A stretch of 64,000 bases of DNA, from NCBI RefSeq assembly GCF_001548035.1, contig NZ_AP014723.1:868001-932000 (forward strand). The letters run 5' to 3'. Below the pieces are notes generated by a model. That model did no database searches, was not told the DNA's origin, and saw nothing but the letters and a program-made list of their open reading frames with translations. Shown here piece by piece: positions 1 through 64,000 of the stretch. Within the stretch, counting starts at the first letter, position 1; each line of letters begins with the position of its first letter. Origin of the DNA: Sulfurospirillum sp. UCH001. GTDB lineage: Bacteria; Campylobacterota; Campylobacteria; Campylobacterales; Sulfurospirillaceae. The position numbers and the translations under genes are program-made.

Positions 1-1
1 T

Positions 2-661
2 AATGCGCCACTTTTACTGTTAGGCACAAAATACTTTGGTAAACATTTTACGATTCGCAGCATTATTGCCATTGGTTTTACCTCTTTGTGTATCGATCTC
101 ATGGTTGAATTTTTACATGTCAATGCACTAAGCCATGACGTTATTTTAGCGGCTATTTTTGGTGGTATCGCCGTTGGTATAGGGTTAGGGTTTATTTTAA
201 GCGGTCATGCATCTGCGGGTGGCTCTACGATTATTGCAAAAATCATTGCGTCAAAGACAAGCATTAAAGCCTCCTCTGTGATGCTTGTTATTGATATGCT
301 TATTATTATCTCGATAGCGTTTATCTCTAAAAATATTGATTTGGCATTGTGGAGTTTAGTGAGTATTTATATCAGTGCTAAAAGTATCGATATTTTCCTC
401 ACCCGTGGACCTTCTAAAAAAGTTGTACATATTGTTTCAACGAAAATTGAAGAGCTTTGTTCTCAAATCGTCCACCATTTGGGCAAGAATGGCACGATAG
501 TGCAGGGTAATGGTATCTTTGAGCATGAAAATAAACGCATGATTTTTCTCGTGGTTGAAAACGGAAAAGTACCTCGGTTAAAAGAGTTAATTCAAAAAGT
601 AGATAACGAAGCGTTTATGGTCGTTATGGAAGCATCAGAGCTTTTAGGACGTGGGCATTAA
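2..661 (+). CDS. YitT family membrane protein (5' end outside window)
   Basis: The reading frame is open from base 2, so the gene begins before the window. The visible 219 residues start with hydrophobic segments, including one with a glycine-rich GGIAVGIGLGFILSG stretch. They continue through a second membrane region (VMLVIDMLIIISIAFI) into a soluble C-terminal domain of about 85 residues (from about TRGPSKKVVHIVS) that resembles the DUF2179 domain usual in YitT proteins. YitT family members are inner-membrane proteins of unsettled function, possibly transporters. The stop codon overlaps the end of the convergent porin-like gene by 4 bases, so neither has room for its own terminator. The family assignment rests on overall layout and the C-terminal domain; the physiological role is unknown. 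Confidence 0.7.
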   Translation, partial: NAPLLLLGTKYFGKHFTIRSIIAIGFTSLCIDLMVEFLHVNALSHDVILAAIFGGIAVGIGLGFILSGHASAGGSTIIAKIIASKTSIKASSVMLVIDMLIIISIAFISKNIDLALWSLVSIYISAKSIDIFLTRGPSKKVVHIVSTKIEELCSQIVHHLGKNGTIVQGNGIFEHENKRMIFLVVENGKVPRLKELIQKVDNEAFMVVMEASELLGRGH

Positions 662-1443
662 AATTTACTTTTGAGATTGATATTAAACTGATTGTTTTGT
701 TTATCAATGCCCGTTTTATCATACGATATGCCAAAATTAAGCCCTTTGGCTATCTCATCAATTTGAAATGTGCTATAAACACCTGTATACGAGAAGGTAT
801 TTTGCATATCGTTAGCTATGACATAACGAGAGCCTAGCAGTATATCTTTTCGTGGTGCATAGTTAAAATCCAGTGCATAGGCTTGTGTATTTGGAGCATA
901 GTTGTTGGAGCTAAGAACTGAGGATGTTGGCAAAAGCTGATCTTTTCCCTCCAAATCGCTATAAGCGCTGTGTCTACCATCAAGCACTTTTGAGTACGCA
1001 ACATAACTTCCAAAATTTTCATAATTCATTTGTGCTTTTATTCCTACAGCATTTGTCGTACTGAGCTCACTTTGTGCGATACTTTGACGATAGGTATCCG
1101 CATAATAATTCGCACTCAGTTTATATCCTAACATATCTGTTTTTCCATCATAGAGGGCTTCCGTATAGTACAGAGTATTGTCTGTAGTTCTTTGGCGTGT
1201 CTCTTTGGCAAAAGATTGGGTGGCAACTTCGAGTCTTATACCTTCCATGGGTGCTGTTTTGTAGTAAAGAAGGACTTTTTGAGTTTTTGTACTGGAAAAA
1301 GGTGTCTCTTCTTCATTGCCTTCATTATAGTTTGCATTGATTTTATGAGTAAGATTGCCATCTAGTAGGGCATCAATGAGTGTATCAGCTGCAAAGAGGG
1401 TGTGGTGGAAAAGAATGATGAAGTAAAAAATGAATTTTTTCAT
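658..1443 (-). CDS. Small outer-membrane porin-like beta-barrel protein
   Basis: The product is about 261 residues. It starts with a signal peptide (MKKFIFYFIILFHHTLFA) and then AADTLIDALLDGNLTHKINANY, an opening seen in Campylobacterota porins and shared in style with the porin at 30286 (ADTLADAFKNGKVNGTLKAW). The rest alternates polar and aromatic residues and ends in KSKF with a C-terminal Phe, as expected for an outer-membrane barrel. A longer reading frame begins at 1467, but the Met at 1443 directly precedes the signal peptide and is preferred. At about 261 residues it is much shorter than the usual 400-residue porins, so it may be a small OprD-like pore or a shortened derivative. Substrate unknown. 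Confidence 0.6.
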   Translation of the reverse strand: MKKFIFYFIILFHHTLFAADTLIDALLDGNLTHKINANYNEGNEEETPFSSTKTQKVLLYYKTAPMEGIRLEVATQSFAKETRQRTTDNTLYYTEALYDGKTDMLGYKLSANYYADTYRQSIAQSELSTTNAVGIKAQMNYENFGSYVAYSKVLDGRHSAYSDLEGKDQLLPTSSVLSSNNYAPNTQAYALDFNYAPRKDILLGSRYVIANDMQNTFSYTGVYSTFQIDEIAKGLNFGISYDKTGIDKQNNQFNINLKSKF

Positions 1444-1457
1444 AGTATTTTGAAAGC

Positions 1458-1481
1458 GTAAAGTCACCGAAGTGACTTTAC
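1458..1481 (-). terminator. Hairpin terminator of groESL
   Basis: A perfect 10-bp stem (GTAAAGTCAC / GTGACTTTAC) closes a four-base loop that reads TTCG on the minus strand, a very stable tetraloop. It lies 22 bases past the groEL stop codon and just upstream of the porin-like start. There is no long T run, so it may act as an mRNA-stabilising 3' end as well as a terminator. Confidence 0.65.
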
Positions 1482-1502
1482 ATATGAAGCAGAGGGAATG
1501 AA

Positions 1503-3173
<1,671 letters not shown>

Positions 3174-3440
3174 TTATAAAATACCAAGAAGATCGTCGAG
3201 GTTCATCACAAGATAGGTTTTGCCATCCAGTGTTAACTCCGTACCAGCATATTTGCCAAATACAACTTTATCCCCAACTTTAACAAGTCCTTTTTCTTCA
3301 ACTTTAGGACTGACTGCTCTAACAATACCGCTAAGAGGTTTTTCTTTGGCATTGTCAGGGATGATAATACCTGTAGCTGTTGTCGTAGCTTCTTCAACTC
3401 GCTCAAGAAGTACGCGTTTTCCAAGTGGTTTGAAAGTCAT
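3174..3440 (-). CDS. groS: Co-chaperonin GroES (10 kDa)
   Basis: GroES caps the GroEL ring and binds it through a mobile loop. The 88-residue protein begins [17 protein letters not shown] and contains the mobile-loop region [16 protein letters not shown] and the later [13 protein letters not shown], all diagnostic. It is the first gene of the groES-groEL operon. The CIRCE inverted repeat lies 26 bases upstream of the start codon, between the promoter and the gene, which predicts heat-shock control by an HrcA repressor encoded elsewhere. Confidence 0.99.
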
Positions 3441-3465
3441 GTGTTTGTCCTTTTGACTAAAATTT

Positions 3466-3492
3466 TTAGCACTCGTTTATTTCGAGTGACAA
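3466..3492. promoter_or_regulatory. CIRCE operator (HrcA-binding inverted repeat)
   Basis: The plus strand reads TTAGCACTC, nine bases, then GAGTGACAA. This is the CIRCE consensus (TTAGCACTC-N9-GAGTGCTAA) with two changes in the right arm. It sits immediately downstream of the predicted -10 box of groES, where bound HrcA would block transcription. HrcA control of groESL through CIRCE is established in Campylobacter and Helicobacter. Confidence 0.92.
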
Positions 3493-3493
3493 A

Positions 3494-3522
3494 ATTTTAC
3501 ACAAAAGTAGCTCAAAAGTCAA
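3494..3522 (-). promoter_or_regulatory. groESL vegetative promoter
   Basis: Read on the minus strand: TTGACT (3517-3522), a 17-base spacer, then TAAAAT (3494-3499). This is a near-consensus sigma-70 promoter. It abuts the CIRCE element and points into groES. Confidence 0.8.
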
Positions 3523-3627
3523 GAAAAAAGTGCTAAAAGTTTAGTCTATAGTACTCAATGTTTTTTAGTTTTTTCAATATTCACTAAAAATACTCTTTGA
3601 TTAACCTTGGTATAAGCTTTATACCTA

Positions 3628-3633
3628 TATAAT
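3628..3633 (+). promoter_or_regulatory. Probable -10 box of the tRNA-Met gene
   Basis: TATAAT lies 19 bases before the first base of the tRNA. No well-spaced -35 box is evident, which is common for Campylobacterota sigma-70 promoters. Confidence 0.5.
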
Positions 3634-3652
3634 GCCAACCTCTTTTGAACGT

Positions 3653-3729
3653 GTCAAGGTAGCTCAGCTGGTTAGAGCGCTGGTCTCATAAGCCGGAGGT
3701 CGAGGGTTCGAGTCCCTCTCTTGACACCA
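3653..3729 (+). tRNA. tRNA-Met (anticodon CAT)
   Basis: A 77-base cloverleaf with encoded CCA. The acceptor GTCAAGG pairs with TCTTGAC (one G-T pair). The D arm is GCTC/GAGC, the anticodon loop CTCATAA has anticodon CAT, the T arm is GAGGG/CCCTC with loop TTCGAGT, and the discriminator is A. The fully paired first base pair argues against initiator tRNA. An Ile2 tRNA, whose CAT is modified to read ATA, cannot be excluded. The 3' end is the left attachment site of the element that follows. Confidence 0.93.
3713..3729 (+). repeat. Left attachment site (attL): 3' end of tRNA-Met
   Basis: The 17 bases TCCCTCTCTTGACACCA form the last part of the tRNA T arm, acceptor and CCA end. They recur exactly at 12698-12714 in the same orientation. 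Insertion has left the tRNA gene whole at this end. Confidence 0.88.
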
Positions 3730-3817
3730 AAACCCCCATAAATACGCACTTTTGTTGATTTTTACCTCCTTGTTTTACAAAATGTTGCACTTTTTGTTTC
3801 ACTTTCTTGGAGCAGAA

Positions 3818-5659
3818 ATGAAATATCTTGTTGAACATCGCGAAACATTCTATTATCGCCGTAAAATCCACTATCAGACGCTTTGTGTGTCCCTCAAAAC
3901 AAAAAATAAAGTCGAAGCTAAATACGTCCTTGGTATAATCAATTCTAACATTGAAGTATTGAGGTATCATATGAATTTTGAAGAAGAATTAGATTACATC
4001 AAAGATATTATTCATAAATATGTTGATTTGGCGAAAGTTCAGTATAAAGAATTAGCGGATAAAAGAGAAGAAAAATACTCTTATTTCAAAAAAGATGGAA
4101 AAAAACTCAAGGGTAGCCATCCCAAAGCAATCAAAAAAGCCATCAAAAATCTTGAAGAAGACCTCCACTCCGATAGAAACAATCAATTAGCACAAGAAAT
4201 TGCAGATGCTAGCAATATTAAAGAAGAGTTTCGAATAGCGCTTCAAACATTATCAAAAGAAAGCCAACAACGCCTAAGAGATGAAATTATCAAAGCAGAA
4301 ATAGAGCTTTTATATTTTGATAAAATGAGAAATGAGTCTCGTTCAGATGATGATAAATTGCAACCAACCTACATCCAAGAAGCCATTTCTCCAAAGCAAA
4401 CAACATACAATGATGCCATTGAAATGATTACAATGATTGATAAACAAAGTAAAGATAAGTATCGACTCAAAAATAAAAATGAAGTATATGTAGAATATAT
4501 TGAGTTGATGAAAGACCAAAAACCAGCTGAGTTTGATAAAATCAATTTAGTGATTAAGACACTTTTACAAAGTGCTGATACTGAGTATTTGATTGACTAT
4601 ACAATGGCAGATTACGAGCGTTTTTTTTATGCGCTGATATATACACCTGCAGGTATTTCTCTTAAAAAGCGTCTTTTTAAAGCTTATGATGAAAATATTG
4701 TCTTAATAGCAGAAGACTTTAAAATGAGTCTTGAAAATAATGACGAAAATTTTGGTGAAGAATTCAATTATGAGCTTAAGTTGCAAAGTGCTGCTAATAT
4801 CTCTGAAAAGTTAAGACATCTTGATGATTTTTTGAATGACTGTGTAACAAATGATGCGGTTGAAAAAAATGTAATGCTTAATAATCGAAAATTTAGTGAC
4901 AAAATATACAAAAATATTTTAAAATCAGCGACAAAAAGGAAACCTTTTAACACAGATGAATTAAAATCAATGCTTGGTTTAATGGCAGCAGAAATAAATG
5001 GTTTGGGTTTTATGGCTGAGCCTTTTTATATCCCTTTGATTGCACTATACAGCGGTATGAGGGTTGAAGAGATATGTAAACTCAAAACAAAAGATATCGC
5101 TTTAGAAAATGATGTTTATTATTTTAATATCAATGGTGCAGTAAAAACAGAAAATAGTATTAGATGTGTACCTATTCACAGCGATTTGCTAAATTGCTTT
5201 GATTTTTTAAAATACCTCAAAACTAGAGAAAAGAATGAGTTCCTTTTTAATTTAAGTCCATTAGAGATAAAAGCAACAAAAAAGACTAAATATTCTCACT
5301 ATTATTTAAGAGATTTTACTCGTATTAGAGATAATTGTGTGAGCGAAGAACGCATTGAAAATGACCTCATTAGTTTTCACAGCTTTCGGCATACATTTGC
5401 AACGCGATTGCATCAAAGTGGTGTTCCTTATACAATCATTTCAGCACTCTTAGGACATCGCCTTGATACAGTTATGCAAATGTTCGAAAATATCGTCCTA
5501 AATCATTCTCAAAGTGAAACTGAAAGGTATATTCACGAGGGTAAGCCCAATTTGAAGCAGTTGGAAGAAAATATTAATAAGCTGTATTTGGAAGATATTA
5601 AAGAAAATATAGATTTATTAGCTAAAGCTTTTAAAAATTGTTCAGATAAAGGTTTTTAA
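3818..5659 (+). CDS. Tyrosine recombinase (element integrase), 613 aa
   Basis: This enzyme should integrate and excise the element at the tRNA-Met end. The reading frame opens at 3752, but the ATG at 3818 follows a GGAG ribosome site and begins MKYLVEHRETFYYRRKI, the usual opening of this integrase class. The catalytic core shows R415 (SGMRVEE), H521 and R524 (HSFRHTF) and H547 (LLGHR). At the normal nucleophile spacing, nine residues after H547, there is F556 instead of Tyr. The next Tyr is Y571 in ERYIHEG, followed by a helix like the ends of other integrases. The protein may therefore use a shifted nucleophile or be inactive. The N-terminal half is long and charged and probably binds arm sites. 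Confidence 0.85.
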   Translation: MKYLVEHRETFYYRRKIHYQTLCVSLKTKNKVEAKYVLGIINSNIEVLRYHMNFEEELDYIKDIIHKYVDLAKVQYKELADKREEKYSYFKKDGKKLKGSHPKAIKKAIKNLEEDLHSDRNNQLAQEIADASNIKEEFRIALQTLSKESQQRLRDEIIKAEIELLYFDKMRNESRSDDDKLQPTYIQEAISPKQTTYNDAIEMITMIDKQSKDKYRLKNKNEVYVEYIELMKDQKPAEFDKINLVIKTLLQSADTEYLIDYTMADYERFFYALIYTPAGISLKKRLFKAYDENIVLIAEDFKMSLENNDENFGEEFNYELKLQSAANISEKLRHLDDFLNDCVTNDAVEKNVMLNNRKFSDKIYKNILKSATKRKPFNTDELKSMLGLMAAEINGLGFMAEPFYIPLIALYSGMRVEEICKLKTKDIALENDVYYFNINGAVKTENSIRCVPIHSDLLNCFDFLKYLKTREKNEFLFNLSPLEIKATKKTKYSHYYLRDFTRIRDNCVSEERIENDLISFHSFRHTFATRLHQSGVPYTIISALLGHRLDTVMQMFENIVLNHSQSETERYIHEGKPNLKQLEENINKLYLEDIKENIDLLAKAFKNCSDKGF

Positions 5660-5679
5660 ATATTAAGGGATTAGAAAGA

Positions 5680-5702
5680 TTAGCCCCTAATATAGGGGCT
5701 AA
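5680..5702. terminator. Hairpin between convergent integrase and lipoprotein genes
   Basis: TTAGCCCCTA and TAGGGGCTAA form a perfect 10-bp stem with a three-base loop. It lies 20 bases after the integrase stop and 8 bases after the end of the facing lipoprotein gene, so it can serve both. Confidence 0.7.
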
Positions 5703-5710
5703 AATAGATT

Positions 5711-6277
5711 TTATAGAGAGTTGAGGATATCTGGTTTAACTTGATTTTCAAGAATTCCTAATAAACTTTTGTGAATCAATTCTTTCAACCCATTTAATGG
5801 ACTAGAAACTCCAACTAAAGTAATTAATACATCATTGGATTCTTTAATTGTATAAGTCTTTTTTAGAATTAATTTATCTTTTTTATAAACTTCAATTGAA
5901 TAATTTAAGGTAATTGTTGAACCATCACTTGGTTTATTGAAAAGATACGAATAATTATCTATTTTAGATTTAATAATAATATCTGCTTTTTCACTAGGAT
6001 TAATTAATTTGACATTTGAAAAATATTGAGAGAAAAATTCTTTTGAAATATTTGAATTAATATCTCCAGTTTCAAGGTTTAATGTGATTTTACCAAGAGC
6101 TACATTATCACTCTCTCGAGGAAGAATTTCATCATTTTTAATAATTCCAACAGAAACAGAATCAACTTTTTTGTAATTCTTTTCAATAGACTGAGAAACA
6201 TAATCAGGATTATATTTACCAGCGACACCGCAACCCGTTAAAAATAAAAGAGGGATGATTAAAAGAAGAGATTTCAT
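5711..6277 (-). CDS. Putative lipoprotein (YajG-like layout), 188 aa
   Basis: A lipobox (LFLTGCGVAG) follows a short hydrophobic signal, so the mature protein should be lipidated at Cys16. The rest is a soluble periplasmic domain with alternating strands, including VDSVSVGIIKNDE, KADIIIKSKIDNYSYLF and TITLNYSIEVYKKDKLILKKTYTI. This pattern resembles YajG-like lipoproteins, but the match is only by general look. It overlaps the upstream gene (6274-6894) by four bases, so the two are translationally coupled and probably act together at the envelope. Both sit between the integrase and the replication operon as element cargo. Specific function unknown. Confidence 0.65.
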   Translation of the reverse strand: MKSLLLIIPLLFLTGCGVAGKYNPDYVSQSIEKNYKKVDSVSVGIIKNDEILPRESDNVALGKITLNLETGDINSNISKEFFSQYFSNVKLINPSEKADIIIKSKIDNYSYLFNKPSDGSTITLNYSIEVYKKDKLILKKTYTIKESNDVLITLVGVSSPLNGLKELIHKSLLGILENQVKPDILNSL

Positions 6278-6894
6278 TGTACGCCTCCTAGATTTTTATT
6301 AAGCATTTCATAAATTGAGTTTTCTGCAATTTTGTGAATGTTTTGTTCGACATTAGAATAATCAGGATTCCAAGCAGCTCTAATAGTAAAATTGTAATTA
6401 TCTCCTTTTTTCCCAAGCGTTTTATCCATTTTATTATTGACTGTGAATTCTTTTACTACTCCATTCGTAACTACTTTGACTCGAATTCCCATTTCAACAA
6501 CGATGTCTGATAATTGATTGAGCCATTTTTCTTGTTCGTGGATATAAGTAAGGGTTACTTTTGGGTTTAAAATTTCACACGTAGCTGAATTATTAGCACC
6601 GCTTACAATGTTGTAATCCTCAGCTAAAAATGTTTTTAAAACATTTGCACAAGATGAAGCATCTATTGAAAAGGCTGGTTTATTGAAAGAAAAATCATTA
6701 CGATTGGTTTCAACAACAAAGTCAAGTTTTTTACTTTGTGATGCAACAACGTTCATATCCTGCGTCTTTTTTTCAAGCTTTGCTTTGAATGGATTACCTA
6801 GAAGTTTTGAGTAACTTCCATCTACTACGATATCAGATGCAAAAAGACTAACTGCACCGATAACTAATACGCCCATCGTCCGTTTTAACTTCAT
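6274..6894 (-). CDS. Exported protein of unknown function, 206 aa
   Basis: The N-terminus (MKLKRTMGVLVIGAVSLFA, then SDIVVDG) is a signal peptide with a likely cleavage after LFA. The mature part contains two cysteines (SSCANVLK and SATCEILNP) about 25 residues later that could form a disulfide. It also has a region (EKWLNQLSDIVVEMGIRVKV) that reads like a periplasmic strand-helix fold. The family was not recognised. It forms a two-gene unit with the downstream lipoprotein through a four-base overlap. Because both are exported and lie inside the mobile element, a surface or exclusion role is possible but not shown. Confidence 0.6.
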   Translation of the reverse strand: MKLKRTMGVLVIGAVSLFASDIVVDGSYSKLLGNPFKAKLEKKTQDMNVVASQSKKLDFVVETNRNDFSFNKPAFSIDASSCANVLKTFLAEDYNIVSGANNSATCEILNPKVTLTYIHEQEKWLNQLSDIVVEMGIRVKVVTNGVVKEFTVNNKMDKTLGKKGDNYNFTIRAAWNPDYSNVEQNIHKIAENSIYEMLNKNLGGVQ

Positions 6895-6948
6895 AATGCC
6901 CCCTTATTAAAATCAAAAATTATAATAAAAATATTCTTTATTGTCACA

Positions 6949-6999
6949 TTTTTTCAAAAAAATAACTTTTTTAGTTTCCAACTGATTTTTTTTGAAAAA
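6949..6999. repeat. AT-rich inverted repeat in the divergent intergenic region
   Basis: The arms are T6-C-A7 near 6949-6962 and T8-G-A5 near 6986-6999, giving a 13-bp stem around a 24-base loop. It lies between the divergent cargo and replication operons, where a control region or a rolling-circle origin would be expected. Neither role is proven by sequence. Confidence 0.45.
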
Positions 7000-7089
7000 T
7001 CGTCTTACAACATACAAAGAGTTTTATGTTTACAAATTTTTTAAAAGTATTCCTTTGAGGGATAGAGCATCTCAAAAAAGGATATTAAA

Positions 7090-8229
7090 ATGCTCTATTC
7101 ATCAAAAAGGCTACAAGCAACAAAGCGTTACAAAGAGTTTTCTAGTTTAGCAGATAGATATTACAAAATAAGTCTTGAAAAAGAACACGCACAGCAGTCT
7201 TTTTTTAAAAACAACATCATTGCAAATTCAAGTGGTGAGTGTTTTCAAATGTATCACTCATTTGAAAAATACTATAAAGTTTACACCAAGTCTATCGAGC
7301 AAAAAGTTTATACAATCGAAGCTCTTGCTAAAGAAAAGAATCTTGTTCCTGTATTCATCACGCTTACTTTACCATCACATTATCACCCATTTCAAAGCAT
7401 TGAATATAAGGGTAAAAGGTTATATACATCGCTAAATCCTGATTTTAGATTTGACTCCATTAACTCAGCGATTGACGAGGGCTATCACTTTTTAAATGAG
7501 GTGTATAGAATTTTCTATAAACGCATACAAGCTAAAGTACGAGAACTTTTTTTTATAAAAGTTTTTGAACTACATAAAACACTTATACCACATCTTCACG
7601 CACTTTTTTATATCTCTAAAGAAGAAATCAGGATTTTTTCTAAGCATTTTGCTAAGATTTGTGCAGAGTTTAACTTAATCGAAACTGAAATAAGTTTTGA
7701 TAATGCTGATGAGGATTCATTTTCAAAAGTCAAAACTAACATCAATAGAGCGAGTCTCTATATGATGAAATATATCACAAAGAATCTAAATGATAACCGT
7801 GATATCTATGAAGCCCGTGTTCTTGATGGGCTAAAAAGAGAGTATAAAATGCGGATGATAACAATGTCAAATTTGCCATTGTCATTATCAGACTATAGAG
7901 TCATCTATCATAATTTAGATGAAGAAAATAAGGAAAAATTACTCTTAGAAGCTAAAGACTCAGGGGTTAATTTATTTACATATTTATTAAAAAATATGTA
8001 TCAAGCAACTGTTATTAAGGATGTTGATAGCAATAGTAAACATTTAATACAGTTTGGAAAAATTGAAAAATCAAGAGTTCAGTTTTTTAAAGTAAAGACT
8101 CGTATGGAAAGAATTGGCGGTGGTTATTCTACAACAGTAGAAAGCCTTACCTTTTTTGTAGAACATATTCAAATCTACAAAAAAGAGAAATTTCAAATAA
8201 TCAAAAGAGGACAAACAAATGAATACTAA
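7090..8229 (+). CDS. Rolling-circle replication initiator (HUH endonuclease), 379 aa
   Basis: The protein carries the three Rep motifs in order. Motif I is VFITLTLPSHYHP near residues 88-100, and motif II is PHLHALF, with His168 and His170 as the metal-binding HUH pair. Motif III is YMMKYITK, with Tyr224 and Tyr228 spaced as in two-tyrosine phage-type initiators. Such enzymes nick one strand at a double-strand origin and stay attached through tyrosine, starting rolling-circle replication of phage or plasmid circles or making DNA for transfer. The start is supported by an AAGGAT ribosome site. The gene opens a tight operon, overlapping the next gene by 11 bases. It is the clearest sign that the element has a replicating circular form. 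Confidence 0.8.
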   Translation: MLYSSKRLQATKRYKEFSSLADRYYKISLEKEHAQQSFFKNNIIANSSGECFQMYHSFEKYYKVYTKSIEQKVYTIEALAKEKNLVPVFITLTLPSHYHPFQSIEYKGKRLYTSLNPDFRFDSINSAIDEGYHFLNEVYRIFYKRIQAKVRELFFIKVFELHKTLIPHLHALFYISKEEIRIFSKHFAKICAEFNLIETEISFDNADEDSFSKVKTNINRASLYMMKYITKNLNDNRDIYEARVLDGLKREYKMRMITMSNLPLSLSDYRVIYHNLDEENKEKLLLEAKDSGVNLFTYLLKNMYQATVIKDVDSNSKHLIQFGKIEKSRVQFFKVKTRMERIGGGYSTTVESLTFFVEHIQIYKKEKFQIIKRGQTNEY

Positions 8230-8473
8230 ACTTATATTAAATGGGCAAGTCTATGCGATTGCGAAAAAAAACTTCAAAGATGAAGAGACAACTTATGCAC
8301 AATTTTTAAATAAAACAGAAAATGGCGGTGTTGAAGTACTCCAAGTTAAACTTACAGATAAATCTGACATTACAACGCTTAAAGAAGCTATGCCAGTGAA
8401 GATTCCTGTCAAGGTTTCTCAGTACAACGGAAAGCTATTTTTTACACAAGTTGATGCGGTAATCAAACAATGA
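8219..8473 (+). CDS. Small probable ssDNA-binding protein, 84 aa
   Basis: The 84-residue protein has no signal peptide or membrane segment and is rich in beta-prone and charged residues (GGVEVLQVKLTDKSD, MPVKIPVKVSQYNGKLFFTQ). It lies between Rep and the FtsK-like ATPase, overlapping Rep by 11 bases and the ATPase gene by 4. Position and composition match the OB-fold single-strand binding proteins of filamentous phages and rolling-circle plasmids, which coat the displaced strand. No diagnostic motif is visible, so this is inference from context and size. A fold prediction would decide it. Confidence 0.5.
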   Translation: MNTKLILNGQVYAIAKKNFKDEETTYAQFLNKTENGGVEVLQVKLTDKSDITTLKEAMPVKIPVKVSQYNGKLFFTQVDAVIKQ

Positions 8474-9774
8474 TTTATGGCATCATCAGTTTTCTAAAGA
8501 GCCTTCTTATTAGGGGCTCTTTGCTTGGAATTTGTTTTGCGCTGTATGCTTATTTTACAGATACATCAATAGATGATTATAAAGCAATTTTTATTGTTTT
8601 ATTTAGCATTATTTTTATTGAACGAGCGGTGTATTATTTGACGTGGTGGAAATTTATTATTTTGCCGTACTCGCTCAATTTACATAGTAATTTCAAGGAT
8701 GATACAAGTAAAAATAGTCTTTATGTTGATAAATTTGTAAAGTTTAAAAAATTAAAGCCAAAGTCACATTTAGAGCAAGTAATGGCTATTGGATTAAAGT
8801 CATTTTCCTTGGAGTATAGGAATTTTGTAGCAATTAATGTTGATGATTATAAGGAAAATGCAGAACGAATTTTGCATTTTCTTGGACTCATTGATAAACG
8901 CTATGAAGTAAAGGTATATCATAAGAAAAATAGAAATGTGGTGCTTGTGTTTTATAGTTTGCCATACGAATATAGTGTTGATTTGAGCTATTTCAAACCG
9001 AATAAATTATTTTTAGGTATCTATGAAAAAGGTCTATATTATCGCAAACTCAATACTCTTGACCATCTTCTTTGTGTGGGCGAAAGTGGCTCGGGAAAGA
9101 GTAATTTTATGCATCTTTTGAATATCAATTTTTTGTTCAATCTGCATAAAATCAAAAAAATGTATATGATAGATTTAAAAGGAGGTGTTGAGCTTAAACG
9201 GTATGAGAAGCTTGATAATGTTGAATTTGTTTCTAATATTGAAAGATTAAATGTACTTCTTGATGATGTTTTAGAAGATTTGAAAGAATCACAAAATGAG
9301 CTTTTACTAAGCAATAAGCGAAAAAGTGATGATTTAACGCTTATTGTTTTTGATGAAGTTGGGGCAGTAAGCACATATCCTGACAAGAAGATACGAGAAG
9401 CTATTTTTGATAAGTTAGCTCTAATATCAATGCAGGGGCGTGCTAGTGGAATTTTACTTTTTCTATTTGCACAAAAAATTGATAATACAATCCTTCCGAG
9501 TTCAATAGTTAATAATTTACAAACAAGAGTTTTACTCAAAACATCAAATGATAACAATATCAATATTATAGATTTAAAAGATAATATAAGAGAAAAGATT
9601 ACTTGGGTTGAAGTGCAAGATTTTAACAAAGGACGAGCTATCTACAAAGACGGTCTTACATCTGATAAATCATTAATTCAATTTCCTATTATTGGAGATA
9701 AACTCCTTAATTATATTATCTCTAACAATATGATTGATGTTACACACGAATTGCTAAACCAAAAACCCCTGTAG
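8470..9774 (+). CDS. FtsK/HerA-type DNA-translocating ATPase, membrane-anchored, 434 aa
   Basis: Two hydrophobic segments (about residues 11-30 and 40-60) precede a cytoplasmic domain. That domain has a Walker A motif GESGSGKS at 204-211 and a Walker B segment LTLIVFDEVGAV ending near residue 300. Further on come QGRASGILLFLFAQ and IVNNLQTRVLLKTS, typical of FtsK/SpoIIIE/TraB-class motors. Such ATPases pump double-stranded DNA through membranes, or in filamentous phages drive virion export. It is the last gene of the Rep operon, and its stop codon lies inside a terminator hairpin. There is no C-terminal winged-helix gamma domain, unlike chromosomal FtsK. It is the best candidate for the transfer or export motor of this element. 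Confidence 0.75.
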   Translation: MIYGIISFLKSLLIRGSLLGICFALYAYFTDTSIDDYKAIFIVLFSIIFIERAVYYLTWWKFIILPYSLNLHSNFKDDTSKNSLYVDKFVKFKKLKPKSHLEQVMAIGLKSFSLEYRNFVAINVDDYKENAERILHFLGLIDKRYEVKVYHKKNRNVVLVFYSLPYEYSVDLSYFKPNKLFLGIYEKGLYYRKLNTLDHLLCVGESGSGKSNFMHLLNINFLFNLHKIKKMYMIDLKGGVELKRYEKLDNVEFVSNIERLNVLLDDVLEDLKESQNELLLSNKRKSDDLTLIVFDEVGAVSTYPDKKIREAIFDKLALISMQGRASGILLFLFAQKIDNTILPSSIVNNLQTRVLLKTSNDNNINIIDLKDNIREKITWVEVQDFNKGRAIYKDGLTSDKSLIQFPIIGDKLLNYIISNNMIDVTHELLNQKPL

Positions 9775-9780
9775 GGGTTT
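9763..9780 (+). terminator. Terminator overlapping the stop codon of the FtsK-like gene
   Basis: AAACCCCT and AGGGGTTT form a perfect 8-bp stem with a two-base gap, so a few inner pairs probably open as a loop. The stop codon TAG lies within the hairpin. Confidence 0.6.
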
Positions 9781-9828
9781 GAGGTTTGGCACTTGACTTT
9801 CTTTATACAAAGTGTCAAGAAAAGAAAT

Positions 9829-10998
9829 TTATTGACCTAATTGCTTTTTCACAATAGCATAGTTTTTACAACCCTGTTCATCTTTCATATCACACGCCTT
9901 TCCAAACAACTCTAAACCTTTTTTTGAGTTTTGTTTAACCCCTTGACCATTGTAATACATAACTCCAAGATTCGTGCATCCTTGAGTATCGCCACCATTG
10001 CACGCTTTTTCATACAACGAAACAGCTTTAACATCATCTTTCTTTACACCTTTACCTTGTGCATACATCAATCCAAGATTCGAGCATCCTCTTGCTTCGC
10101 CACCATCACACGCTTTTTCATAGAGTTGAACAGCTTTAAAATAATCTTGTTTGACCCCTTGACCAGTTGCATACATAAATCCAAGATTCGAGCATCCTCC
10201 TGCATTGCCACCATTACACCCTTTTTCAAACAATGAAACAGCTTTAAAAGTATCTTGTTTAACCTCTTGACCATTGACATACATCAATCCAAGACTCGTG
10301 CATCCTGTTGCATCGCCACGATCACACGCTTTTTCATATAATGAAACAGCTTTGAACAAATCTTGCTTAACTCCTAGACTTTTTTCATAATGCAAACCAA
10401 GATTCGAGCATCCTGTTGCATCGCCACCATCACACGCTTTTTCATACAGAGAAACAGCTTTAAAAAAATCTTGTTTGACCCCTTTACCATTGGCATACAT
10501 AAATCCAAGATTCGTGCATCCTACTGAAACTTTATCATTACAGATTTTTTCATAGAGTTGTACTGCTTTTAAATTATCTTTTTTGACGCCTTCTCCATTA
10601 TCATACATCTCTCCAAGATGTAAACATCCATATTGTTCATTGCCATCACAACCTTTTTGGAATAACTCAACAGCTTTAGTGAGGTTTTGTTTAACGCTCT
10701 TTCCCATACGATACATTTGCCCAAGGTTAGTACAACCAACTTTGCTGTCTCCATTGCAACCCTTTTCATAAAGTTGAAATGCCTTTGAATCATTCTGTTC
10801 AACACCTTGTCCAGTCGAATAGAGATTTCCAAGCAAAGAACATCCTTCCATATAATTTTCATTACACGATTTTTCAAAAGCAGTCTTTGCAGCTGTAAAA
10901 TCATTGATCATATAAGCTATTAATCCTTTACCAAAATCATCATTTGCAGATATTACTTCCGATAAAAATAAACACCCTAAAACTATAAAACGTTTCAC
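9829..10998 (-). CDS. Exported cysteine-rich Sel1-repeat protein (Hcp-like), 389 aa
   Basis: A signal peptide (MKRFIVLGCLFLSEVISA) is followed by about ten Sel1-like repeats of 36 residues. Each repeat has a paired Cys pattern as in KACDGGDATGCSNLGLHYEK. This layout is that of Helicobacter cysteine-rich proteins, in which each helix pair is locked by a disulfide and the array forms a curved periplasmic or secreted scaffold. Some Helicobacter members bind penicillin or host targets. The protein ends KKGLELFGKACDMKDEQGC, matching the end of the pseudogene at 13006. It follows the other Sel1 gene by 20 bases on the same strand. As cargo of a mobile element, a role in envelope or cell-surface interaction is plausible but unproven. 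Confidence 0.85.
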   Translation of the reverse strand: MKRFIVLGCLFLSEVISANDDFGKGLIAYMINDFTAAKTAFEKSCNENYMEGCSLLGNLYSTGQGVEQNDSKAFQLYEKGCNGDSKVGCTNLGQMYRMGKSVKQNLTKAVELFQKGCDGNEQYGCLHLGEMYDNGEGVKKDNLKAVQLYEKICNDKVSVGCTNLGFMYANGKGVKQDFFKAVSLYEKACDGGDATGCSNLGLHYEKSLGVKQDLFKAVSLYEKACDRGDATGCTSLGLMYVNGQEVKQDTFKAVSLFEKGCNGGNAGGCSNLGFMYATGQGVKQDYFKAVQLYEKACDGGEARGCSNLGLMYAQGKGVKKDDVKAVSLYEKACNGGDTQGCTNLGVMYYNGQGVKQNSKKGLELFGKACDMKDEQGCKNYAIVKKQLGQ

Positions 10999-11018
10999 AA
11001 TATCTCCTTTTGTAAGTT

Positions 11019-12077
11019 TTATTTTTCTAAAATTTGTTTTAAAAGATTATAAGCTTGACAAGATTCTGCATTCCCGCTAGAGCAAGCTTGTCCAAATAGT
11101 TTTTTTGCAATAAGAGGATTTTGTTCAACTCCTTCACCTTTAGAGTACATTAATCCAAGGTTATAACATCCTGAAGCATTACCACCAGTACAAGCTTTTG
11201 TATAAAATAAAATAGCTTTTTCAATATCTTTTTTTAAGCCAATACCATTTCTGAACATTAATCCAAGGTTATAGCATCCTGAAGTATTGCCACCATTACA
11301 AGCTTTTTCATATGAAGAAGCTGCTTTAGAATAGTCTTGCTTGATTTTTACACCTTTTGTGTATATTGAACCGAGATTTACACAGCCATTTGAATCTCCA
11401 CTATCACAAGCTTTTGTATAAAAGGTTATTGCCTTGGCATAGTTTTGTGGTACATTTGTACCTTCTTCGTATATGAAACCAAGGTTATAACATCCTATAG
11501 CCATTCCATTATCACAAGCTTTTGTGTACAACAGTATTGTTTTATTTAAATCTTGCTTAACCCCTATTGCATTTTCATACATTTGCCCAAGATTATAGCA
11601 CCCAAAAACATTTCCACCATCACAAGCTTTTTCATAGAGCAATATTGCTTTATTATATTCTTGTTTTGTACCTTCTCCTTTTTCATACATCACTCCGAGA
11701 TTAGTACATATTTCGAAAACTCCAAGATCGCAAGCTTTTGTATACAAAAATATTGATTTACTTAAATCTTTTTTAACTCCTTTGGCATTTTCATACATCA
11801 TTCCAAGATTAGCACACCCTTGTCCAAAAGCAGCGTCACAAGCTTTAGAATAAAGAGATATTGCTATGTTATAGTCTTCCTTTACACCTAACCCATCTTC
11901 GTATATTGCACCAAGATAATTGCACCCTAAAAAATCACTATTATTACACGCTTTTTCAAATAATTCTTTAGCTTTAGGATAATTCTTATTTTGAATAGCT
12001 TCTAAACCATCATCAACATAGTCTGCAAACAACCCACTTGATAAAAACAATAACATTAGAATCATAAAGCGTTTCAC
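11019..12077 (-). CDS. Exported cysteine-rich Sel1-repeat protein (Hcp-like), 352 aa
   Basis: The signal peptide MKRFMILMLLFLSSGLFA resembles that of the downstream Sel1 gene. The mature part has nine 36-residue Sel1 repeats with the Cys-pair spacing typical of Hcp proteins, as in KACDGGNVFGCYNLGQMYEN. Codon use is very AT-rich. The two Sel1 genes are adjacent, co-directional and clearly paralogous, but their repeat sequences differ throughout, so the duplication is old or the genes were acquired separately. The predicted location is the periplasm. No catalytic motif is visible and the partner is unknown. Confidence 0.85.
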   Translation of the reverse strand: MKRFMILMLLFLSSGLFADYVDDGLEAIQNKNYPKAKELFEKACNNSDFLGCNYLGAIYEDGLGVKEDYNIAISLYSKACDAAFGQGCANLGMMYENAKGVKKDLSKSIFLYTKACDLGVFEICTNLGVMYEKGEGTKQEYNKAILLYEKACDGGNVFGCYNLGQMYENAIGVKQDLNKTILLYTKACDNGMAIGCYNLGFIYEEGTNVPQNYAKAITFYTKACDSGDSNGCVNLGSIYTKGVKIKQDYSKAASSYEKACNGGNTSGCYNLGLMFRNGIGLKKDIEKAILFYTKACTGGNASGCYNLGLMYSKGEGVEQNPLIAKKLFGQACSSGNAESCQAYNLLKQILEK

Positions 12078-12196
12078 GAGGAATCCTTTGTAATTAACAT
12101 CTTTAGAATGAACTATATTAATAAAAAATCTCTTTAATGTTTTTTAATCTTAAGTTACTTGATATAATTTAACAATAGTTAATTTTTGGAGTTTTA

Positions 12197-12556
12197 ATGC
12201 ATTATCTAAACAAAGCAATGATTAATTTATGCGCCATAACGGTACTTATAGGCTGTAGTTCAAAAGATATGAAACAACTAGGAGGCAATATGATGACAAC
12301 TGCAGGAGGGAGTCCTATTGGCACATTGGTTGGCGTAGGCTTAGGAGGTGTAATTTATGGGCTAGGAGCCTCAATGGAAGATACTGCAATTGAGCAAAAA
12401 TTAAAAGAAGCAGAAAAACCATTATTTGAAGAAGAATCTCGTGATGAAAATATGACGATAAAATTTGAGCCATTATCCATCACAACAAAAGAGGTTAAGA
12501 GTCAAGTTATTGAAAATAATGTTACTATGGAAATAGATTCTAATAACTCTTTATAA
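12197..12556 (+). CDS. Small lipoprotein with glycine-rich segment, 119 aa
   Basis: The N-terminus (MHYLNKAMINLCAITVLIGCSS) contains a lipobox-like VLIGC, so lipidation at the Cys near residue 20 is likely. A glycine-rich hydrophobic stretch (GGSPIGTLVGVGLGGVIYGLG) follows and could insert in or lie along a membrane, resembling glycine-zipper proteins. The C-terminal third is acidic (KEAEKPLFEEESRDEN). A TTTGGAG ribosome site precedes the ATG. It is the last gene before the right attachment site and is transcribed toward it. Function unknown; glycine-zipper lipoproteins are often envelope-stress or surface-exclusion proteins, but nothing here proves that. Confidence 0.6.
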   Translation: MHYLNKAMINLCAITVLIGCSSKDMKQLGGNMMTTAGGSPIGTLVGVGLGGVIYGLGASMEDTAIEQKLKEAEKPLFEEESRDENMTIKFEPLSITTKEVKSQVIENNVTMEIDSNNSL

Positions 12557-13005
12557 GGTAAACTTGTAGCCTGTTTTTAAGCTAGAATAGTTGATAATGC
12601 AGGAATTAAATACTAAAAACACAAAGTGTTGCACAATTTGTTTTACAAAAAAAGTCAGATTGCGTAGTTATCGGATTTAGCTTCAAGAAATGGGGTCTCC
12701 CTCTCTTGACACCACTCCTAATTCCTAAAATACGGTGTTTTAATCAAACAACTAACTAATAAAAATCTTTAAGTTTTTTTCAGGTGAGACTTTTGCTTTT
12801 ACTATCAATTTACTAAATCTTTACTACATCACAAGCGAATAAGCTAAAAAAATATTAATTAAATAAAAATATAAAGCTTCTGTTTGGCTAGCAAAAAATG
12901 TCTAAAATTAGATTTATTTATCCAATTTTACGTTAGAATGACTTCTTTTACGGTATAAGGCTACTTCTATATTCCATCTTTAAAATAAATACAAAAGGAT
13001 GACTT
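12557..13005. other. Gene-free stretch holding the right element boundary
   Basis: The stretch from the lipoprotein stop to the Sel1 pseudogene has no supported gene. It contains the right attachment repeat at 12698-12714 and otherwise very AT-rich sequence. An AAAGGATGA ribosome-site-like sequence directly precedes the pseudogene. Confidence 0.6.
12698..12714 (+). repeat. Right attachment site (attR)
   Basis: An exact copy of the last 17 bases of the tRNA-Met gene including CCA, in direct orientation, 8,985 bases from attL. The base before the repeat already differs from attL, so the identical core is 17 bp. Confidence 0.88.
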
Positions 13006-13406
13006 ATAAAACATTGTTATCTACTGGTATGGTTACTTTTATCTACGTGTTTATATGCAGGTGAGGTTTCAGATAATGTTAGTGATGGATTACAAGCTAT
13101 TCAGCAAAATGATTTTATCATAGCAAAAGAGCTTTTTGAAAAAGCGTGTGATGAAGGCGATGCAGCAGGATGCTATAATCTTGTAACTATGTATGAAAAT
13201 GGTCAAGGTGTTAAACAAGATTTATTTAAAGCGGTTCAACTTTTTGAAAAAGCGTGTGATAATGGCTATATAACAGGATGCTCGATCTTGGAGTAATGAA
13301 TGTAAAGAGTTTAGGTGTTAAGCAAAACTCTAAAAAAGCTTTAGAATTGTTTGGAAAAGCATGTGATATGAAAGATAAAAATGGTTGTGAATTTTATGCA
13401 CAATGA
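13006..13406 (+). pseudogene. Decayed Sel1-repeat (Hcp-like) gene
   Basis: The frame beginning ATA AAA CAT encodes a signal-peptide-like start and then DGLQAIQQNDFIIAKELFEK and Sel1 repeats with Cys pairs, so the start codon appears to be ATG mutated to ATA behind an intact AAAGGA site. Near 13284 one base is missing: TGC TCG ATC TTG GAG TAA should read TGC TCG AAT CTT GGA. After a one-base shift the frame resumes as LGVMNVKSLGVKQNSKKALE and ends GCEFYAQ. With only about three repeats it is also much shorter than the two intact paralogues. It lies outside attR, so it is a chromosomal relative or the remnant of an earlier insertion at the same tRNA. Confidence 0.82.
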
Positions 13407-13579
13407 AAAAAAGAATAAGGACATAAATATACTCAAAGCTTTTAAATAGAGCATTGCATTCCGAAGCGTTACCTTTAAAATCCACCTTAAAAAGGTTGAA
13501 TATTCTCTCTTTTGAATTTAGATGTGTTTAAATTTGATGTTTTTTTAGATATAACCGGTGGTATTGTAAATACAAGAAC

Positions 13580-13613
13580 ATAAGTGGATTTGAATCTATA
13601 CAAATCCACTTAT
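13580..13613 (-). terminator. Terminator of the M20 amidohydrolase gene
   Basis: ATAAGTGGATTTG (13580-13592) and CAAATCCACTTAT (13601-13613) form a perfect 13-bp stem with an eight-base loop, 10 bases beyond the stop codon of the minus-strand gene. Confidence 0.7.
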
Positions 13614-13623
13614 GTCTTCCATA

Positions 13624-14790
13624 CTATTTATTTAAAAAATCAAGAGCAAATTGTACGTGTAGTGCTGTACCATATTTCATATAGTCTTCATCAATCTTAT
13701 ATTTTTCATGGTGTGGAAAGTATATAGCTTCTTTTGCCTCATTTCTATATCCAACAAATGCATACACTCCTTTAGCCCGCTCAAAATAGTATGGCATATC
13801 CTCTGATCCCATATATTTAGGTAAAGTTTTATTTTTGCCTTCTCCAAAGACTTTTATTGAAGACTTGTCTGCTAGTGCTGCTAAGTCTTCATCATTCCAA
13901 AGACTAAGGGCACTTTCTTCTATTCTTACATCAACCTTAAGCTCATAAGCATCTGCAATTGCTTTTGCATGTCTTTTTATTGATTCATGAGCTATTTCCC
14001 TAACCTTTGGGTTAAAGTATCTCATGGAAATATCAATCTCTGTATATTTAGAAACTATATTTGCCTTTGTTCCTCCAACGAACTTTCCTACAGAAATCAC
14101 TATCGGCTCTTGTGCATTAATATTTTTAGTAACTATTCCTTGAAGGTCTGTAACAAAAGTACATGCAGGATGAATAGTATCCTTTGCCAGATGTGGAACT
14201 GATCCATGTCCTGATACTCCTTCAAATTTAACATAAATGGTATCGCAACCTGCCATTCTATACCCTGGTTCAATATTTACATATCCTGTCTCTAATTCTG
14301 GCATTCCATGCATACCAAAACAAGCATCTACTCCATCCATTCCACCTGCTTCTATGATTTTTTTTGCACCTGAGAATGTTTCTTCTCCTTCTTGAAAGAA
14401 GAACCTAACCTCACCAGGTATCTCATCCTTCATTTCCGATAAAATTTTTGCTGCACCAAGAAGCATAGATGCGTGAGCATCGTGACCACAAGCATGCATT
14501 AATCCAGATGTTTTAGATTTAAATTCAACATCTGTTTCCTCTTTTATTGGAAGAGCATCTATGTCTCCTCTTAAAGCTATAGTTTTTCCATCTTTCCCAC
14601 CTTTTAAAGTGGCAATCAAAGAGGTATTTCCTGCTTTCTTATAGGTTATTCCAAGTTTATCTAATTCTTTCATAATCTTTTTTTGAGTTTTAAATTCCTG
14701 ACCACTAAGTTCAGGATTTTCATGTAAATCTCTTCTAAAATTAATAATATAGTTCTCAATTTCTTTAGCTTTATCTAGTATATTTAACAT
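13624..14790 (-). CDS. M20 family amidohydrolase (hippurate / N-acyl-amino-acid hydrolase type), 388 aa
   Basis: These cytosolic di-metal enzymes remove acyl groups from N-acylated amino acids or hippurate. The sequence has the family signatures: RRDLHENPELSGQEF at the N-terminus, ALRGDIDALPI, the metal-binding MHACGHDAHASMLLG, the catalytic FFFQEGEETFSGAKK, a GHGSVPH dimer-domain motif, and a C-terminal FPHHEKYKIDEDY with a metal His. Length is normal. A strong GGGAG ribosome site precedes the ATG. The style (very lysine- and isoleucine-rich, AT-rich codons, strong GGGAG) looks more like a Clostridium gene than its neighbours, so transfer from Firmicutes is likely. It stands alone between element debris on both sides. 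Exact substrate unknown. Confidence 0.88.
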   Translation of the reverse strand: MLNILDKAKEIENYIINFRRDLHENPELSGQEFKTQKKIMKELDKLGITYKKAGNTSLIATLKGGKDGKTIALRGDIDALPIKEETDVEFKSKTSGLMHACGHDAHASMLLGAAKILSEMKDEIPGEVRFFFQEGEETFSGAKKIIEAGGMDGVDACFGMHGMPELETGYVNIEPGYRMAGCDTIYVKFEGVSGHGSVPHLAKDTIHPACTFVTDLQGIVTKNINAQEPIVISVGKFVGGTKANIVSKYTEIDISMRYFNPKVREIAHESIKRHAKAIADAYELKVDVRIEESALSLWNDEDLAALADKSSIKVFGEGKNKTLPKYMGSEDMPYYFERAKGVYAFVGYRNEAKEAIYFPHHEKYKIDEDYMKYGTALHVQFALDFLNK

Positions 14791-15110
14791 ATAAATACTC
14801 CCTTTCTATATTTTAAAATATATAATAAAAATTTTTAACTTCAGTTAGAGAATGTTTTTAAATGTAATTATGTCTCTAATGAAATCGAAAACTTTTATAA
14901 TATTACTATTTATTTTATCTGAAAAAATTAACTAGCTTTTTTTTGATTTTGAATGTCCTCATTTTTCTTAGGGAGGAACTGTTCAGAATTCTTTAGTAAC
15001 ACCAAGTAGTTCCTAAAATTGTGTCTACAAATAGGGGGCATCTCAGTCATTGAAAATTTTGGAGTTGAGTAGCTTTCTTATGAAAAAAGTGAAACATCTA
15101 AGAGTATGTT
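14791..15110. other. Intergenic stretch with possible transposon debris
   Basis: About 320 bases without a supported gene lie between the M20 gene and the LytTR regulator. The first half is AT-rich upstream sequence of the M20 gene. The second half contains AGGAACT (14974-14980) facing AGTTCCT (15007-15013), and the sequence at 15021-15047 that resembles an IS3-family terminus. Confidence 0.5.
15021..15047. repeat. Possible solo inverted-repeat end of an IS3-like element
   Basis: GTGTCTACAAATAGGGGGCA closely resembles the right end of the intact IS at 24362-24387 (GTGTCTACAAATGTGGGGTC). The first 12 bases are identical. No transposase remnant is attached. Confidence 0.4.
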
Positions 15111-15818
15111 TTATGAGGTTAATTCTTTGAATAAATGGCGGAAGTGTTTTGCTCCTTCTTTGGAGCTTTCGATAGACTCTTTAATTCCCTCAAATGTGAA
15201 AGAGATTCGGCTTTGATCGATTGTCTCCATTTCTTTGATGCGATTAAGATTGATGAGATAGGAGCGATGAACTCGTAAAAAACCGTATGGTGCAAAGAGA
15301 GCTTCAAGATCTGAAATTTTTTTTGGATAATACGAAAATCCTTTATCTGAGCGGAAGATTACTTCAGTAAGATCAGCTTTGATGTAATAGATGTCTTCTG
15401 GTTTGAGGAGATAGTGATTGTTTCCCGCTTTGGAAATGAAGCGCAACTCTTCTTTGGACTCTGCCATTTTTGAGGTACCACGTGCAATAGAGCGTTTCAG
15501 CGATTCGAGTGAGTAGGGCTTGAGGAGATAATCTATTGCTCCCACATCGAATGCTTTTAGGGCATGATTCTCATGAGCGGTCTGATAGATAATGGCAAGA
15601 TTTTCATCCGCATATCGCAGTGCATACCCTAGTTCAATTCCATCTATCTCCGCCATAGAGATATCTAAAAATACCAAATCAAATTGTGTTTTAGTAGTGA
15701 TTTTTAATGCTTCAATACCACTAGTGGCTGTCGTGATTTCGGTATATCCGAGTGAGCCTAGAAGACGCTGCAGTCGAGATAAGGCAAGAGGTTCATCATC
15801 GACGAGTAGAATTTTCAT
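15111..15818 (-). CDS. LytTR-family response regulator, 235 aa
   Basis: The N-terminal receiver (residues 1-120) has the phospho-acceptor Asp in FDLVFLDISMAEIDG, acidic residues in LLVDDEPLA and the Lys in DYLLKPYSL. The C-terminal half is a LytTR DNA-binding domain (ISKAGNNHYLLKPEDIYYIKAD, then FLRVHRSYLINLNRIKEME). It overlaps the LytS-type kinase gene by 23 bases, forming a two-component pair at the end of the hemH operon. LytTR regulators usually bind paired direct repeats upstream of their targets; the target here is unknown. Being cotranscribed with ferrochelatase and a CrtI-like enzyme suggests sensing of membrane, redox or porphyrin state, but this is inference. Confidence 0.9.
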   Translation of the reverse strand: MKILLVDDEPLALSRLQRLLGSLGYTEITTATSGIEALKITTKTQFDLVFLDISMAEIDGIELGYALRYADENLAIIYQTAHENHALKAFDVGAIDYLLKPYSLESLKRSIARGTSKMAESKEELRFISKAGNNHYLLKPEDIYYIKADLTEVIFRSDKGFSYYPKKISDLEALFAPYGFLRVHRSYLINLNRIKEMETIDQSRISFTFEGIKESIESSKEGAKHFRHLFKELTS

Positions 15819-16818
15819 AGTGTTCCTTTAAAGTGATAAGATAGGTGGGAGGATCATAGCTGGTGATGGTGATTTGACCCTCTACGAGATGCTGTAAACG
15901 CTCCTGTAAATTTGTTAGTCCAATCCCGAAAGTTGATTTTGTGATTGCTTTGCCGTTATTGGAAACTTTGAGTGAAACCGTCTCATTTTTGAAACACTGA
16001 ATCGTAATTACAAAAGGAGTTTTGGTATCGATCATCCCATGTTTGATCGCATTTTCACATAACAGCTGAATCGAAAACTTTGGAACCAGTACATTTTGAA
16101 CAGTAAAATCGGACTCTATGATGAGAGTAATGTTTCCATCAAAGCGGATATTTTCGAGCTCGACGTAATCACTTGCATTACACAGTTCTTCTTTGAGAGG
16201 AATCATCGGGGTTTCACTCATCGTATTACGTAAAAACATCGATATTTTCAGTACAGTATCCTCTGCTTTTTGCGGGTCTTGGTGGATTAACTCAGCCAAA
16301 GAGTTTAGGGCATTATAGAGAAAATGGGGGTTGAGCTGGGTTTCAAGCGAACGGACACGACTCTCTATAAAAAGCTGATCGATGTGCTCTTTTTCGTTAC
16401 GGGTTTTGACAAAACGATAGATGAGCGCACCGATGAGATAGGTGAGAAATCCGATGATAGCAGAGCTGATAAAAGGGTGCTCTTGCACGAGAGCAGCCGT
16501 TGTTATGTCATTATAAATCAGTAGAACATAGGTACAGAGTGTACCTAAAAAACCCGATAAAAAAGAAAAAATTGCCGCTATCAAATTCCACCACAGTTTT
16601 GGGAGTTTTGGGAGAAGATAGCGGTTCATAGTGGTAATAAATAACATCGAAAATAAGGTGATAAAAAAGCCTAGAAATACCCCGAAAAGAACACCGTCAC
16701 TTAAAGATAAACGCAGAATGTAATAGCTTAACATAGAGAGAAGGGTAGAAAAAGAGATACCGATTAGAAATACACTAAACCAATCGTCGCGAGTAATTCG
16801 AAGTTCGATATCACCCAT
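15796..16818 (-). CDS. LytS-type membrane sensor histidine kinase, 340 aa
   Basis: Four to five predicted membrane segments fill residues 15-140 (for example FLIGISFSTLLSMLSYYIL and LWWNLIAAIFSFLSGFLGTL). A His-kinase domain of the LytS class follows, with the phospho-accepting His in LETQLNPHFLYNALNSLAEL, an N box (IQLLCENAIKHGMID) and a G box (GIGLTNLQERLQHL). It lacks the GAF sensor of classical LytS, so the membrane region probably senses the signal. It overlaps the upstream CrtI-like gene by 8 bases and the downstream regulator by 23, so translation is coupled. The product should phosphorylate the adjacent LytTR regulator. Confidence 0.88.
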   Translation of the reverse strand: MGDIELRITRDDWFSVFLIGISFSTLLSMLSYYILRLSLSDGVLFGVFLGFFITLFSMLFITTMNRYLLPKLPKLWWNLIAAIFSFLSGFLGTLCTYVLLIYNDITTAALVQEHPFISSAIIGFLTYLIGALIYRFVKTRNEKEHIDQLFIESRVRSLETQLNPHFLYNALNSLAELIHQDPQKAEDTVLKISMFLRNTMSETPMIPLKEELCNASDYVELENIRFDGNITLIIESDFTVQNVLVPKFSIQLLCENAIKHGMIDTKTPFVITIQCFKNETVSLKVSNNGKAITKSTFGIGLTNLQERLQHLVEGQITITSYDPPTYLITLKEHYENSTRR

Positions 16819-18238
16819 GAATCAGCCTCGCGCAATTCATAACCCCCATCACGACACCAGGCCACCCTTGTGCTGCATAAGCAGTATCACCAACTTGGTA
16901 TAATCCCTTAATAGGTGTATCATTCGAGGGAAGGCGAGGAAGGAGATTTTTGAACGTCAATGCATTGCCTCCTAGTTGGCTTCGATGGATATACTTTTTA
17001 AATGTTTTCGGAGTTGCCGAGAAGCATTTGAGTATCTCTGCTTCTGTTATGGAGAGTGTATCACAAATGTGCTTTTTAAGTAGCGATTCAAGATCACTCT
17101 TTTGCTTTTTGTATTGAGCAGGCTCGAGATTTATCCACCATCTCGCATCGGTATGAATCGAGGCGGTAACACTGTATGTTCCCTGCGGGGAAATTTGATT
17201 GTCCCTAGCATCGCTAATAGATACAAAAATCGATTTAGATAAAGTATGCGCAAGGGTATTTTTCGAGATGATTTGGGTGTGATGCTCAAAAGTACGATCG
17301 GTTTTGAGAGTCATATAAAGAACAAATGCACTTTGATGATTGTTTTTTTTCTCGTAGCGGTTATAGTAATCTACAATCTCTTTATCCATAAACCACTTGG
17401 AACTCTCAAAATGAGATGTCCCCATAATGAGATTGCGTGCTTTGATTATCCCTTGTGAAGTGTTTAGGTGATAAATTCCGCCAATACGCCCGATCGACTT
17501 GACTTCACAGCTTGTGCGTACATCGACCATTTTAGAGGTGATACGCTCACATACTGCTCCCATCCCGCCGATTGGATAATGGGTTTCGTTAAACGTGTAC
17601 CCTAGGGCCAGTGCTGCTGTAAAAAAATTAATATGTTTACTTGTGGCTTGCGTGACAATCAAAATTTGCGCATCCAAAAAATCAATAAAGGATTCACTCA
17701 AATTACCGTAAAAGTTATGTATGAATCTGTGGGCGTTGGTATACAGATAAGGCCAGAACTTTTTCAGAAGAGGAAAATAACTAAATAAAGATCGGAGTTT
17801 ATCAAACGTCGATTGATTGGAGTACCAAAACCCCTCCATTGTATAGAACGCATCACCAATTGCGTGAACTAGATTCCAAAATTCAGCATGTTTAGGATGG
17901 GGATAAAAGCGCTCCATCTCTTGGATAAACATAGCCAGATCGCAGTATCTGCCGCATGTTTTACCTTCTTGGATAATGGTAATTGGCTTTTGAGTGGGTA
18001 TGACATCGAGTTCAACTCCGATTTGATTACACAAAGAACGTACAATTCCCCCATCGTGATACCCTGCGAGGGTAGTTGCTCCTGCATTGTAGAGATTTCT
18101 GTCGTGTTTAAATGTTGAAGCGCATCCTCCGAGTGTCGGCTCTTTTTCGAGCAGGAGCACATCATGTCCTTGAGAGTGGAGCAATGCTGCAATAGAACAT
18201 CCTCCCATGCCACCCCCGATAACTGCAAATTCTCTCAT
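16811..18238 (-). CDS. CrtI/CrtISO-like FAD-dependent oxidoreductase, 475 aa
   Basis: The N-terminus has a dinucleotide-binding fold, FAVIGGGMGGCSIAALLHSQG, followed by LLLEKEPTLGGCASTF as in phytoene desaturases and carotenoid isomerases. The C-terminus GLYQVGDTAYAAQGWPGVVMG is the family FAD-binding signature. No phytoene synthase or other carotenoid gene is near, so the substrate is probably not a carotenoid made here. Some relatives act on retinoids, prolycopene or protoporphyrinogen-like compounds. It lies directly downstream of ferrochelatase with an ATGA overlap. A role in oxidising a tetrapyrrole precursor is an attractive inference; a carotenoid-type role cannot be excluded. Confidence 0.75.
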   Translation of the reverse strand: MREFAVIGGGMGGCSIAALLHSQGHDVLLLEKEPTLGGCASTFKHDRNLYNAGATTLAGYHDGGIVRSLCNQIGVELDVIPTQKPITIIQEGKTCGRYCDLAMFIQEMERFYPHPKHAEFWNLVHAIGDAFYTMEGFWYSNQSTFDKLRSLFSYFPLLKKFWPYLYTNAHRFIHNFYGNLSESFIDFLDAQILIVTQATSKHINFFTAALALGYTFNETHYPIGGMGAVCERITSKMVDVRTSCEVKSIGRIGGIYHLNTSQGIIKARNLIMGTSHFESSKWFMDKEIVDYYNRYEKKNNHQSAFVLYMTLKTDRTFEHHTQIISKNTLAHTLSKSIFVSISDARDNQISPQGTYSVTASIHTDARWWINLEPAQYKKQKSDLESLLKKHICDTLSITEAEILKCFSATPKTFKKYIHRSQLGGNALTFKNLLPRLPSNDTPIKGLYQVGDTAYAAQGWPGVVMGVMNCARLIHG

Positions 18239-19179
18239 GCGTTTTGCATCTGAGTGTAAAGATTTTTCAAACTTTGGATAAAGAGAGGATGATCGTTTGG
18301 AGCTTTTGCGACACGGTAGGTTTCAAATCCAAATTTTTGGGCTTTTTCACGGTATTCGATCTCCAACTCACACTCGGTTTCGGAGTTGTCGATGGTAAAT
18401 GCGATAGGAAAAAGGATCACTTTTTTCTTTGTGAGCATTGAGAGTTTATCTTCAAGATACGGACGTATCCACTCTAAGGGGCCTAGACGCGATTGATAGG
18501 CGAGATGGGTTTTGTGAAAAAATACTCCTGCCTCATTGAGGGCACGGCGCGCAAAATAGACATTGTAGCGTATGTGACGCTGATATAAATCCCCTTTTTC
18601 GATGATTTTTTTAGGAAGTCCGTGAGCTGAAAAAATAAGTTCATACTCAGCTGGATCATCACCATTCAATGCCTCTTTGATTCGCTCAACAATCGAAGCA
18701 ATATAATAAGGTTCATTGTAGTAACTATCTACTGTTTTGATCTTATGCGAAATCCCCAATTTTTTTGCTTCATCAAAAAGGGCATCGAACGATGAGAGCG
18801 TGGTAGTAGATGAAAAGTGAGGATAGAGGGGTATCGCATAGATTTCGTCATAGGATGCAATCGATTGTAAAACATCATTTGTGTATGGAGGCGTGTAGCG
18901 CATTACATAATGGACATCAGCATCAACGATCTGTGAGAGTGCATCCACTACCCGACGAGTGTGACCTACGATTGGCGATTTTCCGCCGATAAGAGAGTAA
19001 TTATGCTCGGCCTCTTTGTGTCTACGTGACGTGATGAACCAAGCGATCATTTTACGTATTGGTTGGGGGGCACTAATAATGCGGGGATCGTTAAACATAT
19101 TATTCAAAAAAACTTTTACTTCAGATATATTATTGGGACCTCCCATATTGAGTAAAAGAATTGCTTTACGTTTAGTCAT
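18235..19179 (-). CDS. hemH: Ferrochelatase
   Basis: Ferrochelatase inserts ferrous iron into protoporphyrin IX, the last step of heme synthesis, at the membrane surface. The sequence has AILLLNMGGPNNISEVK at the N-terminus, the active-site His in ELIFSAHGLPKKIIEKGD, and the conserved acidic TIDNSETECELEIEYRE. About 314 residues is normal. The frame runs upstream to 19218, but the ATG at 19179 is right for the family and overlaps the stop of a 35-codon ORF as ATGA, so that start was chosen. The gene is followed with a four-base overlap by the CrtI-like oxidoreductase. The many cytochromes of this organism would create heme demand. Confidence 0.95.
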   Translation of the reverse strand: MTKRKAILLLNMGGPNNISEVKVFLNNMFNDPRIISAPQPIRKMIAWFITSRRHKEAEHNYSLIGGKSPIVGHTRRVVDALSQIVDADVHYVMRYTPPYTNDVLQSIASYDEIYAIPLYPHFSSTTTLSSFDALFDEAKKLGISHKIKTVDSYYNEPYYIASIVERIKEALNGDDPAEYELIFSAHGLPKKIIEKGDLYQRHIRYNVYFARRALNEAGVFFHKTHLAYQSRLGPLEWIRPYLEDKLSMLTKKKVILFPIAFTIDNSETECELEIEYREKAQKFGFETYRVAKAPNDHPLFIQSLKNLYTQMQNA

Positions 19180-19283
19180 TGAAGAGCTCCATTCTGAATG
19201 AAATAAAGTATTGTACAAACAATGATGACAGAACTGATGAGTGAAAAGAAAAAGAAAGGATAAGACGGGGACAATTCATTCAT
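19176..19283 (-). CDS. Small single-pass membrane protein upstream of hemH, 35 aa
   Basis: A 35-codon frame has an ATG preceded by TTTGGAG at good spacing. It encodes a short polar start and one hydrophobic span (FFFFSLISSVIIVCTILYFI), and ends with TGA overlapping the hemH ATG. The size, ribosome site and stop-start coupling make it a credible small gene rather than a chance frame. It may be a membrane partner of the heme or kinase proteins, or simply couple translation. No family was recognised. Confidence 0.6.
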   Translation of the reverse strand: MNELSPSYPFFFFSLISSVIIVCTILYFIQNGALQ

Positions 19284-19454
19284 TGTATGTACTCCAAATA
19301 AAAAATGATGTTAATAATAGGAAAAAGTATATTTTTTTCGTAGAGGCTTTCTGTTAGTTGATAGTATTTTTTTTGAAATCAATTAACAAAAATGATCTAC
19401 CAATGTTTCGGCTTTGAAGATTATAATTCTGTACATTTATCAGAGGAGTTTATT

Positions 19455-19709
19455 ATGTTAAAAGAATTATTGTATACAGGAATAGGCGGTGCATTGTTGT
19501 TTAAAGAGAGAGTTGAAGAGGAGCTTAAAAAGCTCGAAGAAAAAGGAAAACTCAATGCCACTGATTCTAAAAGTTTTTTAGAAGGTCTTCAAACGCGTGG
19601 AGAAGATGAAGAAAAACGATTAAAAGAAGAGCTGAAAACTGCTATTAAAGAGGTGATTGAAGAACTTGGCCTTGCGACAAAGAAGGATATTGAAGCGTTA
19701 AAACAGTGA
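19455..19709 (+). CDS. Small amphipathic helical protein, phasin-like, 84 aa
   Basis: The ATG at 19455 follows AGAGGAG. It starts MLKELLYTGIGGALLFKERV and is then almost wholly charged helix (EEELKKLEEKGKLNATDSK, KRLKEELKTAIKEVIEELG). The short hydrophobic start followed by coiled helix resembles the granule-associated or phasin-like proteins found beside UbiB/AarF kinases. It overlaps the kinase gene by four bases. A structural or regulatory partner of the kinase at the membrane is the best guess, on context alone. Confidence 0.65.
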   Translation: MLKELLYTGIGGALLFKERVEEELKKLEEKGKLNATDSKSFLEGLQTRGEDEEKRLKEELKTAIKEVIEELGLATKKDIEALKQ

Positions 19710-21241
19710 AACAAATCTATTCACCGCGCAGACTGTGGAAAGTTTTTAGACTACTATTGTCCTTTTATTTACTGATTAAAAAAAAGAGACATTTTATGGG
19801 GATTTCTCCCCTTGAACCCCTTGTTATGCGTGCTTATATTGTTGATTTGGGTGCCAGTTTTATTAAATTAGCACAAGTATTGGCAACGCGTAATGATTTT
19901 TTTGAAACACCTTATTTGGAAGTACTCAAAACCTTACATGATGATCTTCCAGCAATGTCTGATCAAATATTCCAACAAGTTTTTGATAGAGCGTTTCCAG
20001 TGAATCCCTTTGATCGGTTTAATCCCATTCCTATAGCCGCTGCTTCGATCGGACAGGTACATGAGGCATGGCTAACATGTGGTACCAAACTGGCAGTCAA
20101 GATTCGACGAGAAGGGATCGAAAAAAGGGTACGTGCTGATATATGGATTTTAAATTTTTTTAATACATTTTTCCGCCCTCTTTTTTCTCACACAACCCGG
20201 CACTCGATAGAGTCGGTGATTGCAGAGTTTTCAACGATGATTATTCAAGAATGCAGTTTAAACCAAGAGAGAATCAACCTCGATAAATTCTCTCAGATGT
20301 ACGTTTCTTCTGGTGTCATCTTTCCAAAATCCTATCCTCAGTATAGCTGTGATGATGCACTGGTTATGAGTTTTGAGGAAGGATGGCGGTTCGATGATCG
20401 CATTAGTATAGCAAATGCAAAAATTGATATACATCCCCTTATTGATCAACTCGTCCGATTCTATACGGATCAAATGTTGATAAAAGGGTACTTTCATGCA
20501 GATCCGCATCCTGGAAATCTGCTGGTTAGCCCAGAGGGGAAACTAATACTACTTGATTTTGGAATGGTGAAGCGGGTTTCCAATCCGACTCGTATTGCTA
20601 TTATTGAACTTATACGAGCCGCTAATGAACAAGATTATGAGGCATACGTCAGTGCATCGAAACGATTGGGTACTGTTGCATATGATGCTCCAGTTACTGA
20701 ATTGGCTGAATTTACGGAGAGAATGTTTGTTATATTTTCTAATGATGCACTCGACAGCGGCAGTATGCAGAAACTAGCATTTGAGGTGATGGAACAGACT
20801 CGAAATCTCCCCTTTAAGCTTCCGCAGGAGGCTATTTATATTTTGAGGGTTAGTGCTATTATCGAAGGATTAGGAACGATGTATATTGAAAATTTTAACG
20901 GTATAAAAGACATCCTTCCAATCTTGCAACGTAATATCCCTAAAGCATTAGGGATGAAAGAATCATTCATTGAAACTATCATCGATGAAATTCGTCATAT
21001 ACCTGACGATGTTGCTGCATTACGAGAAACACTTCGTAAAACAAGTCGTGGAGAGCTTGAAGTAGTGATTTCATCATTGCAATACGATCATATTAAAAGT
21101 GATCTACAAAAAGCGCTTAATCCATTATATACCGCTATGGCACTAGGGCTTGGAGCGTTCGGAGTATGGATAGGAGGTTTTCACGAATTTTCTTATCTAT
21201 TATTGGGTGGCGCGATAATTAGAATTTGGTTTAGAAGATAA
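19706..21241 (+). CDS. UbiB/AarF (ABC1/ADCK) family atypical kinase, 511 aa
   Basis: This family of membrane-linked atypical kinases supports isoprenoid quinone handling. The signatures are the KxGQ-like loop (here SFIKLAQVLATRND, with an unusual KLAQ), the Ala-rich nucleotide loop IPIAAASIGQVHEAWL, LAVKIRREGIEKRVRADI for the ATP-binding Lys, GYFHADPHPGNLLVSPEGK for the catalytic loop and ILLDFGMVKRV for the metal-binding DFG. Two hydrophobic stretches at the C-terminus (ALGLGAFGVWIGGF, FSYLLLGGAII) anchor it. Sulfurospirillum-like bacteria use menaquinones, so a role in quinone trafficking is possible. It is coupled to the small phasin-like gene. Confidence 0.88.
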   Translation: MKQIYSPRRLWKVFRLLLSFYLLIKKKRHFMGISPLEPLVMRAYIVDLGASFIKLAQVLATRNDFFETPYLEVLKTLHDDLPAMSDQIFQQVFDRAFPVNPFDRFNPIPIAAASIGQVHEAWLTCGTKLAVKIRREGIEKRVRADIWILNFFNTFFRPLFSHTTRHSIESVIAEFSTMIIQECSLNQERINLDKFSQMYVSSGVIFPKSYPQYSCDDALVMSFEEGWRFDDRISIANAKIDIHPLIDQLVRFYTDQMLIKGYFHADPHPGNLLVSPEGKLILLDFGMVKRVSNPTRIAIIELIRAANEQDYEAYVSASKRLGTVAYDAPVTELAEFTERMFVIFSNDALDSGSMQKLAFEVMEQTRNLPFKLPQEAIYILRVSAIIEGLGTMYIENFNGIKDILPILQRNIPKALGMKESFIETIIDEIRHIPDDVAALRETLRKTSRGELEVVISSLQYDHIKSDLQKALNPLYTAMALGLGAFGVWIGGFHEFSYLLLGGAIIRIWFRR

Positions 21242-21252
21242 TTAAATCAATT

Positions 21253-21360
21253 ATTACTCTCCTAATAAACAGAGTTGTTTTTTTAATTAGCATATCTCTT
21301 TTCACATTCAAGTGTGAAATATGCTAGCTAATTATCTATCGATTTTATTAGGGGAGTAAT
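21253..21360. repeat. Nested three-level palindrome, 108 bp
   Basis: The outer arms, 17 bases each at 21253-21269 and 21344-21360, pair with one mismatch (ATTACTCTCCTAATAAA against the complement ATTACTCCCCTAATAAA). Inside are a mid arm AATTAGCATAT (21285-21295) pairing with ATATGC..TAATT at 21319-21333 (a four-base TAGC insert), and an inner stem TTCACA/TGTGAA (21301-21318). It lies past the UbiB-like gene. It is more elaborate than a terminator and may be a MITE, an element end or a structured RNA. Confidence 0.7.
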
Positions 21361-21555
21361 AGATGTCAGACGAAGTGCTAAACTCGTCAGTTGAAAATGT
21401 GATTTGAGAGTTGCAGTTTGTCTGTGAAGTTGTAATACTTCTTTGACAGGTGAGGGCATATAAACGGTATTGACAGTGCACGTCTTGGTCTCTTTTAACT
21501 TGCCTTGCTGTTGACTGTGTTTATTCTCGAAGTTAATATCAACCTATTGTAATGG

Positions 21556-21855
21556 CTACTCAGATATTTCATACTTGGTAGGAAATTTTCCTCTTGCACC
21601 AACGCCAAATTCAATGGGGTTAATAAGTCCGCGTCTTTCGAGTGCTTTAACTGTTTGGCTATCAATTTCCCATTCAAGTTTAACCGTTCCATCTGGAATA
21701 CATTTCGTCTTAACATTGGGATAAGACCAACGCCCAATGCTACTAATTTTTTTTGTGACAGGATCATACCAAGGATATTTTTTATACTCTATGATTCGAT
21801 ACTCTTTTAACGTATTTAGTTTATCTTGCATTAATGCGGAAAGTGCATTGACCAT
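21556..21855 (-). CDS. Hypothetical protein, 99 aa
   Basis: The ATG is preceded by AAAGGATAAA about ten bases upstream. The protein starts VNALSALMQDKLNTLKEY and includes EYKKYPWYDPVTKKISSIGRW, a region with aromatic and Gly residues, with a C-terminal GARGKFPTKYEISE. It has no signal or membrane segment. The family was not recognised; its compact charged style suits a small soluble protein. It lies downstream of another unrecognised minus-strand gene in a zone of gene fragments, so it may be cargo of an old mobile element. Confidence 0.5.
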   Translation of the reverse strand: MVNALSALMQDKLNTLKEYRIIEYKKYPWYDPVTKKISSIGRWSYPNVKTKCIPDGTVKLEWEIDSQTVKALERRGLINPIEFGVGARGKFPTKYEISE

Positions 21856-21928
21856 CTTCGTATTTATCCTTTTGTATGAGTAATTATAGTCTTCTATTCA
21901 TGAGTATTTTTTAGTTCTTAGGTTCAAA

Positions 21929-22372
21929 TTATACATGGTGTGTGCTAGAAAGTATATTATGAAATACTTCTAAGAGTGATAACGATGCCAATGGGGAAGC
22001 ATTTAATAAATGAAGAAAAGATTCTTTTGTTACAACACCTTCATTAAAAAGGGCATTGAGTTCTTCCTCATCACACTCGCGTACTATCTTAGCAAAAGCA
22101 ATTCTCTCACGAGAAGTTAATTTAGCATAGCTTTTTTTAGAGAAAAGTTTGAAGATTTCAGTGTCACTAAATTGCTCTTCTGATTTGAGATGGCGATTCA
22201 GCATAACCATGATATTGTTTGGAGCTTTTTTGGCAATACACGATTCAGCATACTGAGCGTCAATATGTTTAAGAAGCAAATAGAGTTTATGTTTTTTATG
22301 TGATGGATGGCTCCACTCTTTAAAGGTACTTCTTGGGATATCTAAAAGATTCAGTGCTTGTGTCTCTTGCAT
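21929..22372 (-). CDS. Hypothetical protein with possible N-terminal HTH, 147 aa
   Basis: An AGGAGAG ribosome site precedes the ATG. The N-terminus QALNLLDIPRSTFKEWSHPSHKKHKLYLLLKHID has the look of a small helix-turn-helix domain (LLDIPRSTFKEW). The remainder is helical (REDENT-like RERIAFAKIVRECDEEELNALF). Related unnamed proteins with this start occur in Campylobacterota, but no function is assigned. It is in a run of minus-strand fragments next to the IS3-family insertion. A DNA-binding or regulatory role is only suggested. Confidence 0.5.
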   Translation of the reverse strand: MQETQALNLLDIPRSTFKEWSHPSHKKHKLYLLLKHIDAQYAESCIAKKAPNNIMVMLNRHLKSEEQFSDTEIFKLFSKKSYAKLTSRERIAFAKIVRECDEEELNALFNEGVVTKESFLHLLNASPLASLSLLEVFHNILSSTHHV

Positions 22373-22423
22373 GGCTCTCTCCTAGATGGAATTATAGCCG
22401 AATATCGTCTATAAAACAACATT

Positions 22424-22804
22424 TTAAGCTTTGGTCAATAAGTGTTCCATAGCCACTGTGAATATCAGAGTGAAATAGTTAATATCCCATGAGAAATGTT
22501 GGAAAAGTTCTCTTTTTAAGCGAGCTGACTTTGTTTGTATTGGATTTAGTGCTGAGATTCCATTGTCTTTAAAGAGCACAAAGTCGGTCATGTATTCTGC
22601 ATGGTGAAAGATGTATTCAACTTTTCCATCGTCTCCAAAGATAGGCACATTCCAAGGACTCCCAAAGCCACTACTCCCATCTCGAAGGGGAACATCGTAT
22701 CTTTGAATGCCTATAATGTCTGTTGTGCCATACTTCACAACACTGTCTAAAAAGATATGAAGATTACTCACACCTTTAAATAATTCAAACAGCATTTGAT
22801 ACAA
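22424..22804 (-). pseudogene. Fragment of a PAS-domain signalling protein
   Basis: Residues 20-75 (DIIGIQRYDVPLRDGS, SPWNVPIFGDDGKVEYIFHHAEYMTDFV) match a PAS sensor subtype common in bacterial histidine kinases and MCPs. The frame begins with a weak TTG at 22804 and has no output domain; the remaining 50 residues look unrelated. It therefore reads as a truncated remnant rather than a working gene. Confidence 0.6.
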
Positions 22805-22899
22805 AAAGATGATTTGGAACTAGGGAATTAAAGTGCGAGTTTTTAGCGATTTTTTTTCTTTATCATTGATCCAATAATTCTACATAGGAGAATCAACAT

Positions 22900-23103
22900 A
22901 TGAAAGAGTATATGCCGTTTATCAAAGGAAGAAATATTCCATCTAAAGAAGGCAAAATAATCGATGATAGAAACCCTGCAACGGGAGAAGTATTTGCTAA
23001 AGTGCACTTGGCAAGTGTGGAGGACATCGAAGAAGCCATCAGTACTGCATATGCAGCATCAAAGCTTTGGGCAAAGACAACTCCACGAGAAAAAGAAGCG
23101 GTC
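22900..23103 (+). pseudogene. Aldehyde dehydrogenase gene cut by IS3-family element
   Basis: The frame starts MKEYMPFIKGRNIPSKEG and continues IIDDRNPATGEVFAKVHLAS, the usual N-terminus of NAD-dependent aldehyde dehydrogenases of the benzaldehyde/vanillin type. It stops being homologous at EKEAVW, exactly where the IS begins. The catalytic Cys and Glu domains are absent, and the sequence after the IS is not the missing part. The gene lost its 3' two-thirds with the insertion and a neighbouring deletion. Confidence 0.75.
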
Positions 23104-23130
23104 TGGAATGACCCCACAACACTAGACACT
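23104..23130 (+). repeat. IS left inverted repeat
   Basis: TGGAATGACCCCACAACACT and the following AGACACT match the complement of the right end except for four or so bases. Confidence 0.8.
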
Positions 23131-23192
23131 CTTGAAACTGTTAATACGGTCGATAATGACCACATGAAACATCAAGAGGAGAAAGTAATTCC

Positions 23193-23477
23193 ATGGCAAA
23201 TAAACTATACACAGACGAGTTCAAACAAGAGGCAGTCAATCAAATTGTAAAAAATGGCTATCCCATTAAAGATACCGCACAAAGATTAGGAGTGCATCCT
23301 GATTCACTCAAAGCATGGATAAAAATCTATAGTAATCCTCAAAGTACCTCACAACACCAAGCTTCCAAAGATTTATCATCCGAGAATAGGAAGCTCAAAG
23401 CAGAATTAAAAAGAGTCACCGAGGAGCGTGACATTCTAAAAAAGGCCGCAGCGTACTTTGCCAAGAATCAAAAGTAA
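23193..23477 (+). CDS. IS3-family transposase OrfA, 94 aa
   Basis: OrfA is the DNA-binding half of the transposase. It starts MANKLYTDEFKQEAVNQIV and has an HTH (IKDTAQRLGVHPDSLKAWIK) followed by a leucine-zipper-like coiled coil (SSENRKLKAELKRVTEERD). The frame ends at TAA after CAA AAG. A slip into the -1 frame at this A-rich site would continue into OrfB (KYAFIKEYKPFYPVRRMC), the usual way to make OrfAB in this family. Intact. Confidence 0.93.
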   Translation: MANKLYTDEFKQEAVNQIVKNGYPIKDTAQRLGVHPDSLKAWIKIYSNPQSTSQHQASKDLSSENRKLKAELKRVTEERDILKKAAAYFAKNQK

Positions 23478-23515
23478 AGTACGCCTTCATTAAAGAGTAT
23501 AAGCCATTTTATCCC

Positions 23516-24358
23516 GTGCGAAGAATGTGCAAAGCTTTGCAAGTCCATTTTAGTGGTTATTATGCATGGAATAAACAACCAGAATCAAAACGTGATAGAG
23601 ATAATAAAGTGGTCTTGCAACACATTAAAGAGGCTTATGAACACAGTGGTCGTATCTATGGATATCGAACTGTTACCAAAGATCTTATAGCATCAGGTAT
23701 CAGTGTGAATAAAAAAAGAGTCGCAAGACTTATGAACATAGCCAAACTCTTTGGTGCAGGTGTCAAACAGAAAAAACCTCGTTATAAAAAAGGGCAGAGA
23801 CATTTGGCACATCCTAACCATCTTGGGCAGTGTTTCAATGTTCAAGAGCCAAATCACACATGGGTAACAGATATAACCTATATCAAAACACATGAAGGAT
23901 GGTTTTATTTAGCGGTTGTATTAGACCTTTTCAGTAGAAAAGTTGCTGGATGGGCAACAAGTCATCGCATGACAACACAGTTAGCTCTAAAAGCTCTGGA
24001 AATGGCAACCTTTAGACAAAAACCACATCATGAAGTTATTGTACACTCTGATCAAGGATCACAGTATAGCTCTTACGAGTGGCAAGCACTCCTAAAAAAA
24101 TACAACCTGATTCCTAGCATGAGCAGGCGAGGCAACTGTTATGATAATGCAGTGGCTGAAAGCTTTTTTAAAACATTTAAGCGTGAATGTGTCAAAAAAC
24201 AGATTTATATTACACGAGAGGAAGCACAATCAGACATATTTTATTACATTGAAATGTTTTATAATTCAACCAGAAGGCATAGCTATCTTGGTTATATTTC
24301 GCCCAATGAATTTGAAAAAAGATATAATGAGAAATTAAATATGGCTTCGCAGAATTAG
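23516..24358 (+). CDS. IS3-family transposase OrfB (DDE catalytic domain), 280 aa
   Basis: OrfB carries the rve integrase core. The three acidic residues are visible in order: Asp in HTWVTDITYIKTH, Asp in VIVHSDQGSQYSS, and Glu in NCYDNAVAESFFKTFKREC, followed by the conserved K/R. The GTG at 23516 could start a free OrfB, but the homologous frame runs upstream to KYAFIKEYKPFYP, so in practice it is made as the OrfAB fusion by frameshifting. The gene is intact, so the element may still move. Confidence 0.93.
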   Translation: MRRMCKALQVHFSGYYAWNKQPESKRDRDNKVVLQHIKEAYEHSGRIYGYRTVTKDLIASGISVNKKRVARLMNIAKLFGAGVKQKKPRYKKGQRHLAHPNHLGQCFNVQEPNHTWVTDITYIKTHEGWFYLAVVLDLFSRKVAGWATSHRMTTQLALKALEMATFRQKPHHEVIVHSDQGSQYSSYEWQALLKKYNLIPSMSRRGNCYDNAVAESFFKTFKRECVKKQIYITREEAQSDIFYYIEMFYNSTRRHSYLGYISPNEFEKRYNEKLNMASQN

Positions 24359-24361
24359 AGT

Positions 24362-24387
24362 GTGTCTACAAATGTGGGGTCATTCCA
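24362..24387 (-). repeat. IS right inverted repeat
   Basis: Read on the minus strand: TGGAATGACCCCACATTTGT followed by AGACAC, the partner of the left repeat. A single unlinked copy of a similar end may lie at 15021-15047. Confidence 0.8.
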
Positions 24388-24456
24388 GATTGCTATACAA
24401 CTCCAATGCAACACGTATATGGTAGTATTGAACAACGATTCGTAGCAGGAAATTGT

Positions 24457-27129
24457 ATGAACAGAATAGATGTAATTCCATGGGATAATAATTTTAATAC
24501 AGGTTTAACAGAAATAGATGCCCAACATCGTAAGCTTGTAGAGATCATTAATCAACTTGCAGCGAGTTTTGCGTTTGATGCATCTACTATCAATCTTTCA
24601 ACAGTTTTTGATGAGCTCATCGCCTATACACACTATCACTTTAGTGCAGAAGAAAGCATATGGAATTCATATTTGCTGAATGAAAAAAGTGCAATTCAAC
24701 ATAAACATACACATGAATCTTTCATCCAAACATTATCAGATATTATTGAAAAACAGCAGGGGAAAGAGATTGAAGAAGTTGCTGAAAACACCTTAGATTT
24801 TTTAGTGCAATGGCTTGTATCGCATATCTTGGAATCGGATCGTTATATGGCATATTTAGTCTTTGCTATCCAAGATGGGAAAGATTATACACACGCAAAA
24901 GTGTGTGCACAAGAGAAGATGAGTGGGCATACTCGAGATATGATTGATATAGTGATGGAAATTTATAAAATTCTGTCTCGAAATACACTTCAATTAATGC
25001 GTAAAGTGACATTACAACAAAAGATAGAACGTCAACTCCAATTTAAGGAACAATTTTTACAAACACTTATCCATCAAATTCCAGACATTATCGTGATGAA
25101 AGATGCAGATGGTCATTTTATCTTAGCGAATGAAGCAGCAGCTCATTTTTACGGAACAACTTCGGAAGAAATGATTGGTAAAAAAGATATTGATTTTGGT
25201 GTCTCTCAAGAGCTTTCAAATATCTCACAGATACGTATGCAACAAATCATAGAAAGAGGTGAAACTGAAACGGTCTATGAAGATCGTGAAAATGTTTTAA
25301 CCGGAGAAATACGACACTTTAAATTGATTAAAAAACCAATTCAAGATAATGATGGAAATAATCATCTAATAAGTATTGCCTATGATTTAACGGAAGAGCA
25401 AAAAATTAAATATTCACTAGAACAACGTACCAGTTTCCTCAAAACCCTTATTAAGACTATCCCCGATCTTGTTTGGGTTAAAAATCCCGATGGAATTTAT
25501 ATGCTGTGCAATCCTCGCTTTGAAAAATTATATGGTGCGCCAGAAGAAGAAATTATAGGAAAAAACGATTATGATTTTGTGAGTAAAGAACTTGCAGATT
25601 TTTTCCGCCAACAAGATTTTAAAGCAATGGAAAAAGGGACATCGTCTTTCAATGAAGAGTGGCTAACATTTGTTGATGGGCATAAAGAACTTGTTGAAAC
25701 GACAAAAACACCAATGTTTGATAGCAAAGGAAATTTACTTGGAGTTTTGGGTATTTCTCGCGATATCACGGAGCGTAAATTTATCGAGCAAAAATTACAT
25801 CATGCTGCTTATTATGATTCGCTAACAAATCTGCCAAATCGCTTGCTATTATCCGATAGACTTGAACAAGCCATTATTCATACAAAACGCCATCAGTCCT
25901 CTATGACAGTTATTTATCTGGATATTGATGAGTTTAAAGAAATTAACGATAAATATGGTCATGATATAGGCGATAAAGTATTGAAATTATATGTACAGCG
26001 TTTAGAAAGAGTTCTAAGAGAAGAAGATACTCTTTCAAGGCTTGGCGGTGATGAGTTTGTCATTATTTTACAAAATGTTAAAGAGACTGAACATATCAAA
26101 TCAACGTTAAATAGAATATTGCATGTCACTACGCAACCTTTGAAAATTGAAGAACACAATTTAAAAATATCTGCAAGTCTTGGTGTTACATTCTATCCTC
26201 AAAATGAAGAGATAGATGCAGATCAATTATTACGTCAAAGTGACCAAGCTATGTATCATGCAAAGCAATTGGGGAAAAATCGATATCATATTTTTGACTC
26301 GAACCATGATAAAGCAATGCGTACACATTATGAAAAGATTGAGTGTGTTAGAAAAGGGTTGAAAAATCAAGAGTTTATTTTATATTATCAGCCTAAAGTC
26401 AATATGCGAACAGGTAATATATTTGGTGTCGAAGCATTGATACGTTGGCAGCACCATGAACATGGATTTTTGCCACCAGGAGCATTCTTACCAGATATTC
26501 AAAGTCATCCAATAATTGTTGAACTAGGAACATGGGTGTTGGAAAAAGCAATGCAGCAAATTGAGGATTGGCATCTACAAGGAATTCACCTACCTATTAG
26601 CGTTAATATCGATAGTATGCAACTTCAACAACGCAATTTTATGGAAATAGTGCAAACACTTCTTCAGCGCTACCCCAACGTACAAAAAGGTGACATAGAG
26701 TTTGAAATTCTTGAAACAAGTGCATTAGAAGATGTTACTTTAGTCTCCGAGATTATAAGTCAATGCCAAAATTTAGGAATTCATTTTGCATTAGATGATT
26801 TTGGAACAGGGTATTCTTCACTGACCTATTTAAAAAGACTCCCTGTTAAGACACTCAAAATTGATCGAAGTTTTATTCATGATATTTTAAACGACCCAGA
26901 GGATTTAGCGTTGATTGAAGGTATTTTAGAATTATCACGAACATTTCATAAAGATGTAATTGCTGAGGGGGTGGAAAGTCTTATGCACGGATCAGTGTTA
27001 TTGAGTATGGGATGTGAAAATGCACAAGGATATGCAATTGCAAAACCAATGAGCCCTGAAGAAATCGTTGAATGGATGGCTGATTGGAGATCACCAAAAG
27101 AATGGACAGATCCAGCAGATATTTTATAA
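24457..27129 (+). CDS. Hemerythrin-PAS-PAS-GGDEF-EAL c-di-GMP signalling protein, about 890 aa
   Basis: A bacteriohemerythrin domain at residues about 1-130 has the iron ligands in IDAQHRKLVE, THYHFSAEE, HKHTHESF and HILESDRYM, so it may sense oxygen or nitric oxide. Two PAS domains follow (FLQTLIHQIPDIIVMKDADG and FLKTLIKTIPDLVWVKNPDG), then GGDEF (LSRLGGDEFVIIL) and EAL (VEALIRWQHHEHG, LDDFGTGYSSL, LKIDRSFIHD) with catalytic motifs present. It could both make and degrade c-di-GMP in response to O2. The IS ends just before it. The frame is open upstream to the IS (TTPMQHVYGSIEQRF), so an N-terminal extension may have been removed. The ATG at 24457 fits the normal hemerythrin start. Confidence 0.88.
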   Translation: MNRIDVIPWDNNFNTGLTEIDAQHRKLVEIINQLAASFAFDASTINLSTVFDELIAYTHYHFSAEESIWNSYLLNEKSAIQHKHTHESFIQTLSDIIEKQQGKEIEEVAENTLDFLVQWLVSHILESDRYMAYLVFAIQDGKDYTHAKVCAQEKMSGHTRDMIDIVMEIYKILSRNTLQLMRKVTLQQKIERQLQFKEQFLQTLIHQIPDIIVMKDADGHFILANEAAAHFYGTTSEEMIGKKDIDFGVSQELSNISQIRMQQIIERGETETVYEDRENVLTGEIRHFKLIKKPIQDNDGNNHLISIAYDLTEEQKIKYSLEQRTSFLKTLIKTIPDLVWVKNPDGIYMLCNPRFEKLYGAPEEEIIGKNDYDFVSKELADFFRQQDFKAMEKGTSSFNEEWLTFVDGHKELVETTKTPMFDSKGNLLGVLGISRDITERKFIEQKLHHAAYYDSLTNLPNRLLLSDRLEQAIIHTKRHQSSMTVIYLDIDEFKEINDKYGHDIGDKVLKLYVQRLERVLREEDTLSRLGGDEFVIILQNVKETEHIKSTLNRILHVTTQPLKIEEHNLKISASLGVTFYPQNEEIDADQLLRQSDQAMYHAKQLGKNRYHIFDSNHDKAMRTHYEKIECVRKGLKNQEFILYYQPKVNMRTGNIFGVEALIRWQHHEHGFLPPGAFLPDIQSHPIIVELGTWVLEKAMQQIEDWHLQGIHLPISVNIDSMQLQQRNFMEIVQTLLQRYPNVQKGDIEFEILETSALEDVTLVSEIISQCQNLGIHFALDDFGTGYSSLTYLKRLPVKTLKIDRSFIHDILNDPEDLALIEGILELSRTFHKDVIAEGVESLMHGSVLLSMGCENAQGYAIAKPMSPEEIVEWMADWRSPKEWTDPADIL

Positions 27130-27569
27130 AAAATGAGTTCTTTTAAATAGATTACAACAAGGAGATAAAATTAAATGTAAAATCACGTTTTTATATCATA
27201 ATTATCAAATTACTATCTAATCTTTTAATACACCATCTTACAAATAGACATTCTATCTTTCTTCCAAAATTTTTTCATTATATTTTTAGTGTTATCGTAG
27301 TGACCTTACGATGTAGACAAAATCGTAAGCAAACAATAATCCGTTATTAGCTTAATAATAATGTTTAGTTTTATGTACTTTTTTTGCAATTACTATCCCC
27401 TCTAATGTTCTAAATAGCCTTTATTTAGGCTTTTCTACAAACCTTCAGTATAAGAAGTAACAATCTTTATCTCGAAAGTACAAAATTCTTCATATCTCAC
27501 ATTAAATATCACAGTTAGTTATTAAAATTAAGTCAGAAATAAAAAACCATTTCAAAAAGGAGTTACACA
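27130..27569. other. Long upstream region of the flavoprotein reductase gene
   Basis: The 440 bases hold no supported gene and are AT-rich. They contain the TCGTA-type repeats at 27294-27327 and a GGAG ribosome site directly before the reductase start. The length suggests controlled transcription of the downstream cluster. Confidence 0.6.
27294..27327. promoter_or_regulatory. Candidate operator: three ATCGTA sites
   Basis: ATCGTA (27294-27299) and TACGAT (27307-27312) form an inverted repeat with seven bases between, and a third direct ATCGTA lies at 27322-27327. They are about 245 bases upstream of the reductase gene. A regulator binding site is plausible but not identified. Confidence 0.4.
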
Positions 27570-29135
27570 ATGAGTCAAGAGACTATGTCCAGAAGGGATG
27601 CTCTAAAATTCGGTATGATGGGTGCTGGCGCAGCAATGCTTGCTGCATCAAATGCAATGGCAGCAGCCCCAACAGAAAAAGATGTTAAATTTGATGAAGA
27701 GTATGATGTTATTGTTATTGGTTCAGGATTTGCAGGTTTAGCTGCAGCAGCAAAAGCAGCTGAGAGAGGTTATAAAATTCTTATTCTCGAAAAAATGGGT
27801 CGTGTGGGTGGTAACTCTGCTATCAACGGTGGTGCTTTCGCTGTTCCTATGAATAAAGATCAAAAACAATTTGGCATCCAAGACTCTAAAGAACTCTTTA
27901 TTAAAGATGCACTCAAAGCAGGTCTTGGTATTAACCACGTTGAGATGTTAGAGTTGATCGCAGATCGTGCGCAAGAAGTATTTGATTTTACCGTAAAATG
28001 CGGTGCAAAATACCAAACAGGTAAAAAACCAACCCATTTTGGTGGCCACTCAGTGGCTAGAACCATTGTTACTGAAAACATGAGTGGTTCTGCAATCATT
28101 CAACCAATGGCTGCATTTGTTGAGAAACTTCCAGGTTGTAAACTATTAACCCGTGCAAAAATGGACGACTTTGTTATGAGCAATGATGGTACAACGGTTA
28201 TTGGTGTCACTGCTCGTATTAACTACCGTTTTGACAATAAACTTTATAGTGATGACCGCGATAATAAATCAGGCGAGAAAAAAGTGTACCGCGCGAAAAA
28301 AGGTGTTGTTTTAGCGAGTGGTGGTTTCTCTATGGATAAAGATTTTAGACAAATTCAAGACCCACGTATGACCCCAGATATGGACGCAACAAACCACGAT
28401 GGTGCAACAGCGGGCGCACTTCTTAAAGCATTCCAAATTGGAGCACTTCCTGTACACATTAGCTGGATTCAAGAAGGTCCATGGGCAAGCCCAGATGAGA
28501 GAGGTTTTGGCGTAGCACCTCTTCTTACTCAACAAGGTTTATTTGTAAAAGGTATCGCTGTTGATATTAGAAACGGTAAACGTTTTATGAATGAAATGGC
28601 AGATAGAAAAACAAGAGCGGACGCTGAATACGTCATCTTAAGAGAAGCGCCAAAAGCATACCCAGTTGCTATTGGTACGTACAATACATTTGATGAGCAA
28701 ATCTTTGCAGCGATTGACAAAGGTCTTCAAGGTGGCGTTATGAAAAAATTCGATACCATCGATGCTTTGGCTGCAAATTACAAAATTCCAGCAGATGCCC
28801 TTAAAGCAACTATTGCAAAATACAATGAAGATGCTAAAAACGGTGTAGTAGATGAATTTAAAAAACAAACACTTGCTGATATGAAGGGTAAAGAGTGTAT
28901 TGAAATGAAAGGACCATTCTATGCGATTCGTTTGGTTCCAAAACCTCACCATACAATGGGTGGTCTCAAAATCAATACAAAAGCACAAGTTATCTCTGCT
29001 AATACTAATAAACCAATCCCAGGTCTTTTTGCAGCAGGCGAGGTTACAGGTGGTACACATGGAGCGAGTCGTTTAGGTAGTTGTGCGATTGCGGACTGTT
29101 TAGTATGTGGTTTTGTTGCAGGAGAAAACATCTAA
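27570..29135 (+). CDS. fccA: Tat-exported flavoprotein reductase subunit (fumarate-reductase family, FccA-like), 521 aa
   Basis: The N-terminus (MSRRDALKFGMMGAGAAMLAA) is a Tat signal, so the folded FAD protein goes to the periplasm. An FAD fold follows (EYDVIVIGSGFAGLAAAAKAA, GGNSAINGGAFAVPMN), with family residues later: GKRFMNE near the substrate site, PKPHHTMGGLKIN, and GEVTGGTHGASRLGSCAI. The His, Arg and Gly-rich elements for hydride transfer to an unsaturated carboxylate are there. The segment HISWIQEGPWASPDERG replaces the usual HPT of fumarate reductases, so the substrate may be methacrylate, acrylate or a relative rather than fumarate. It heads an operon with a tetraheme and an NrfH-like cytochrome, as in Wolinella fccABC. 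Substrate not proven. Confidence 0.85.
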   Translation: MSQETMSRRDALKFGMMGAGAAMLAASNAMAAAPTEKDVKFDEEYDVIVIGSGFAGLAAAAKAAERGYKILILEKMGRVGGNSAINGGAFAVPMNKDQKQFGIQDSKELFIKDALKAGLGINHVEMLELIADRAQEVFDFTVKCGAKYQTGKKPTHFGGHSVARTIVTENMSGSAIIQPMAAFVEKLPGCKLLTRAKMDDFVMSNDGTTVIGVTARINYRFDNKLYSDDRDNKSGEKKVYRAKKGVVLASGGFSMDKDFRQIQDPRMTPDMDATNHDGATAGALLKAFQIGALPVHISWIQEGPWASPDERGFGVAPLLTQQGLFVKGIAVDIRNGKRFMNEMADRKTRADAEYVILREAPKAYPVAIGTYNTFDEQIFAAIDKGLQGGVMKKFDTIDALAANYKIPADALKATIAKYNEDAKNGVVDEFKKQTLADMKGKECIEMKGPFYAIRLVPKPHHTMGGLKINTKAQVISANTNKPIPGLFAAGEVTGGTHGASRLGSCAIADCLVCGFVAGENI

Positions 29136-29137
29136 TC

Positions 29138-29572
29138 ATGCGTAACAAAAAAACTCTTTTAGCATTAGGGTTTTTTCTCATTCTTGGTGTGGCGTCTTTA
29201 GTGGGGAGTGAAGTGAAAGCTTCCTCTCCTCAGATGAACATCACTCCTGAAATGAAAGAAAAATTCCCTATAAAGCCTCATCATGCCAAGTTATCGTTTA
29301 AATGTACGGATTGTCATGAAGGTCAAGGGGATGACCCAGAAAATTTTAAAGCGATTGAAGATAAAGGGTGTTTGTCTTGCCATAAAACAAAACAGTATTT
29401 GGCAGATAGACTGAAATTTATGGATGCGTTGCATACCAATCCACATAACTCTATTCACGATGGACCAAAACTCTATTGTGATGAGTGTCATTTTGAACAT
29501 AAAAAGTCTGACAATATGTGCTTAAGCTGTCACAGCAACGATGTAAAACTTTGGATGAGGGAGACACCATGA
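29138..29572 (+). CDS. fccB: Periplasmic tetraheme cytochrome c (FccB-like), 144 aa
   Basis: A signal peptide (MRNKKTLLALGFFLILGVASLVG) precedes four CxxCH heme motifs: CTDCH, CLSCH, CDECH and CLSCH. The ATG at 29138 comes directly after the flavoprotein stop codon and before the signal peptide, so it is preferred over the in-frame upstream start. Such tetraheme proteins pass electrons from a quinol dehydrogenase to the flavoprotein. It overlaps the NrfH-like gene by four bases, implying coupled synthesis of the whole reductase chain. Confidence 0.9.
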   Translation: MRNKKTLLALGFFLILGVASLVGSEVKASSPQMNITPEMKEKFPIKPHHAKLSFKCTDCHEGQGDDPENFKAIEDKGCLSCHKTKQYLADRLKFMDALHTNPHNSIHDGPKLYCDECHFEHKKSDNMCLSCHSNDVKLWMRETP

Positions 29573-30204
29573 TGAAAAAACTATTTCTCCTCATCAAAAG
29601 CAATATTTTGCTCACAGCATTAGTAGGCGTTTTTATTGGATTACTGTGTTCGTGGATTTTATATGAAGGTCTTCATAGAACCAGTGATGATAGATTTTGT
29701 ATCGTTTGTCATGAAATGAAACCTATGGTTGCGGCATACCACAATGATGTACACGGTGGAAATGGCAAAGTTGGTATTAAAGTGACGTGTGTTACTTGTC
29801 ACTTACCGCATGACAATGTCTTTGCGTATATCTTAACAAAAGCACGCAATGGTGTTATGGAAGGGGCAATTCACTTCTTTGGCAATCCAGATAACATTGA
29901 TTGGCAAGCCAATCGTGCCAATCGTGCACACTTTGTTAAAGATGAAGCGTGTTATGGTTGTCATACCAACTATAAAACCAATGAAGCCATCAGTGAACAA
30001 GGTCGTAAAATGCACGCGCATTATGACAGCTTAAAAGAGACAGCAAACGAGATTAGCTGTGCTTCATGTCACGTAGAAGTAGGGCACAAAGGACTTAGAA
30101 GTATGCTCAATTACTATAAGCCTGAGTACAGTTACTACAAAGGCAAATTAGATAAGAAAAAAGAAGAGGCTGAGAAAAAATTGGCCGAAGAGATGAAAAA
30201 ATAG
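29569..30204 (+). CDS. fccC: NrfH/NapC-type membrane tetraheme quinol dehydrogenase (FccC-like), about 211 aa
   Basis: One N-terminal membrane helix (LLTALVGVFIGLLCSWILY) anchors a periplasmic domain with four heme motifs, CIVCH, CVTCH, CYGCH and CASCH. The first is followed by EMKPM, the Met-containing heme-1 segment typical of NrfH-type proteins. It should oxidise menaquinol at the membrane and hand electrons to the tetraheme subunit and then the flavoprotein. Either of two adjacent ATGs (29569 or 29572) can start it. The charged C-terminus (KKKEEAEKKLAEEMKK) is an unusual tail. Confidence 0.9.
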   Translation: MMKKLFLLIKSNILLTALVGVFIGLLCSWILYEGLHRTSDDRFCIVCHEMKPMVAAYHNDVHGGNGKVGIKVTCVTCHLPHDNVFAYILTKARNGVMEGAIHFFGNPDNIDWQANRANRAHFVKDEACYGCHTNYKTNEAISEQGRKMHAHYDSLKETANEISCASCHVEVGHKGLRSMLNYYKPEYSYYKGKLDKKKEEAEKKLAEEMKK

Positions 30205-30210
30205 CCTTAG

Positions 30211-30229
30211 TTATTCATGTGATGAATAA
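30211..30229 (+). other. Short hairpin between reductase and porin genes
   Basis: TTATTCAT and ATGAATAA form an eight-base stem with three bases between. With the next hairpin it could protect or end the reductase mRNA and set the porin level separately. Confidence 0.5.
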
Positions 30230-30235
30230 GATAGA

Positions 30236-30269
30236 AGAGTTGAGTGTTCTTTCTTGGGCACTTAACTCT
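30236..30269 (+). terminator. Second hairpin upstream of the porin gene
   Basis: AGAGTTGAGTG (30236-30246) pairs with CACTTAACTCT (30259-30269) over eleven positions with one G-U. It is followed by the ribosome site GGAGAG of the porin. It could act as a partial terminator or processing site. Confidence 0.5.
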
Positions 30270-30285
30270 TAAAAAAGGAGAGAAA

Positions 30286-31662
30286 ATGAGATTTGTTAAA
30301 CTTAGCTTGGCGGCAGTTTTAGTTGCAGGAATGACATCGAGTTCATTTGCTGCAGATACACTTGCAGATGCATTTAAAAATGGTAAAGTGAATGGAACGT
30401 TAAAAGCGTGGTATTGGGATAGAACGGATGAGGGAAACTTCGGAGGTGGCGCGTATCATAATGAAAACATCCTAAACTTGGGTATTGAATTAGGATATGT
30501 TTCAGATTCATTCTATGGTTTTAGAACAGGTTTTACATTCCAAGGAAGTGCGACTCCTTTTGCTGAAGAAAATGCGAAAAAACTTTTCAATAAAGAAGAA
30601 TCAGGACAAGGCACGGTACTTTCAGAAGCGTACTTAGCGTATAAAATTGGCAAAACAGACATTAAAGTAGGTCGTCAATACATTACAACGCCTCTTATCT
30701 CTGGAAATCCTACACGTTTCTTTAGAGAGTCTTTTGAAGGTGCTGCAATTTCCAATATGGATATCCCTCAAACGACAGTTTATGCAAACTATGTTGATAA
30801 ATTCCAAGGTAGAACGGGTGATGTTTACAATGGCAATTCTGTTGCAACATGGTCGTATGATGCACCAAAATTTATCAAACAAATTATCGTAGCAGGTGCA
30901 GGTCCAACTGCGTATGAATTTGATGGTGCTTACTCTTTAGGTGCGATTAATACCTCCATTCCAAATCTTAAGTTAACAGCACAATATGCACAAGCAAATG
31001 ATGTTCATATGAAAGCTGCTATTGGTGCGTATGGACTTACTATAGATAAAACAGATAACATCGCATTTTTCTATACAGAGGCAAATTATGTTCTACCTGT
31101 AAGCAACTTCAAACTCAATTTTGATATCAATTATAGAGGCTCACGTGCAGGAAGTGAATTAGATGCAGCGCATATTGATGGTAATATGCTTGGGCTTCGT
31201 GCAGGTTTCTCTGAACTTTATGGATTTGGCGCAACGATTGCTTATACAACAGTCAGCGATGATGATGATGCACTGCTTGGACTTGGTAATGGACCATTCT
31301 GTTACACCATGCTTTCCATTCGTGGTCCTTTAGTATTTAATAGCTTTGCAGGAATGGATACCTATAGATTTGGTGCGACTTATGATTTCTCAAAAGTGGG
31401 TATTACTGGACTTACCTCTGAGTTGGCATATGTTACTGCTTCTCAAGATGCTCCATCAGCTGCTACGATTACGACAAGAGCAGGGTATAAAGCAGACATT
31501 GAGGGCTACTCAGCAAAACTTAGTTATGCGGTACCTTATCTTAAAGGCTTAACAACTGACGTGACATATGTTACATTTGAAAAAGAAGTTACGACGTCAG
31601 CAAATGTTGTAACCAAACTCGATACAGATGAGTTATGGTTTAACGTTAACTATAAATTCTAA
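30286..31662 (+). CDS. Outer-membrane porin (OprD-like), about 458 aa
   Basis: The ATG at 30286 begins MRFVKLSLAAVLVAGMTSSSFA, a signal peptide, then ADTLADAFKNGKVNGTLKAWYWDRTD. This is the typical start of Campylobacterota OprD-family porins. The rest alternates strands and turns and ends VNYKF. It is preceded by a GGAG ribosome site and two hairpins after the reductase cluster and is probably part of the same transcript, with a terminator at 31676. It may be the pore that lets the reductase substrate into the periplasm; that is inference from position. Confidence 0.87.
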   Translation: MRFVKLSLAAVLVAGMTSSSFAADTLADAFKNGKVNGTLKAWYWDRTDEGNFGGGAYHNENILNLGIELGYVSDSFYGFRTGFTFQGSATPFAEENAKKLFNKEESGQGTVLSEAYLAYKIGKTDIKVGRQYITTPLISGNPTRFFRESFEGAAISNMDIPQTTVYANYVDKFQGRTGDVYNGNSVATWSYDAPKFIKQIIVAGAGPTAYEFDGAYSLGAINTSIPNLKLTAQYAQANDVHMKAAIGAYGLTIDKTDNIAFFYTEANYVLPVSNFKLNFDINYRGSRAGSELDAAHIDGNMLGLRAGFSELYGFGATIAYTTVSDDDDALLGLGNGPFCYTMLSIRGPLVFNSFAGMDTYRFGATYDFSKVGITGLTSELAYVTASQDAPSAATITTRAGYKADIEGYSAKLSYAVPYLKGLTTDVTYVTFEKEVTTSANVVTKLDTDELWFNVNYKF

Positions 31663-31675
31663 GATCTAAATTATG

Positions 31676-31702
31676 AGGGCTTTATGATACATATAAAGCC
31701 CT
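31676..31702 (+). terminator. Terminator after the porin gene
   Basis: AGGGCTTTAT and ATAAAGCCCT pair perfectly with a seven-base loop, followed by ATTTTA. Confidence 0.75.
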
Positions 31703-32077
31703 ATTTTAGGGTGTACACTAAAAATGTTAAGAACCAATAAATGAAAATTTTTATCCTTGTTATAAAGAGCGAGCCATACGATGAACGCGTTATAGAATCG
31801 TGTAGGTATTCTTTAAAAATTGAAATGCGTGATGCTCTTTTTTCTGCTAACAACTACATCTTACCTAATAAACTCTATATACCATGCGAGATTATTTTAT
31901 GATTGGAATGATGGTTGAAAGGAATCATATATGTTTAAGAGACACGTATAAAAAATTGATTTTGAGGCTTTATACTTACATTATTATTGTACTTTTAGTT
32001 TTATAGTGCTAAACTGACGAATATATAAAGAAAAAAAATTAAATTGGCTGTCCAAGAAATAATGAAAAAGGAGTAAC
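31703..32077. other. Intergenic region without supported gene
   Basis: About 375 AT-rich bases before the response regulator. A 54-codon frame at 31741-31905 exists but has no ribosome site or recognisable family, so it is not called. AAAAGGAG immediately before the regulator is a clear ribosome site. Confidence 0.5.
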
Positions 32078-32845
32078 GTGAAAGTTTTTCTTCTTGAACC
32101 AGATGGAGAGTTAGCCGATAGTATGGATGTATATTTAAATAGTTTACGTCTCAAAATGAAAATAAAAAAAGTGAAAAACGAAGAAGCTCTCTTTGCCGAA
32201 GATGTTTCACTTTTGCCTACTTATGCTCTATTCATCCTCAATCTTAAAAATCCTGTAGATCCAACGATAATGCATTATTTACGAGAACATGGGGTGGATG
32301 TACCGATCTTATTGATTATTGAATCCACTTTTGATACTAAAGATTTTAAAACACTCTACTATCTTTCTTATGATGACATGATAGTAAAGCCCTTTACACC
32401 GCAAGAAATTGCGTTTAGAATTTATAAACTGTGCGATATTTGGAATGACGATACATTCTTTGTAACCAAAGATGTCTATTTTGATTTTAAACATGCAAAG
32501 TTTGTAAATCGCGATGAAGAGGTTATTTTAGGGAGAAAAGAGGCATTATTGCTCAAATTACTCTTTATGAAGTCTCATCATGTTGTCTCTTCTCATGAAA
32601 TCGAGTACTATGTTTATCAAGATGAGGCAGTAAGTGAAGAGCGCATTAGATCTTTAATCAGGCAGTTACGCGCTAAATTATTGCCTTTTCATTTTATTGA
32701 AACGGTTAAAGGGGAGGGCTATAAAATCATCGATACAAAGATAGAAGAGCCTTCTTCCGTTAAAGAGGTAAGCCGTAGTGCCATCATGAGTGGTTTATGC
32801 TTACCATGGTTACCATTAGCGGATTGTAGTCTTTTCCTATTATGA
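32078..32845 (+). CDS. OmpR-type response regulator with altered receiver, 255 aa
   Basis: The N-terminal receiver-like domain lacks the phospho-acceptor Asp: the position reads FILNLKNPVD, with Asn55 where Asp is normal. The Lys of the active site (MIVKPFTPQ) is kept. The C-terminal part is a winged-helix OmpR effector (LGRKEALLLKLLFMKSHHVVSSHEIEYYVY, IRSLIRQLRAKL, KGEGYKII). No histidine kinase gene is adjacent, so it may work without phosphorylation. It lies downstream of the reductase and porin cluster and may control it, or the Lap genes that follow. The C-terminal 30 residues are an extra tail. Confidence 0.85.
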   Translation: MKVFLLEPDGELADSMDVYLNSLRLKMKIKKVKNEEALFAEDVSLLPTYALFILNLKNPVDPTIMHYLREHGVDVPILLIIESTFDTKDFKTLYYLSYDDMIVKPFTPQEIAFRIYKLCDIWNDDTFFVTKDVYFDFKHAKFVNRDEEVILGRKEALLLKLLFMKSHHVVSSHEIEYYVYQDEAVSEERIRSLIRQLRAKLLPFHFIETVKGEGYKIIDTKIEEPSSVKEVSRSAIMSGLCLPWLPLADCSLFLL

Positions 32846-32869
32846 TCCAGCAATAAAACACTTCTTACT

Positions 32870-32901
32870 TTCAAATATGCCTTTTTTAGGGCATATTTGA
32901 A
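32870..32901 (+). terminator. Terminator of the response regulator gene
   Basis: TTCAAATATGCC and GGCATATTTGAA form a perfect 12-bp stem with loop TTTTTTAG. Confidence 0.65.
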
Positions 32902-33281
32902 ACATCAAACGCTTCCTTTCTTCATTTTCAATGTATGTTGAAAACAGTATCTTTGTGACAAAAACTGTGACATCTTTTCGTTAAAATGATTCATCTTTTA
33001 ATAAAGTTAGAAGTGATAAAAATTGCACTTAAAATTATTTGGAAATCTTAGAAAATAAAATTTTTTTGCCTTTTTTTGAAAAGATTTTTATCGGTGATTT
33101 ATTCTCAAAGATACGTTAAATAGAGGCTAAAGTGTGTATAAATCTTTTTTCAAAAGCAAGAATGAGTAGTTTGTGCCTTATAATCCTCATGTTGTCTTGT
33201 AGTTGAAAAAAGAATATGATACAATGAGTTCAAAGAGCAGATATAGCCGTCTCGCTTTTAGATCCAACGAAGGAGGAGATC
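32902..33281. other. Control region upstream of the Lap-type operon
   Basis: About 380 bases without a gene. It has two direct TGTGACA sites (32954-32960 and 32966-32972), a TATAAT at 33179-33184, and the promoter at 33197-33225. GGAGGAG stands just before the TolC-like start. Confidence 0.5.
33197..33225 (+). promoter_or_regulatory. Candidate promoter of the Lap-type operon
   Basis: TTGTAG (33197-33202), a 17-base spacer and TACAAT (33220-33225), ending 56 bases before the start codon. Confidence 0.4.
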
Positions 33282-34604
33282 ATGAATCTCGCAAAAATAT
33301 TATCTTTGGTGGTCATTAGTCTTCCAGTAGTTGCTTTTTCCTTAACATTAGAGGAAGGCGCAAAAACAATTCTCTCCTCAAGTCCAAAAGTGAAAGAGAG
33401 CGTGGAGAATTTTAATGGTGTGAAAAAAGAGTACAACATTGCAGAGAATGGGTATCTTCCAACACTGGATTTAGTAAGTTCGTACGGGCACGAGACTATT
33501 AAAGAACCAGGTTCAACGAAGATCTCTAGTACTATGGATGAAACGTCCTTAGTTTTAAATCAAAATCTTTTTAATGGTTTTGCAACAGAAAATGCGATTA
33601 AACAACAAAAAAGTAGGCTTGAGGCAGCATCATATGGTGTTACTGAAAAAGCAGATAGAACGTTACTTTCTTTTGCAAATGCCTATATTATGCTGTTAAA
33701 ACATAAAGAATTGCTCGCTTTAGCGCAGGAAAATGTTAAAACACATGAAGCGATTTATAAACAGATCAAAGAGCGTTCGGATTCTGGTTTTGGACGTCTT
33801 TCTGAAACACAACAAGCAGGAAGTAGATTTACTCTTGCTAGGTCCAATCTCATAGCACAAGAGAATAACTACAGAGATGCGATTTCGACATTTGAAAAGC
33901 TTTATGGTCAAAAAGTAGATGCAGATGAGTTGATCAAACCAGACTTTACATCAGTCATCCCTGCAAATTTTGAGAAAATTAATGAAAAAAGCTTTACATG
34001 TAATCCTTCCATTAAGGTTCAAGAAGCGAATGTAAGACTTGCAAGTGCTTTGTACGAAGGGTCTAAATCTGCTTTTTATCCAAAAGTTGACTTTGAAGTT
34101 GCTGGAACTGTTGGTCATGACATCGATGGACTTGATGGACGTAAAGAGAGCACATCGGCACTGTTAAAGCTTCGTTATAACCTTTACAACAAAGGTGCTG
34201 ACATGCTTAACAAAGAGAAATATGCCATCTTGATGATTAAAGAGAAAGAGACATTAGGAACATTAGAGCGTGATCTCAAAGAGAGTGTTAAATTTTCATG
34301 GGAGAGTTATGAATCAACTCAAAAACGTATTGCGTTCCTAAAAGAGCATAGAGATTTCAGTAAAGAGACTCTTACTGCATATCAACAAGAGTTTGCGATC
34401 GGTAAGCGCGATCTTATCAACCTTTTGGATGCTGAGGGTGAGTACTACTCTGCTAGACAAGCTTTAGCAGAAGCAGAAGCAACTTTGATGTATGCTAGAT
34501 ACAGACTTTTAGATAACATGGGTGTTATTACAGATTACTTTGAACCATCTTTTGCTCAAATGTATGATGTTCAGTCATGTTCTCATAGAAGCGTTTCATT
34601 TTAA
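33282..34604 (+). CDS. TolC-family outer-membrane channel of the type I secretion system (LapE-like), 440 aa
   Basis: A signal peptide (MNLAKILSLVVISLPVVAFS) is followed by two similar halves of helix and strand as in TolC. They start LTLEEGAKTILSSSPKVKE, with NLFNGFATENAIKQQKSR and YNLYNKGADMLNKEKYAI as the repeated outer-membrane barrel motifs. The protein forms the trimeric exit channel for the adhesin encoded at 41460. It is the first gene of a co-directional operon with the protease, c-di-GMP receptor, ABC exporter and adaptor, which defines this as a dedicated LapE-like channel rather than a drug-efflux TolC. Confidence 0.88.
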   Translation: MNLAKILSLVVISLPVVAFSLTLEEGAKTILSSSPKVKESVENFNGVKKEYNIAENGYLPTLDLVSSYGHETIKEPGSTKISSTMDETSLVLNQNLFNGFATENAIKQQKSRLEAASYGVTEKADRTLLSFANAYIMLLKHKELLALAQENVKTHEAIYKQIKERSDSGFGRLSETQQAGSRFTLARSNLIAQENNYRDAISTFEKLYGQKVDADELIKPDFTSVIPANFEKINEKSFTCNPSIKVQEANVRLASALYEGSKSAFYPKVDFEVAGTVGHDIDGLDGRKESTSALLKLRYNLYNKGADMLNKEKYAILMIKEKETLGTLERDLKESVKFSWESYESTQKRIAFLKEHRDFSKETLTAYQQEFAIGKRDLINLLDAEGEYYSARQALAEAEATLMYARYRLLDNMGVITDYFEPSFAQMYDVQSCSHRSVSF

Positions 34605-34635
34605 ATGAGCTATGGCTAGAGCCATACTAAAATAG

Positions 34636-35280
34636 ATGCGCCAAAAGCTCTTCTTACTCATAGCGTTAGTCGTTGTCTTAACGCTGTATGCGGGGCAAGA
34701 GTTTTTTACGCAAGAAGTACTAAAAAAAGTAGAAGTAAAATACGGAGGACAAGCGAAGCGAAGAGTTGAAGCCCTTAATGGGCTGATGCTGTCGCTTCAG
34801 GCCTCCCCAGAGCCTGAGAAGCTTGAGAAGGTCAATAATTTCTTTAATCAGATGCGTTTTGCCTCTGATGAAGAAGTGTGGCATCAAAAAGATTATTGGG
34901 CGACACGTATGGAATTTATCGGTAAAGGTGCAGGAGATTGTGAGGACTTTGTGATAGCTAAGTACTTTACATTAAAGCAGCTTGGAATTTCCACGAATAA
35001 GCTTTTTTTTACGTACGTTAAAGCTGTCAAATACCAACAATCGCATATGGTGTTGACCTATTTTGAAACACCAACTTCTGTTCCTCTTGTTCTTGATAAT
35101 ATCAATTTTAAGATTCTACCAGCAACGCAAAGGAGCGATTTGATCCCCGTTTATAGTTTTAACGGTGATGCCCTCTACCTTGCTAAACAACAGGGGTTAG
35201 GACAAATTGTACCTTCTGGGATGGAAAAAAATAAAAAATGGTTTGAGTTGGTAGATAAGATAAGGAGAGAAGGGTTATGA
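34636..35280 (+). CDS. lapG: LapG-like periplasmic transglutaminase-type cysteine protease, 214 aa
   Basis: The N-terminal hydrophobic segment (LFLLIALVVVLTLYAG) is a signal or anchor. The protease fold has the Cys-His-Asp triad at C102 (GAGDCEDFVIAKYF), H137 (YQQSHMVLTY) and D154 (LVLDNINF), the order seen in LapG. LapG cuts the N-terminal retention module of a large adhesin after TAAG-type sites when c-di-GMP is low, releasing the adhesin from the cell. The substrate here should be the adhesin at 41460, which has TAAG at residues 117-120. The gene overlaps the LapD-like gene by four bases. Confidence 0.92.
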   Translation: MRQKLFLLIALVVVLTLYAGQEFFTQEVLKKVEVKYGGQAKRRVEALNGLMLSLQASPEPEKLEKVNNFFNQMRFASDEEVWHQKDYWATRMEFIGKGAGDCEDFVIAKYFTLKQLGISTNKLFFTYVKAVKYQQSHMVLTYFETPTSVPLVLDNINFKILPATQRSDLIPVYSFNGDALYLAKQQGLGQIVPSGMEKNKKWFELVDKIRREGL

Positions 35281-37238
35281 CACTTTTTAAGCAGATCATT
35301 ATTGTTTTGTCTATATTTCAAACATTGATTTTTGGTGCTGTGATGTGGTTTAACTTTAACAGCTCAAATGAATATGTGAAACAACAAGCCTATACTGATG
35401 CATTGCATACAGCAAATTCGCTTGGCTTGTCTATTAGTTCTATTGCGACCGAAGAAGACACCTCCATGGCTGAAACGATGATTAATTCGGTGTTTGATAG
35501 TGGTTATTATGAAAAAATTATCCTCGAAAATATGAATAAAGAAGTTTTAGTAGATAAGATTCAAAAGGTCATTGTTGCAGATGTGCCTGATTGGTTTGTG
35601 AAGTATATCAAAGTAGAAACACCTATAGCGACATCTCAAATTATGCTTGGTTGGACACCTTATGGTATTCTCTCCGTACAACTCAATAGTGGGCATGCGT
35701 ATCGTCAGTTATGGACGATTTTTAAAGAAGTGCTTGCTGTCTTTATTGTTGTTTCTATCATTGGATTTTTCTGTTTACAGTTGATTTTAACGATTGTATT
35801 AAAACCACTCAAACGTGTGAAAGAGCAAGCCGAAGCTATTTTGGAGAGCGATTTTATTATTCAGCGCGATATTCCTTTTACGGAAGAGCTTAAAAATGTT
35901 GTTTTTGCTATGAACAGTATGGTGAAAAAAGTCAAAGAAATTTTTGAAAAAGAGGCTGAGGCTGTTCGTCTCTACCATGAACTTCTATACCAAGACACAG
36001 TTACTAAAATGTATAACCGTCGTTATTTCAACATCAAATTACAAGAGTATCTCTCCAGTGAAGCGAAAAATGCGCAAGGTGCTCTTATTTTAGTCTCATT
36101 AAATGATTTTGAACGACTCAAAAGTGAGCTTGGGTATCAAAAGAGTGAAGCGTTTATCAAAGAGATGGCTGCGTGCATTACGACGGCTATTCATAATCAA
36201 AAAGAGTATGTCAGCGCAAAACTCAATGATACTGATTTTGCTATTTTGGCTCCTGCTTCTTCACAAGCATCGTTTGATCTTTTGTGTGAAGAGATCAATA
36301 CGATGGTGAAAAATCTAACAAAACATTATGAGCTCAATGAAAAAGAGCACTTTATAAACATTGGCTATGCCAAATACTACGCAAAATCAGACTCCAAAGA
36401 GCTCTTCTCAAAAGCAGATTTTGCACTCTCTTCGTCTAAGGCTAAAGGTGCATTTAGCATTAACAGCTTTATCGAAGAAACAGGTGAGAACCAACTTCTT
36501 CTTGGCAAAGAAGCATGGACACAAGAGCTTAAAAGTGCTATGGATCAAAAACGATTTAAACTTGCTTATCAAAATGTTGTGGCGATCAATAACGTTTCTG
36601 ACGTTTTCCAGAGTGAATTTTTCCTAAGACTGCAAGATTACAATGGGCATCTCCATAATGCAGGGTATTTTATGCCAATGGTTATGGAATTAAAGCTCGG
36701 TGCGCTTTTAGATCATTATGTGATTGCAAGAAGTATTGAAGTGTTAAAAGAGCAATTATTTACCTCAAAATCAATCTGTATTAACCTTGGTAAAGATATT
36801 TTCATGCAAAGCAATGATTGGGCATGGTTGGAAGACAGTGTTGAAAGTTTTAAAAAAGTCGGGCTTGAAGAGCTCTATTTTGAGATGCCAAGTTCTGTAG
36901 ATATGCCGATTGAAATTCTGGTCAAATTTTCTAAATACTTACGTAATTTTGGCTATGGATTTGGTATTGATAATTTTGCGATCAACAGTGAGAGTCTTCT
37001 TGCAATTCAGCACATTAATCCAGATTACATCAAAATTCAAGCCTCCTATATGATTGATCTTTTTGGCGAAACTGGCTTAGATGCTCCAAATCGAAGTCTT
37101 GGCATTATCACCGATAGTATGGAAATTAAAGTGATTGCAACCAATGTTGAAAACAATGAGCAACGAGACAAATTGCAAAAAATGGGTATTAAGTATATCC
37201 AAGGCAGTTTTATTGCAGAACCTAAAATTATAGGATAG
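35277..37238 (+). CDS. lapD: LapD-like c-di-GMP receptor with degenerate GGDEF and EAL domains, 653 aa
   Basis: The protein has a membrane helix at the N-terminus, a periplasmic domain of about 120 residues, a second membrane helix (VLAVFIVVSIIGFFCLQLIL), a HAMP linker and tandem GGDEF/EAL domains. The GGDEF position reads LNDTDFAIL, and the EAL position reads SEFFLRLQDY, so both enzyme sites are lost, as in LapD, which binds c-di-GMP and holds LapG away from the adhesin. FGIDNFAINSESLLAIQHINPDYIK preserves the shape of the EAL fold. Overlap with the protease gene and location in the operon support this role. Confidence 0.9.
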   Translation: MTLFKQIIIVLSIFQTLIFGAVMWFNFNSSNEYVKQQAYTDALHTANSLGLSISSIATEEDTSMAETMINSVFDSGYYEKIILENMNKEVLVDKIQKVIVADVPDWFVKYIKVETPIATSQIMLGWTPYGILSVQLNSGHAYRQLWTIFKEVLAVFIVVSIIGFFCLQLILTIVLKPLKRVKEQAEAILESDFIIQRDIPFTEELKNVVFAMNSMVKKVKEIFEKEAEAVRLYHELLYQDTVTKMYNRRYFNIKLQEYLSSEAKNAQGALILVSLNDFERLKSELGYQKSEAFIKEMAACITTAIHNQKEYVSAKLNDTDFAILAPASSQASFDLLCEEINTMVKNLTKHYELNEKEHFINIGYAKYYAKSDSKELFSKADFALSSSKAKGAFSINSFIEETGENQLLLGKEAWTQELKSAMDQKRFKLAYQNVVAINNVSDVFQSEFFLRLQDYNGHLHNAGYFMPMVMELKLGALLDHYVIARSIEVLKEQLFTSKSICINLGKDIFMQSNDWAWLEDSVESFKKVGLEELYFEMPSSVDMPIEILVKFSKYLRNFGYGFGIDNFAINSESLLAIQHINPDYIKIQASYMIDLFGETGLDAPNRSLGIITDSMEIKVIATNVENNEQRDKLQKMGIKYIQGSFIAEPKIIG

Positions 37239-37240
37239 TT

Positions 37241-39409
37241 ATGGAATCACAAGTCGAAGTTAAACCTACCTATAAACTCGATCCATTATTGTCGTGTTTA
37301 GTTCTTTTTACTAAACTCTACAATGTCCCTTATAGCGCAGAAGCGCTCATGGCAGGCTTGCCTATTGAAAATGGATTTAGTTCTGTGGAACTTTTTTCTC
37401 TTAAAGGTGGCTCCAAATCACTTTTCTCACGTGCAGCAAAGCGTGCAGGATTTCTTACAAAGTTGGTACAAAAAGATCTCTCCGATCTTTCTCCATTGAT
37501 TTTACCTTGTATATTGCTTCTGAAAAATCGTGGAGCTGTTATTTTAGAGAGTTTTGATGAATCACATAAAAAAGCAAAGATTATTCATCCCGATATGGGA
37601 GAGGGCGAAAATTGGGTTAATGTAGAGACATTAGAGCAAGAGTATTTAGGATTTTGTTTTCTCCTTAAAAAAGAGTTTATGTCTCAAGAAGGTAGAGATA
37701 AGGTTTTAGAAAATGCCGGAAGCAATTGGTTCTGGGGAACATTGGTGCGTTCTAAACAGATCTATTTTGATGTTATTTTGGCTTCATTTGTGGTAAATCT
37801 TTTTGTCTTAGCCAGTCCATTGTTTACGATGAATGTTTACGATAGAGTCATCCCAAACAATGCAACAGAGACATTGTGGGTACTCTCCTTAGGTCTGTTT
37901 GTTGTGTATATTTTAGACATTGTTTTAAAGTTTGTGCGTTCTTACTTTCTTGAAATTGCAGGCAAAAAAAGTGATGTCATTATGTCATCTATCCTCTTTG
38001 AAAAAGTAATGGACCTCAAGATGGCGGCACGACCAAAATCTGTTGGTGCCTTCGCAAGCAATTTGCGTGATTTTGACGCTATACGCAACTTCTTTACATC
38101 CTCAACGTTAACAGCTTTGATTGACTTGCCTTTTGCACTGATGTTTTTAGTGGTGATCCACTTTATTGCTGGTAATTTGATGTTTGTACCTCTTGTCTTA
38201 ACATGGATTATTTTACTCTATACCTTTATGGTCAAAAACCCATTACAGCAAAGTATCCAAAGTACCTATGCAGCTTCTGCTATAAAAAATGGTATTTTGA
38301 TAGAGAGCCTGAATGCCATCGAGACGATTAAAACACTCTCGGCTGGTGGACATGCTCAGTGGAAGTGGGAAGAGGCCAGTGGTGAGATTGCTAATCGTGG
38401 TCTAAAATCTAAAGTTTTATCGAACTCTATTACGACTATTACCTCTTTTTTAGTTCAGCTCAATACCGTCATTGTCATTTTAATTGGCGTTTATATGATC
38501 AAAGAGGTTGAATTGACCATGGGTGGGCTTATTGCCGCTGTGATTTTATCTTCACGTGCGATTGCTCCTATGGGACAGGTTGCTGCACTCATTGCCAATT
38601 TTGAGCAGACACGTACAGCATACAGAGCACTTGATAACATTATGCAACTTCCTGTTGAAAGACCTGAAGGCAAAAAATTTGTCAGACGTGAGCGCTTTAC
38701 AGGACGTATTGAGTTTAAAAATGTCTCTTTTGCGTATCCCGAGAGCAATAAACATGCTTTGGAAAATATCTCGTTTAAAATCAATGCGGGAGAAAAAGTG
38801 GGTATCTTAGGGCGTAATGGCTCAGGTAAAACAACTGTTGAAAAACTCATTTTAGGGCTTTATGCACCCGATAGCGGTTCTGTTTTAATTGATGGGATTG
38901 ATATCAATCAGATTGATCCTGTTGATTTGCGTAAAAACATCGGTTATGTACCACAAGACGTAGTGTTATTTCACGGTACAGTACGTGAAAACATCGTCTA
39001 TAAAGCGCCTTATGTGGATGATGAGACCATCTTAAAAGTAGCAAAAATTGGTGGTGTTGATGAGTTTGTCGATGGACATCCTTTAGGGTTTGATATGCCA
39101 GTTTTGGAAAGAGGAGATGGTGTCTCAGGAGGACAGAGACAAAGTATCGCCATTGCAAGAGCATTTTTAGTGAATGCACCTATTATGCTTTTAGATGAAC
39201 CAACCAATTCATTGGATAACACTTCTGAGGGACGCATAAAACACCTTTTACACGAAGCAATTAAAGATAAAACCACTATTTTGGTAACGCACAAAATGTC
39301 CCTTCTAGATTTGGTTGATCGTTTAATTGTCATAGACAATGGTCAAATTCTCTTAGATGGCAAAAAAGAGGATGTTTTAGCGAAACTGGGTGGAGCGAAA
39401 CAGCCATGA
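37241..39409 (+). CDS. Type I secretion ABC transporter (LapB-like), 722 aa
   Basis: An N-terminal C39-like domain (residues 1-150, without a convincing catalytic Cys/His set) is followed by six membrane segments (about 170-440). The ATPase has Walker A GILGRNGSGKTT, signature VSGGQRQSIAIARA and Walker B IMLLDEPTN. It drives export of the unfolded adhesin through the HlyD-like and TolC-like partners. Length is usual for LapB/RtxB-type exporters. It follows the LapD-like gene by two bases and overlaps the adaptor gene by four. Confidence 0.92.
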   Translation: MESQVEVKPTYKLDPLLSCLVLFTKLYNVPYSAEALMAGLPIENGFSSVELFSLKGGSKSLFSRAAKRAGFLTKLVQKDLSDLSPLILPCILLLKNRGAVILESFDESHKKAKIIHPDMGEGENWVNVETLEQEYLGFCFLLKKEFMSQEGRDKVLENAGSNWFWGTLVRSKQIYFDVILASFVVNLFVLASPLFTMNVYDRVIPNNATETLWVLSLGLFVVYILDIVLKFVRSYFLEIAGKKSDVIMSSILFEKVMDLKMAARPKSVGAFASNLRDFDAIRNFFTSSTLTALIDLPFALMFLVVIHFIAGNLMFVPLVLTWIILLYTFMVKNPLQQSIQSTYAASAIKNGILIESLNAIETIKTLSAGGHAQWKWEEASGEIANRGLKSKVLSNSITTITSFLVQLNTVIVILIGVYMIKEVELTMGGLIAAVILSSRAIAPMGQVAALIANFEQTRTAYRALDNIMQLPVERPEGKKFVRRERFTGRIEFKNVSFAYPESNKHALENISFKINAGEKVGILGRNGSGKTTVEKLILGLYAPDSGSVLIDGIDINQIDPVDLRKNIGYVPQDVVLFHGTVRENIVYKAPYVDDETILKVAKIGGVDEFVDGHPLGFDMPVLERGDGVSGGQRQSIAIARAFLVNAPIMLLDEPTNSLDNTSEGRIKHLLHEAIKDKTTILVTHKMSLLDLVDRLIVIDNGQILLDGKKEDVLAKLGGAKQP

Positions 39410-40731
39410 AAAAATATTATGATGAAAATGATTTAGAGTTTATGTCGAGTCTTAGTGAGGCAGTGTTGCAAAAAGCACCGAGTTCTTCTCGTAAGATTCT
39501 GTGGGTTATAGCGATTGCTGTATTTTGGGTTATTCTTTGGGCAAGTATTGCTGAAGTGGATGAATTAACAAGAGGCGAAGGAAAAGTTATTCCGACACAA
39601 CAGTTGCAGGTGATTCAAAACTTGGAGGGTGGAATTGTCTCTGAAATTCTTGTCAAAGAGGGTGATAACGTTAAAAAAGGGCAAGTTCTTCTTAGAATTG
39701 ATGATAAAAATTTTGCAAGTTCCTTTGGTGAGAGCAGACTACGCTATGTTGAGTTAAAAGCAAAATCGATGAGGCTTGAAGCAGAAGCCAATGCCCAACC
39801 ATTTTCTATCAATAACGATACAAGTCCAGAAATGCAAAAGCAAATCGCATATGAAAAAAGTTTATACGACTCTAATCAAGAACAATTGTTAAAAAATATT
39901 CAAATTTTGCAAGAACAAGCACGACAAAAAGAGAATGAGCTTACGGAGTTAGAATCCAAAGTATCGCAATTACAAAATAGTTACGAGTTGGTAAAACGAG
40001 AGCTATCTATCATGGAACCACTTGTTAAAAAAGGATTGGTTTCTGAGATGGAATTTTTACAGTTAAAGCGCCAAACCAATAATATTCAAGGTGAATTGCA
40101 AACAACAAGACTTGCTATCCCAAGAGTTCAATCAGCCATTTTAGAAGTAAAAAGTAAACGTGGTGAGGCTGAGCTAAATTTTAAAAATCGTGCTAAAAAA
40201 GAGCTCAATGAAGCTGTTGCTGAAATGTCTCGTCTTCAAGAAGTGCATACTAGCTTAGAAGATAGGGTACAAAGAACACTTGTTCGCGCTCCAGTTGATG
40301 GGACGATTAAACAATTGCTGGTCAATACTGTTTCAGGCGTTGTCAAACCTGGTATGAATATTTTGGAAATTGTACCAACCGAAGATACGCTTTTAATAGA
40401 GGCAAAAATTAAGCCTTCTGATGTTGCTTTTTTAAGGCTCGGTCTTGATGCAACGGTCAAATTTACAGCCTATGATTTTTCAATTTATGGCGGACTTAAA
40501 GGTAAATTGGTCTTTATCAGCGCAGATACTATTACGAATGATAGAGGAGAAAGTTATTATTTGGTACATATTAAAACCGATAAAAATCATCTAGGAACAC
40601 CTGAAAAACCATTGGCATTGATGGTTGGTATGACCACAACGGTTGATATTTTAACAGGTAAAAAAACCGTTTTAGATTATTTGCTCAAACCAATTTTAAA
40701 AGCCAAACAGAATGCATTGAGGGAGCGTTGA
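39406..40731 (+). CDS. HlyD-family membrane-fusion protein (LapC-like), 441 aa
   Basis: One membrane helix near residue 30 (ILWVIAIAVFWVILWASIA) is followed by a biotinyl-lipoyl half domain (GGIVSEILVKEGDNVKKGQVLLRIDD), a long coiled coil (about residues 130-280) and the second half (VRAPVDGTIKQLLVNTVSGVVKPGM). The C-terminal region is a beta barrel. It bridges the ABC exporter and the TolC-like channel. The order and overlaps of these genes form the complete type I secretion apparatus. Confidence 0.93.
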   Translation: MKKYYDENDLEFMSSLSEAVLQKAPSSSRKILWVIAIAVFWVILWASIAEVDELTRGEGKVIPTQQLQVIQNLEGGIVSEILVKEGDNVKKGQVLLRIDDKNFASSFGESRLRYVELKAKSMRLEAEANAQPFSINNDTSPEMQKQIAYEKSLYDSNQEQLLKNIQILQEQARQKENELTELESKVSQLQNSYELVKRELSIMEPLVKKGLVSEMEFLQLKRQTNNIQGELQTTRLAIPRVQSAILEVKSKRGEAELNFKNRAKKELNEAVAEMSRLQEVHTSLEDRVQRTLVRAPVDGTIKQLLVNTVSGVVKPGMNILEIVPTEDTLLIEAKIKPSDVAFLRLGLDATVKFTAYDFSIYGGLKGKLVFISADTITNDRGESYYLVHIKTDKNHLGTPEKPLALMVGMTTTVDILTGKKTVLDYLLKPILKAKQNALRER

Positions 40732-40732
40732 T

Positions 40733-41347
40733 ATGGTAATCCTTTACTCTTCTCATCCTGAAGTTATTCAATCATGGCAAAGTGCTTTAAAATCTGAAGA
40801 AATTCATATATGTCATCATGAAAAAGCACTCTTATCACTTTTACAGACTGTAACATCTAATGTTGTTTTATTGCTTGAAGAGAGACATTATGATGATGAT
40901 GGTATGGAAGGTTTTCTAGATTTGTTACAAACAGAATATCCTTATGTTAAAACAATGGTCTTTAGTCACAAGCCAAACTACACACAAGGCTCTATATTTT
41001 TGAAGTTTGGTATCAAAGCTTATGGTAATACACATATGGCACCTATTCACCTTCAAGAGGCGTTGAAAGTTGTGAAGAATGGTGACATTTGGCTCTATCC
41101 TGATTTTATTCAAACAATGATTCAAACACTCGCGTCACAAAAAACATCTCTACATGTTAGGCATGATTTGCTAGAAAAGCTCTCTCATAAAGAACGTGAA
41201 GTGGCTCTTTTAATTAAAGAAGGACTTAGTAACAAAGAGATTGCTACACGTGAAGGTACTACTGAGCGCACGGTTAAGGCACACCTTAGTTCCATCTACG
41301 AAAAAATTGGTGTAAAAGATCGTTTAGCTCTTGCACTGCTTCTCTAA
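40733..41347 (+). CDS. LuxR/NarL-type regulator with degenerate receiver, 204 aa
   Basis: The C-terminal HTH is standard (LSHKEREVALLIKEGLSNKEIATREGTTERTVKAHLSSIYEKIG). The N-terminal receiver-like domain has VLLLEERHYDDDG where the phospho-acceptor Asp is expected, so Glu49 may mimic a phosphorylated state. It follows the adaptor gene by one base and ends at a terminator just before the adhesin. It probably controls the adhesin gene or the whole Lap-type operon; the target is inferred from position. Confidence 0.85.
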   Translation: MVILYSSHPEVIQSWQSALKSEEIHICHHEKALLSLLQTVTSNVVLLLEERHYDDDGMEGFLDLLQTEYPYVKTMVFSHKPNYTQGSIFLKFGIKAYGNTHMAPIHLQEALKVVKNGDIWLYPDFIQTMIQTLASQKTSLHVRHDLLEKLSHKEREVALLIKEGLSNKEIATREGTTERTVKAHLSSIYEKIGVKDRLALALLL

Positions 41348-41352
41348 AAATT

Positions 41353-41382
41353 AATCTTATAAGCTTATATTTTTATAAGATT
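41353..41382 (+). terminator. Terminator after the Lap-type operon
   Basis: AATCTTATAA and TTATAAGATT form a 10-bp stem with a ten-base loop, followed by TTAATTA. It separates the secretion genes from the adhesin, which then has its own promoter. Confidence 0.7.
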
Positions 41383-41459
41383 TAATTACCCATTGGTACA
41401 ATAGACGCTCTTTTTCTTTTGTGTTAGTATGTCTCTAACAACAAAAAAAGGAGGCAATC

Positions 41460-44400
41460 ATGGCACTCTCTATAGGAACAATTAAGCAAATGAGCGGCCT
41501 TGTGATGGCGAAGAATTCACAAGGAGAAGATCGTGTTTTGAAAGTAGGTGATACTGTCTTTTTTGAAGACAATATCCGTACTATTGGTGCAGGTTCACAT
41601 ATCGTTTTAGGCCTCAATAATGGTCAGGAGATCGTTTTAGATGGAAACGATGCTGTTTTCCTCGACAAAAGTGTCTATGTCGCGGAGTCATTTGGTGAGG
41701 AAGCCGTTGTCGCGGGTAAAACAATGGATAATGTGGTCTCTGGTAAAAGTGTTGAAGAACTACAAGCGGCTTTATTAGAAGGTAAAGATATCAATGAACT
41801 TCAACCTACTGCTGCGGGTGAAGGTGGTGCCACTGTTGGCGGTGAAATGTCAACCAATGCGATGGCACGTTATGTTACGGGTGGTAACGAAAGTAATGTC
41901 GTTGCAGATTATCGTACCATAGGCGGCACAGGTGCAGGAGATGTAACGTATACAGCTCCAACCGGCGCTGTAACACCTATTGTCAATACTCCACCTTTAG
42001 GCAGCGATCTAGAAGTCATCACCAAAGAAGATACAAGTATTACAAGTGCACTTCCTGTTGCAACAGATGCCGATGGCAATGCAATTACGTATGCGCTTGC
42101 TGATGCTACCACCAATGGTACTGTTGTGGTCAATGCTGATGGTACGTATACTTATACACCAAATGAAAATTATAATGGACCAGATAGTTTTACCTATACC
42201 ATTAATGATGGAAATGGTGGAGAAAATACATATACGGTATTTATTAATGTAACTCCTGTTAATGACCCTGCCATCTTAAGTAGCGCAACTGTAAGCCTTG
42301 ATGAGACCAATGCAGTCCTTACTACAGGCGGAACACTCACTGTGACTGACGTAGATGATGGAGAAGCAGCGTATGTGGCACAAACCAATGTGGCAGGAAC
42401 CTATGGTACGTTCTCAATCGCTGCAGATGGCACATGGAGCTATGTCGCTAATGAGAGTTATGACTCACTTAATGCCGGTGATACGATTAGTGATACCTTT
42501 AGTGTTGCTAGTATCGATGGAACAACGAGCAGTGTTCAAGTAACCATTGTAGGAACCAATGATACAGCAATTCTAAGTAGCGCAACTGTAAGCCTTGATG
42601 AGACCAATGCAGTCCTTAGTACAGGCGGAACACTCACTGTGACTGACGTAGATGATGGAGAAGCAGCGTATGTGGCACAAACCAATGTGGCAGGAACGTA
42701 TGGTACCTTCTCAATCGCCGCAGATGGCACATGGAGCTATGTTGCTAATGAGAGTTATGACTCACTTAATGCGGGTGATACCATTAGTGATACCTTTAGT
42801 GTTGCTAGTATCGATGGAACAACGAGCAGTGTTCAAGTAACCATTGTAGGAACCAATGATACAGCAATTCTAAGTAGCGCAACTGTAAGCCTTGATGAGA
42901 CCAATGCAGTCCTTACTACAGGCGGAACACTTACGGTTACCGATGTGGATGATGGAGAAGCAGCGTATGTGGCACAAACCAATGTGGCAGGAACGTATGG
43001 TACCTTCTCAATCGCCGCAGATGGCACATGGAGCTATGTTGCTAATGAGAGTTATGACTCACTTAATGCGGGTGATACCATTAGTGATACCTTTAGTGTT
43101 GCTAGTATCGATGGAACAACGAGCAGTGTTCAAGTAACCATTGTAGGAACCAATGATACAGCAATTCTAAGTAGCGCAACTGTAAGCCTTGATGAGACCA
43201 ATGCAGTCCTTAGTACAGGCGGAACACTCACTGTGACTGACGTAGATGATGGAGAAGCAGCGTATGTGGCACAAACCAATGTGGCAGGAACGTATGGTAC
43301 CTTCTCAATCGCCGCAGATGGCACATGGAGCTATGTTGCTAATGAGAGTTATGACTCACTTAATGCCGGTGATACGATTAGTGATACCTTTAGTGTTGCT
43401 AGTATCGATGGAACAACGAGCAGTGTTCAAGTAACCATTGTAGGAACCAATGATACAGCAATTCTAAGTAGCGCAACTGTAAGCCTTGATGAGACCAATG
43501 CAGTCCTTACTACAGGCGGAACACTCACTGTGACTGACGTAGATGATGGAGAAGCAGCGTATGTGGCACAAACCAATGTGGCAGGAACGTATGGTACCTT
43601 CTCAATCGCCGCAGATGGCACATGGAGCTATGTTGCTAATGAGAGTTATGACTCACTTAATGCCGGTGATACGATTAGTGATACCTTTAGTGTTGCTAGT
43701 ATCGATGGAACAACGAGCAGTGTTCAAGTAACCATTGTAGGAACCAATGATACAGCAATTCTAAGTAGCGCAACTGTAAGCCTTGATGAGACCAATGCAG
43801 TCCTTACTACAGGCGGAACACTTACGGTTACCGATGTGGATGATGGAGAAGCAGCGTATGTGGCACAAACCAATGTGGCAGGAACGTATGGTACCTTCTC
43901 AATCGCCGCAGATGGCACATGGAGCTATGTTGCTAATGAGAGTTATGACTCACTTAATGCGGGTGATACCATTAGTGATACCTTTAGTGTTGCTAGTATC
44001 GATGGAACAACGAGCAGTGTTCAAGTAACCATTGTAGGAACCAATGATACAGCAATTCTAAGTAGCGCAACTGTAAGCCTTGATGAGACCAATGCAGTGC
44101 TTAGTACAGGCGGAACACTTACGGTTACCGATGTGGATGATGGAGAAGCAGCGTATGTGGCACAAACCAATGTGGCAGGAACGTATGGTACCTTCTCAAT
44201 CGCCGCAGATGGCACATGGAGCTATGTTGCTAATGAGAGTTATGACTCACTTAATGCGGGTGATACCATTAGTGATACCTTTAGTGTTGCTAGTATCGAT
44301 GGAACAACGAGCAGTGTCACTGTCAATATTATCGGTACAAACGATGGTCCAATGGCAGAGTCAAAAGTCTTTACAACAGCAGAAGATACGCCAATTATCA

Positions 44401-45926
44401 TTACGGATGCGCAGCTTCTTGCAAATGCAACAGACATCGACTCTAATGATATTTTAAGTATCAATAACGTAACATTGGTCGATAATGCTAATGGTACACT
44501 GATTGATAATCACAATGGAACCTATACGTTTATACCAAGTACAAACTACAGTGGTAGTGGTATCGAGTTCATGTTTACGGTTACAGATACTAGTGGTATG
44601 ACTGATACACAAGATGTTACGATAAATGTAACACCTGTTGCAGATGCTCCATTGTTAGATGTGAGTGTTTCTCAAGGCGATGTCATCATTAGTCCAGAAT
44701 ACCCAGCACCTGTTTTCAATGGACATCTTAATGCTGGTAGTACAACTGGTAATATTGTCTTTGATGGTTATACTAAAACAGCGGCTATTGATATTAAGAG
44801 TTATAAAACGAGTGTTGATGATGGACGCATTGTCTTCCTTAGAGATGGTGTTGTGGTTAAGGAAGTCTTGATCGATACTTTACTTCCAACTGCCAACAAT
44901 ACACCTGTTCATTTGGAGCTCAGTGCGGATGAGTACTTCAATACCGTTCGCATTGATAATTTTGCAACCAGTAACGATAAAAATGCTGAATTTAAGATCG
45001 ACAGCGTGAGCTTAATCTCCGATATTGCCGTTGAATACAACATCAATATCGCAGCAGCAGTGACCGATAGTAACGAAACATTGAGTCAAGTGTTGATTGA
45101 TCAATCAACATTACCAATGGATGCTGTCGTGTATGAAAATGGGGTTATCCAAAGCGCAACCGATGGATATTATAGTGTTGATCCTGATGCGACAGTAACC
45201 TTTACAACAGACCATTACATGACTGTCGATGAAATCAATGCGATTACAAGCAGTGTCACTTCTTGGGATGCTACTGACTATGCGACGACAACGCAAACAG
45301 CATTGAATGAAATCAGTGGCACAACGGGCGATAATGAGCTCTATGGATCAACAGGTGATGATCTGATGCAGGGCTACGCTGGCAATGACGCCCTCCATGG
45401 AGGTATAGGCGATGATGCCCTTTATGGCGATAGCGGTGATGATGCCCTCTATGGTGACAGTGGTAATGACCATTTGGATGGTGGACTTGGAGTGGATTCT
45501 ATGTATGGTGGAGCGGACAATGATACTCTAACATACGATAGCCATGATACTCAAGCAGATGGTGGTATTGGTGTTGATACACTATTGGTCAAAGATGCAG
45601 TTATGGATTTTAGTGCAATTGATGACGCAAAAATTGAAAATATCGAAGTCTTGGATCTTTCTAAAGCAGATGTTTCAATCATCAATCTTAATCCAAACGA
45701 TGTCTTTGATATCACAGATAATGCCAGCACGATTTTGAAAATTATTGGTGATAGTGATGATAGTGTTGCTAGTACCATTACGGGTGGTGATTCTCCATGG
45801 GCAGTCGTCGCTGACCAAACAGGAGTCGATGATGGCTTTACGCGTTATGAAGGCACTTTGGATGATGGTGTCACCAAAGTTATGGTCGACATTCAAGATA
45901 CAATTGTCCATACTGACTTTGATTAA
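41460..45926 (+). CDS. Large repetitive type I-secreted adhesin (LapA-like, VCBS/RTX), 1488 aa
   Basis: Residues 1-115 form a small beta-rich module (SIGTIKQMSGLVMAKNSQGED, RVLKVGDTVFFEDNI) like the LapA retention module, which stays in the TolC-like channel and holds the adhesin on the cell. A LapG-type site TAAG follows at 117-120. After VCBS-type domains come seven 99-residue repeats (271-963), cadherin-like segments, then RTX calcium-binding nonapeptides (DNELYGSTGDDLMQGYAGND and on, from about 45330), and a C-terminal secretion region (NPNDVFDITDNASTILKIIG). It is exported by the genes at 33282-40731. A GGAGG ribosome site precedes the ATG. Confidence 0.93.
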   Translation: MALSIGTIKQMSGLVMAKNSQGEDRVLKVGDTVFFEDNIRTIGAGSHIVLGLNNGQEIVLDGNDAVFLDKSVYVAESFGEEAVVAGKTMDNVVSGKSVEELQAALLEGKDINELQPTAAGEGGATVGGEMSTNAMARYVTGGNESNVVADYRTIGGTGAGDVTYTAPTGAVTPIVNTPPLGSDLEVITKEDTSITSALPVATDADGNAITYALADATTNGTVVVNADGTYTYTPNENYNGPDSFTYTINDGNGGENTYTVFINVTPVNDPAILSSATVSLDETNAVLTTGGTLTVTDVDDGEAAYVAQTNVAGTYGTFSIAADGTWSYVANESYDSLNAGDTISDTFSVASIDGTTSSVQVTIVGTNDTAILSSATVSLDETNAVLSTGGTLTVTDVDDGEAAYVAQTNVAGTYGTFSIAADGTWSYVANESYDSLNAGDTISDTFSVASIDGTTSSVQVTIVGTNDTAILSSATVSLDETNAVLTTGGTLTVTDVDDGEAAYVAQTNVAGTYGTFSIAADGTWSYVANESYDSLNAGDTISDTFSVASIDGTTSSVQVTIVGTNDTAILSSATVSLDETNAVLSTGGTLTVTDVDDGEAAYVAQTNVAGTYGTFSIAADGTWSYVANESYDSLNAGDTISDTFSVASIDGTTSSVQVTIVGTNDTAILSSATVSLDETNAVLTTGGTLTVTDVDDGEAAYVAQTNVAGTYGTFSIAADGTWSYVANESYDSLNAGDTISDTFSVASIDGTTSSVQVTIVGTNDTAILSSATVSLDETNAVLTTGGTLTVTDVDDGEAAYVAQTNVAGTYGTFSIAADGTWSYVANESYDSLNAGDTISDTFSVASIDGTTSSVQVTIVGTNDTAILSSATVSLDETNAVLSTGGTLTVTDVDDGEAAYVAQTNVAGTYGTFSIAADGTWSYVANESYDSLNAGDTISDTFSVASIDGTTSSVTVNIIGTNDGPMAESKVFTTAEDTPIIITDAQLLANATDIDSNDILSINNVTLVDNANGTLIDNHNGTYTFIPSTNYSGSGIEFMFTVTDTSGMTDTQDVTINVTPVADAPLLDVSVSQGDVIISPEYPAPVFNGHLNAGSTTGNIVFDGYTKTAAIDIKSYKTSVDDGRIVFLRDGVVVKEVLIDTLLPTANNTPVHLELSADEYFNTVRIDNFATSNDKNAEFKIDSVSLISDIAVEYNINIAAAVTDSNETLSQVLIDQSTLPMDAVVYENGVIQSATDGYYSVDPDATVTFTTDHYMTVDEINAITSSVTSWDATDYATTTQTALNEISGTTGDNELYGSTGDDLMQGYAGNDALHGGIGDDALYGDSGDDALYGDSGNDHLDGGLGVDSMYGGADNDTLTYDSHDTQADGGIGVDTLLVKDAVMDFSAIDDAKIENIEVLDLSKADVSIINLNPNDVFDITDNASTILKIIGDSDDSVASTITGGDSPWAVVADQTGVDDGFTRYEGTLDDGVTKVMVDIQDTIVHTDFD
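42270..44348 (+). repeat. Seven tandem 297-bp repeats in the adhesin gene
   Basis: Copies start at 42270, 42567, 42864, 43161, 43458, 43755 and 44052. They are nearly identical at the DNA level. The variable block is CTCACTGTGACTGACGTA in copies 1, 2, 4 and 5 and CTTACGGTTACCGATGTG in 3, 6 and 7; another switch (ACTACAGG or AGTACAGG) is shuffled differently. This mosaic shows recombination or gene conversion among copies. Confidence 0.97.
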
Positions 45927-45928
45927 AA

Positions 45929-45960
45929 AAGGAGGGAACTTTCCCTCCTTAAATTTTTTT
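45929..45960 (+). terminator. Terminator after the adhesin gene
   Basis: AAGGAGGGAA and TTCCCTCCTT pair perfectly around a two-base gap and are followed by AAATTTTTTT, a good intrinsic terminator. Confidence 0.85.
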
Positions 45961-46054
45961 GTAGCCTACATTTGATACAATCTATATATAAAGTGTACTG
46001 ATGTACATAAGACATGGTGTTATTTTTATTCAATAGTTATCAAGGGAATTTTTT

Positions 46055-46630
46055 ATGGCATTTTCGGTTGGAATTATCAAAGAAATTAGTGGTGTTGTTA
46101 TCGCAAAGAACAGTGTAGGACAAGAGAGAATTTTAAAAGTAGGGGATAACATCAACTCAGAAGAAACTATCAGTACGGTTGGTGGAGATTCTCATGTATT
46201 ACTTGTCTTAACAGATGGTCGCCATATCTTTTTAGGCGGTAATAATGTTGTTGTCCTTGATAAAAGTCTTTATGCCTCTGATGAAGGATTTGAATCGGAT
46301 GCTCTGTCTGAAAAGCATTCGTATCTCATCAGTGAAGATGGAGGTGTGCACTTTAGCAATCTTTCTTCATTCCATCACAACTTAGCGTCAGATACTTTAG
46401 ACATAATACCAAATAACACGCATCTTTCTATCAATCCTGCAGATATCTTAGATCTCACAGAAAAGAACAATGAAATTTTAAAAATTTTTGGTGAAGCATC
46501 TCCTTCTACTTCTCTTAGTTCATCTTCTTATGCAGTTTTTTCAGATTACAGCAGTATGCATACAAGCGCTACTTATTATGACACTGCCGATCATAGTCTA
46601 AAACTCGATCTTCTTCATACGTACTTTTAA
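46055..46630 (+). CDS. Mini-adhesin: retention-like module fused to secretion region, without cleavage site, 191 aa
   Basis: The N-terminus SVGIIKEISGVVIAKNSVGQ, then ERILKVGDNINSEETI, closely matches the adhesin's retention module (SIGTIKQMSGLVMAKNSQGE). The C-terminal half has LSINPADILDLTEKNNEILKI, matching the adhesin's C-terminal segment INLNPNDVFDITDNASTILKI. The 1,300-residue middle and the TAAG motif are absent. No repeats or RTX nonapeptides remain. It has no signal peptide, as expected for a type I substrate. The likely fate is export followed by permanent parking in the TolC-like channel, making it a plug, a decoy or a competitor of the adhesin. This is inference from sequence layout. 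Confidence 0.8.
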   Translation: MAFSVGIIKEISGVVIAKNSVGQERILKVGDNINSEETISTVGGDSHVLLVLTDGRHIFLGGNNVVVLDKSLYASDEGFESDALSEKHSYLISEDGGVHFSNLSSFHHNLASDTLDIIPNNTHLSINPADILDLTEKNNEILKIFGEASPSTSLSSSSYAVFSDYSSMHTSATYYDTADHSLKLDLLHTYF

Positions 46631-46641
46631 AAAGTATACTG

Positions 46642-46677
46642 CATCGCGTAAGCCTTATGCAGGTGCTTAACGCGATG
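46642..46677. terminator. Hairpin between the mini-adhesin and the AstE-like operon
   Basis: CATCGCGT-AAGC and GCTTAACGCGATG form a stem with one bulge between convergent genes. Confidence 0.5.
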
Positions 46678-46692
46678 ATAAAGTCAATATAA

Positions 46693-47637
46693 TTAGTGTG
46701 GCAACGTTAATTTTACGATGCGAAATGCCACCGCATTTTGAAAAATGAGCGGATAGTCGTATTTACACGAAATAATCCCTTCACAGGGAGAAATGATGGT
46801 TTGTAGCAGTGAGCCATCGAGTGCGTTATAGATGCGTGCTAAAGGTTGACCGTGTACCACGTGTTCACCAATGGGTGCGAGAGCATCAAAAAGCCCTGCG
46901 GAACTGCTTTTAACCACTTCCATATCCTCACTGGTGATGATGTTCCCTACGGCTCCCTCAAAAGCACTGTATTCTATGATTCCTTTTTTAGCCAAAAAGC
47001 GAATCAGAGCATCAAATACTTTCGTCGACTCTATTTTTCTAAGCGTACCTTTTTTACCTGAGATGATGGAAAAAGACTTTGCATTCCAGATTTGCCAGTT
47101 ATAATTGAGTGAAACAGTATCGCTAGGCGTTGGGTCTTTGTAGTGGATAAATTCGAGTCCAAACGCTTGTGCTTCATTCACATCTTCATATCCTGTACGA
47201 AGCACTTTAACATAAGGAATGCACTCCACACGATCTTTGCGTGCTTCAAGAAGGACGGCATAGTCAAAATGATTGATTTTTTCAAACAGCTTCGCTGCGA
47301 TGCGCTGAGTAGTTTCGCCTTTGTTGTAGCCGGGGAACATCGCATCAATGTCGGTATTGTCCATAGGCCAGAAGGTTTTACCCATGTTAAATGAGTAAGG
47401 ATTGACTGCTGGAACGACTAAGATTTCGCCTTTAATGAAGGTGGGGTTTTCCAGTTCTTGCTGGCGTAAAAAGCGTACCAGTCTGGAGGCAACCCACAGT
47501 TGGTCGATAGCAGTTCCTGTAAGTGGTCCTACGATAACGCAGCTTGGTTTGCTGTTGGGAATGCCAAAACGAAACCCTTTGATACGAAGTGGCTCACGGC
47601 TGAGTGAGGTAATTTCGCACAGTATCTCTTCTCTCAT
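46693..47637 (-). CDS. AstE/aspartoacylase-family protein lacking metal ligands, 314 aa
   Basis: Overall similarity to the neighbouring AstE-like protein is visible: a central fold with VVPAVNPYSFNMGKTFWP and IDAMFPGYNKGETTQR, and a C-terminal barrel (HVVHGQPLARIYNALDG). The zinc-binding pattern is gone: the HGDE position reads TGTAIDQ, so His becomes Ala and Glu becomes Gln, and DIHAS reads LLEAR. It is therefore unlikely to be a metallo-hydrolase and is more likely a regulatory or structural partner. It is the last gene of the minus-strand operon and overlaps the active-looking paralogue by four bases. Confidence 0.8.
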   Translation of the reverse strand: MREEILCEITSLSREPLRIKGFRFGIPNSKPSCVIVGPLTGTAIDQLWVASRLVRFLRQQELENPTFIKGEILVVPAVNPYSFNMGKTFWPMDNTDIDAMFPGYNKGETTQRIAAKLFEKINHFDYAVLLEARKDRVECIPYVKVLRTGYEDVNEAQAFGLEFIHYKDPTPSDTVSLNYNWQIWNAKSFSIISGKKGTLRKIESTKVFDALIRFLAKKGIIEYSAFEGAVGNIITSEDMEVVKSSSAGLFDALAPIGEHVVHGQPLARIYNALDGSLLQTIISPCEGIISCKYDYPLIFQNAVAFRIVKLTLPH

Positions 47638-48581
47638 TCATTCACCTCACATGGATTTTCTAAAATGCGTGCAAGCAAAGAGCCTTCATACACGACAGGG
47701 TACTCTCTGATGGTGAACAAAAGCCCATCACAAGGACTTAGTAAACGCTCTTTTATGATGCCTTCTAATGGGTCAATGATTTCGCCTAGTTTCTCACCTT
47801 TTTTTACCATGACGTTATGCTCTAGGGTTGGTATAAATATCCCTGCCTCAGAGGCATTGATGAAATGCACCTCTGAGTTTTGAGTTGAGATGGACGTTTT
47901 ACAAGGATGCACTGGTTCATCGATGATGCCTACATGTGCCATAAAATTGAGCAATCCATTGGCAAGATTTTCTCCATACTCTTTGGTGATGCGCATACCA
48001 ACACCCATTTCCACCACAAGGGTTTTAGTGCCAATGGAATTCATGGCGTGCGAAAAGGTTGACTCTAAAACGGTTACAGCGTCATGCACCCAGATAAAAT
48101 CAATGCCGATTTTCTCAGCTAAGGGAACAAGCTCATGCGCATTTGAGCGACTGATACGTACTTGTGGTAGCTCTTTTAGGAAGATATTGCTCGCATGAAT
48201 ATCAATGGCAAAGTCACTGCCTTTCACCGTTTCCACAATAGCACTTGCCACTTGCGCAGGCAGAAAATCTGCGGTATGACCTGGAAATGTACGATTGAGG
48301 TCAACATCGTAAAAAGGAAAATGACGGTTGATACTATCGATGCCCATAGGATTCATGGCAGGGTAAATATCTACAATACCTTTAATCTTTTTTGGATTTT
48401 CCCTAAGCCACTTGATGAGCAGATAACACACATACTGCCCCTCAAGCTCATCGCCATGCGTTCCTGTGACGATAGAGATACGCTTTGTAGATGTGGTGAT
48501 ATCGGGTGGATTGAAACGGTTTCGTTTGAGCTTTAACGTCTCATCCACAGGGAGTTTTACACTAAAAACTTCTTCTATCAT
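47634..48581 (-). CDS. AstE/aspartoacylase-family metallo-deacylase, 315 aa
   Basis: Members remove acyl or succinyl groups from N-acylated amino acids or related carboxylates using zinc. The ligands are clear: THGDELEG gives His42 and Glu45, and IDIHAS gives His129. DLNRTFPG is the substrate-carboxylate site. A C-terminal barrel (HNVMVKKGEKLGEIIDPLEG) is typical of this family. It lies between the transglutaminase-like gene and the ligand-less paralogue with four-base overlaps on both sides. In this context its substrate may be a peptide or acyl-amino acid made by the ATP-grasp enzyme of the same operon. Confidence 0.85.
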   Translation of the reverse strand: MIEEVFSVKLPVDETLKLKRNRFNPPDITTSTKRISIVTGTHGDELEGQYVCYLLIKWLRENPKKIKGIVDIYPAMNPMGIDSINRHFPFYDVDLNRTFPGHTADFLPAQVASAIVETVKGSDFAIDIHASNIFLKELPQVRISRSNAHELVPLAEKIGIDFIWVHDAVTVLESTFSHAMNSIGTKTLVVEMGVGMRITKEYGENLANGLLNFMAHVGIIDEPVHPCKTSISTQNSEVHFINASEAGIFIPTLEHNVMVKKGEKLGEIIDPLEGIIKERLLSPCDGLLFTIREYPVVYEGSLLARILENPCEVNE

Positions 48582-49363
48582 TGCTCCTCCCTTGCAACGG
48601 TCACGTTGACGTATAAGTTTTGTTGGCTCTTGCCTATAAATACACCACGGTTGAGGCGGCAGTCCATAAAATCTCGTCCATGTGCAATTTTGATGTAAGG
48701 CTGATGTTCTAACATGATCCCATTGGTGGGGTCAAATCCTCTCCAATACCCATCAATAAGCGCTTCCACCCACGCATGACTTTCACCCTCACCATCGATA
48801 AATCCCGCCACATAGCGTGCGGGAATGTGGCTTAGGCGAAGTAGCGTAATGAGCAAATGACTAAAGTCTTGACAGACTCCATGATGGCGCAAAAGTAGGG
48901 CATCGGCATCACAGGAGGTCGTTGAAACACCTGCTAAATACTCGAAGTTTTGGAAAATGGTTTGGTTAAGCATTTTCGCTAAACTAAGAGGCGATTGAGG
49001 AAGCATCAAGGTCTCCACATAATCACGCGCAAGAGGTGAAAAAGGCGTGAGTGTGGTTGGATGTAAGTACAACGCAGCATTTTCGTTATCTTTGTACTGA
49101 TAACTTCCATGAAATGCCACACTGCCTTTGAGCACCGCTTCAAAATTACGGTGTGATTTTTCAATCGTTCCAAAGAGTAGGGCATTGCCAAAACCATCAT
49201 GACTCAAAAAGAATGGCACATCATTGTTGATGTGAAGTTCCCAATCCAGCAAGGTTTGTACGCCATTACTGAGGGGAAGCATACGCAAGCAAAAGGCATG
49301 CTTACGTACGGACTCTTTGAAGTTGAGCGTAAACGCGTATGAAAAATTAACTCTCAGAGACAT
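48578..49363 (-). CDS. Transglutaminase-like cysteine protease family protein, about 261 aa
   Basis: The core has Cys in HHGVCQDFSHLLITLLRL, His in YVAGFIDGEGESHAWVEALID and Asp in GFDPTNGIM, the standard transglutaminase-like triad. The N-terminal domain is the beta-rich type usually joined to this family. The ATG at 49363 overlaps the alpha-E stop region and is preferred to an upstream TTG. Proteins of this type occur together with alpha-E and circularly permuted ATP-grasp genes and are thought to cut or transfer peptide linkages. Activity unproven. Confidence 0.85.
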   Translation of the reverse strand: MSLRVNFSYAFTLNFKESVRKHAFCLRMLPLSNGVQTLLDWELHINNDVPFFLSHDGFGNALLFGTIEKSHRNFEAVLKGSVAFHGSYQYKDNENAALYLHPTTLTPFSPLARDYVETLMLPQSPLSLAKMLNQTIFQNFEYLAGVSTTSCDADALLLRHHGVCQDFSHLLITLLRLSHIPARYVAGFIDGEGESHAWVEALIDGYWRGFDPTNGIMLEHQPYIKIAHGRDFMDCRLNRGVFIGKSQQNLYVNVTVAREEQ

Positions 49364-50009
49364 AGGCAAGTGTTCCGTAAATAGAATTTATTTTTTCTAA
49401 TGTTTTGTATTTGTTGCTTGATGAAAGAGCGACATGCTTGTGGTTTGGTCTTATCTTCTCTGCAATGATGTTGAGCTTTTCCACATCCAAAAGTGCTGCT
49501 TCGATGCTGTCATACATACGGATATTCAGATCCATTCTCTCTACCACTTTTCCAAACTGAATAAGAGGAGATTCTTTGGCTTCGACTAAGGAAAGCTCTA
49601 AATTTCCCCAAATGGCATCAAGTTCTTTGAGCGTTGACTCTAGCCAGAAAAGGGAAACCACTCTTTCTTCTTTTGCCTTTTGATAGGCAAGATAGAGAGC
49701 ATTGATACGGCTAAACATACGGTTTGAGAGGTGAGATCGTGTTAAAATCGCATTTTCTCTTGCATAATGAATGACAGAGATAAGACTGGCATGTTCTACC
49801 TCAAAAACGCTTTGTCTTAAAAATGCTTGCGAAGAATCATAATCCATTGCAATTCCAAGCCTTGCATAGAAATTTTTTGCATCATCAAAGTCCTCATCGA
49901 GGATTTTATCGAAAAGGGAGATCACAAGACGTGTCATGGTTTCTGCTCTTTGGATATAACGCCCCATCCAGTAAAGGTTTTCGGCTGTTTTAGGTGAGAT
50001 AAGTATCAT
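49347..50009 (-). CDS. Alpha-E domain protein (DUF403), 220 aa
   Basis: The ATG at 50009 is preceded by GGAGAG and overlaps the ATP-grasp stop as ATGA, so the shorter start was chosen. The sequence begins ILISPKTAENLYWMGRYIQRAETMTRLV, the diagnostic alpha-E opening, and is all-helical. Alpha-E proteins are found almost always next to circularly permuted ATP-grasp and transglutaminase-like proteins. Their biochemical activity is unknown. It presumably forms a complex with or supplies the ATP-grasp enzyme. Confidence 0.9.
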   Translation of the reverse strand: MILISPKTAENLYWMGRYIQRAETMTRLVISLFDKILDEDFDDAKNFYARLGIAMDYDSSQAFLRQSVFEVEHASLISVIHYARENAILTRSHLSNRMFSRINALYLAYQKAKEERVVSLFWLESTLKELDAIWGNLELSLVEAKESPLIQFGKVVERMDLNIRMYDSIEAALLDVEKLNIIAEKIRPNHKHVALSSSNKYKTLEKINSIYGTLAYVSES

Positions 50010-51379
50010 TTGCTCTCCTTTAATATCCATGTATCTTTAAACCCGCCACCTTGTGAGGAGTTGACGATGTAACTGCTCGGATCCATCGCAAAGCGTGTGA
50101 GTCCGCCTGGCCAGACAAAAATATCCTCTCCATAGATGGAAAACATACGTAAATCAGCCTTGCGAGGAGAGAGAGTTCCATTTTCATCAAGGCATTCGAT
50201 ATCATAAAATTCTATCACTTCTTGCGCGATAAAGCGGCGAGGTTCAGCGATAATAGCGCTTTTAAGTTTCTCACGTTCACTTTTGGTCAGTTTTGAGCCA
50301 AAGACAACGCCATATCCACCCGCTTCTGCAACATCTTTGATGACAAGGTTACGCATATTTTGCAAGATATGGTTGCGATCTTTCTCAAAAAAGGCAAGAT
50401 AGGTTGGTGCATTTTGTAAAATCGGTTCTTCTTTCATGTAGTAGCGAATCATCTCAGGTACAAAGTAGTAGATGCCCTTATCATCGGCAATGCCGTTTCC
50501 TATGCTGTTCATAATCGCTACATTACCAGAGCGATACACTTGTGTGATGTTAGAAACACCGATGAGTGAGTCTGGATTGAACTCGATAGGATCGAGCGCT
50601 TCATCATCAAGTCTTCGATAAACCGCCCCAACACGCGCTTTTTTGCCACTGTATGTTTTAAGGTAAAGCTTGTCTTTCTCCACGACTAAGTCATCTCCTG
50701 ATGCTAAAATCGCTCCGCTTTCTTTGGCTAAATAAGAGTGTTCGTAAAAAGCAGAGTTATAACGCCCTGGTGTTAAGATGACATTGATGCCCCCACGATT
50801 GACATACTCCATCGCTTTTTCCAAACGTTTTGGATAGTCATGCACCCTTTGAATAGGCAGTTTTTCAAAAAACTCAGGAAACACTTTGCGTGTGAGCATG
50901 CGAAGTGAGAGTGGATAACTCACACCACTAGGCACTCTGAGGTTATCTTCTAGCACGACCCAACCATCGCCAACACTGTTTTTGACAAGGTCAATGCCAC
51001 TGATGTGTACACGAATGTTCTTCGCCACAGGTGTGTTCGCAAAAGCGGGAAGATAGGCTTTGGATGAGAAGACAAATTCGCTAGGAATGATGCCGTCTTT
51101 GAGAATTTTTTGTGCTCCGTAGATATCTTCTAAAAAGAGATTGAGTGCGTAAATGCGTTGTCCAATTCCTTTTTCAAGGTATGCAAACTCCTCAGGTGGA
51201 ACGATACGAGGAATAATGTCAAATGGAAATTTACGCTCAATAAAAGCATTATTTTTGAAAAGGTTGAAGTTAATCGCTTCGGTGTTCATGTAAGCGAGTA
51301 ACTCTTGGACGCGTTTGGTATCTATAGTGTTTAAAATGCTTTTAAAAGCATCATAATGTGGACTGTGTGACTCAATCAT
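50006..51379 (-). CDS. Circularly permuted ATP-grasp type 2 ligase (DUF404/DUF407), 457 aa
   Basis: The product has the typical segments: GIGQRIYALNLFLEDIYGAQ, ISGIDLVKNSVGDGWVVLEDNLRVPSGVSYPL and VINDK-like residues replaced by GVFGSKLTKSEREKLK before the C-terminal AQEVIEF and DLRMFSIYGEDIFVWPGGLTRFA. Such enzymes join a carboxylate to an amine with ATP, forming a peptide-like bond. It is the first gene of the five-gene operon. Substrate unknown. Together with alpha-E and the transglutaminase-like protein this looks like a peptide-tag or small-peptide pathway, as proposed for such clusters. Confidence 0.88.
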   Translation of the reverse strand: MIESHSPHYDAFKSILNTIDTKRVQELLAYMNTEAINFNLFKNNAFIERKFPFDIIPRIVPPEEFAYLEKGIGQRIYALNLFLEDIYGAQKILKDGIIPSEFVFSSKAYLPAFANTPVAKNIRVHISGIDLVKNSVGDGWVVLEDNLRVPSGVSYPLSLRMLTRKVFPEFFEKLPIQRVHDYPKRLEKAMEYVNRGGINVILTPGRYNSAFYEHSYLAKESGAILASGDDLVVEKDKLYLKTYSGKKARVGAVYRRLDDEALDPIEFNPDSLIGVSNITQVYRSGNVAIMNSIGNGIADDKGIYYFVPEMIRYYMKEEPILQNAPTYLAFFEKDRNHILQNMRNLVIKDVAEAGGYGVVFGSKLTKSEREKLKSAIIAEPRRFIAQEVIEFYDIECLDENGTLSPRKADLRMFSIYGEDIFVWPGGLTRFAMDPSSYIVNSSQGGGFKDTWILKESK

Positions 51380-51419
51380 AACCTGTACCTTTGCCCTTTT
51401 TTACTCAATCTTGACACGC

Positions 51420-51492
51420 TTTTAAAGCAAAGCTTTAAAAACTACGCTAACACTAAGTTTTCTTCGGCAGAATGCCCGCACACCTTTGGTGC
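51420..51492. other. Three consecutive hairpins upstream of the ATP-grasp operon
   Basis: TTTTAAAGC/GCTTTAAAA (51420-51440), GGCA/TGCC (51466-51476) and CACC/GGTG (51481-51491) follow each other in 73 bases. They lie in the leader of the minus-strand ATP-grasp gene and could be a regulatory RNA, part of a dispersed repeat, or a terminator of the membrane-protein gene upstream. Confidence 0.55.
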
Positions 51493-51602
51493 TTTTCCTT
51501 TTTGCAGAATGAATTTTTAATGTCATAAAAGTAGTTTAGCACAAAATTAAGCAGAGAAAGTGAGTAAAAAGGCAGTTTTCTGCCTATTTTTTAATCAGTT
51601 CT

Positions 51603-52958
51603 TTAGAGCGACCACACGTAGGCAAAAATGAGACCTTCTATGAGGAAAATGAGACAAAAAAGAAGATTCCAGCGAATTGAAACATCAAAGGGCGTGACAT
51701 GCAAAAATTTCGCTGTCATCAGCGACATTCCTGCAAATGGGGAGATGATAAATGCGATAGCAGAGGAGAGCATTAAAATTAAAGCTATGGAGACATGATT
51801 GAGTGGTAATGTTAAGGCTAAAAGAATTTTGCCAAGCATGACTACCAGTACAAAAGGATGAATTCCACATACTGCAATAGCGATAAATACGACAGGAATA
51901 ATCAGCAAGGCAAAAACTCCCAGCTGATTCACACTCTCTTGCAGTAAAGGTTGGATATGTTCTAAAACGCCACTATGATCTACTGCTCCTGCAAAAAGTC
52001 CTATAGCAATAAAAAAGAGCGAAAAATCAGTTGCTTGCGTAATGCCTCCTTGCCAATAAAGCGCAGCAACCTCTTTAAGCTTAGCATGTCTTATATAGTA
52101 AAGAATCCAAATGCTTGAGACAAGAAATCCAGCAAGCAGAATTCTTCCTGTGCTGGTGCCAATGGAGAGCATCTCAAAAAGAGAGATTGATGAGATAAGT
52201 CCTAAAATGACAAGAATGATGTGAAAAGACTTGTGTGTTGCTTCGTTTTGTGTGATGGTGAGTGGGGCAGAAATGTGCGTTAAAATAGGCTTGTTGAGCC
52301 CAGAAAAGTGTTCAATCACATAAGAGGTCAGAAGCCCAATGATGCTTATGATAAGACCAGGAATAAAAAGCTGTGACCATGTAATATGTGTGACTTGCAT
52401 GACTAAGAGAATCATCACAGCACCGGGTGCCCAAAAAAGCACCAGCGTGTAACCACGCATAATGGCAGTCGCAAAAAAACGTTTATATTCGGAAATGCTG
52501 TTCTTTAGGGCTTTATCAAAAAGGGCAACCATCACGGGAACGGTACCAAAAAGTAAGAAGCTTGAAAACAGATTGGTGACAACCATGGCAAAGAGGTACA
52601 AAGAACTCTCTTTTTGAAACAAACGCTTCAGCCAATACTCGACAGCATCGCTGTACTCTCCCACTTCGATAGGAAGGGCAAAAAGCTGCATAACGACAAT
52701 AATCGCGATAATGTTGGTCATGGAATTGAGTGAACTGACCCAAATAGAAAAAGGGAGTTTATACGCGATCAAGATGCCAATACCAAAAAGTAAAAAAAGA
52801 AGCGTAATGGTGCGAAAGCCTTTTTTTTGAGCAGGAAGCCCAAAAAGAAATAAAACCAGTGTCAAACACGCAAGGATATTCTCATACAAAGGGGTAATGA
52901 TGTGCAGTACATGAAGAAACGTAATGCCCAAGATGGCATACTTACAGATTTTTTGCAT
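51603..52958 (-). CDS. Multi-pass inner-membrane protein, ion-transporter-like, 451 aa
   Basis: About eleven to twelve hydrophobic spans fill the protein (for example NILACLTLVLFLFGLPA, FAMVVTNLFSSFLLFGTVPVMVALF, GVFALLIIPVVFIAIAVCGIHP). The GTVPVMVALFDKALK and MLSSAIAFIISPFAGMSLM stretches, each a break in a span, resemble the re-entrant hairpins of the ion-transporter superfamily (ArsB, NhaD, DctM types). It is therefore a likely secondary transporter for an anion or an ion antiporter. No clear family motif was recognised and the substrate is not known. It stands alone, read in the same direction as the ATP-grasp operon. Confidence 0.6.
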   Translation of the reverse strand: MQKICKYAILGITFLHVLHIITPLYENILACLTLVLFLFGLPAQKKGFRTITLLFLLFGIGILIAYKLPFSIWVSSLNSMTNIIAIIVVMQLFALPIEVGEYSDAVEYWLKRLFQKESSLYLFAMVVTNLFSSFLLFGTVPVMVALFDKALKNSISEYKRFFATAIMRGYTLVLFWAPGAVMILLVMQVTHITWSQLFIPGLIISIIGLLTSYVIEHFSGLNKPILTHISAPLTITQNEATHKSFHIILVILGLISSISLFEMLSIGTSTGRILLAGFLVSSIWILYYIRHAKLKEVAALYWQGGITQATDFSLFFIAIGLFAGAVDHSGVLEHIQPLLQESVNQLGVFALLIIPVVFIAIAVCGIHPFVLVVMLGKILLALTLPLNHVSIALILMLSSAIAFIISPFAGMSLMTAKFLHVTPFDVSIRWNLLFCLIFLIEGLIFAYVWSL

Positions 52959-53040
52959 TCATACTTCCGAAAAATCAGATGTGTTATTTTATCAAAGAGT
53001 TTTCAAGAAATGCTGATGAAAAAAGAGTAGTAGTGTAAGA

Positions 53041-53066
53041 GAGAAGGCGGACTAAGCCGCTTTCTC
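53041..53066 (-). terminator. Terminator of the chemoreceptor gene
   Basis: GAGAAGGCGG and CCGCTTTCTC form a ten-base stem with one mismatch directly at the end of the chemoreceptor gene. Confidence 0.5.
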
Positions 53067-53067
53067 T

Positions 53068-54681
53068 TTATTGGAATTGGTTGAGCTTTTGGTTTAGACT
53101 CTCTGACAACCTAGAGAGATGATCAGCAGCAGCAGCGATTTCCTCAACACTTCTGGCATTTTGAGAGGTTAAGGTGTTAATGTTAGAAACCATCTCTACA
53201 ATTTTATCGGTATCGTGTGCAATCTTTAATGAGTTTTGTGCACTTTGCGTGACAGAGGCAATACTATTGTGCATGACTTTCGTTGTTCCTACAATAGTAC
53301 TCTCAACAGTACTTGAAACAGTGGAGAGTCTTTGAATGTTTTTAGCATTTCTATTCATTTGATCTGAGGAGTTCACAATCGATTGAACAATGATATTGAT
53401 CGTAGCATTAATCTCAGTAAGAGAAGTTTGTGTTCGCTCTGCTAGTTTTCGTACTTCATCAGCAACCACTGCAAATCCTCGTCCATGTTCTCCCGCCCTT
53501 GCTGCTTCAATAGCAGCATTAAGTGCAAGTAAGTTTGTTTGATCTGCAATATCTGAGATCACCGTAAGAATCTGTTTAACTTGTTCTGCATCTTTACTCA
53601 TCTGTTCTAACTGTCCTGCAAGGGCAGTTTCAGCTTCACTGGCTTGATCCACTTCATTACGTAATGCAATGATTTCATCTTGTGCATGGTTTAGTTTTTT
53701 ACCTGCATCGGTGATCTCTTCTTTCATTCCTTCTGAGAGTTTAGCTGTCTGTTGTACAAAGGATTTAATCGTATCAATCTCATGAATGGTATTTTCAACA
53801 ATACTTGAGCTTTGTTCTGCATTTCTTCCTATTTGCATACTGGTGGTACTGAGTTCATGTGAAACCGATGCATTTTCATTGGAAGATGTTTTAGCATCAG
53901 TAATGGTATGCTCTAAGGTATTGACCAAGTCATTAAAGCTATCTACAATCTCTTTAATTTCATTTTGTTTAGCATAGGTAATTCTAAAGCGAAGCTCTTT
54001 AGTGCGTACAAAGTTTGTGATACTGTCTCGTATCAAGTGTACGCCATCCATGATGTTCTTGCGGATCAAAACGCTTAACGCTATCACAGAAGTTGAGATA
54101 ATTAAAGCAATAATAATCATCCAAAATGTTGCACTTTGCTTTGTTTCCACAGCAATTTTAGCATCTTGTGATGCAAGGACTTGATTGTAGTCCATGTGAT
54201 CTTCAAAAGTTTTTAAAAGCTCTTGGGCTATAGGACGATTGGCAAGAAATAGACTTTTTGCATCCGATAATTTACCTTCGCTGGATAATTTTAGAATTTG
54301 GTCAACAACAAGGCTGTACTGGGCGAAGAGCTTTCCCTCTTTTTCATAGAGTTCTTTATCTTTGGCATCGGAAAGTAAAAGCTCATAGCTTTTATAGTCT
54401 TTATCAAACTTTGTTTTAACGGTTTTGTAACGTTCCATTAGCTTTTGAAATTCATTTGCATCATGAGAATCTGATGTCGTTGTTTCCCAAAGAATCAGTC
54501 GAATACGATATATCCCTTGCAACAAATCATCCATCACGAGGATGCTGGGTAATGAGTTAACATTACAGGTATTTGTTTTTTCAAAGACTTGATCCATTTT
54601 TGAGAGACTAATACTAAAAATAAGAATGAACCCAAGTAGCGACAAGCCTAACATGGTCATTAACTGTTTTGAGATATTCAT
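53068..54681 (-). CDS. Methyl-accepting chemotaxis protein, 537 aa
   Basis: A membrane span (residues 10-30, [19 protein letters not shown]), a periplasmic domain of about 155 helical residues of the four-helix-bundle type, a second span ([21 protein letters not shown]), a HAMP linker and a cytoplasmic signalling domain. The signalling tip [20 protein letters not shown] and [18 protein letters not shown] is exactly conserved. It passes a small-molecule or environmental signal to CheA and CheW. The protein ends without a methylation-docking pentapeptide. Ligand unknown. Confidence 0.93.
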
Positions 54682-54805
54682 GGGGATACTCCTTTTTGTT
54701 TCTTGAGTAAAATAATAACCTTTGAGTGTGACATATGCGTTGCAAAATTATAATTTGTCAAGAAAAAATAACATTATGCAGTATCTCACAAAAAGTACAA
54801 AGTGG

Positions 54806-54882
54806 ATCATTCTATATAGACTAGTGGTTTAATTAAAATAAAAGTAGTGAATCATTATAATTAGACCACTGGTTTATTTAAA
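54806..54882. promoter_or_regulatory. Pair of 32-bp direct repeats upstream of the TetR gene
   Basis: ATCATTCTATATAGACTAGT (54806) and ATCATTATAATTAGACCACT (54851), each followed by GGTTTA and TT-rich sequence, are spaced 45 bases. They overlap the likely promoter and reach to 9 bases before the TetR start. They are probable binding sites of the TetR protein. Confidence 0.6.
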
Positions 54883-54890
54883 GGAGTTTT

Positions 54891-55508
54891 ATGCCAAAGA
54901 AGGTCAATGTAGACGATAAACTCGAGTACATTTGCGAAAAAGCGTATGAAGAGTTGTTAAAAAATGGCATCAACCATTTTTCGCTTAACAAGTTTATTGA
55001 TTCGCTGCAGATGTCAAAAGGACAGTTTTATTATTACTTTAAAACAAAAGAGGCATTGATCTGTAAGACGATCGATCAGAAGTGTTATGAAGCATTTGCC
55101 TATACGTATGAACAGACAAAATCAAAATCAACGTTTTTAGACAAAATGAACACTTTTTTTGCCTTTTTTTTGGGCAATGTAGAGCCAAGATTTGCGGATT
55201 TAGATAGGTTGTTAAAGAGCACCTTTCATTTGTATGTCAATGCCGATAACAGCGCAATAAAACAACTCAATACAGAATTTTACCAGTTACTCTTTTCATA
55301 TATTGAAGAGATTTTTGATGAGTTGATTGAAAAAGGATACGTACCTCAAAATGCTAAAAAACTGGCACGCAGTCTGATTGCGACTGCGGATGGGATGTAT
55401 CTGCACGCATTGATGAATGACAATTACGACATGAAAGTCTATTTTAGTGAGTATTTGGTCATGCTAGATGCGCTACTTAAACTGGACAATGAAGGAAAGA
55501 AAAAATGA
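54891..55508 (+). CDS. TetR-family transcriptional regulator, 205 aa
   Basis: The N-terminal helix-turn-helix has INHFSLNKFIDSLQMSKGQFYYYFKTKEAL, a clear TetR DNA-binding motif. The C-terminal region is a helical ligand-binding domain. It overlaps the first SMR gene by four bases and should repress its own operon until an exported compound binds. The pair of direct repeats upstream fits autoregulation. Confidence 0.92.
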   Translation: MPKKVNVDDKLEYICEKAYEELLKNGINHFSLNKFIDSLQMSKGQFYYYFKTKEALICKTIDQKCYEAFAYTYEQTKSKSTFLDKMNTFFAFFLGNVEPRFADLDRLLKSTFHLYVNADNSAIKQLNTEFYQLLFSYIEEIFDELIEKGYVPQNAKKLARSLIATADGMYLHALMNDNYDMKVYFSEYLVMLDALLKLDNEGKKK

Positions 55509-55852
55509 ATCTATACTGGATGGCTATTTTTGTAGCGACAGTGTTTGAAGTGTTGTGGGTTATTGGTTTGAAGCATGCTTCTAACCCTTTTGAATGGATA
55601 GGCACGGCTTCATGTATTGTTACGACATTTGTGTTGTTGACGTTTGCTGGTAAAAAGCTTCCTATTGGAACGACCTATACTGTATTTACAGGTATTGGTA
55701 CGGTTGGCACAATTGTGATAGATACACTGTTTTTTGGTGAAACGCTCGGTGTTGTGAAAATTCTTTTAATTGCACTTTTACTCTTAGGTGTGATTGGGCT
55801 TAAGATGATTACAGAAGAGCACGATGTGAGTATTGAAAAGGTACACGCTTAA
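55505..55852 (+). CDS. SMR-family multidrug efflux subunit, first of a pair, 115 aa
   Basis: Four membrane helices, the first with the essential Glu in FVATVFEVLWVIGLKHA, the signature of small multidrug resistance (EmrE-like) proteins. LPIGTTYTVFTGIGTVGTIV is the second family motif. The pair arrangement with the next gene, overlapping by one base, is typical of heterodimeric SMR pumps. It exports lipophilic cations or guanidinium-type compounds with proton exchange. The C-terminal extra tail (EEHDVSIEKVHA) is a mild oddity. Confidence 0.92.
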   Translation: MNLYWMAIFVATVFEVLWVIGLKHASNPFEWIGTASCIVTTFVLLTFAGKKLPIGTTYTVFTGIGTVGTIVIDTLFFGETLGVVKILLIALLLLGVIGLKMITEEHDVSIEKVHA

Positions 55853-56166
55853 TGGATTGGATAGCACTTATATTTGCAGGATGTTTTGAAGTTTTTGGTG
55901 TTGCAATGCTCAATATTTATAAAAAACGAAAAGAGTGGAAAATCATTGTTTTAATTGCTCTAGGTTTTGCATGTAGCCTTTTTTGTTTATCGTATGCTAT
56001 GAACACGCTGCCTATGGGACTTACCTATGCCATATGGACAGGCATCGGCGGTGTTGGGGGCGCTCTTGTAGGTATGGCATTTTATGGTGAGTCAAGAGAG
56101 TGGAAACGTATAGGTTTTTTAGCGATGATTATCGTGAGTGTTATGGGATTAAAACTGACAGCATAA
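55852..56166 (+). CDS. SMR-family multidrug efflux subunit, second of a pair, 104 aa
   Basis: Four membrane spans with the conserved Glu in LIFAGCFEVFGVAML, and LPMGLTYAIWTGIGGVGGAL as the family signature. It begins in the stop codon of the first subunit. The two differ enough to form an asymmetric heterodimer, as in EbrAB or YkkCD. Confidence 0.92.
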   Translation: MDWIALIFAGCFEVFGVAMLNIYKKRKEWKIIVLIALGFACSLFCLSYAMNTLPMGLTYAIWTGIGGVGGALVGMAFYGESREWKRIGFLAMIIVSVMGLKLTA

Positions 56167-56172
56167 AAGAGA

Positions 56173-56195
56173 AGATGCCCTAAAATAGGGCATCT
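56173..56195. terminator. Terminator between SMR and P-type ATPase genes
   Basis: AGATGCCCTA and TAGGGCATCT pair perfectly with a three-base loop between convergent genes. Confidence 0.8.
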
Positions 56196-56204
56196 ATAAA
56201 GTAT

Positions 56205-58241
56205 TTATTTGTGTGTTAAGACACGTGTCGCGTTAAGAACGGCAATGAGTGCAACGCCCACATCACCAAAAACCGCTTCCCACATGGTAGCAACACCAAA
56301 TGCTCCCATAATCAAAATAGCCCCTTTGACTCCGAGTGCAAAGATGATATTTTGCCATACGATGACGTGTGTTTTTCGAGCGATTTTAAGCGCAGTAGCT
56401 ACTTTACTAATCTCATCGGTCATGATGACCACATCGGCTGCTTCAATGGCGGCATCAGAGCCTACACCACCCATAGCAATTCCAATGTCTGAACGTGCGA
56501 GTACAGGGGCGTCATTAATGCCATCACCCACAAAGACCGTTTTACCTTTGCCACTTTTTCGCGCCATGATCTCTTCAAGTTTTTGTACTTTTTGATGCGG
56601 TAAGAGCTCTGCTTCAACCTGTGTGATACCAAGCTCAGTAGCTACTTTTTTTGCTGTCTCTTTATTGTCGCCTGTGAGCATGACAATCTCTTTGATACCT
56701 AGCGCTTTAAGGGCTAAAATGGCTCTTTCACTGTCTTCTTTTGGCTCATCCGCGATGGTAAGGTAACCCGCTAAAATACCCTCAACAACGATGTAAACAA
56801 TGGTATCTGGTGTTGAAAGCACCTCATGTTTAATGTTTTGATCTAAGAGAAGTTTACCATTTCCTGCTAGGACACGTTTGCCATCAATGAGCGCTTTTAC
56901 ACCATAGCCTGCTAGCTCTTCATACGAGCTCACAACTGCTTCTAAAGGCTTCGTGTAGGCACGCTTGATTGAAAGAGCGATAGGATGGTTTGAGTGCATC
57001 TCAGCTAAGGCTGCAAGGCGTAGTACATCCTCTTCACTGTATCCTTGAAGTGCGGTAATGGAGGTGACGCTAAAGACACCTTTTGTAAGCGTTCCTGTTT
57101 TATCTAAAACAACGGTATCGACACTGTTCAGTGCTTCAAGGAAGTTTCCACCTTTGACTAAGATACCATTTTTAGACGCACCACCGATGCCTCCAAAGAA
57201 GCTAAGGGGAATGGAAACGACAAGCGCACATGGGCAGGAGACAACAAGGAAAACCAAAGAGCGTCTAAACCATTCGCTAAGAAGTGCATCTTCCATCAAA
57301 AGAGGTGGCAAGAACGCAAGCAAAGCAGCGGAGATAACGACAAATGGCGTATAGTACTTTGCAAACTGCGTGATGAACTGCTCTGTTTTAGCCTTTTTGG
57401 AACTTGCATTTTGCACAAGGTCTAAGATTTTTGAAACGGTAGACTCTGAGAAGAGTTTTGTGGTTTCAACAATGAGTACACCCGTTTTATTGATCGTGCC
57501 TGAGAGCACTTCATCGTTTTTATTAACCTCTTTTGGAAGAGATTCACCTGTGAGGGCAGAGGTGTCAAGTGTAGAACGACCCTCAATGATGATGCCATCG
57601 AGTGGAATTTTCTCACCTGGTTTTACGATGATGCGACTACCCACACTGACATCATTTGGGCTGACTTTCTCTTCACCATATGCCGTTTGAAGGTTTGCGA
57701 AATCAGGTCGAATGTCCATCAGTTTCGTGATGGATTTACGAGAACGATCGACCGCTAAGTCTTGGAAAAACTCACCAATGCGGAAAAAGAGCATGACCGA
57801 GACACCTTCTGGGTATTCGCCAATGCTAAAGGCACCAACCGTTGCAAGACCCATCAAAAAGTTTTCATCAAATAGATGCCCTTTAAAAAGGTTCGTCAGC
57901 GCCATATATAAGATTTCGCCACCGACTAAGAAGAAGCTAATGAGGTATGTCCAGAACATCAAAGGATTGCTTTCGTCCATCAGTAGGGCAGCGATAAAAA
58001 GCACTGTTCCTATACAAAACGTGATGAAATGCCACGATGTCAGCATCTCTTTCAAACTAGAATCACCTAATCCGTGGTGATGATGGTCGTCATGGTCATG
58101 ACTATGCTCGTGATCGTGGTCATGATCATGGCTATGACTATGATGTTGTGGAATGGCTGGTTTACACCTTGAGCAACAGCTTCCTGTTGTGGTGTCGCAC
58201 ACTTCTGGTTCGGGTGCAGTTTTATGAAATTGCATACTCAT
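56205..58241 (-). CDS. Zn/Cd/Pb-type P1B ATPase (ZntA/CadA-like), 678 aa
   Basis: The protein exports divalent heavy metals with ATP. The N-terminus lacks a normal heavy-metal-associated domain and instead has Cys-rich SCCSRCKP and a His-rich stretch (HHSHSHDHDHDHEHSHDHDD). Later come the transmembrane metal site SCPCALVVS, the phosphorylation motif DKTGTLTKGV, the HP locus SNHPIALSI and the ATP hinge VGDGINDAPVLA. It overlaps the ArsR-family regulator gene by 20 bases, forming a metal-controlled operon. A role in Zn or Cd resistance is likely; specificity is not proven. Confidence 0.92.
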   Translation of the reverse strand: MSMQFHKTAPEPEVCDTTTGSCCSRCKPAIPQHHSHSHDHDHDHEHSHDHDDHHHHGLGDSSLKEMLTSWHFITFCIGTVLFIAALLMDESNPLMFWTYLISFFLVGGEILYMALTNLFKGHLFDENFLMGLATVGAFSIGEYPEGVSVMLFFRIGEFFQDLAVDRSRKSITKLMDIRPDFANLQTAYGEEKVSPNDVSVGSRIIVKPGEKIPLDGIIIEGRSTLDTSALTGESLPKEVNKNDEVLSGTINKTGVLIVETTKLFSESTVSKILDLVQNASSKKAKTEQFITQFAKYYTPFVVISAALLAFLPPLLMEDALLSEWFRRSLVFLVVSCPCALVVSIPLSFFGGIGGASKNGILVKGGNFLEALNSVDTVVLDKTGTLTKGVFSVTSITALQGYSEEDVLRLAALAEMHSNHPIALSIKRAYTKPLEAVVSSYEELAGYGVKALIDGKRVLAGNGKLLLDQNIKHEVLSTPDTIVYIVVEGILAGYLTIADEPKEDSERAILALKALGIKEIVMLTGDNKETAKKVATELGITQVEAELLPHQKVQKLEEIMARKSGKGKTVFVGDGINDAPVLARSDIGIAMGGVGSDAAIEAADVVIMTDEISKVATALKIARKTHVIVWQNIIFALGVKGAILIMGAFGVATMWEAVFGDVGVALIAVLNATRVLTHK

Positions 58242-58599
58242 ATCCTCGTGGTTCTAATATATGTTCTAAGCCTTGATTGAAAATGGTTTTGATGTGTTCA
58301 TCGTCCAAAGAGTAAAAGACAACTTTGCCTTCTTTGCGGTGTTTTACAAGCCTTGCTTGGCGAAGGACGCGAAGTTGGTGTGAAATGGCAGACTGTGTCA
58401 TACTTAAAAGCTCTGCGATGTCACACACGCACATCTCTGCTTCAAACAGTGCCGAGATGATCTTCACACGTGTCGTGTCACCAAAGACTTTAAAGAGTTC
58501 AGCGAGGTCGTACAGCTTCTCCTCTTGGGGCATCTTTTGTTTGACCATTTCGATGATGTTATCATGCACAATATCGCAACTGCAAAATTCATCGCCCAT
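58222..58599 (-). CDS. ArsR/SmtB-family metal-sensing repressor, 125 aa
   Basis: A winged-helix repressor with AEMCVCDIAELLSMTQSAISHQLRVL as the recognition region; CVCD resembles the metal site of CadC-type sensors. The N-terminus also has CSCDIVH, and the C-terminal helix DDEHIKTIFNQGLEH offers a second metal site. It should release its operator when Zn, Cd or Pb binds and allow expression of the P-type ATPase. Its gene is first in the operon, and the operator lies about 30 bases upstream. Confidence 0.92.
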   Translation of the reverse strand: MGDEFCSCDIVHDNIIEMVKQKMPQEEKLYDLAELFKVFGDTTRVKIISALFEAEMCVCDIAELLSMTQSAISHQLRVLRQARLVKHRKEGKVVFYSLDDEHIKTIFNQGLEHILEPRGYEYAIS

Positions 58600-58630
58600 T
58601 TTTCATCCTTTTAAAATTATATAAATGTTC

Positions 58631-58650
58631 ATATGAACAATTGCTCATAT
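58631..58650. promoter_or_regulatory. Operator of the ArsR-P-ATPase operon
   Basis: ATATGAACAATTGCTCATAT is a 20-base imperfect palindrome with the spacing of SmtB/CadC operators. A second perfect palindrome, TGTTCATATGAACA (58626-58639), overlaps it. Confidence 0.75.
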
Positions 58651-58734
58651 ATTAAAGCAACTCACATTAGAGTATGCTTAAAATGATAGCCAAACTCAAA
58701 AAAAGATGTAATGGGTAATAATGGAGGAGATGGC

Positions 58735-58815
58735 ATGAATAGTAATGACGCATCAAAGGTAAAAATCCAAAAATTGCTTTTACCCAAAAAAGAGGGCAAT
58801 TTTTGGATTGAATGA
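58735..58815 (+). CDS. Short leader peptide ORF upstream of glyA, 26 aa
   Basis: The ATG follows a strong GGAGGAG ribosome site. The 26 codons (MNSNDASKVKIQKLLLPKKE, then GNFWIE) end 48 bases before glyA. The second half lies within a 14-bp inverted repeat, so translation of the ORF would control folding of the hairpin. This is a leader-like layout, but no serine or glycine run is present to explain an attenuator. Confidence 0.5.
   Translation: MNSNDASKVKIQKLLLPKKEGNFWIE
58764..58809. repeat. 14-bp perfect inverted repeat in the glyA leader
   Basis: AATCCAAAAATTGC (58764-58777) and GCAATTTTTGGATT (58796-58809) pair perfectly with an 18-base loop. A T run (ATTTTTTGAGG) follows soon after, so it could be a transcription attenuator for glyA. 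Confidence 0.7.
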
Positions 58816-58863
58816 ATTTTTTGAGGGTGCTACACTTCTTTCTATTAAGTCAAAGGAGTCACA

Positions 58864-60126
58864 ATGAGTTACATCAAAAATGATCGCTTAGCAACAGCAG
58901 ACAAGAGGGTATTTAGCATTCTTAACAATGAGTTTGAACGACAGGCGACGCATCTTGAAATGATCGCTAGTGAAAATTTTACCTCACCTGCAGTCATGGA
59001 AGCAACGGGAAGTATCTTTACCAACAAGTATGCGGAGGGTTACCCACAAAAGCGGTATTACGGTGGTTGTGAATGTGCCGATGAGATCGAACAGCTTGCC
59101 ATCGATAGGCTATGTGCTATTTTTGGCTGTAACTATGCCAATGTACAGCCTCATTCGGGTAGCCAAGCCAATGGTGCGGTCTATGCGGCACTTCTTCAAG
59201 CAGGTGATAAACTGCTCGGTATGGATTTGCAACAAGGTGGACACTTAACCCATGGTGCAAAAGTGAGCTTTTCGGGTAAAAATTATCAGTCATTCTCGTA
59301 TGGCGTTGATGCTCAGGGTTTTATTGATTATGAGAAGGTTCTAGAAATTGCAACGATTGTTAAGCCTAAGATGATCGTGTGTGGTGCTTCGGCGTATGCA
59401 CGCGAAATTGACTTTGCAAAGTTTCGAGAGATTGCAGACGCAGTAGGAGCGATTTTATTTGCGGACATCGCACACATTGCAGGTTTGATTGCTGCGGGTG
59501 AGCACATGAGTCCTTTCCCCTATGCCCATGTAGTCACTTCTACGACGCATAAGACACTCAGAGGTCCAAGGGGTGGTGTGATTATGACGAACGATGAGGC
59601 GCTTGCCAAAAAGATCAATTCTGCCATTTTTCCTGCCTTACAAGGTGGACCATTGTTACATGTTATCGCGGCAAAAGCGGTGGCATTTGGTGAAGTGTTG
59701 GATCCAATGTGGAAAGAGTATGCAAAGCAAGTCAAGCTCAATGCACATGTTCTAAGCAATGTTTTACTGCAAAGAGGCTTTGATCTTGTCAGCGGTGGAA
59801 CAGACAACCACTTGATTTTGGTATCATTACTGCATAAAGATTTCTCAGGCGATGAAGCAAGTCAAGCGTTGGAGCGCGCGGGTATCACGGTCAATAAAAA
59901 CAGTGTCCCCAATGACACCAGAAGTGCTATGCAAACTTCAGGTGTTCGTATCGGATCTTCCGCACTCACGACACTAGGTATGAAAGAAGCAGAGTTTGAG
60001 CTCATCGCTCACCGTATTTGTGATGTGTTAGATGATATCACCAATGTTGCACGTCATGCTGAGATTAAAAAAGAGTTGGTAACTCTTTTGCAAAAATTTA
60101 GTGTGTATAGCTGTTCGACCTATTAA
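58864..60126 (+). CDS. glyA: Serine hydroxymethyltransferase
   Basis: The enzyme converts serine and tetrahydrofolate to glycine and 5,10-methylene-THF in the cytosol, a main source of one-carbon units. The sequence shows [36 protein letters not shown], the PLP Lys in [16 protein letters not shown] and [22 protein letters not shown]. The length of 420 residues is standard. It has a normal AAAGGAG site. The leader upstream contains a small ORF and hairpin. No glycine riboswitch-like sequence was recognised. Confidence 0.98.
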
Positions 60127-60150
60127 ACGTTTTAAAATGGAGGGACTTAG

Positions 60151-61422
60151 ATGAGCGATATCGAAACGCTGCATAGTAATTACCAGCTGATTGAAAAAGC
60201 GATCAAGTATATCGATGCGCACTTTAAAGAACAGCCCTCCATCGATGTCATAGCAAGCAATATTGGTATGAGTAAGTACCATTTCATTAGAGTCTTTAAA
60301 GAGTACGTGGGCGTCACACCTATGCAGTTTTTACACTCGGTGACGCTGAATTATGCCAAAGAGCACATCAAAGAGTCGAAGTCCATTTTGGACAGTAGCC
60401 TAGATATCGGGCTTTCGAGTGTAAGTCGTTTGCATGAACTGTTTGTCAATTTAATCGGTGTGACCCCAAAAGAGTGGAGAGAAAAGGGCAAGGACGTTGT
60501 CATCACGTATGGCTTTGGATTAACCCCTTTTGGACAGGCGCTCATCGCCTATACCGATAAAGGTATCTGTTATTTAGGCTTTATTGACAACAATCAAGAG
60601 GCTATTTTTGCGAGGTTTAAAGAGTTGTGGGAAAATGCGAACTTGGTGCATGATGATCTAAAAGCACAAACCTACTTAGAAAATATTTTTATCAACAATA
60701 AAAAATACAACCTTTTAGTCAAAGGAACCAACCTTCAAGTCAATGTTTGGAAAGCACTGTTAAACCTTCCCAATGGGGTGATAGCAACCTATCAAGATAT
60801 CGCGAATTACATTGAAAAACCAAATGCCGTCAGAGCCGTTGCCAGTGCTATTGGAAAAAATCATATAGGCTATCTTATCCCGTGTCATCGTGTTATTGCC
60901 AAAAGTGGTGCGATGAGCGGGTATCGTTGGGGAATTGAGCGAAAGAAAATACTTATAGCGTATGAGTCAACCCATAAAGAAAATGCTGTAGAAGTACGAG
61001 ATGCAACACTCGAAGACGTACCTAGACTGTGTGCATTCATGAAGAGCGTTTCGCCCAAGAAGAAAGAGGATGAATGCGATCATGCTGCAATGCTTTCTCA
61101 TTGGATTGAAAATACACATAGCCATTCTCTGCTTCTAGCGATACAAGAGCAAGAAATCGTAGGTATGGTTACTCTTATGCACACCACATCCCTTTTATCG
61201 GGGGAGCGAAGTGCTTATGTGATGGAGCTGATTGTCTCGAAACAAAACGAACAGAGCGCTTTGAACGCATTGTTTGAATCCGCCATGTCTGTTTGTGCCA
61301 AAAAAGGGTGTCAAAAACTTGTTGTTTTGTCAAAAATATCGGATGCAAAACTCTATAAGACACTAGGCTTCAAACAGACACAAGAAGAAACGTTTGTATA
61401 CACGATCCCTTCAGACAAGTAA
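60151..61422 (+). CDS. Fusion protein: AraC-type HTH, Ogt/Ada DNA methyltransferase, GNAT-like domain, 423 aa
   Basis: Residues about 10-105 form an AraC-type pair of HTH motifs (IDVIASNIGMSKYHFIRVFKE, LSSVSRLHELFVNLIGVTPKEW). Residues about 110-275 are an O6-alkylguanine-DNA alkyltransferase with active-site PCHRV in GYLIPCHRVIAKSGAMSGYRWG, where Cys accepts the alkyl group. The last 140 residues look like a GNAT acetyltransferase (VRDATLEDVPRLCAFMKSV, GERSAYVMELIVSKQNE, YKTLGFKQTQEE). Ada-like proteins combine the first two for adaptive response to alkylation. The GNAT addition is unusual. It follows glyA by 24 bases, perhaps in the same transcript. Confidence 0.88.
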   Translation: MSDIETLHSNYQLIEKAIKYIDAHFKEQPSIDVIASNIGMSKYHFIRVFKEYVGVTPMQFLHSVTLNYAKEHIKESKSILDSSLDIGLSSVSRLHELFVNLIGVTPKEWREKGKDVVITYGFGLTPFGQALIAYTDKGICYLGFIDNNQEAIFARFKELWENANLVHDDLKAQTYLENIFINNKKYNLLVKGTNLQVNVWKALLNLPNGVIATYQDIANYIEKPNAVRAVASAIGKNHIGYLIPCHRVIAKSGAMSGYRWGIERKKILIAYESTHKENAVEVRDATLEDVPRLCAFMKSVSPKKKEDECDHAAMLSHWIENTHSHSLLLAIQEQEIVGMVTLMHTTSLLSGERSAYVMELIVSKQNEQSALNALFESAMSVCAKKGCQKLVVLSKISDAKLYKTLGFKQTQEETFVYTIPSDK

Positions 61423-61424
61423 GA

Positions 61425-63236
61425 TTAAGCCGCTAGTTTAAGGCGTTCTTTTTTCTCTTCTACGCTGATGGTAGCGCTTTCTTGATGTAAAAACTTGGAA
61501 AGTAACTTCGTCAGTGTATGTGAAATCTCAAAAAGCTCTTCAGCCACATTGGCAACCGCTTGCCCATTGCCTCGGTTGGTAACGCTGAGTGCTAGTGTTT
61601 CTTGCATTTGAGAAATAAGCGTATTGACATTATGAGAAACAGAGTGAGAGAGTGAAACGGCTTGGTTCGCGACACTAAGCGAATGGGTAATTTCATTTTG
61701 CGTATTCGTTGCGATTTGCCCTAAAGATGCCATTCGTTTACTGGTATCTTCCATTAGAATGCTTACATGATCGAGTCGTTTTGTATTTTTGACAACCCCT
61801 TCGATAATATGTTTTACAATGATGTCAATATTTCCCAAGCTCTCTTGTGTGCGTTCTGCAAGTTTTCGCACTTCATCCGCAACCACAGCAAAACCACGTC
61901 CATGCTCTCCTGCACGCGCTGCCTCAATGGCGGCATTGAGGGCTAAAAGATTGGTTTGTTCTGCAATTTCATCGATGAGGTTAAAGACATTTTTCATCTC
62001 ATCGACCTGTTTTGTAAGCTCTCTCATTTGTTGATTGACCGCATTTTGTTCACTTTGGCTCTCTTGAACATCGGTATGTAAGGCTTCCAAGTCCTTCATA
62101 AAATGCCCCATAACGCCCATGTTTTGTTTGAGAACATCTCTGGTTTGTTCACTCACGCCTTCTGATTCACTGAGTGTTTGTTTCAAAGTTGCTATAGGTT
62201 TACGCATGGTCTCAATACTGCTTTCTTGCGCATGGATTGTGCCTAAAAGTGTTTGAGACGTTTTTTGCAAGCTTTGCGCCGAATTATGGGCATGATGTCC
62301 GATGTCGCAGATACGAATAATCGTCTGTTCAACATTTGTAAATACGGAGCTAATAACACGTGCAATTCCATCTAACTCGTCTTTAGTGTCTGCAACCGTT
62401 TTAATTTTTTGACGAAAATCGATATGGTTAGAATCTTCAATGACGGTTTGCAAATAGCTTCTCATGTGCAGGGTTTCTACCACAATGAGTCGAATAGCAA
62501 AGAGTAATAAAAGCAACGTCAGTATAAAAACCAGAGCAGCGATACCTAAGTAGAAGGTGTAAGTATGATTGGCATCATGTAATGCTAAGAGCGCTTGATT
62601 ACTCTCTTCAAGCTCATTGGTGTCACGGGTAAGATTGGTATTAAGATGGCTAAGGTTGGCTTTCACTCCTGACATGGCCTGTTGCGTTTTATCATTAAAC
62701 GCAAGCGCTTCTTCAATAATTTTTCCCGTAATATCTTCAATCACCAAAGCAATATCTCGCACAGCATCTTCACTGGGATTGGTTCGCATGAGTTCTGCTA
62801 ATATGGTAAATTGCCCTGCATAGGGCGCTATAAAAGGGCGTTTGCCTGCAGGCGTGTTTTGCCATGCGATCAGATCGTCCATAAGACGCTCTAGCTTACG
62901 TTGTTGTGAAGGCTTGAAGTTGAGCGTAGAGAGATCATTGCGTATATTGCGCAACGTTGAGAGATCATTGTAAAGTTGTCCAACATCTTGCGCTTGTGTT
63001 TCAAGTGTGGAAAAATCATGAATGGTTTTAGTATTGACGTGTGTAGTTTCTACAAGGTTGTTTTTTAATGTATGTGATTTTGTAATTTGCTCATTAAAAA
63101 AATTTTGAGTATGAAAGTAGTTCATTCCATAAATGAGTCCCATAATAAGAAAAGAGACAAAAATCGTTAAAAAGCCGAGATAAAAACGATGCGCGATGGA
63201 AAGTTGTTTAAGATAGTGAATAAAAAGATGTGGCAT
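61425..63236 (-). CDS. Methyl-accepting chemotaxis protein, about 603 aa
   Basis: The ATG at 63236 is preceded by GGAGAC and is preferred over the in-frame TTG upstream. A membrane span ([20 protein letters not shown]) and a large periplasmic helical domain (about residues 40-220) are followed by a second span ([20 protein letters not shown]), a long coiled coil and the signalling tip [20 protein letters not shown] with [18 protein letters not shown]. It ends with KKERLKLAA. It relays an unknown signal to the chemotaxis array. The coiled coil in the cytoplasm is long compared with common receptors. Confidence 0.93.
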
Positions 63237-63387
63237 AAATGTCTCCAAAACGAAAATTAAGATGAAGTTTAAATAAAATTGATTGCAAAATTATTACTTC
63301 GCTTATTTTTTAAACATTTTGTGCAACGCATTTACAACGAACCACCGATATACTTCAAATAGAGAATAGCCACTAAAAGGAGTGCTT

Positions 63388-64000
63388 ATGTCATTTAAAG
63401 CCAAGATTATCCTAACCATCTCCGTATTGATGTTTTTAAGTTTGAGTATCTTTAGCATGGTAAGCTATATGGATACGAAAAAGAACAGCATTATCCAAAT
63501 TGAAAATAGTTTGAAAATGGCATCGCGGGCATTGACAGATTATATTGATGTTTGGTCTGCAGGTAAAAAAAGCGGTATGGAAAGTTCTGCAAGAACATTG
63601 AGCGATATATCGACGATGGATGAAGCAGAAGTTCGTGCAAAACTTCAAGAGACAACCAAAACCTTGGGCGGTTTTGATACAACAGTAGGTTTAGAAACAG
63701 GAAAAGCGATTACCGGCACAGGCACACCACTCCCTGCTGGGTATGACCCAAGGGTTAGAGGCTGGTATAAGACGGTTAAGGCTTCTGGAAAAGTGGGCGT
63801 AACGGATGCGTATGTCGATGCTACCACCAATAAACTTATCGTCTCTTTTATGGCGCCAATTATTAAAAATGGAACATTTTTAGGAGCCGTTGTTATGGAC
63901 ATTGCTCTTGATACCTTAGTGAAAGCAACTGCAGATGTTAACTTTAATGGTGGGTATGGCGTACTGTTTGATACAAAACAAGTGATTATTGCGCACCCAA
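63388..64000 (+). CDS. Methyl-accepting chemotaxis protein with Cache sensor (3' end outside window)
   Basis: The frame begins MSFKAKIILTISVLMFLSLS after a GGAG site and runs open to the window end, so only about 204 residues are seen. The first membrane span is followed by a periplasmic dCache-type sensor: YDPRVRGWYKTVKASGKVGVTDAYVD is the ligand-pocket motif seen in amino-acid and carboxylate receptors. The rest of the sensor and the signalling domain lie beyond the window. Divergent from the neighbouring MCP. Ligand class is inference from the pocket motif. Confidence 0.9.
   Translation, partial: MSFKAKIILTISVLMFLSLSIFSMVSYMDTKKNSIIQIENSLKMASRALTDYIDVWSAGKKSGMESSARTLSDISTMDEAEVRAKLQETTKTLGGFDTTVGLETGKAITGTGTPLPAGYDPRVRGWYKTVKASGKVGVTDAYVDATTNKLIVSFMAPIIKNGTFLGAVVMDIALDTLVKATADVNFNGGYGVLFDTKQVIIAHP

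Follow-up and report, generated by a model that had tools for sequence, protein, structure and literature searches.

The five-gene operon on the minus strand between positions 46693 and 51379 of the window (the whole stretch of 64,000 nucleotides of the Sulfurospirillum sp. UCH001 genome analyzed here) is a new form of the known alpha-E/ATP-grasp/transglutaminase system, in which an enzyme-pseudoenzyme pair (P2 and P1) fills the place held elsewhere by Anbu or a DUF2126 ligase. We give a probability of about 0.5 to the reading that this module both forms and cleaves a small amide or (iso)peptide, with P1 as a dedicated, non-catalytic subunit of the hydrolase P2. Operons combining alpha-E, ATP-grasp and transglutaminase-like proteins have been known since 2008-2009, and as far as we found no product has been identified in the literature. 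The hydrolase slot is occupied here by a family whose amide substrates are small and assayable, and its member in the operon has a complete active site and a constant inactive twin. From a cleavage target of P2/P1, once found, the product of the ligase could be deduced backwards, and the likely two-subunit enzyme makes an unexplained peptide-making system testable. The source genome is complete (single contig, 2.6 Mb), and the features are as follows.

50006-51379, minus strand: AG, circularly permuted ATP-grasp ligase, 457 aa
49347-50030, minus strand: AE, short alpha-E protein, 227 aa
48578-49369, minus strand: TG, transglutaminase/papain-like protein, 263 aa, TTG start
47634-48581, minus strand: P2, AstE/DoeB-like putative zinc amidohydrolase with complete catalytic site, 315 aa
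46693-47637, minus strand: P1, pseudoenzyme paralogue of P2, 314 aa
51380-51602, minus strand: intergenic region, probable operon promoter (alignment of 18 upstream regions)

The five minus-strand genes reported in an earlier note on this DNA were recovered at the same positions, and every junction between them is an overlap: 25 bases for AG/AE, 23 bases for AE/TG (with the TTG start of TG), and 4 bases each for TG/P2 and P2/P1. All three components of the alpha-E/circularly permuted ATP-grasp/transglutaminase system, of the kind described by Iyer et al. in 2009, are present. AG covers the whole CP_ATPgrasp_2 domain (PF14403; 455 bits, 1.9e-136) and matches PDB 3n6x end to end (393 bits). AE scores 82.7 bits against Alpha-E (PF04168), the match being confined to positions 3-172 of the 294 in the model. 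Alpha-E frames beside P1 are generally short (mostly 190-247 aa, with few longer open frames), and those encoded elsewhere are about 315 aa long or fusions. TG contains Transglut_core (PF01841; 64.7 bits) and Bact_transglu_N (PF08379; 32.5 bits), and its thiol triad of Cys, His and Asp is found in the motifs GVCQDFSH, ESHAWVE and FDPTNG, as read from the sequence and its alignment to PDB 3isr. Some Campylobacterota have the operon without TG, which is an exchangeable member and, of the five genes, the one that is conserved least.

The Anbu operon consists of an ATP-grasp, an alpha-E, a transglutaminase-like protein and Anbu (Valas and Bourne, 2008; Iyer et al., 2009; both as cited in PMC6376114 and PMC5666114). 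It thus shares the AG, alpha-E and TG families and a hydrolase-type partner with the operon in the window, which differs in having the P2-P1 pair instead of Anbu and in its short alpha-E. No Anbu gene occurs in the window operon, and a location elsewhere in the source genome was rejected: the sole PF00227 protein is HslV, since it adjoins HslU. The proteasome-family matches checked in detail in other Campylobacterota are likewise HslV, with HslU adjacent in 11 of 11, and no proteasome-family protein was found in the P1-bearing genomes searched from other phyla. Anbu is hence absent from every P1-bearing genome tested. One genome without P1 (G836) encodes a 238-aa PF00227 protein and a TG beside a 315-aa alpha-E, as expected of Anbu. 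In the genomes sampled here, Anbu and the P2-P1 pair are mutually exclusive, which is suggestive only because a single genome was Anbu-positive.

The DUF2126-type system also contains the AG, alpha-E and TG families, and is composed of a TG, an AG/alpha-E fusion (841 aa in locus L037) and a large TG-DUF2126 protein, a putative amidoligase. Unlike the five-gene operon, it has this second putative ligase, no P1 or P2, and a full-length, fused alpha-E. Many Campylobacterota carry such an operon (TG, AG-alpha-E fusion, TG-DUF2126) in convergent orientation directly downstream of the five-gene operon, and often where the latter lacks TG. The source genome encodes a single alpha-E, short and unfused, and therefore no AG/alpha-E fusion.

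Scanning GTDB contigs with a P1 profile gave 335 confirmed loci. The best 80 of these 335 were examined, so that rarer variants may exist. They span six phyla and nearly all follow the order AG-AE-(TG)-P2-P1; since this order recurs in six phyla, the arrangement is more than chance. The exact order AG-AE-TG-P2-P1 on one strand was found in 50 of the best 80 loci, with three more having a split AG, while TG is absent between AE and P2 in 14 (one of which is cut before AG and one has a split P2). The remaining loci are cut by contig ends or have a broken gene. P1 lies immediately beside P2 in nearly all of the best 80 loci, and the two frames overlap in 51 of 78, mostly by 4 bases. No sixth conserved gene was found among the best 80 loci, the commonest neighbor clusters lying at scattered positions. 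Some loci are on MAG contigs, and isolates are represented as well (Pseudobutyrivibrio, Ruminococcus flavefaciens, Prevotella, Mediterraneibacter); the operon is found both in the culturable Sulfurospirillum and in these isolates of common gut and rumen genera.

The survey of alpha-E neighbors that the earlier note had proposed gave the same picture. Alpha-E is encoded by 51 of 397 Campylobacterota genomes, 43 of which have P1; the same 43 carry P2 adjacent to P1, and the other eight have neither. Among the 59 genomes searched for P2, no case of P1 or P2 alone was found. In Lachnospirales, alpha-E occurs in 13 of 196 sampled genomes and P1 in all 13. In Bacteroidales, eight of 198 genomes encode alpha-E; the six with a short alpha-E all have P1, and in the two without P1 the alpha-E is either 315 aa long or part of an 870-aa frame. 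The pair is therefore conserved together with the AG, AE and TG genes elsewhere; a lack of this association would have spoken against the proposal. We found no published account of the P2-P1 pair in the literature, although Iyer et al. (2009) may list AstE-like neighbors.

By its modeled fold and its complete predicted active site, P2 is shown to be a DoeB/CphZ-type zinc amidohydrolase. It matches AstE_AspA_cat (PF24827) with 76 bits and has the zinc-site residues His42, Glu45 and His129 that the earlier note had assigned to it, as well as Arg86, Asn96, Arg97, Asp127 and Glu191, the whole set being invariant in 76 of 76 homologues. The motifs His42-x2-Glu45, Asp127-x-His129, Asn96-Arg97 and the residues Glu191 and Arg86 align with 2qj8, 3cdx and DoeB (6twm). 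The structure model (pLDDT 87.8) has DoeB/EutE 6twm as its best structure match. This N-acetyl-diaminobutyrate deacetylase is among the best structure matches of both P2 and P1, and its catalytic residues align with those of P2, at about 17% identity to the window proteins. The DoeB equivalog TIGR02994 recognizes neither of them (P1 34 bits, P2 49 bits; cut-off 402.7). We know of no ATP-grasp or pseudoenzyme partner in the DoeB pathway.

Both models also match CphZ (8eip), the cyanophycin dipeptide hydrolase (8ein/8eip), an AstE-family member of the same fold working downstream of an ATP-grasp peptide polymerase. Identity to the window proteins is about 16%, and the ATP-grasp of CphZ is a different one; a pseudoenzyme partner of CphZ is not known to us. 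A third comparison is offered by the RimK/AstE-like and Rlo operons (PMC12239564; loci L023 and L024), in which an ATP-grasp ligase lies beside a peptidase or an AstE-like protein. The RimK/AstE-like operons differ in having a RimK-type ligase and a single active AstE, with neither alpha-E nor pseudoenzyme, and the AstE found beside RimK in the same bacterial family has 26-29% identity to P2.

P1 is well supported as a maintained pseudoenzyme, i.e., an old duplicate that lost the catalytic set, kept the fold and acquired invariant loops of its own. Its match to AstE_AspA_cat (23.8 bits) is just below the cut-off of 25. In 81 of 81 homologues neither zinc histidine is kept, nor is the catalytic glutamate: Arg mostly stands in place of His42, Ala or Glu in place of His129, and Tyr in place of Glu191, and none of the three original residues occurs at its position in any sequence. 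The earlier note had read Ala, Gln and Glu at the metal-binding positions of P1. The loss of the ligands stands, while the residues do not, as the aligned ones are Thr40, Ala43 and Glu131; the misreading results from a shifted register at the first motif and leaves the conclusion unaffected. In the P1 of the window, the catalytic glutamate (Glu191 in P2) is replaced by Ile192 and the Asn-Arg motif (Asn96-Arg97 in P2) by Asp98-Ala99. Ligands at other positions, which would have undermined the proposal, are not apparent: no replacement site is visible, and the 81 sequences contain no His or Cys that all lineages share.

The decay of the old site differs between lineages. P1 proteins from Bacillota, Bacteroidota, Fibrobacterota, Fusobacteriota and a Sutterellaceae member have Arg and Glu at the positions of His42 and Glu45 and keep Arg86, Asn96 and Arg97, residues that in the aspartoacylase family bind the substrate carboxylate. 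In Campylobacterota, the Arg86/Asn96/Arg97 equivalents are lost too, above all in Sulfurospirillum. P1 also has motifs of its own (W90-x2-D93-x-T95, FPGY104-x2-GETTQR112 and YNW181-x2-W184), of which the set W90, D93, FPGY104, GETTQR112, N180 and W184 hardly ever varies in any lineage. The P1 model (pLDDT 91.3) predicts a complete AstE/DoeB fold, superimposing on DoeB 6twm with a Z-score of 30.6 over 300 aligned residues (rmsd 2.8). Between close species dN/dS is about 0.03 (dN 0.04, dS 1.4-1.6), a value from the closest and only usable pair, distant pairs being saturated at synonymous sites; P1 is under the same selection regime as P2 between close species.

In a tree built with a quick method, P1 and P2 each form one clade with largely mirrored branching, P1 being on a long branch. 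The outgroup, AstE proteins linked to RimK, stands apart from both. A single duplication that preceded the spread across phyla explains this topology.

In the reading that we prefer, AG together with the helical AE would join an ATP-activated carboxylate to an amine, as their families suggest. TG, a predicted thiol enzyme of papain/transglutaminase fold, may trim or transfer, and P2 would hydrolyze the amide that the ligase makes or uses. P1 probably pairs with P2 and may shape, gate or sense the substrate. The pairing is supported by the constant gene order, the strict co-occurrence, the overlapping frames, the mirrored trees and the complete fold of P1. Most P1 proteins, having kept Arg86/Asn96/Arg97 and replaced His42 by Arg, may bind substrate or product without cutting it; in Sulfurospirillum, where the carboxylate-site residues are lost, a structural or interface role alone would remain. 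Cyanophycin clusters offer a precedent for a ligase that has its own AstE-type hydrolase: they contain an ATP-grasp, and their AstE-family enzymes are isoaspartyl dipeptidases that split the final isodipeptide (PMC10206079). Both window models match CphZ. Relatives of the operon respond to nitrogen starvation (a related AG/alpha-E/TG cluster, PMC5491218; Anbu, which is strongly expressed under this condition, PMC6376114), which also favors this reading and hints that nitrogen may be the physiological link of the operon. A stricter version is less likely: the zinc amidohydrolase might work only as a heterodimer, the dead subunit (zinc-site His turned to Arg, carboxylate-binding residues kept) binding the product and gating the live one, in a widespread peptide or tag turnover that replaces the proteasome relative Anbu. 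We know of no reaction product for any alpha-E system. In the Anbu operon of Yersinia, phosphate release by the ATP-grasp protein was the only activity seen, Anbu showed no peptidase activity, and pull-downs gave no complex (PMC6376114).

It is possible, at rather long odds, that P1 partners AG or AE, its old carboxylate cleft holding or delivering the substrate or growing product, and that P2 acts independently. Most P1 proteins do retain the Arg86/Asn96/Arg97 equivalents, and the evolutionary distances of P1 track those of AE (0.93) and AG (0.92) more closely than those of P2 (0.87, as opposed to at most 0.15 in shuffles), so that the partner could be another operon protein. However, all five operon proteins correlate at 0.80-0.93, and distance correlation was discarded as a partner test since it separates partners poorly inside one operon. 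The position of P1, adjoining P2 in nearly all loci and usually overlapping it, argues for P2, as does the P2-type fold, paralogous subunits commonly forming pairs.

We regard as unlikely a catabolic role, in which P2/P1 would deacylate a scavenged compound and AG would ligate the freed amine, in the style of amine utilization or nitrogen salvage. The nearest solved relatives of P2 include the ectoine-catabolic deacetylase DoeB, and the regulation of related systems fits as well. A related AG/alpha-E/TG cluster belongs to the NtrC/sigma54 nitrogen-starvation regulon of Burkholderia cenocepacia (I35_5080-83, likely a relative of the DUF2126 system, with a ‘large’ TG protein) (PMC5491218), and in marine metagenomes such clusters vary together with urea metabolism (PMC3597751). 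Against catabolism, no transporter or further catabolic enzyme is conserved beside the operon.

More doubtful still is a P1 that is active by a new, metal-free chemistry at D93, E108, Q111, R112, N180 and W184. In 81 of 81 P1 proteins these positions never vary, also where the old site has decayed, and they differ in P2; P1 is moreover under strong purifying selection. They lie, however, in the stretches 84-112 and 173-184 and can equally form an interface; to our knowledge, they resemble no catalytic set. Finally, a decaying tandem duplicate retained by chance, which the lost catalytic residues and the long branch of P1 might suggest, is refuted by the occurrence of P1 in six phyla, by the lack of any P2-only genome in the set tested, by the intact fold, the P1-only invariant motifs and the dN/dS of about 0.03, and is left with a negligible probability.

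The intergenic region 51380-51602 probably holds the operon promoter, judging from the alignment of 18 upstream regions. No sigma54 consensus was seen by eye in the Sulfurospirillum upstream region, and no Rfam family came near its gathering score as a known RNA leader upstream of the operon. A terminator-like hairpin of the preceding gene lies at 51570-51585. Two blocks upstream of AG, TTAAAAAATA and TGTGCTAAACT, are conserved across Sulfurospirillum. They are followed by a leader insertion of about 105 bases, for which a repeat origin was rejected since it is single-copy in the window, and which is found in the clade of the window only.

Two regions flanking the five-gene operon in the window contain the following features:

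41460-45926, plus strand, giant cadherin/RTX-type adhesin
42277-44317, tandem-repeat array inside the giant adhesin gene, unit of 297 bases
46055-46630, plus strand, 191-aa protein similar to the giant adhesin's N-terminal module, encoded just after that adhesin
51400-51520, insertion of about 105 bases between conserved promoter-like blocks and the start of the ATP-grasp ligase gene (AG)

The repeat array comprises 6.9 copies with 98% identity. The adhesin gene is accompanied by genes for an outer-membrane efflux protein, a LapD-like GGDEF-EAL protein, an ABC exporter with a C39-like domain and HlyD, together making up a Lap-type adhesin locus with type I secretion. The 191-aa protein has no repeats; it gave no match in Pfam and is possibly a truncated paralogue.

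Upstream of AG, alignment of the upstream regions revealed that the insertion is confined to the window's clade; other Sulfurospirillum lack it. It occurs once within the window, had no match in Rfam and contains a hairpin (51418-51442).

In many Campylobacterota, P1 (the ligand-less paralogue of the zinc amidohydrolase P2) is followed downstream by a second, convergent operon encoding a transglutaminase-like protein (TG), an AG/alpha-E fusion and a TG-DUF2126 protein (loci L034-L043, L048-L052, L056, and L057), which places two variants of one kind of system next to each other. Because the genome of the window encodes only one alpha-E, it lacks this DUF2126-type operon.

L022 (genome G026), from a relative in another genus, has no TG between the short alpha-E gene and P2, and an MFS-type transporter-like frame directly adjoins P1. 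In L045, P2 is made up of two reading frames, with P1 and the remaining operon intact; the split is either an artefact of sequencing or reflects a damaged copy in this MAG.
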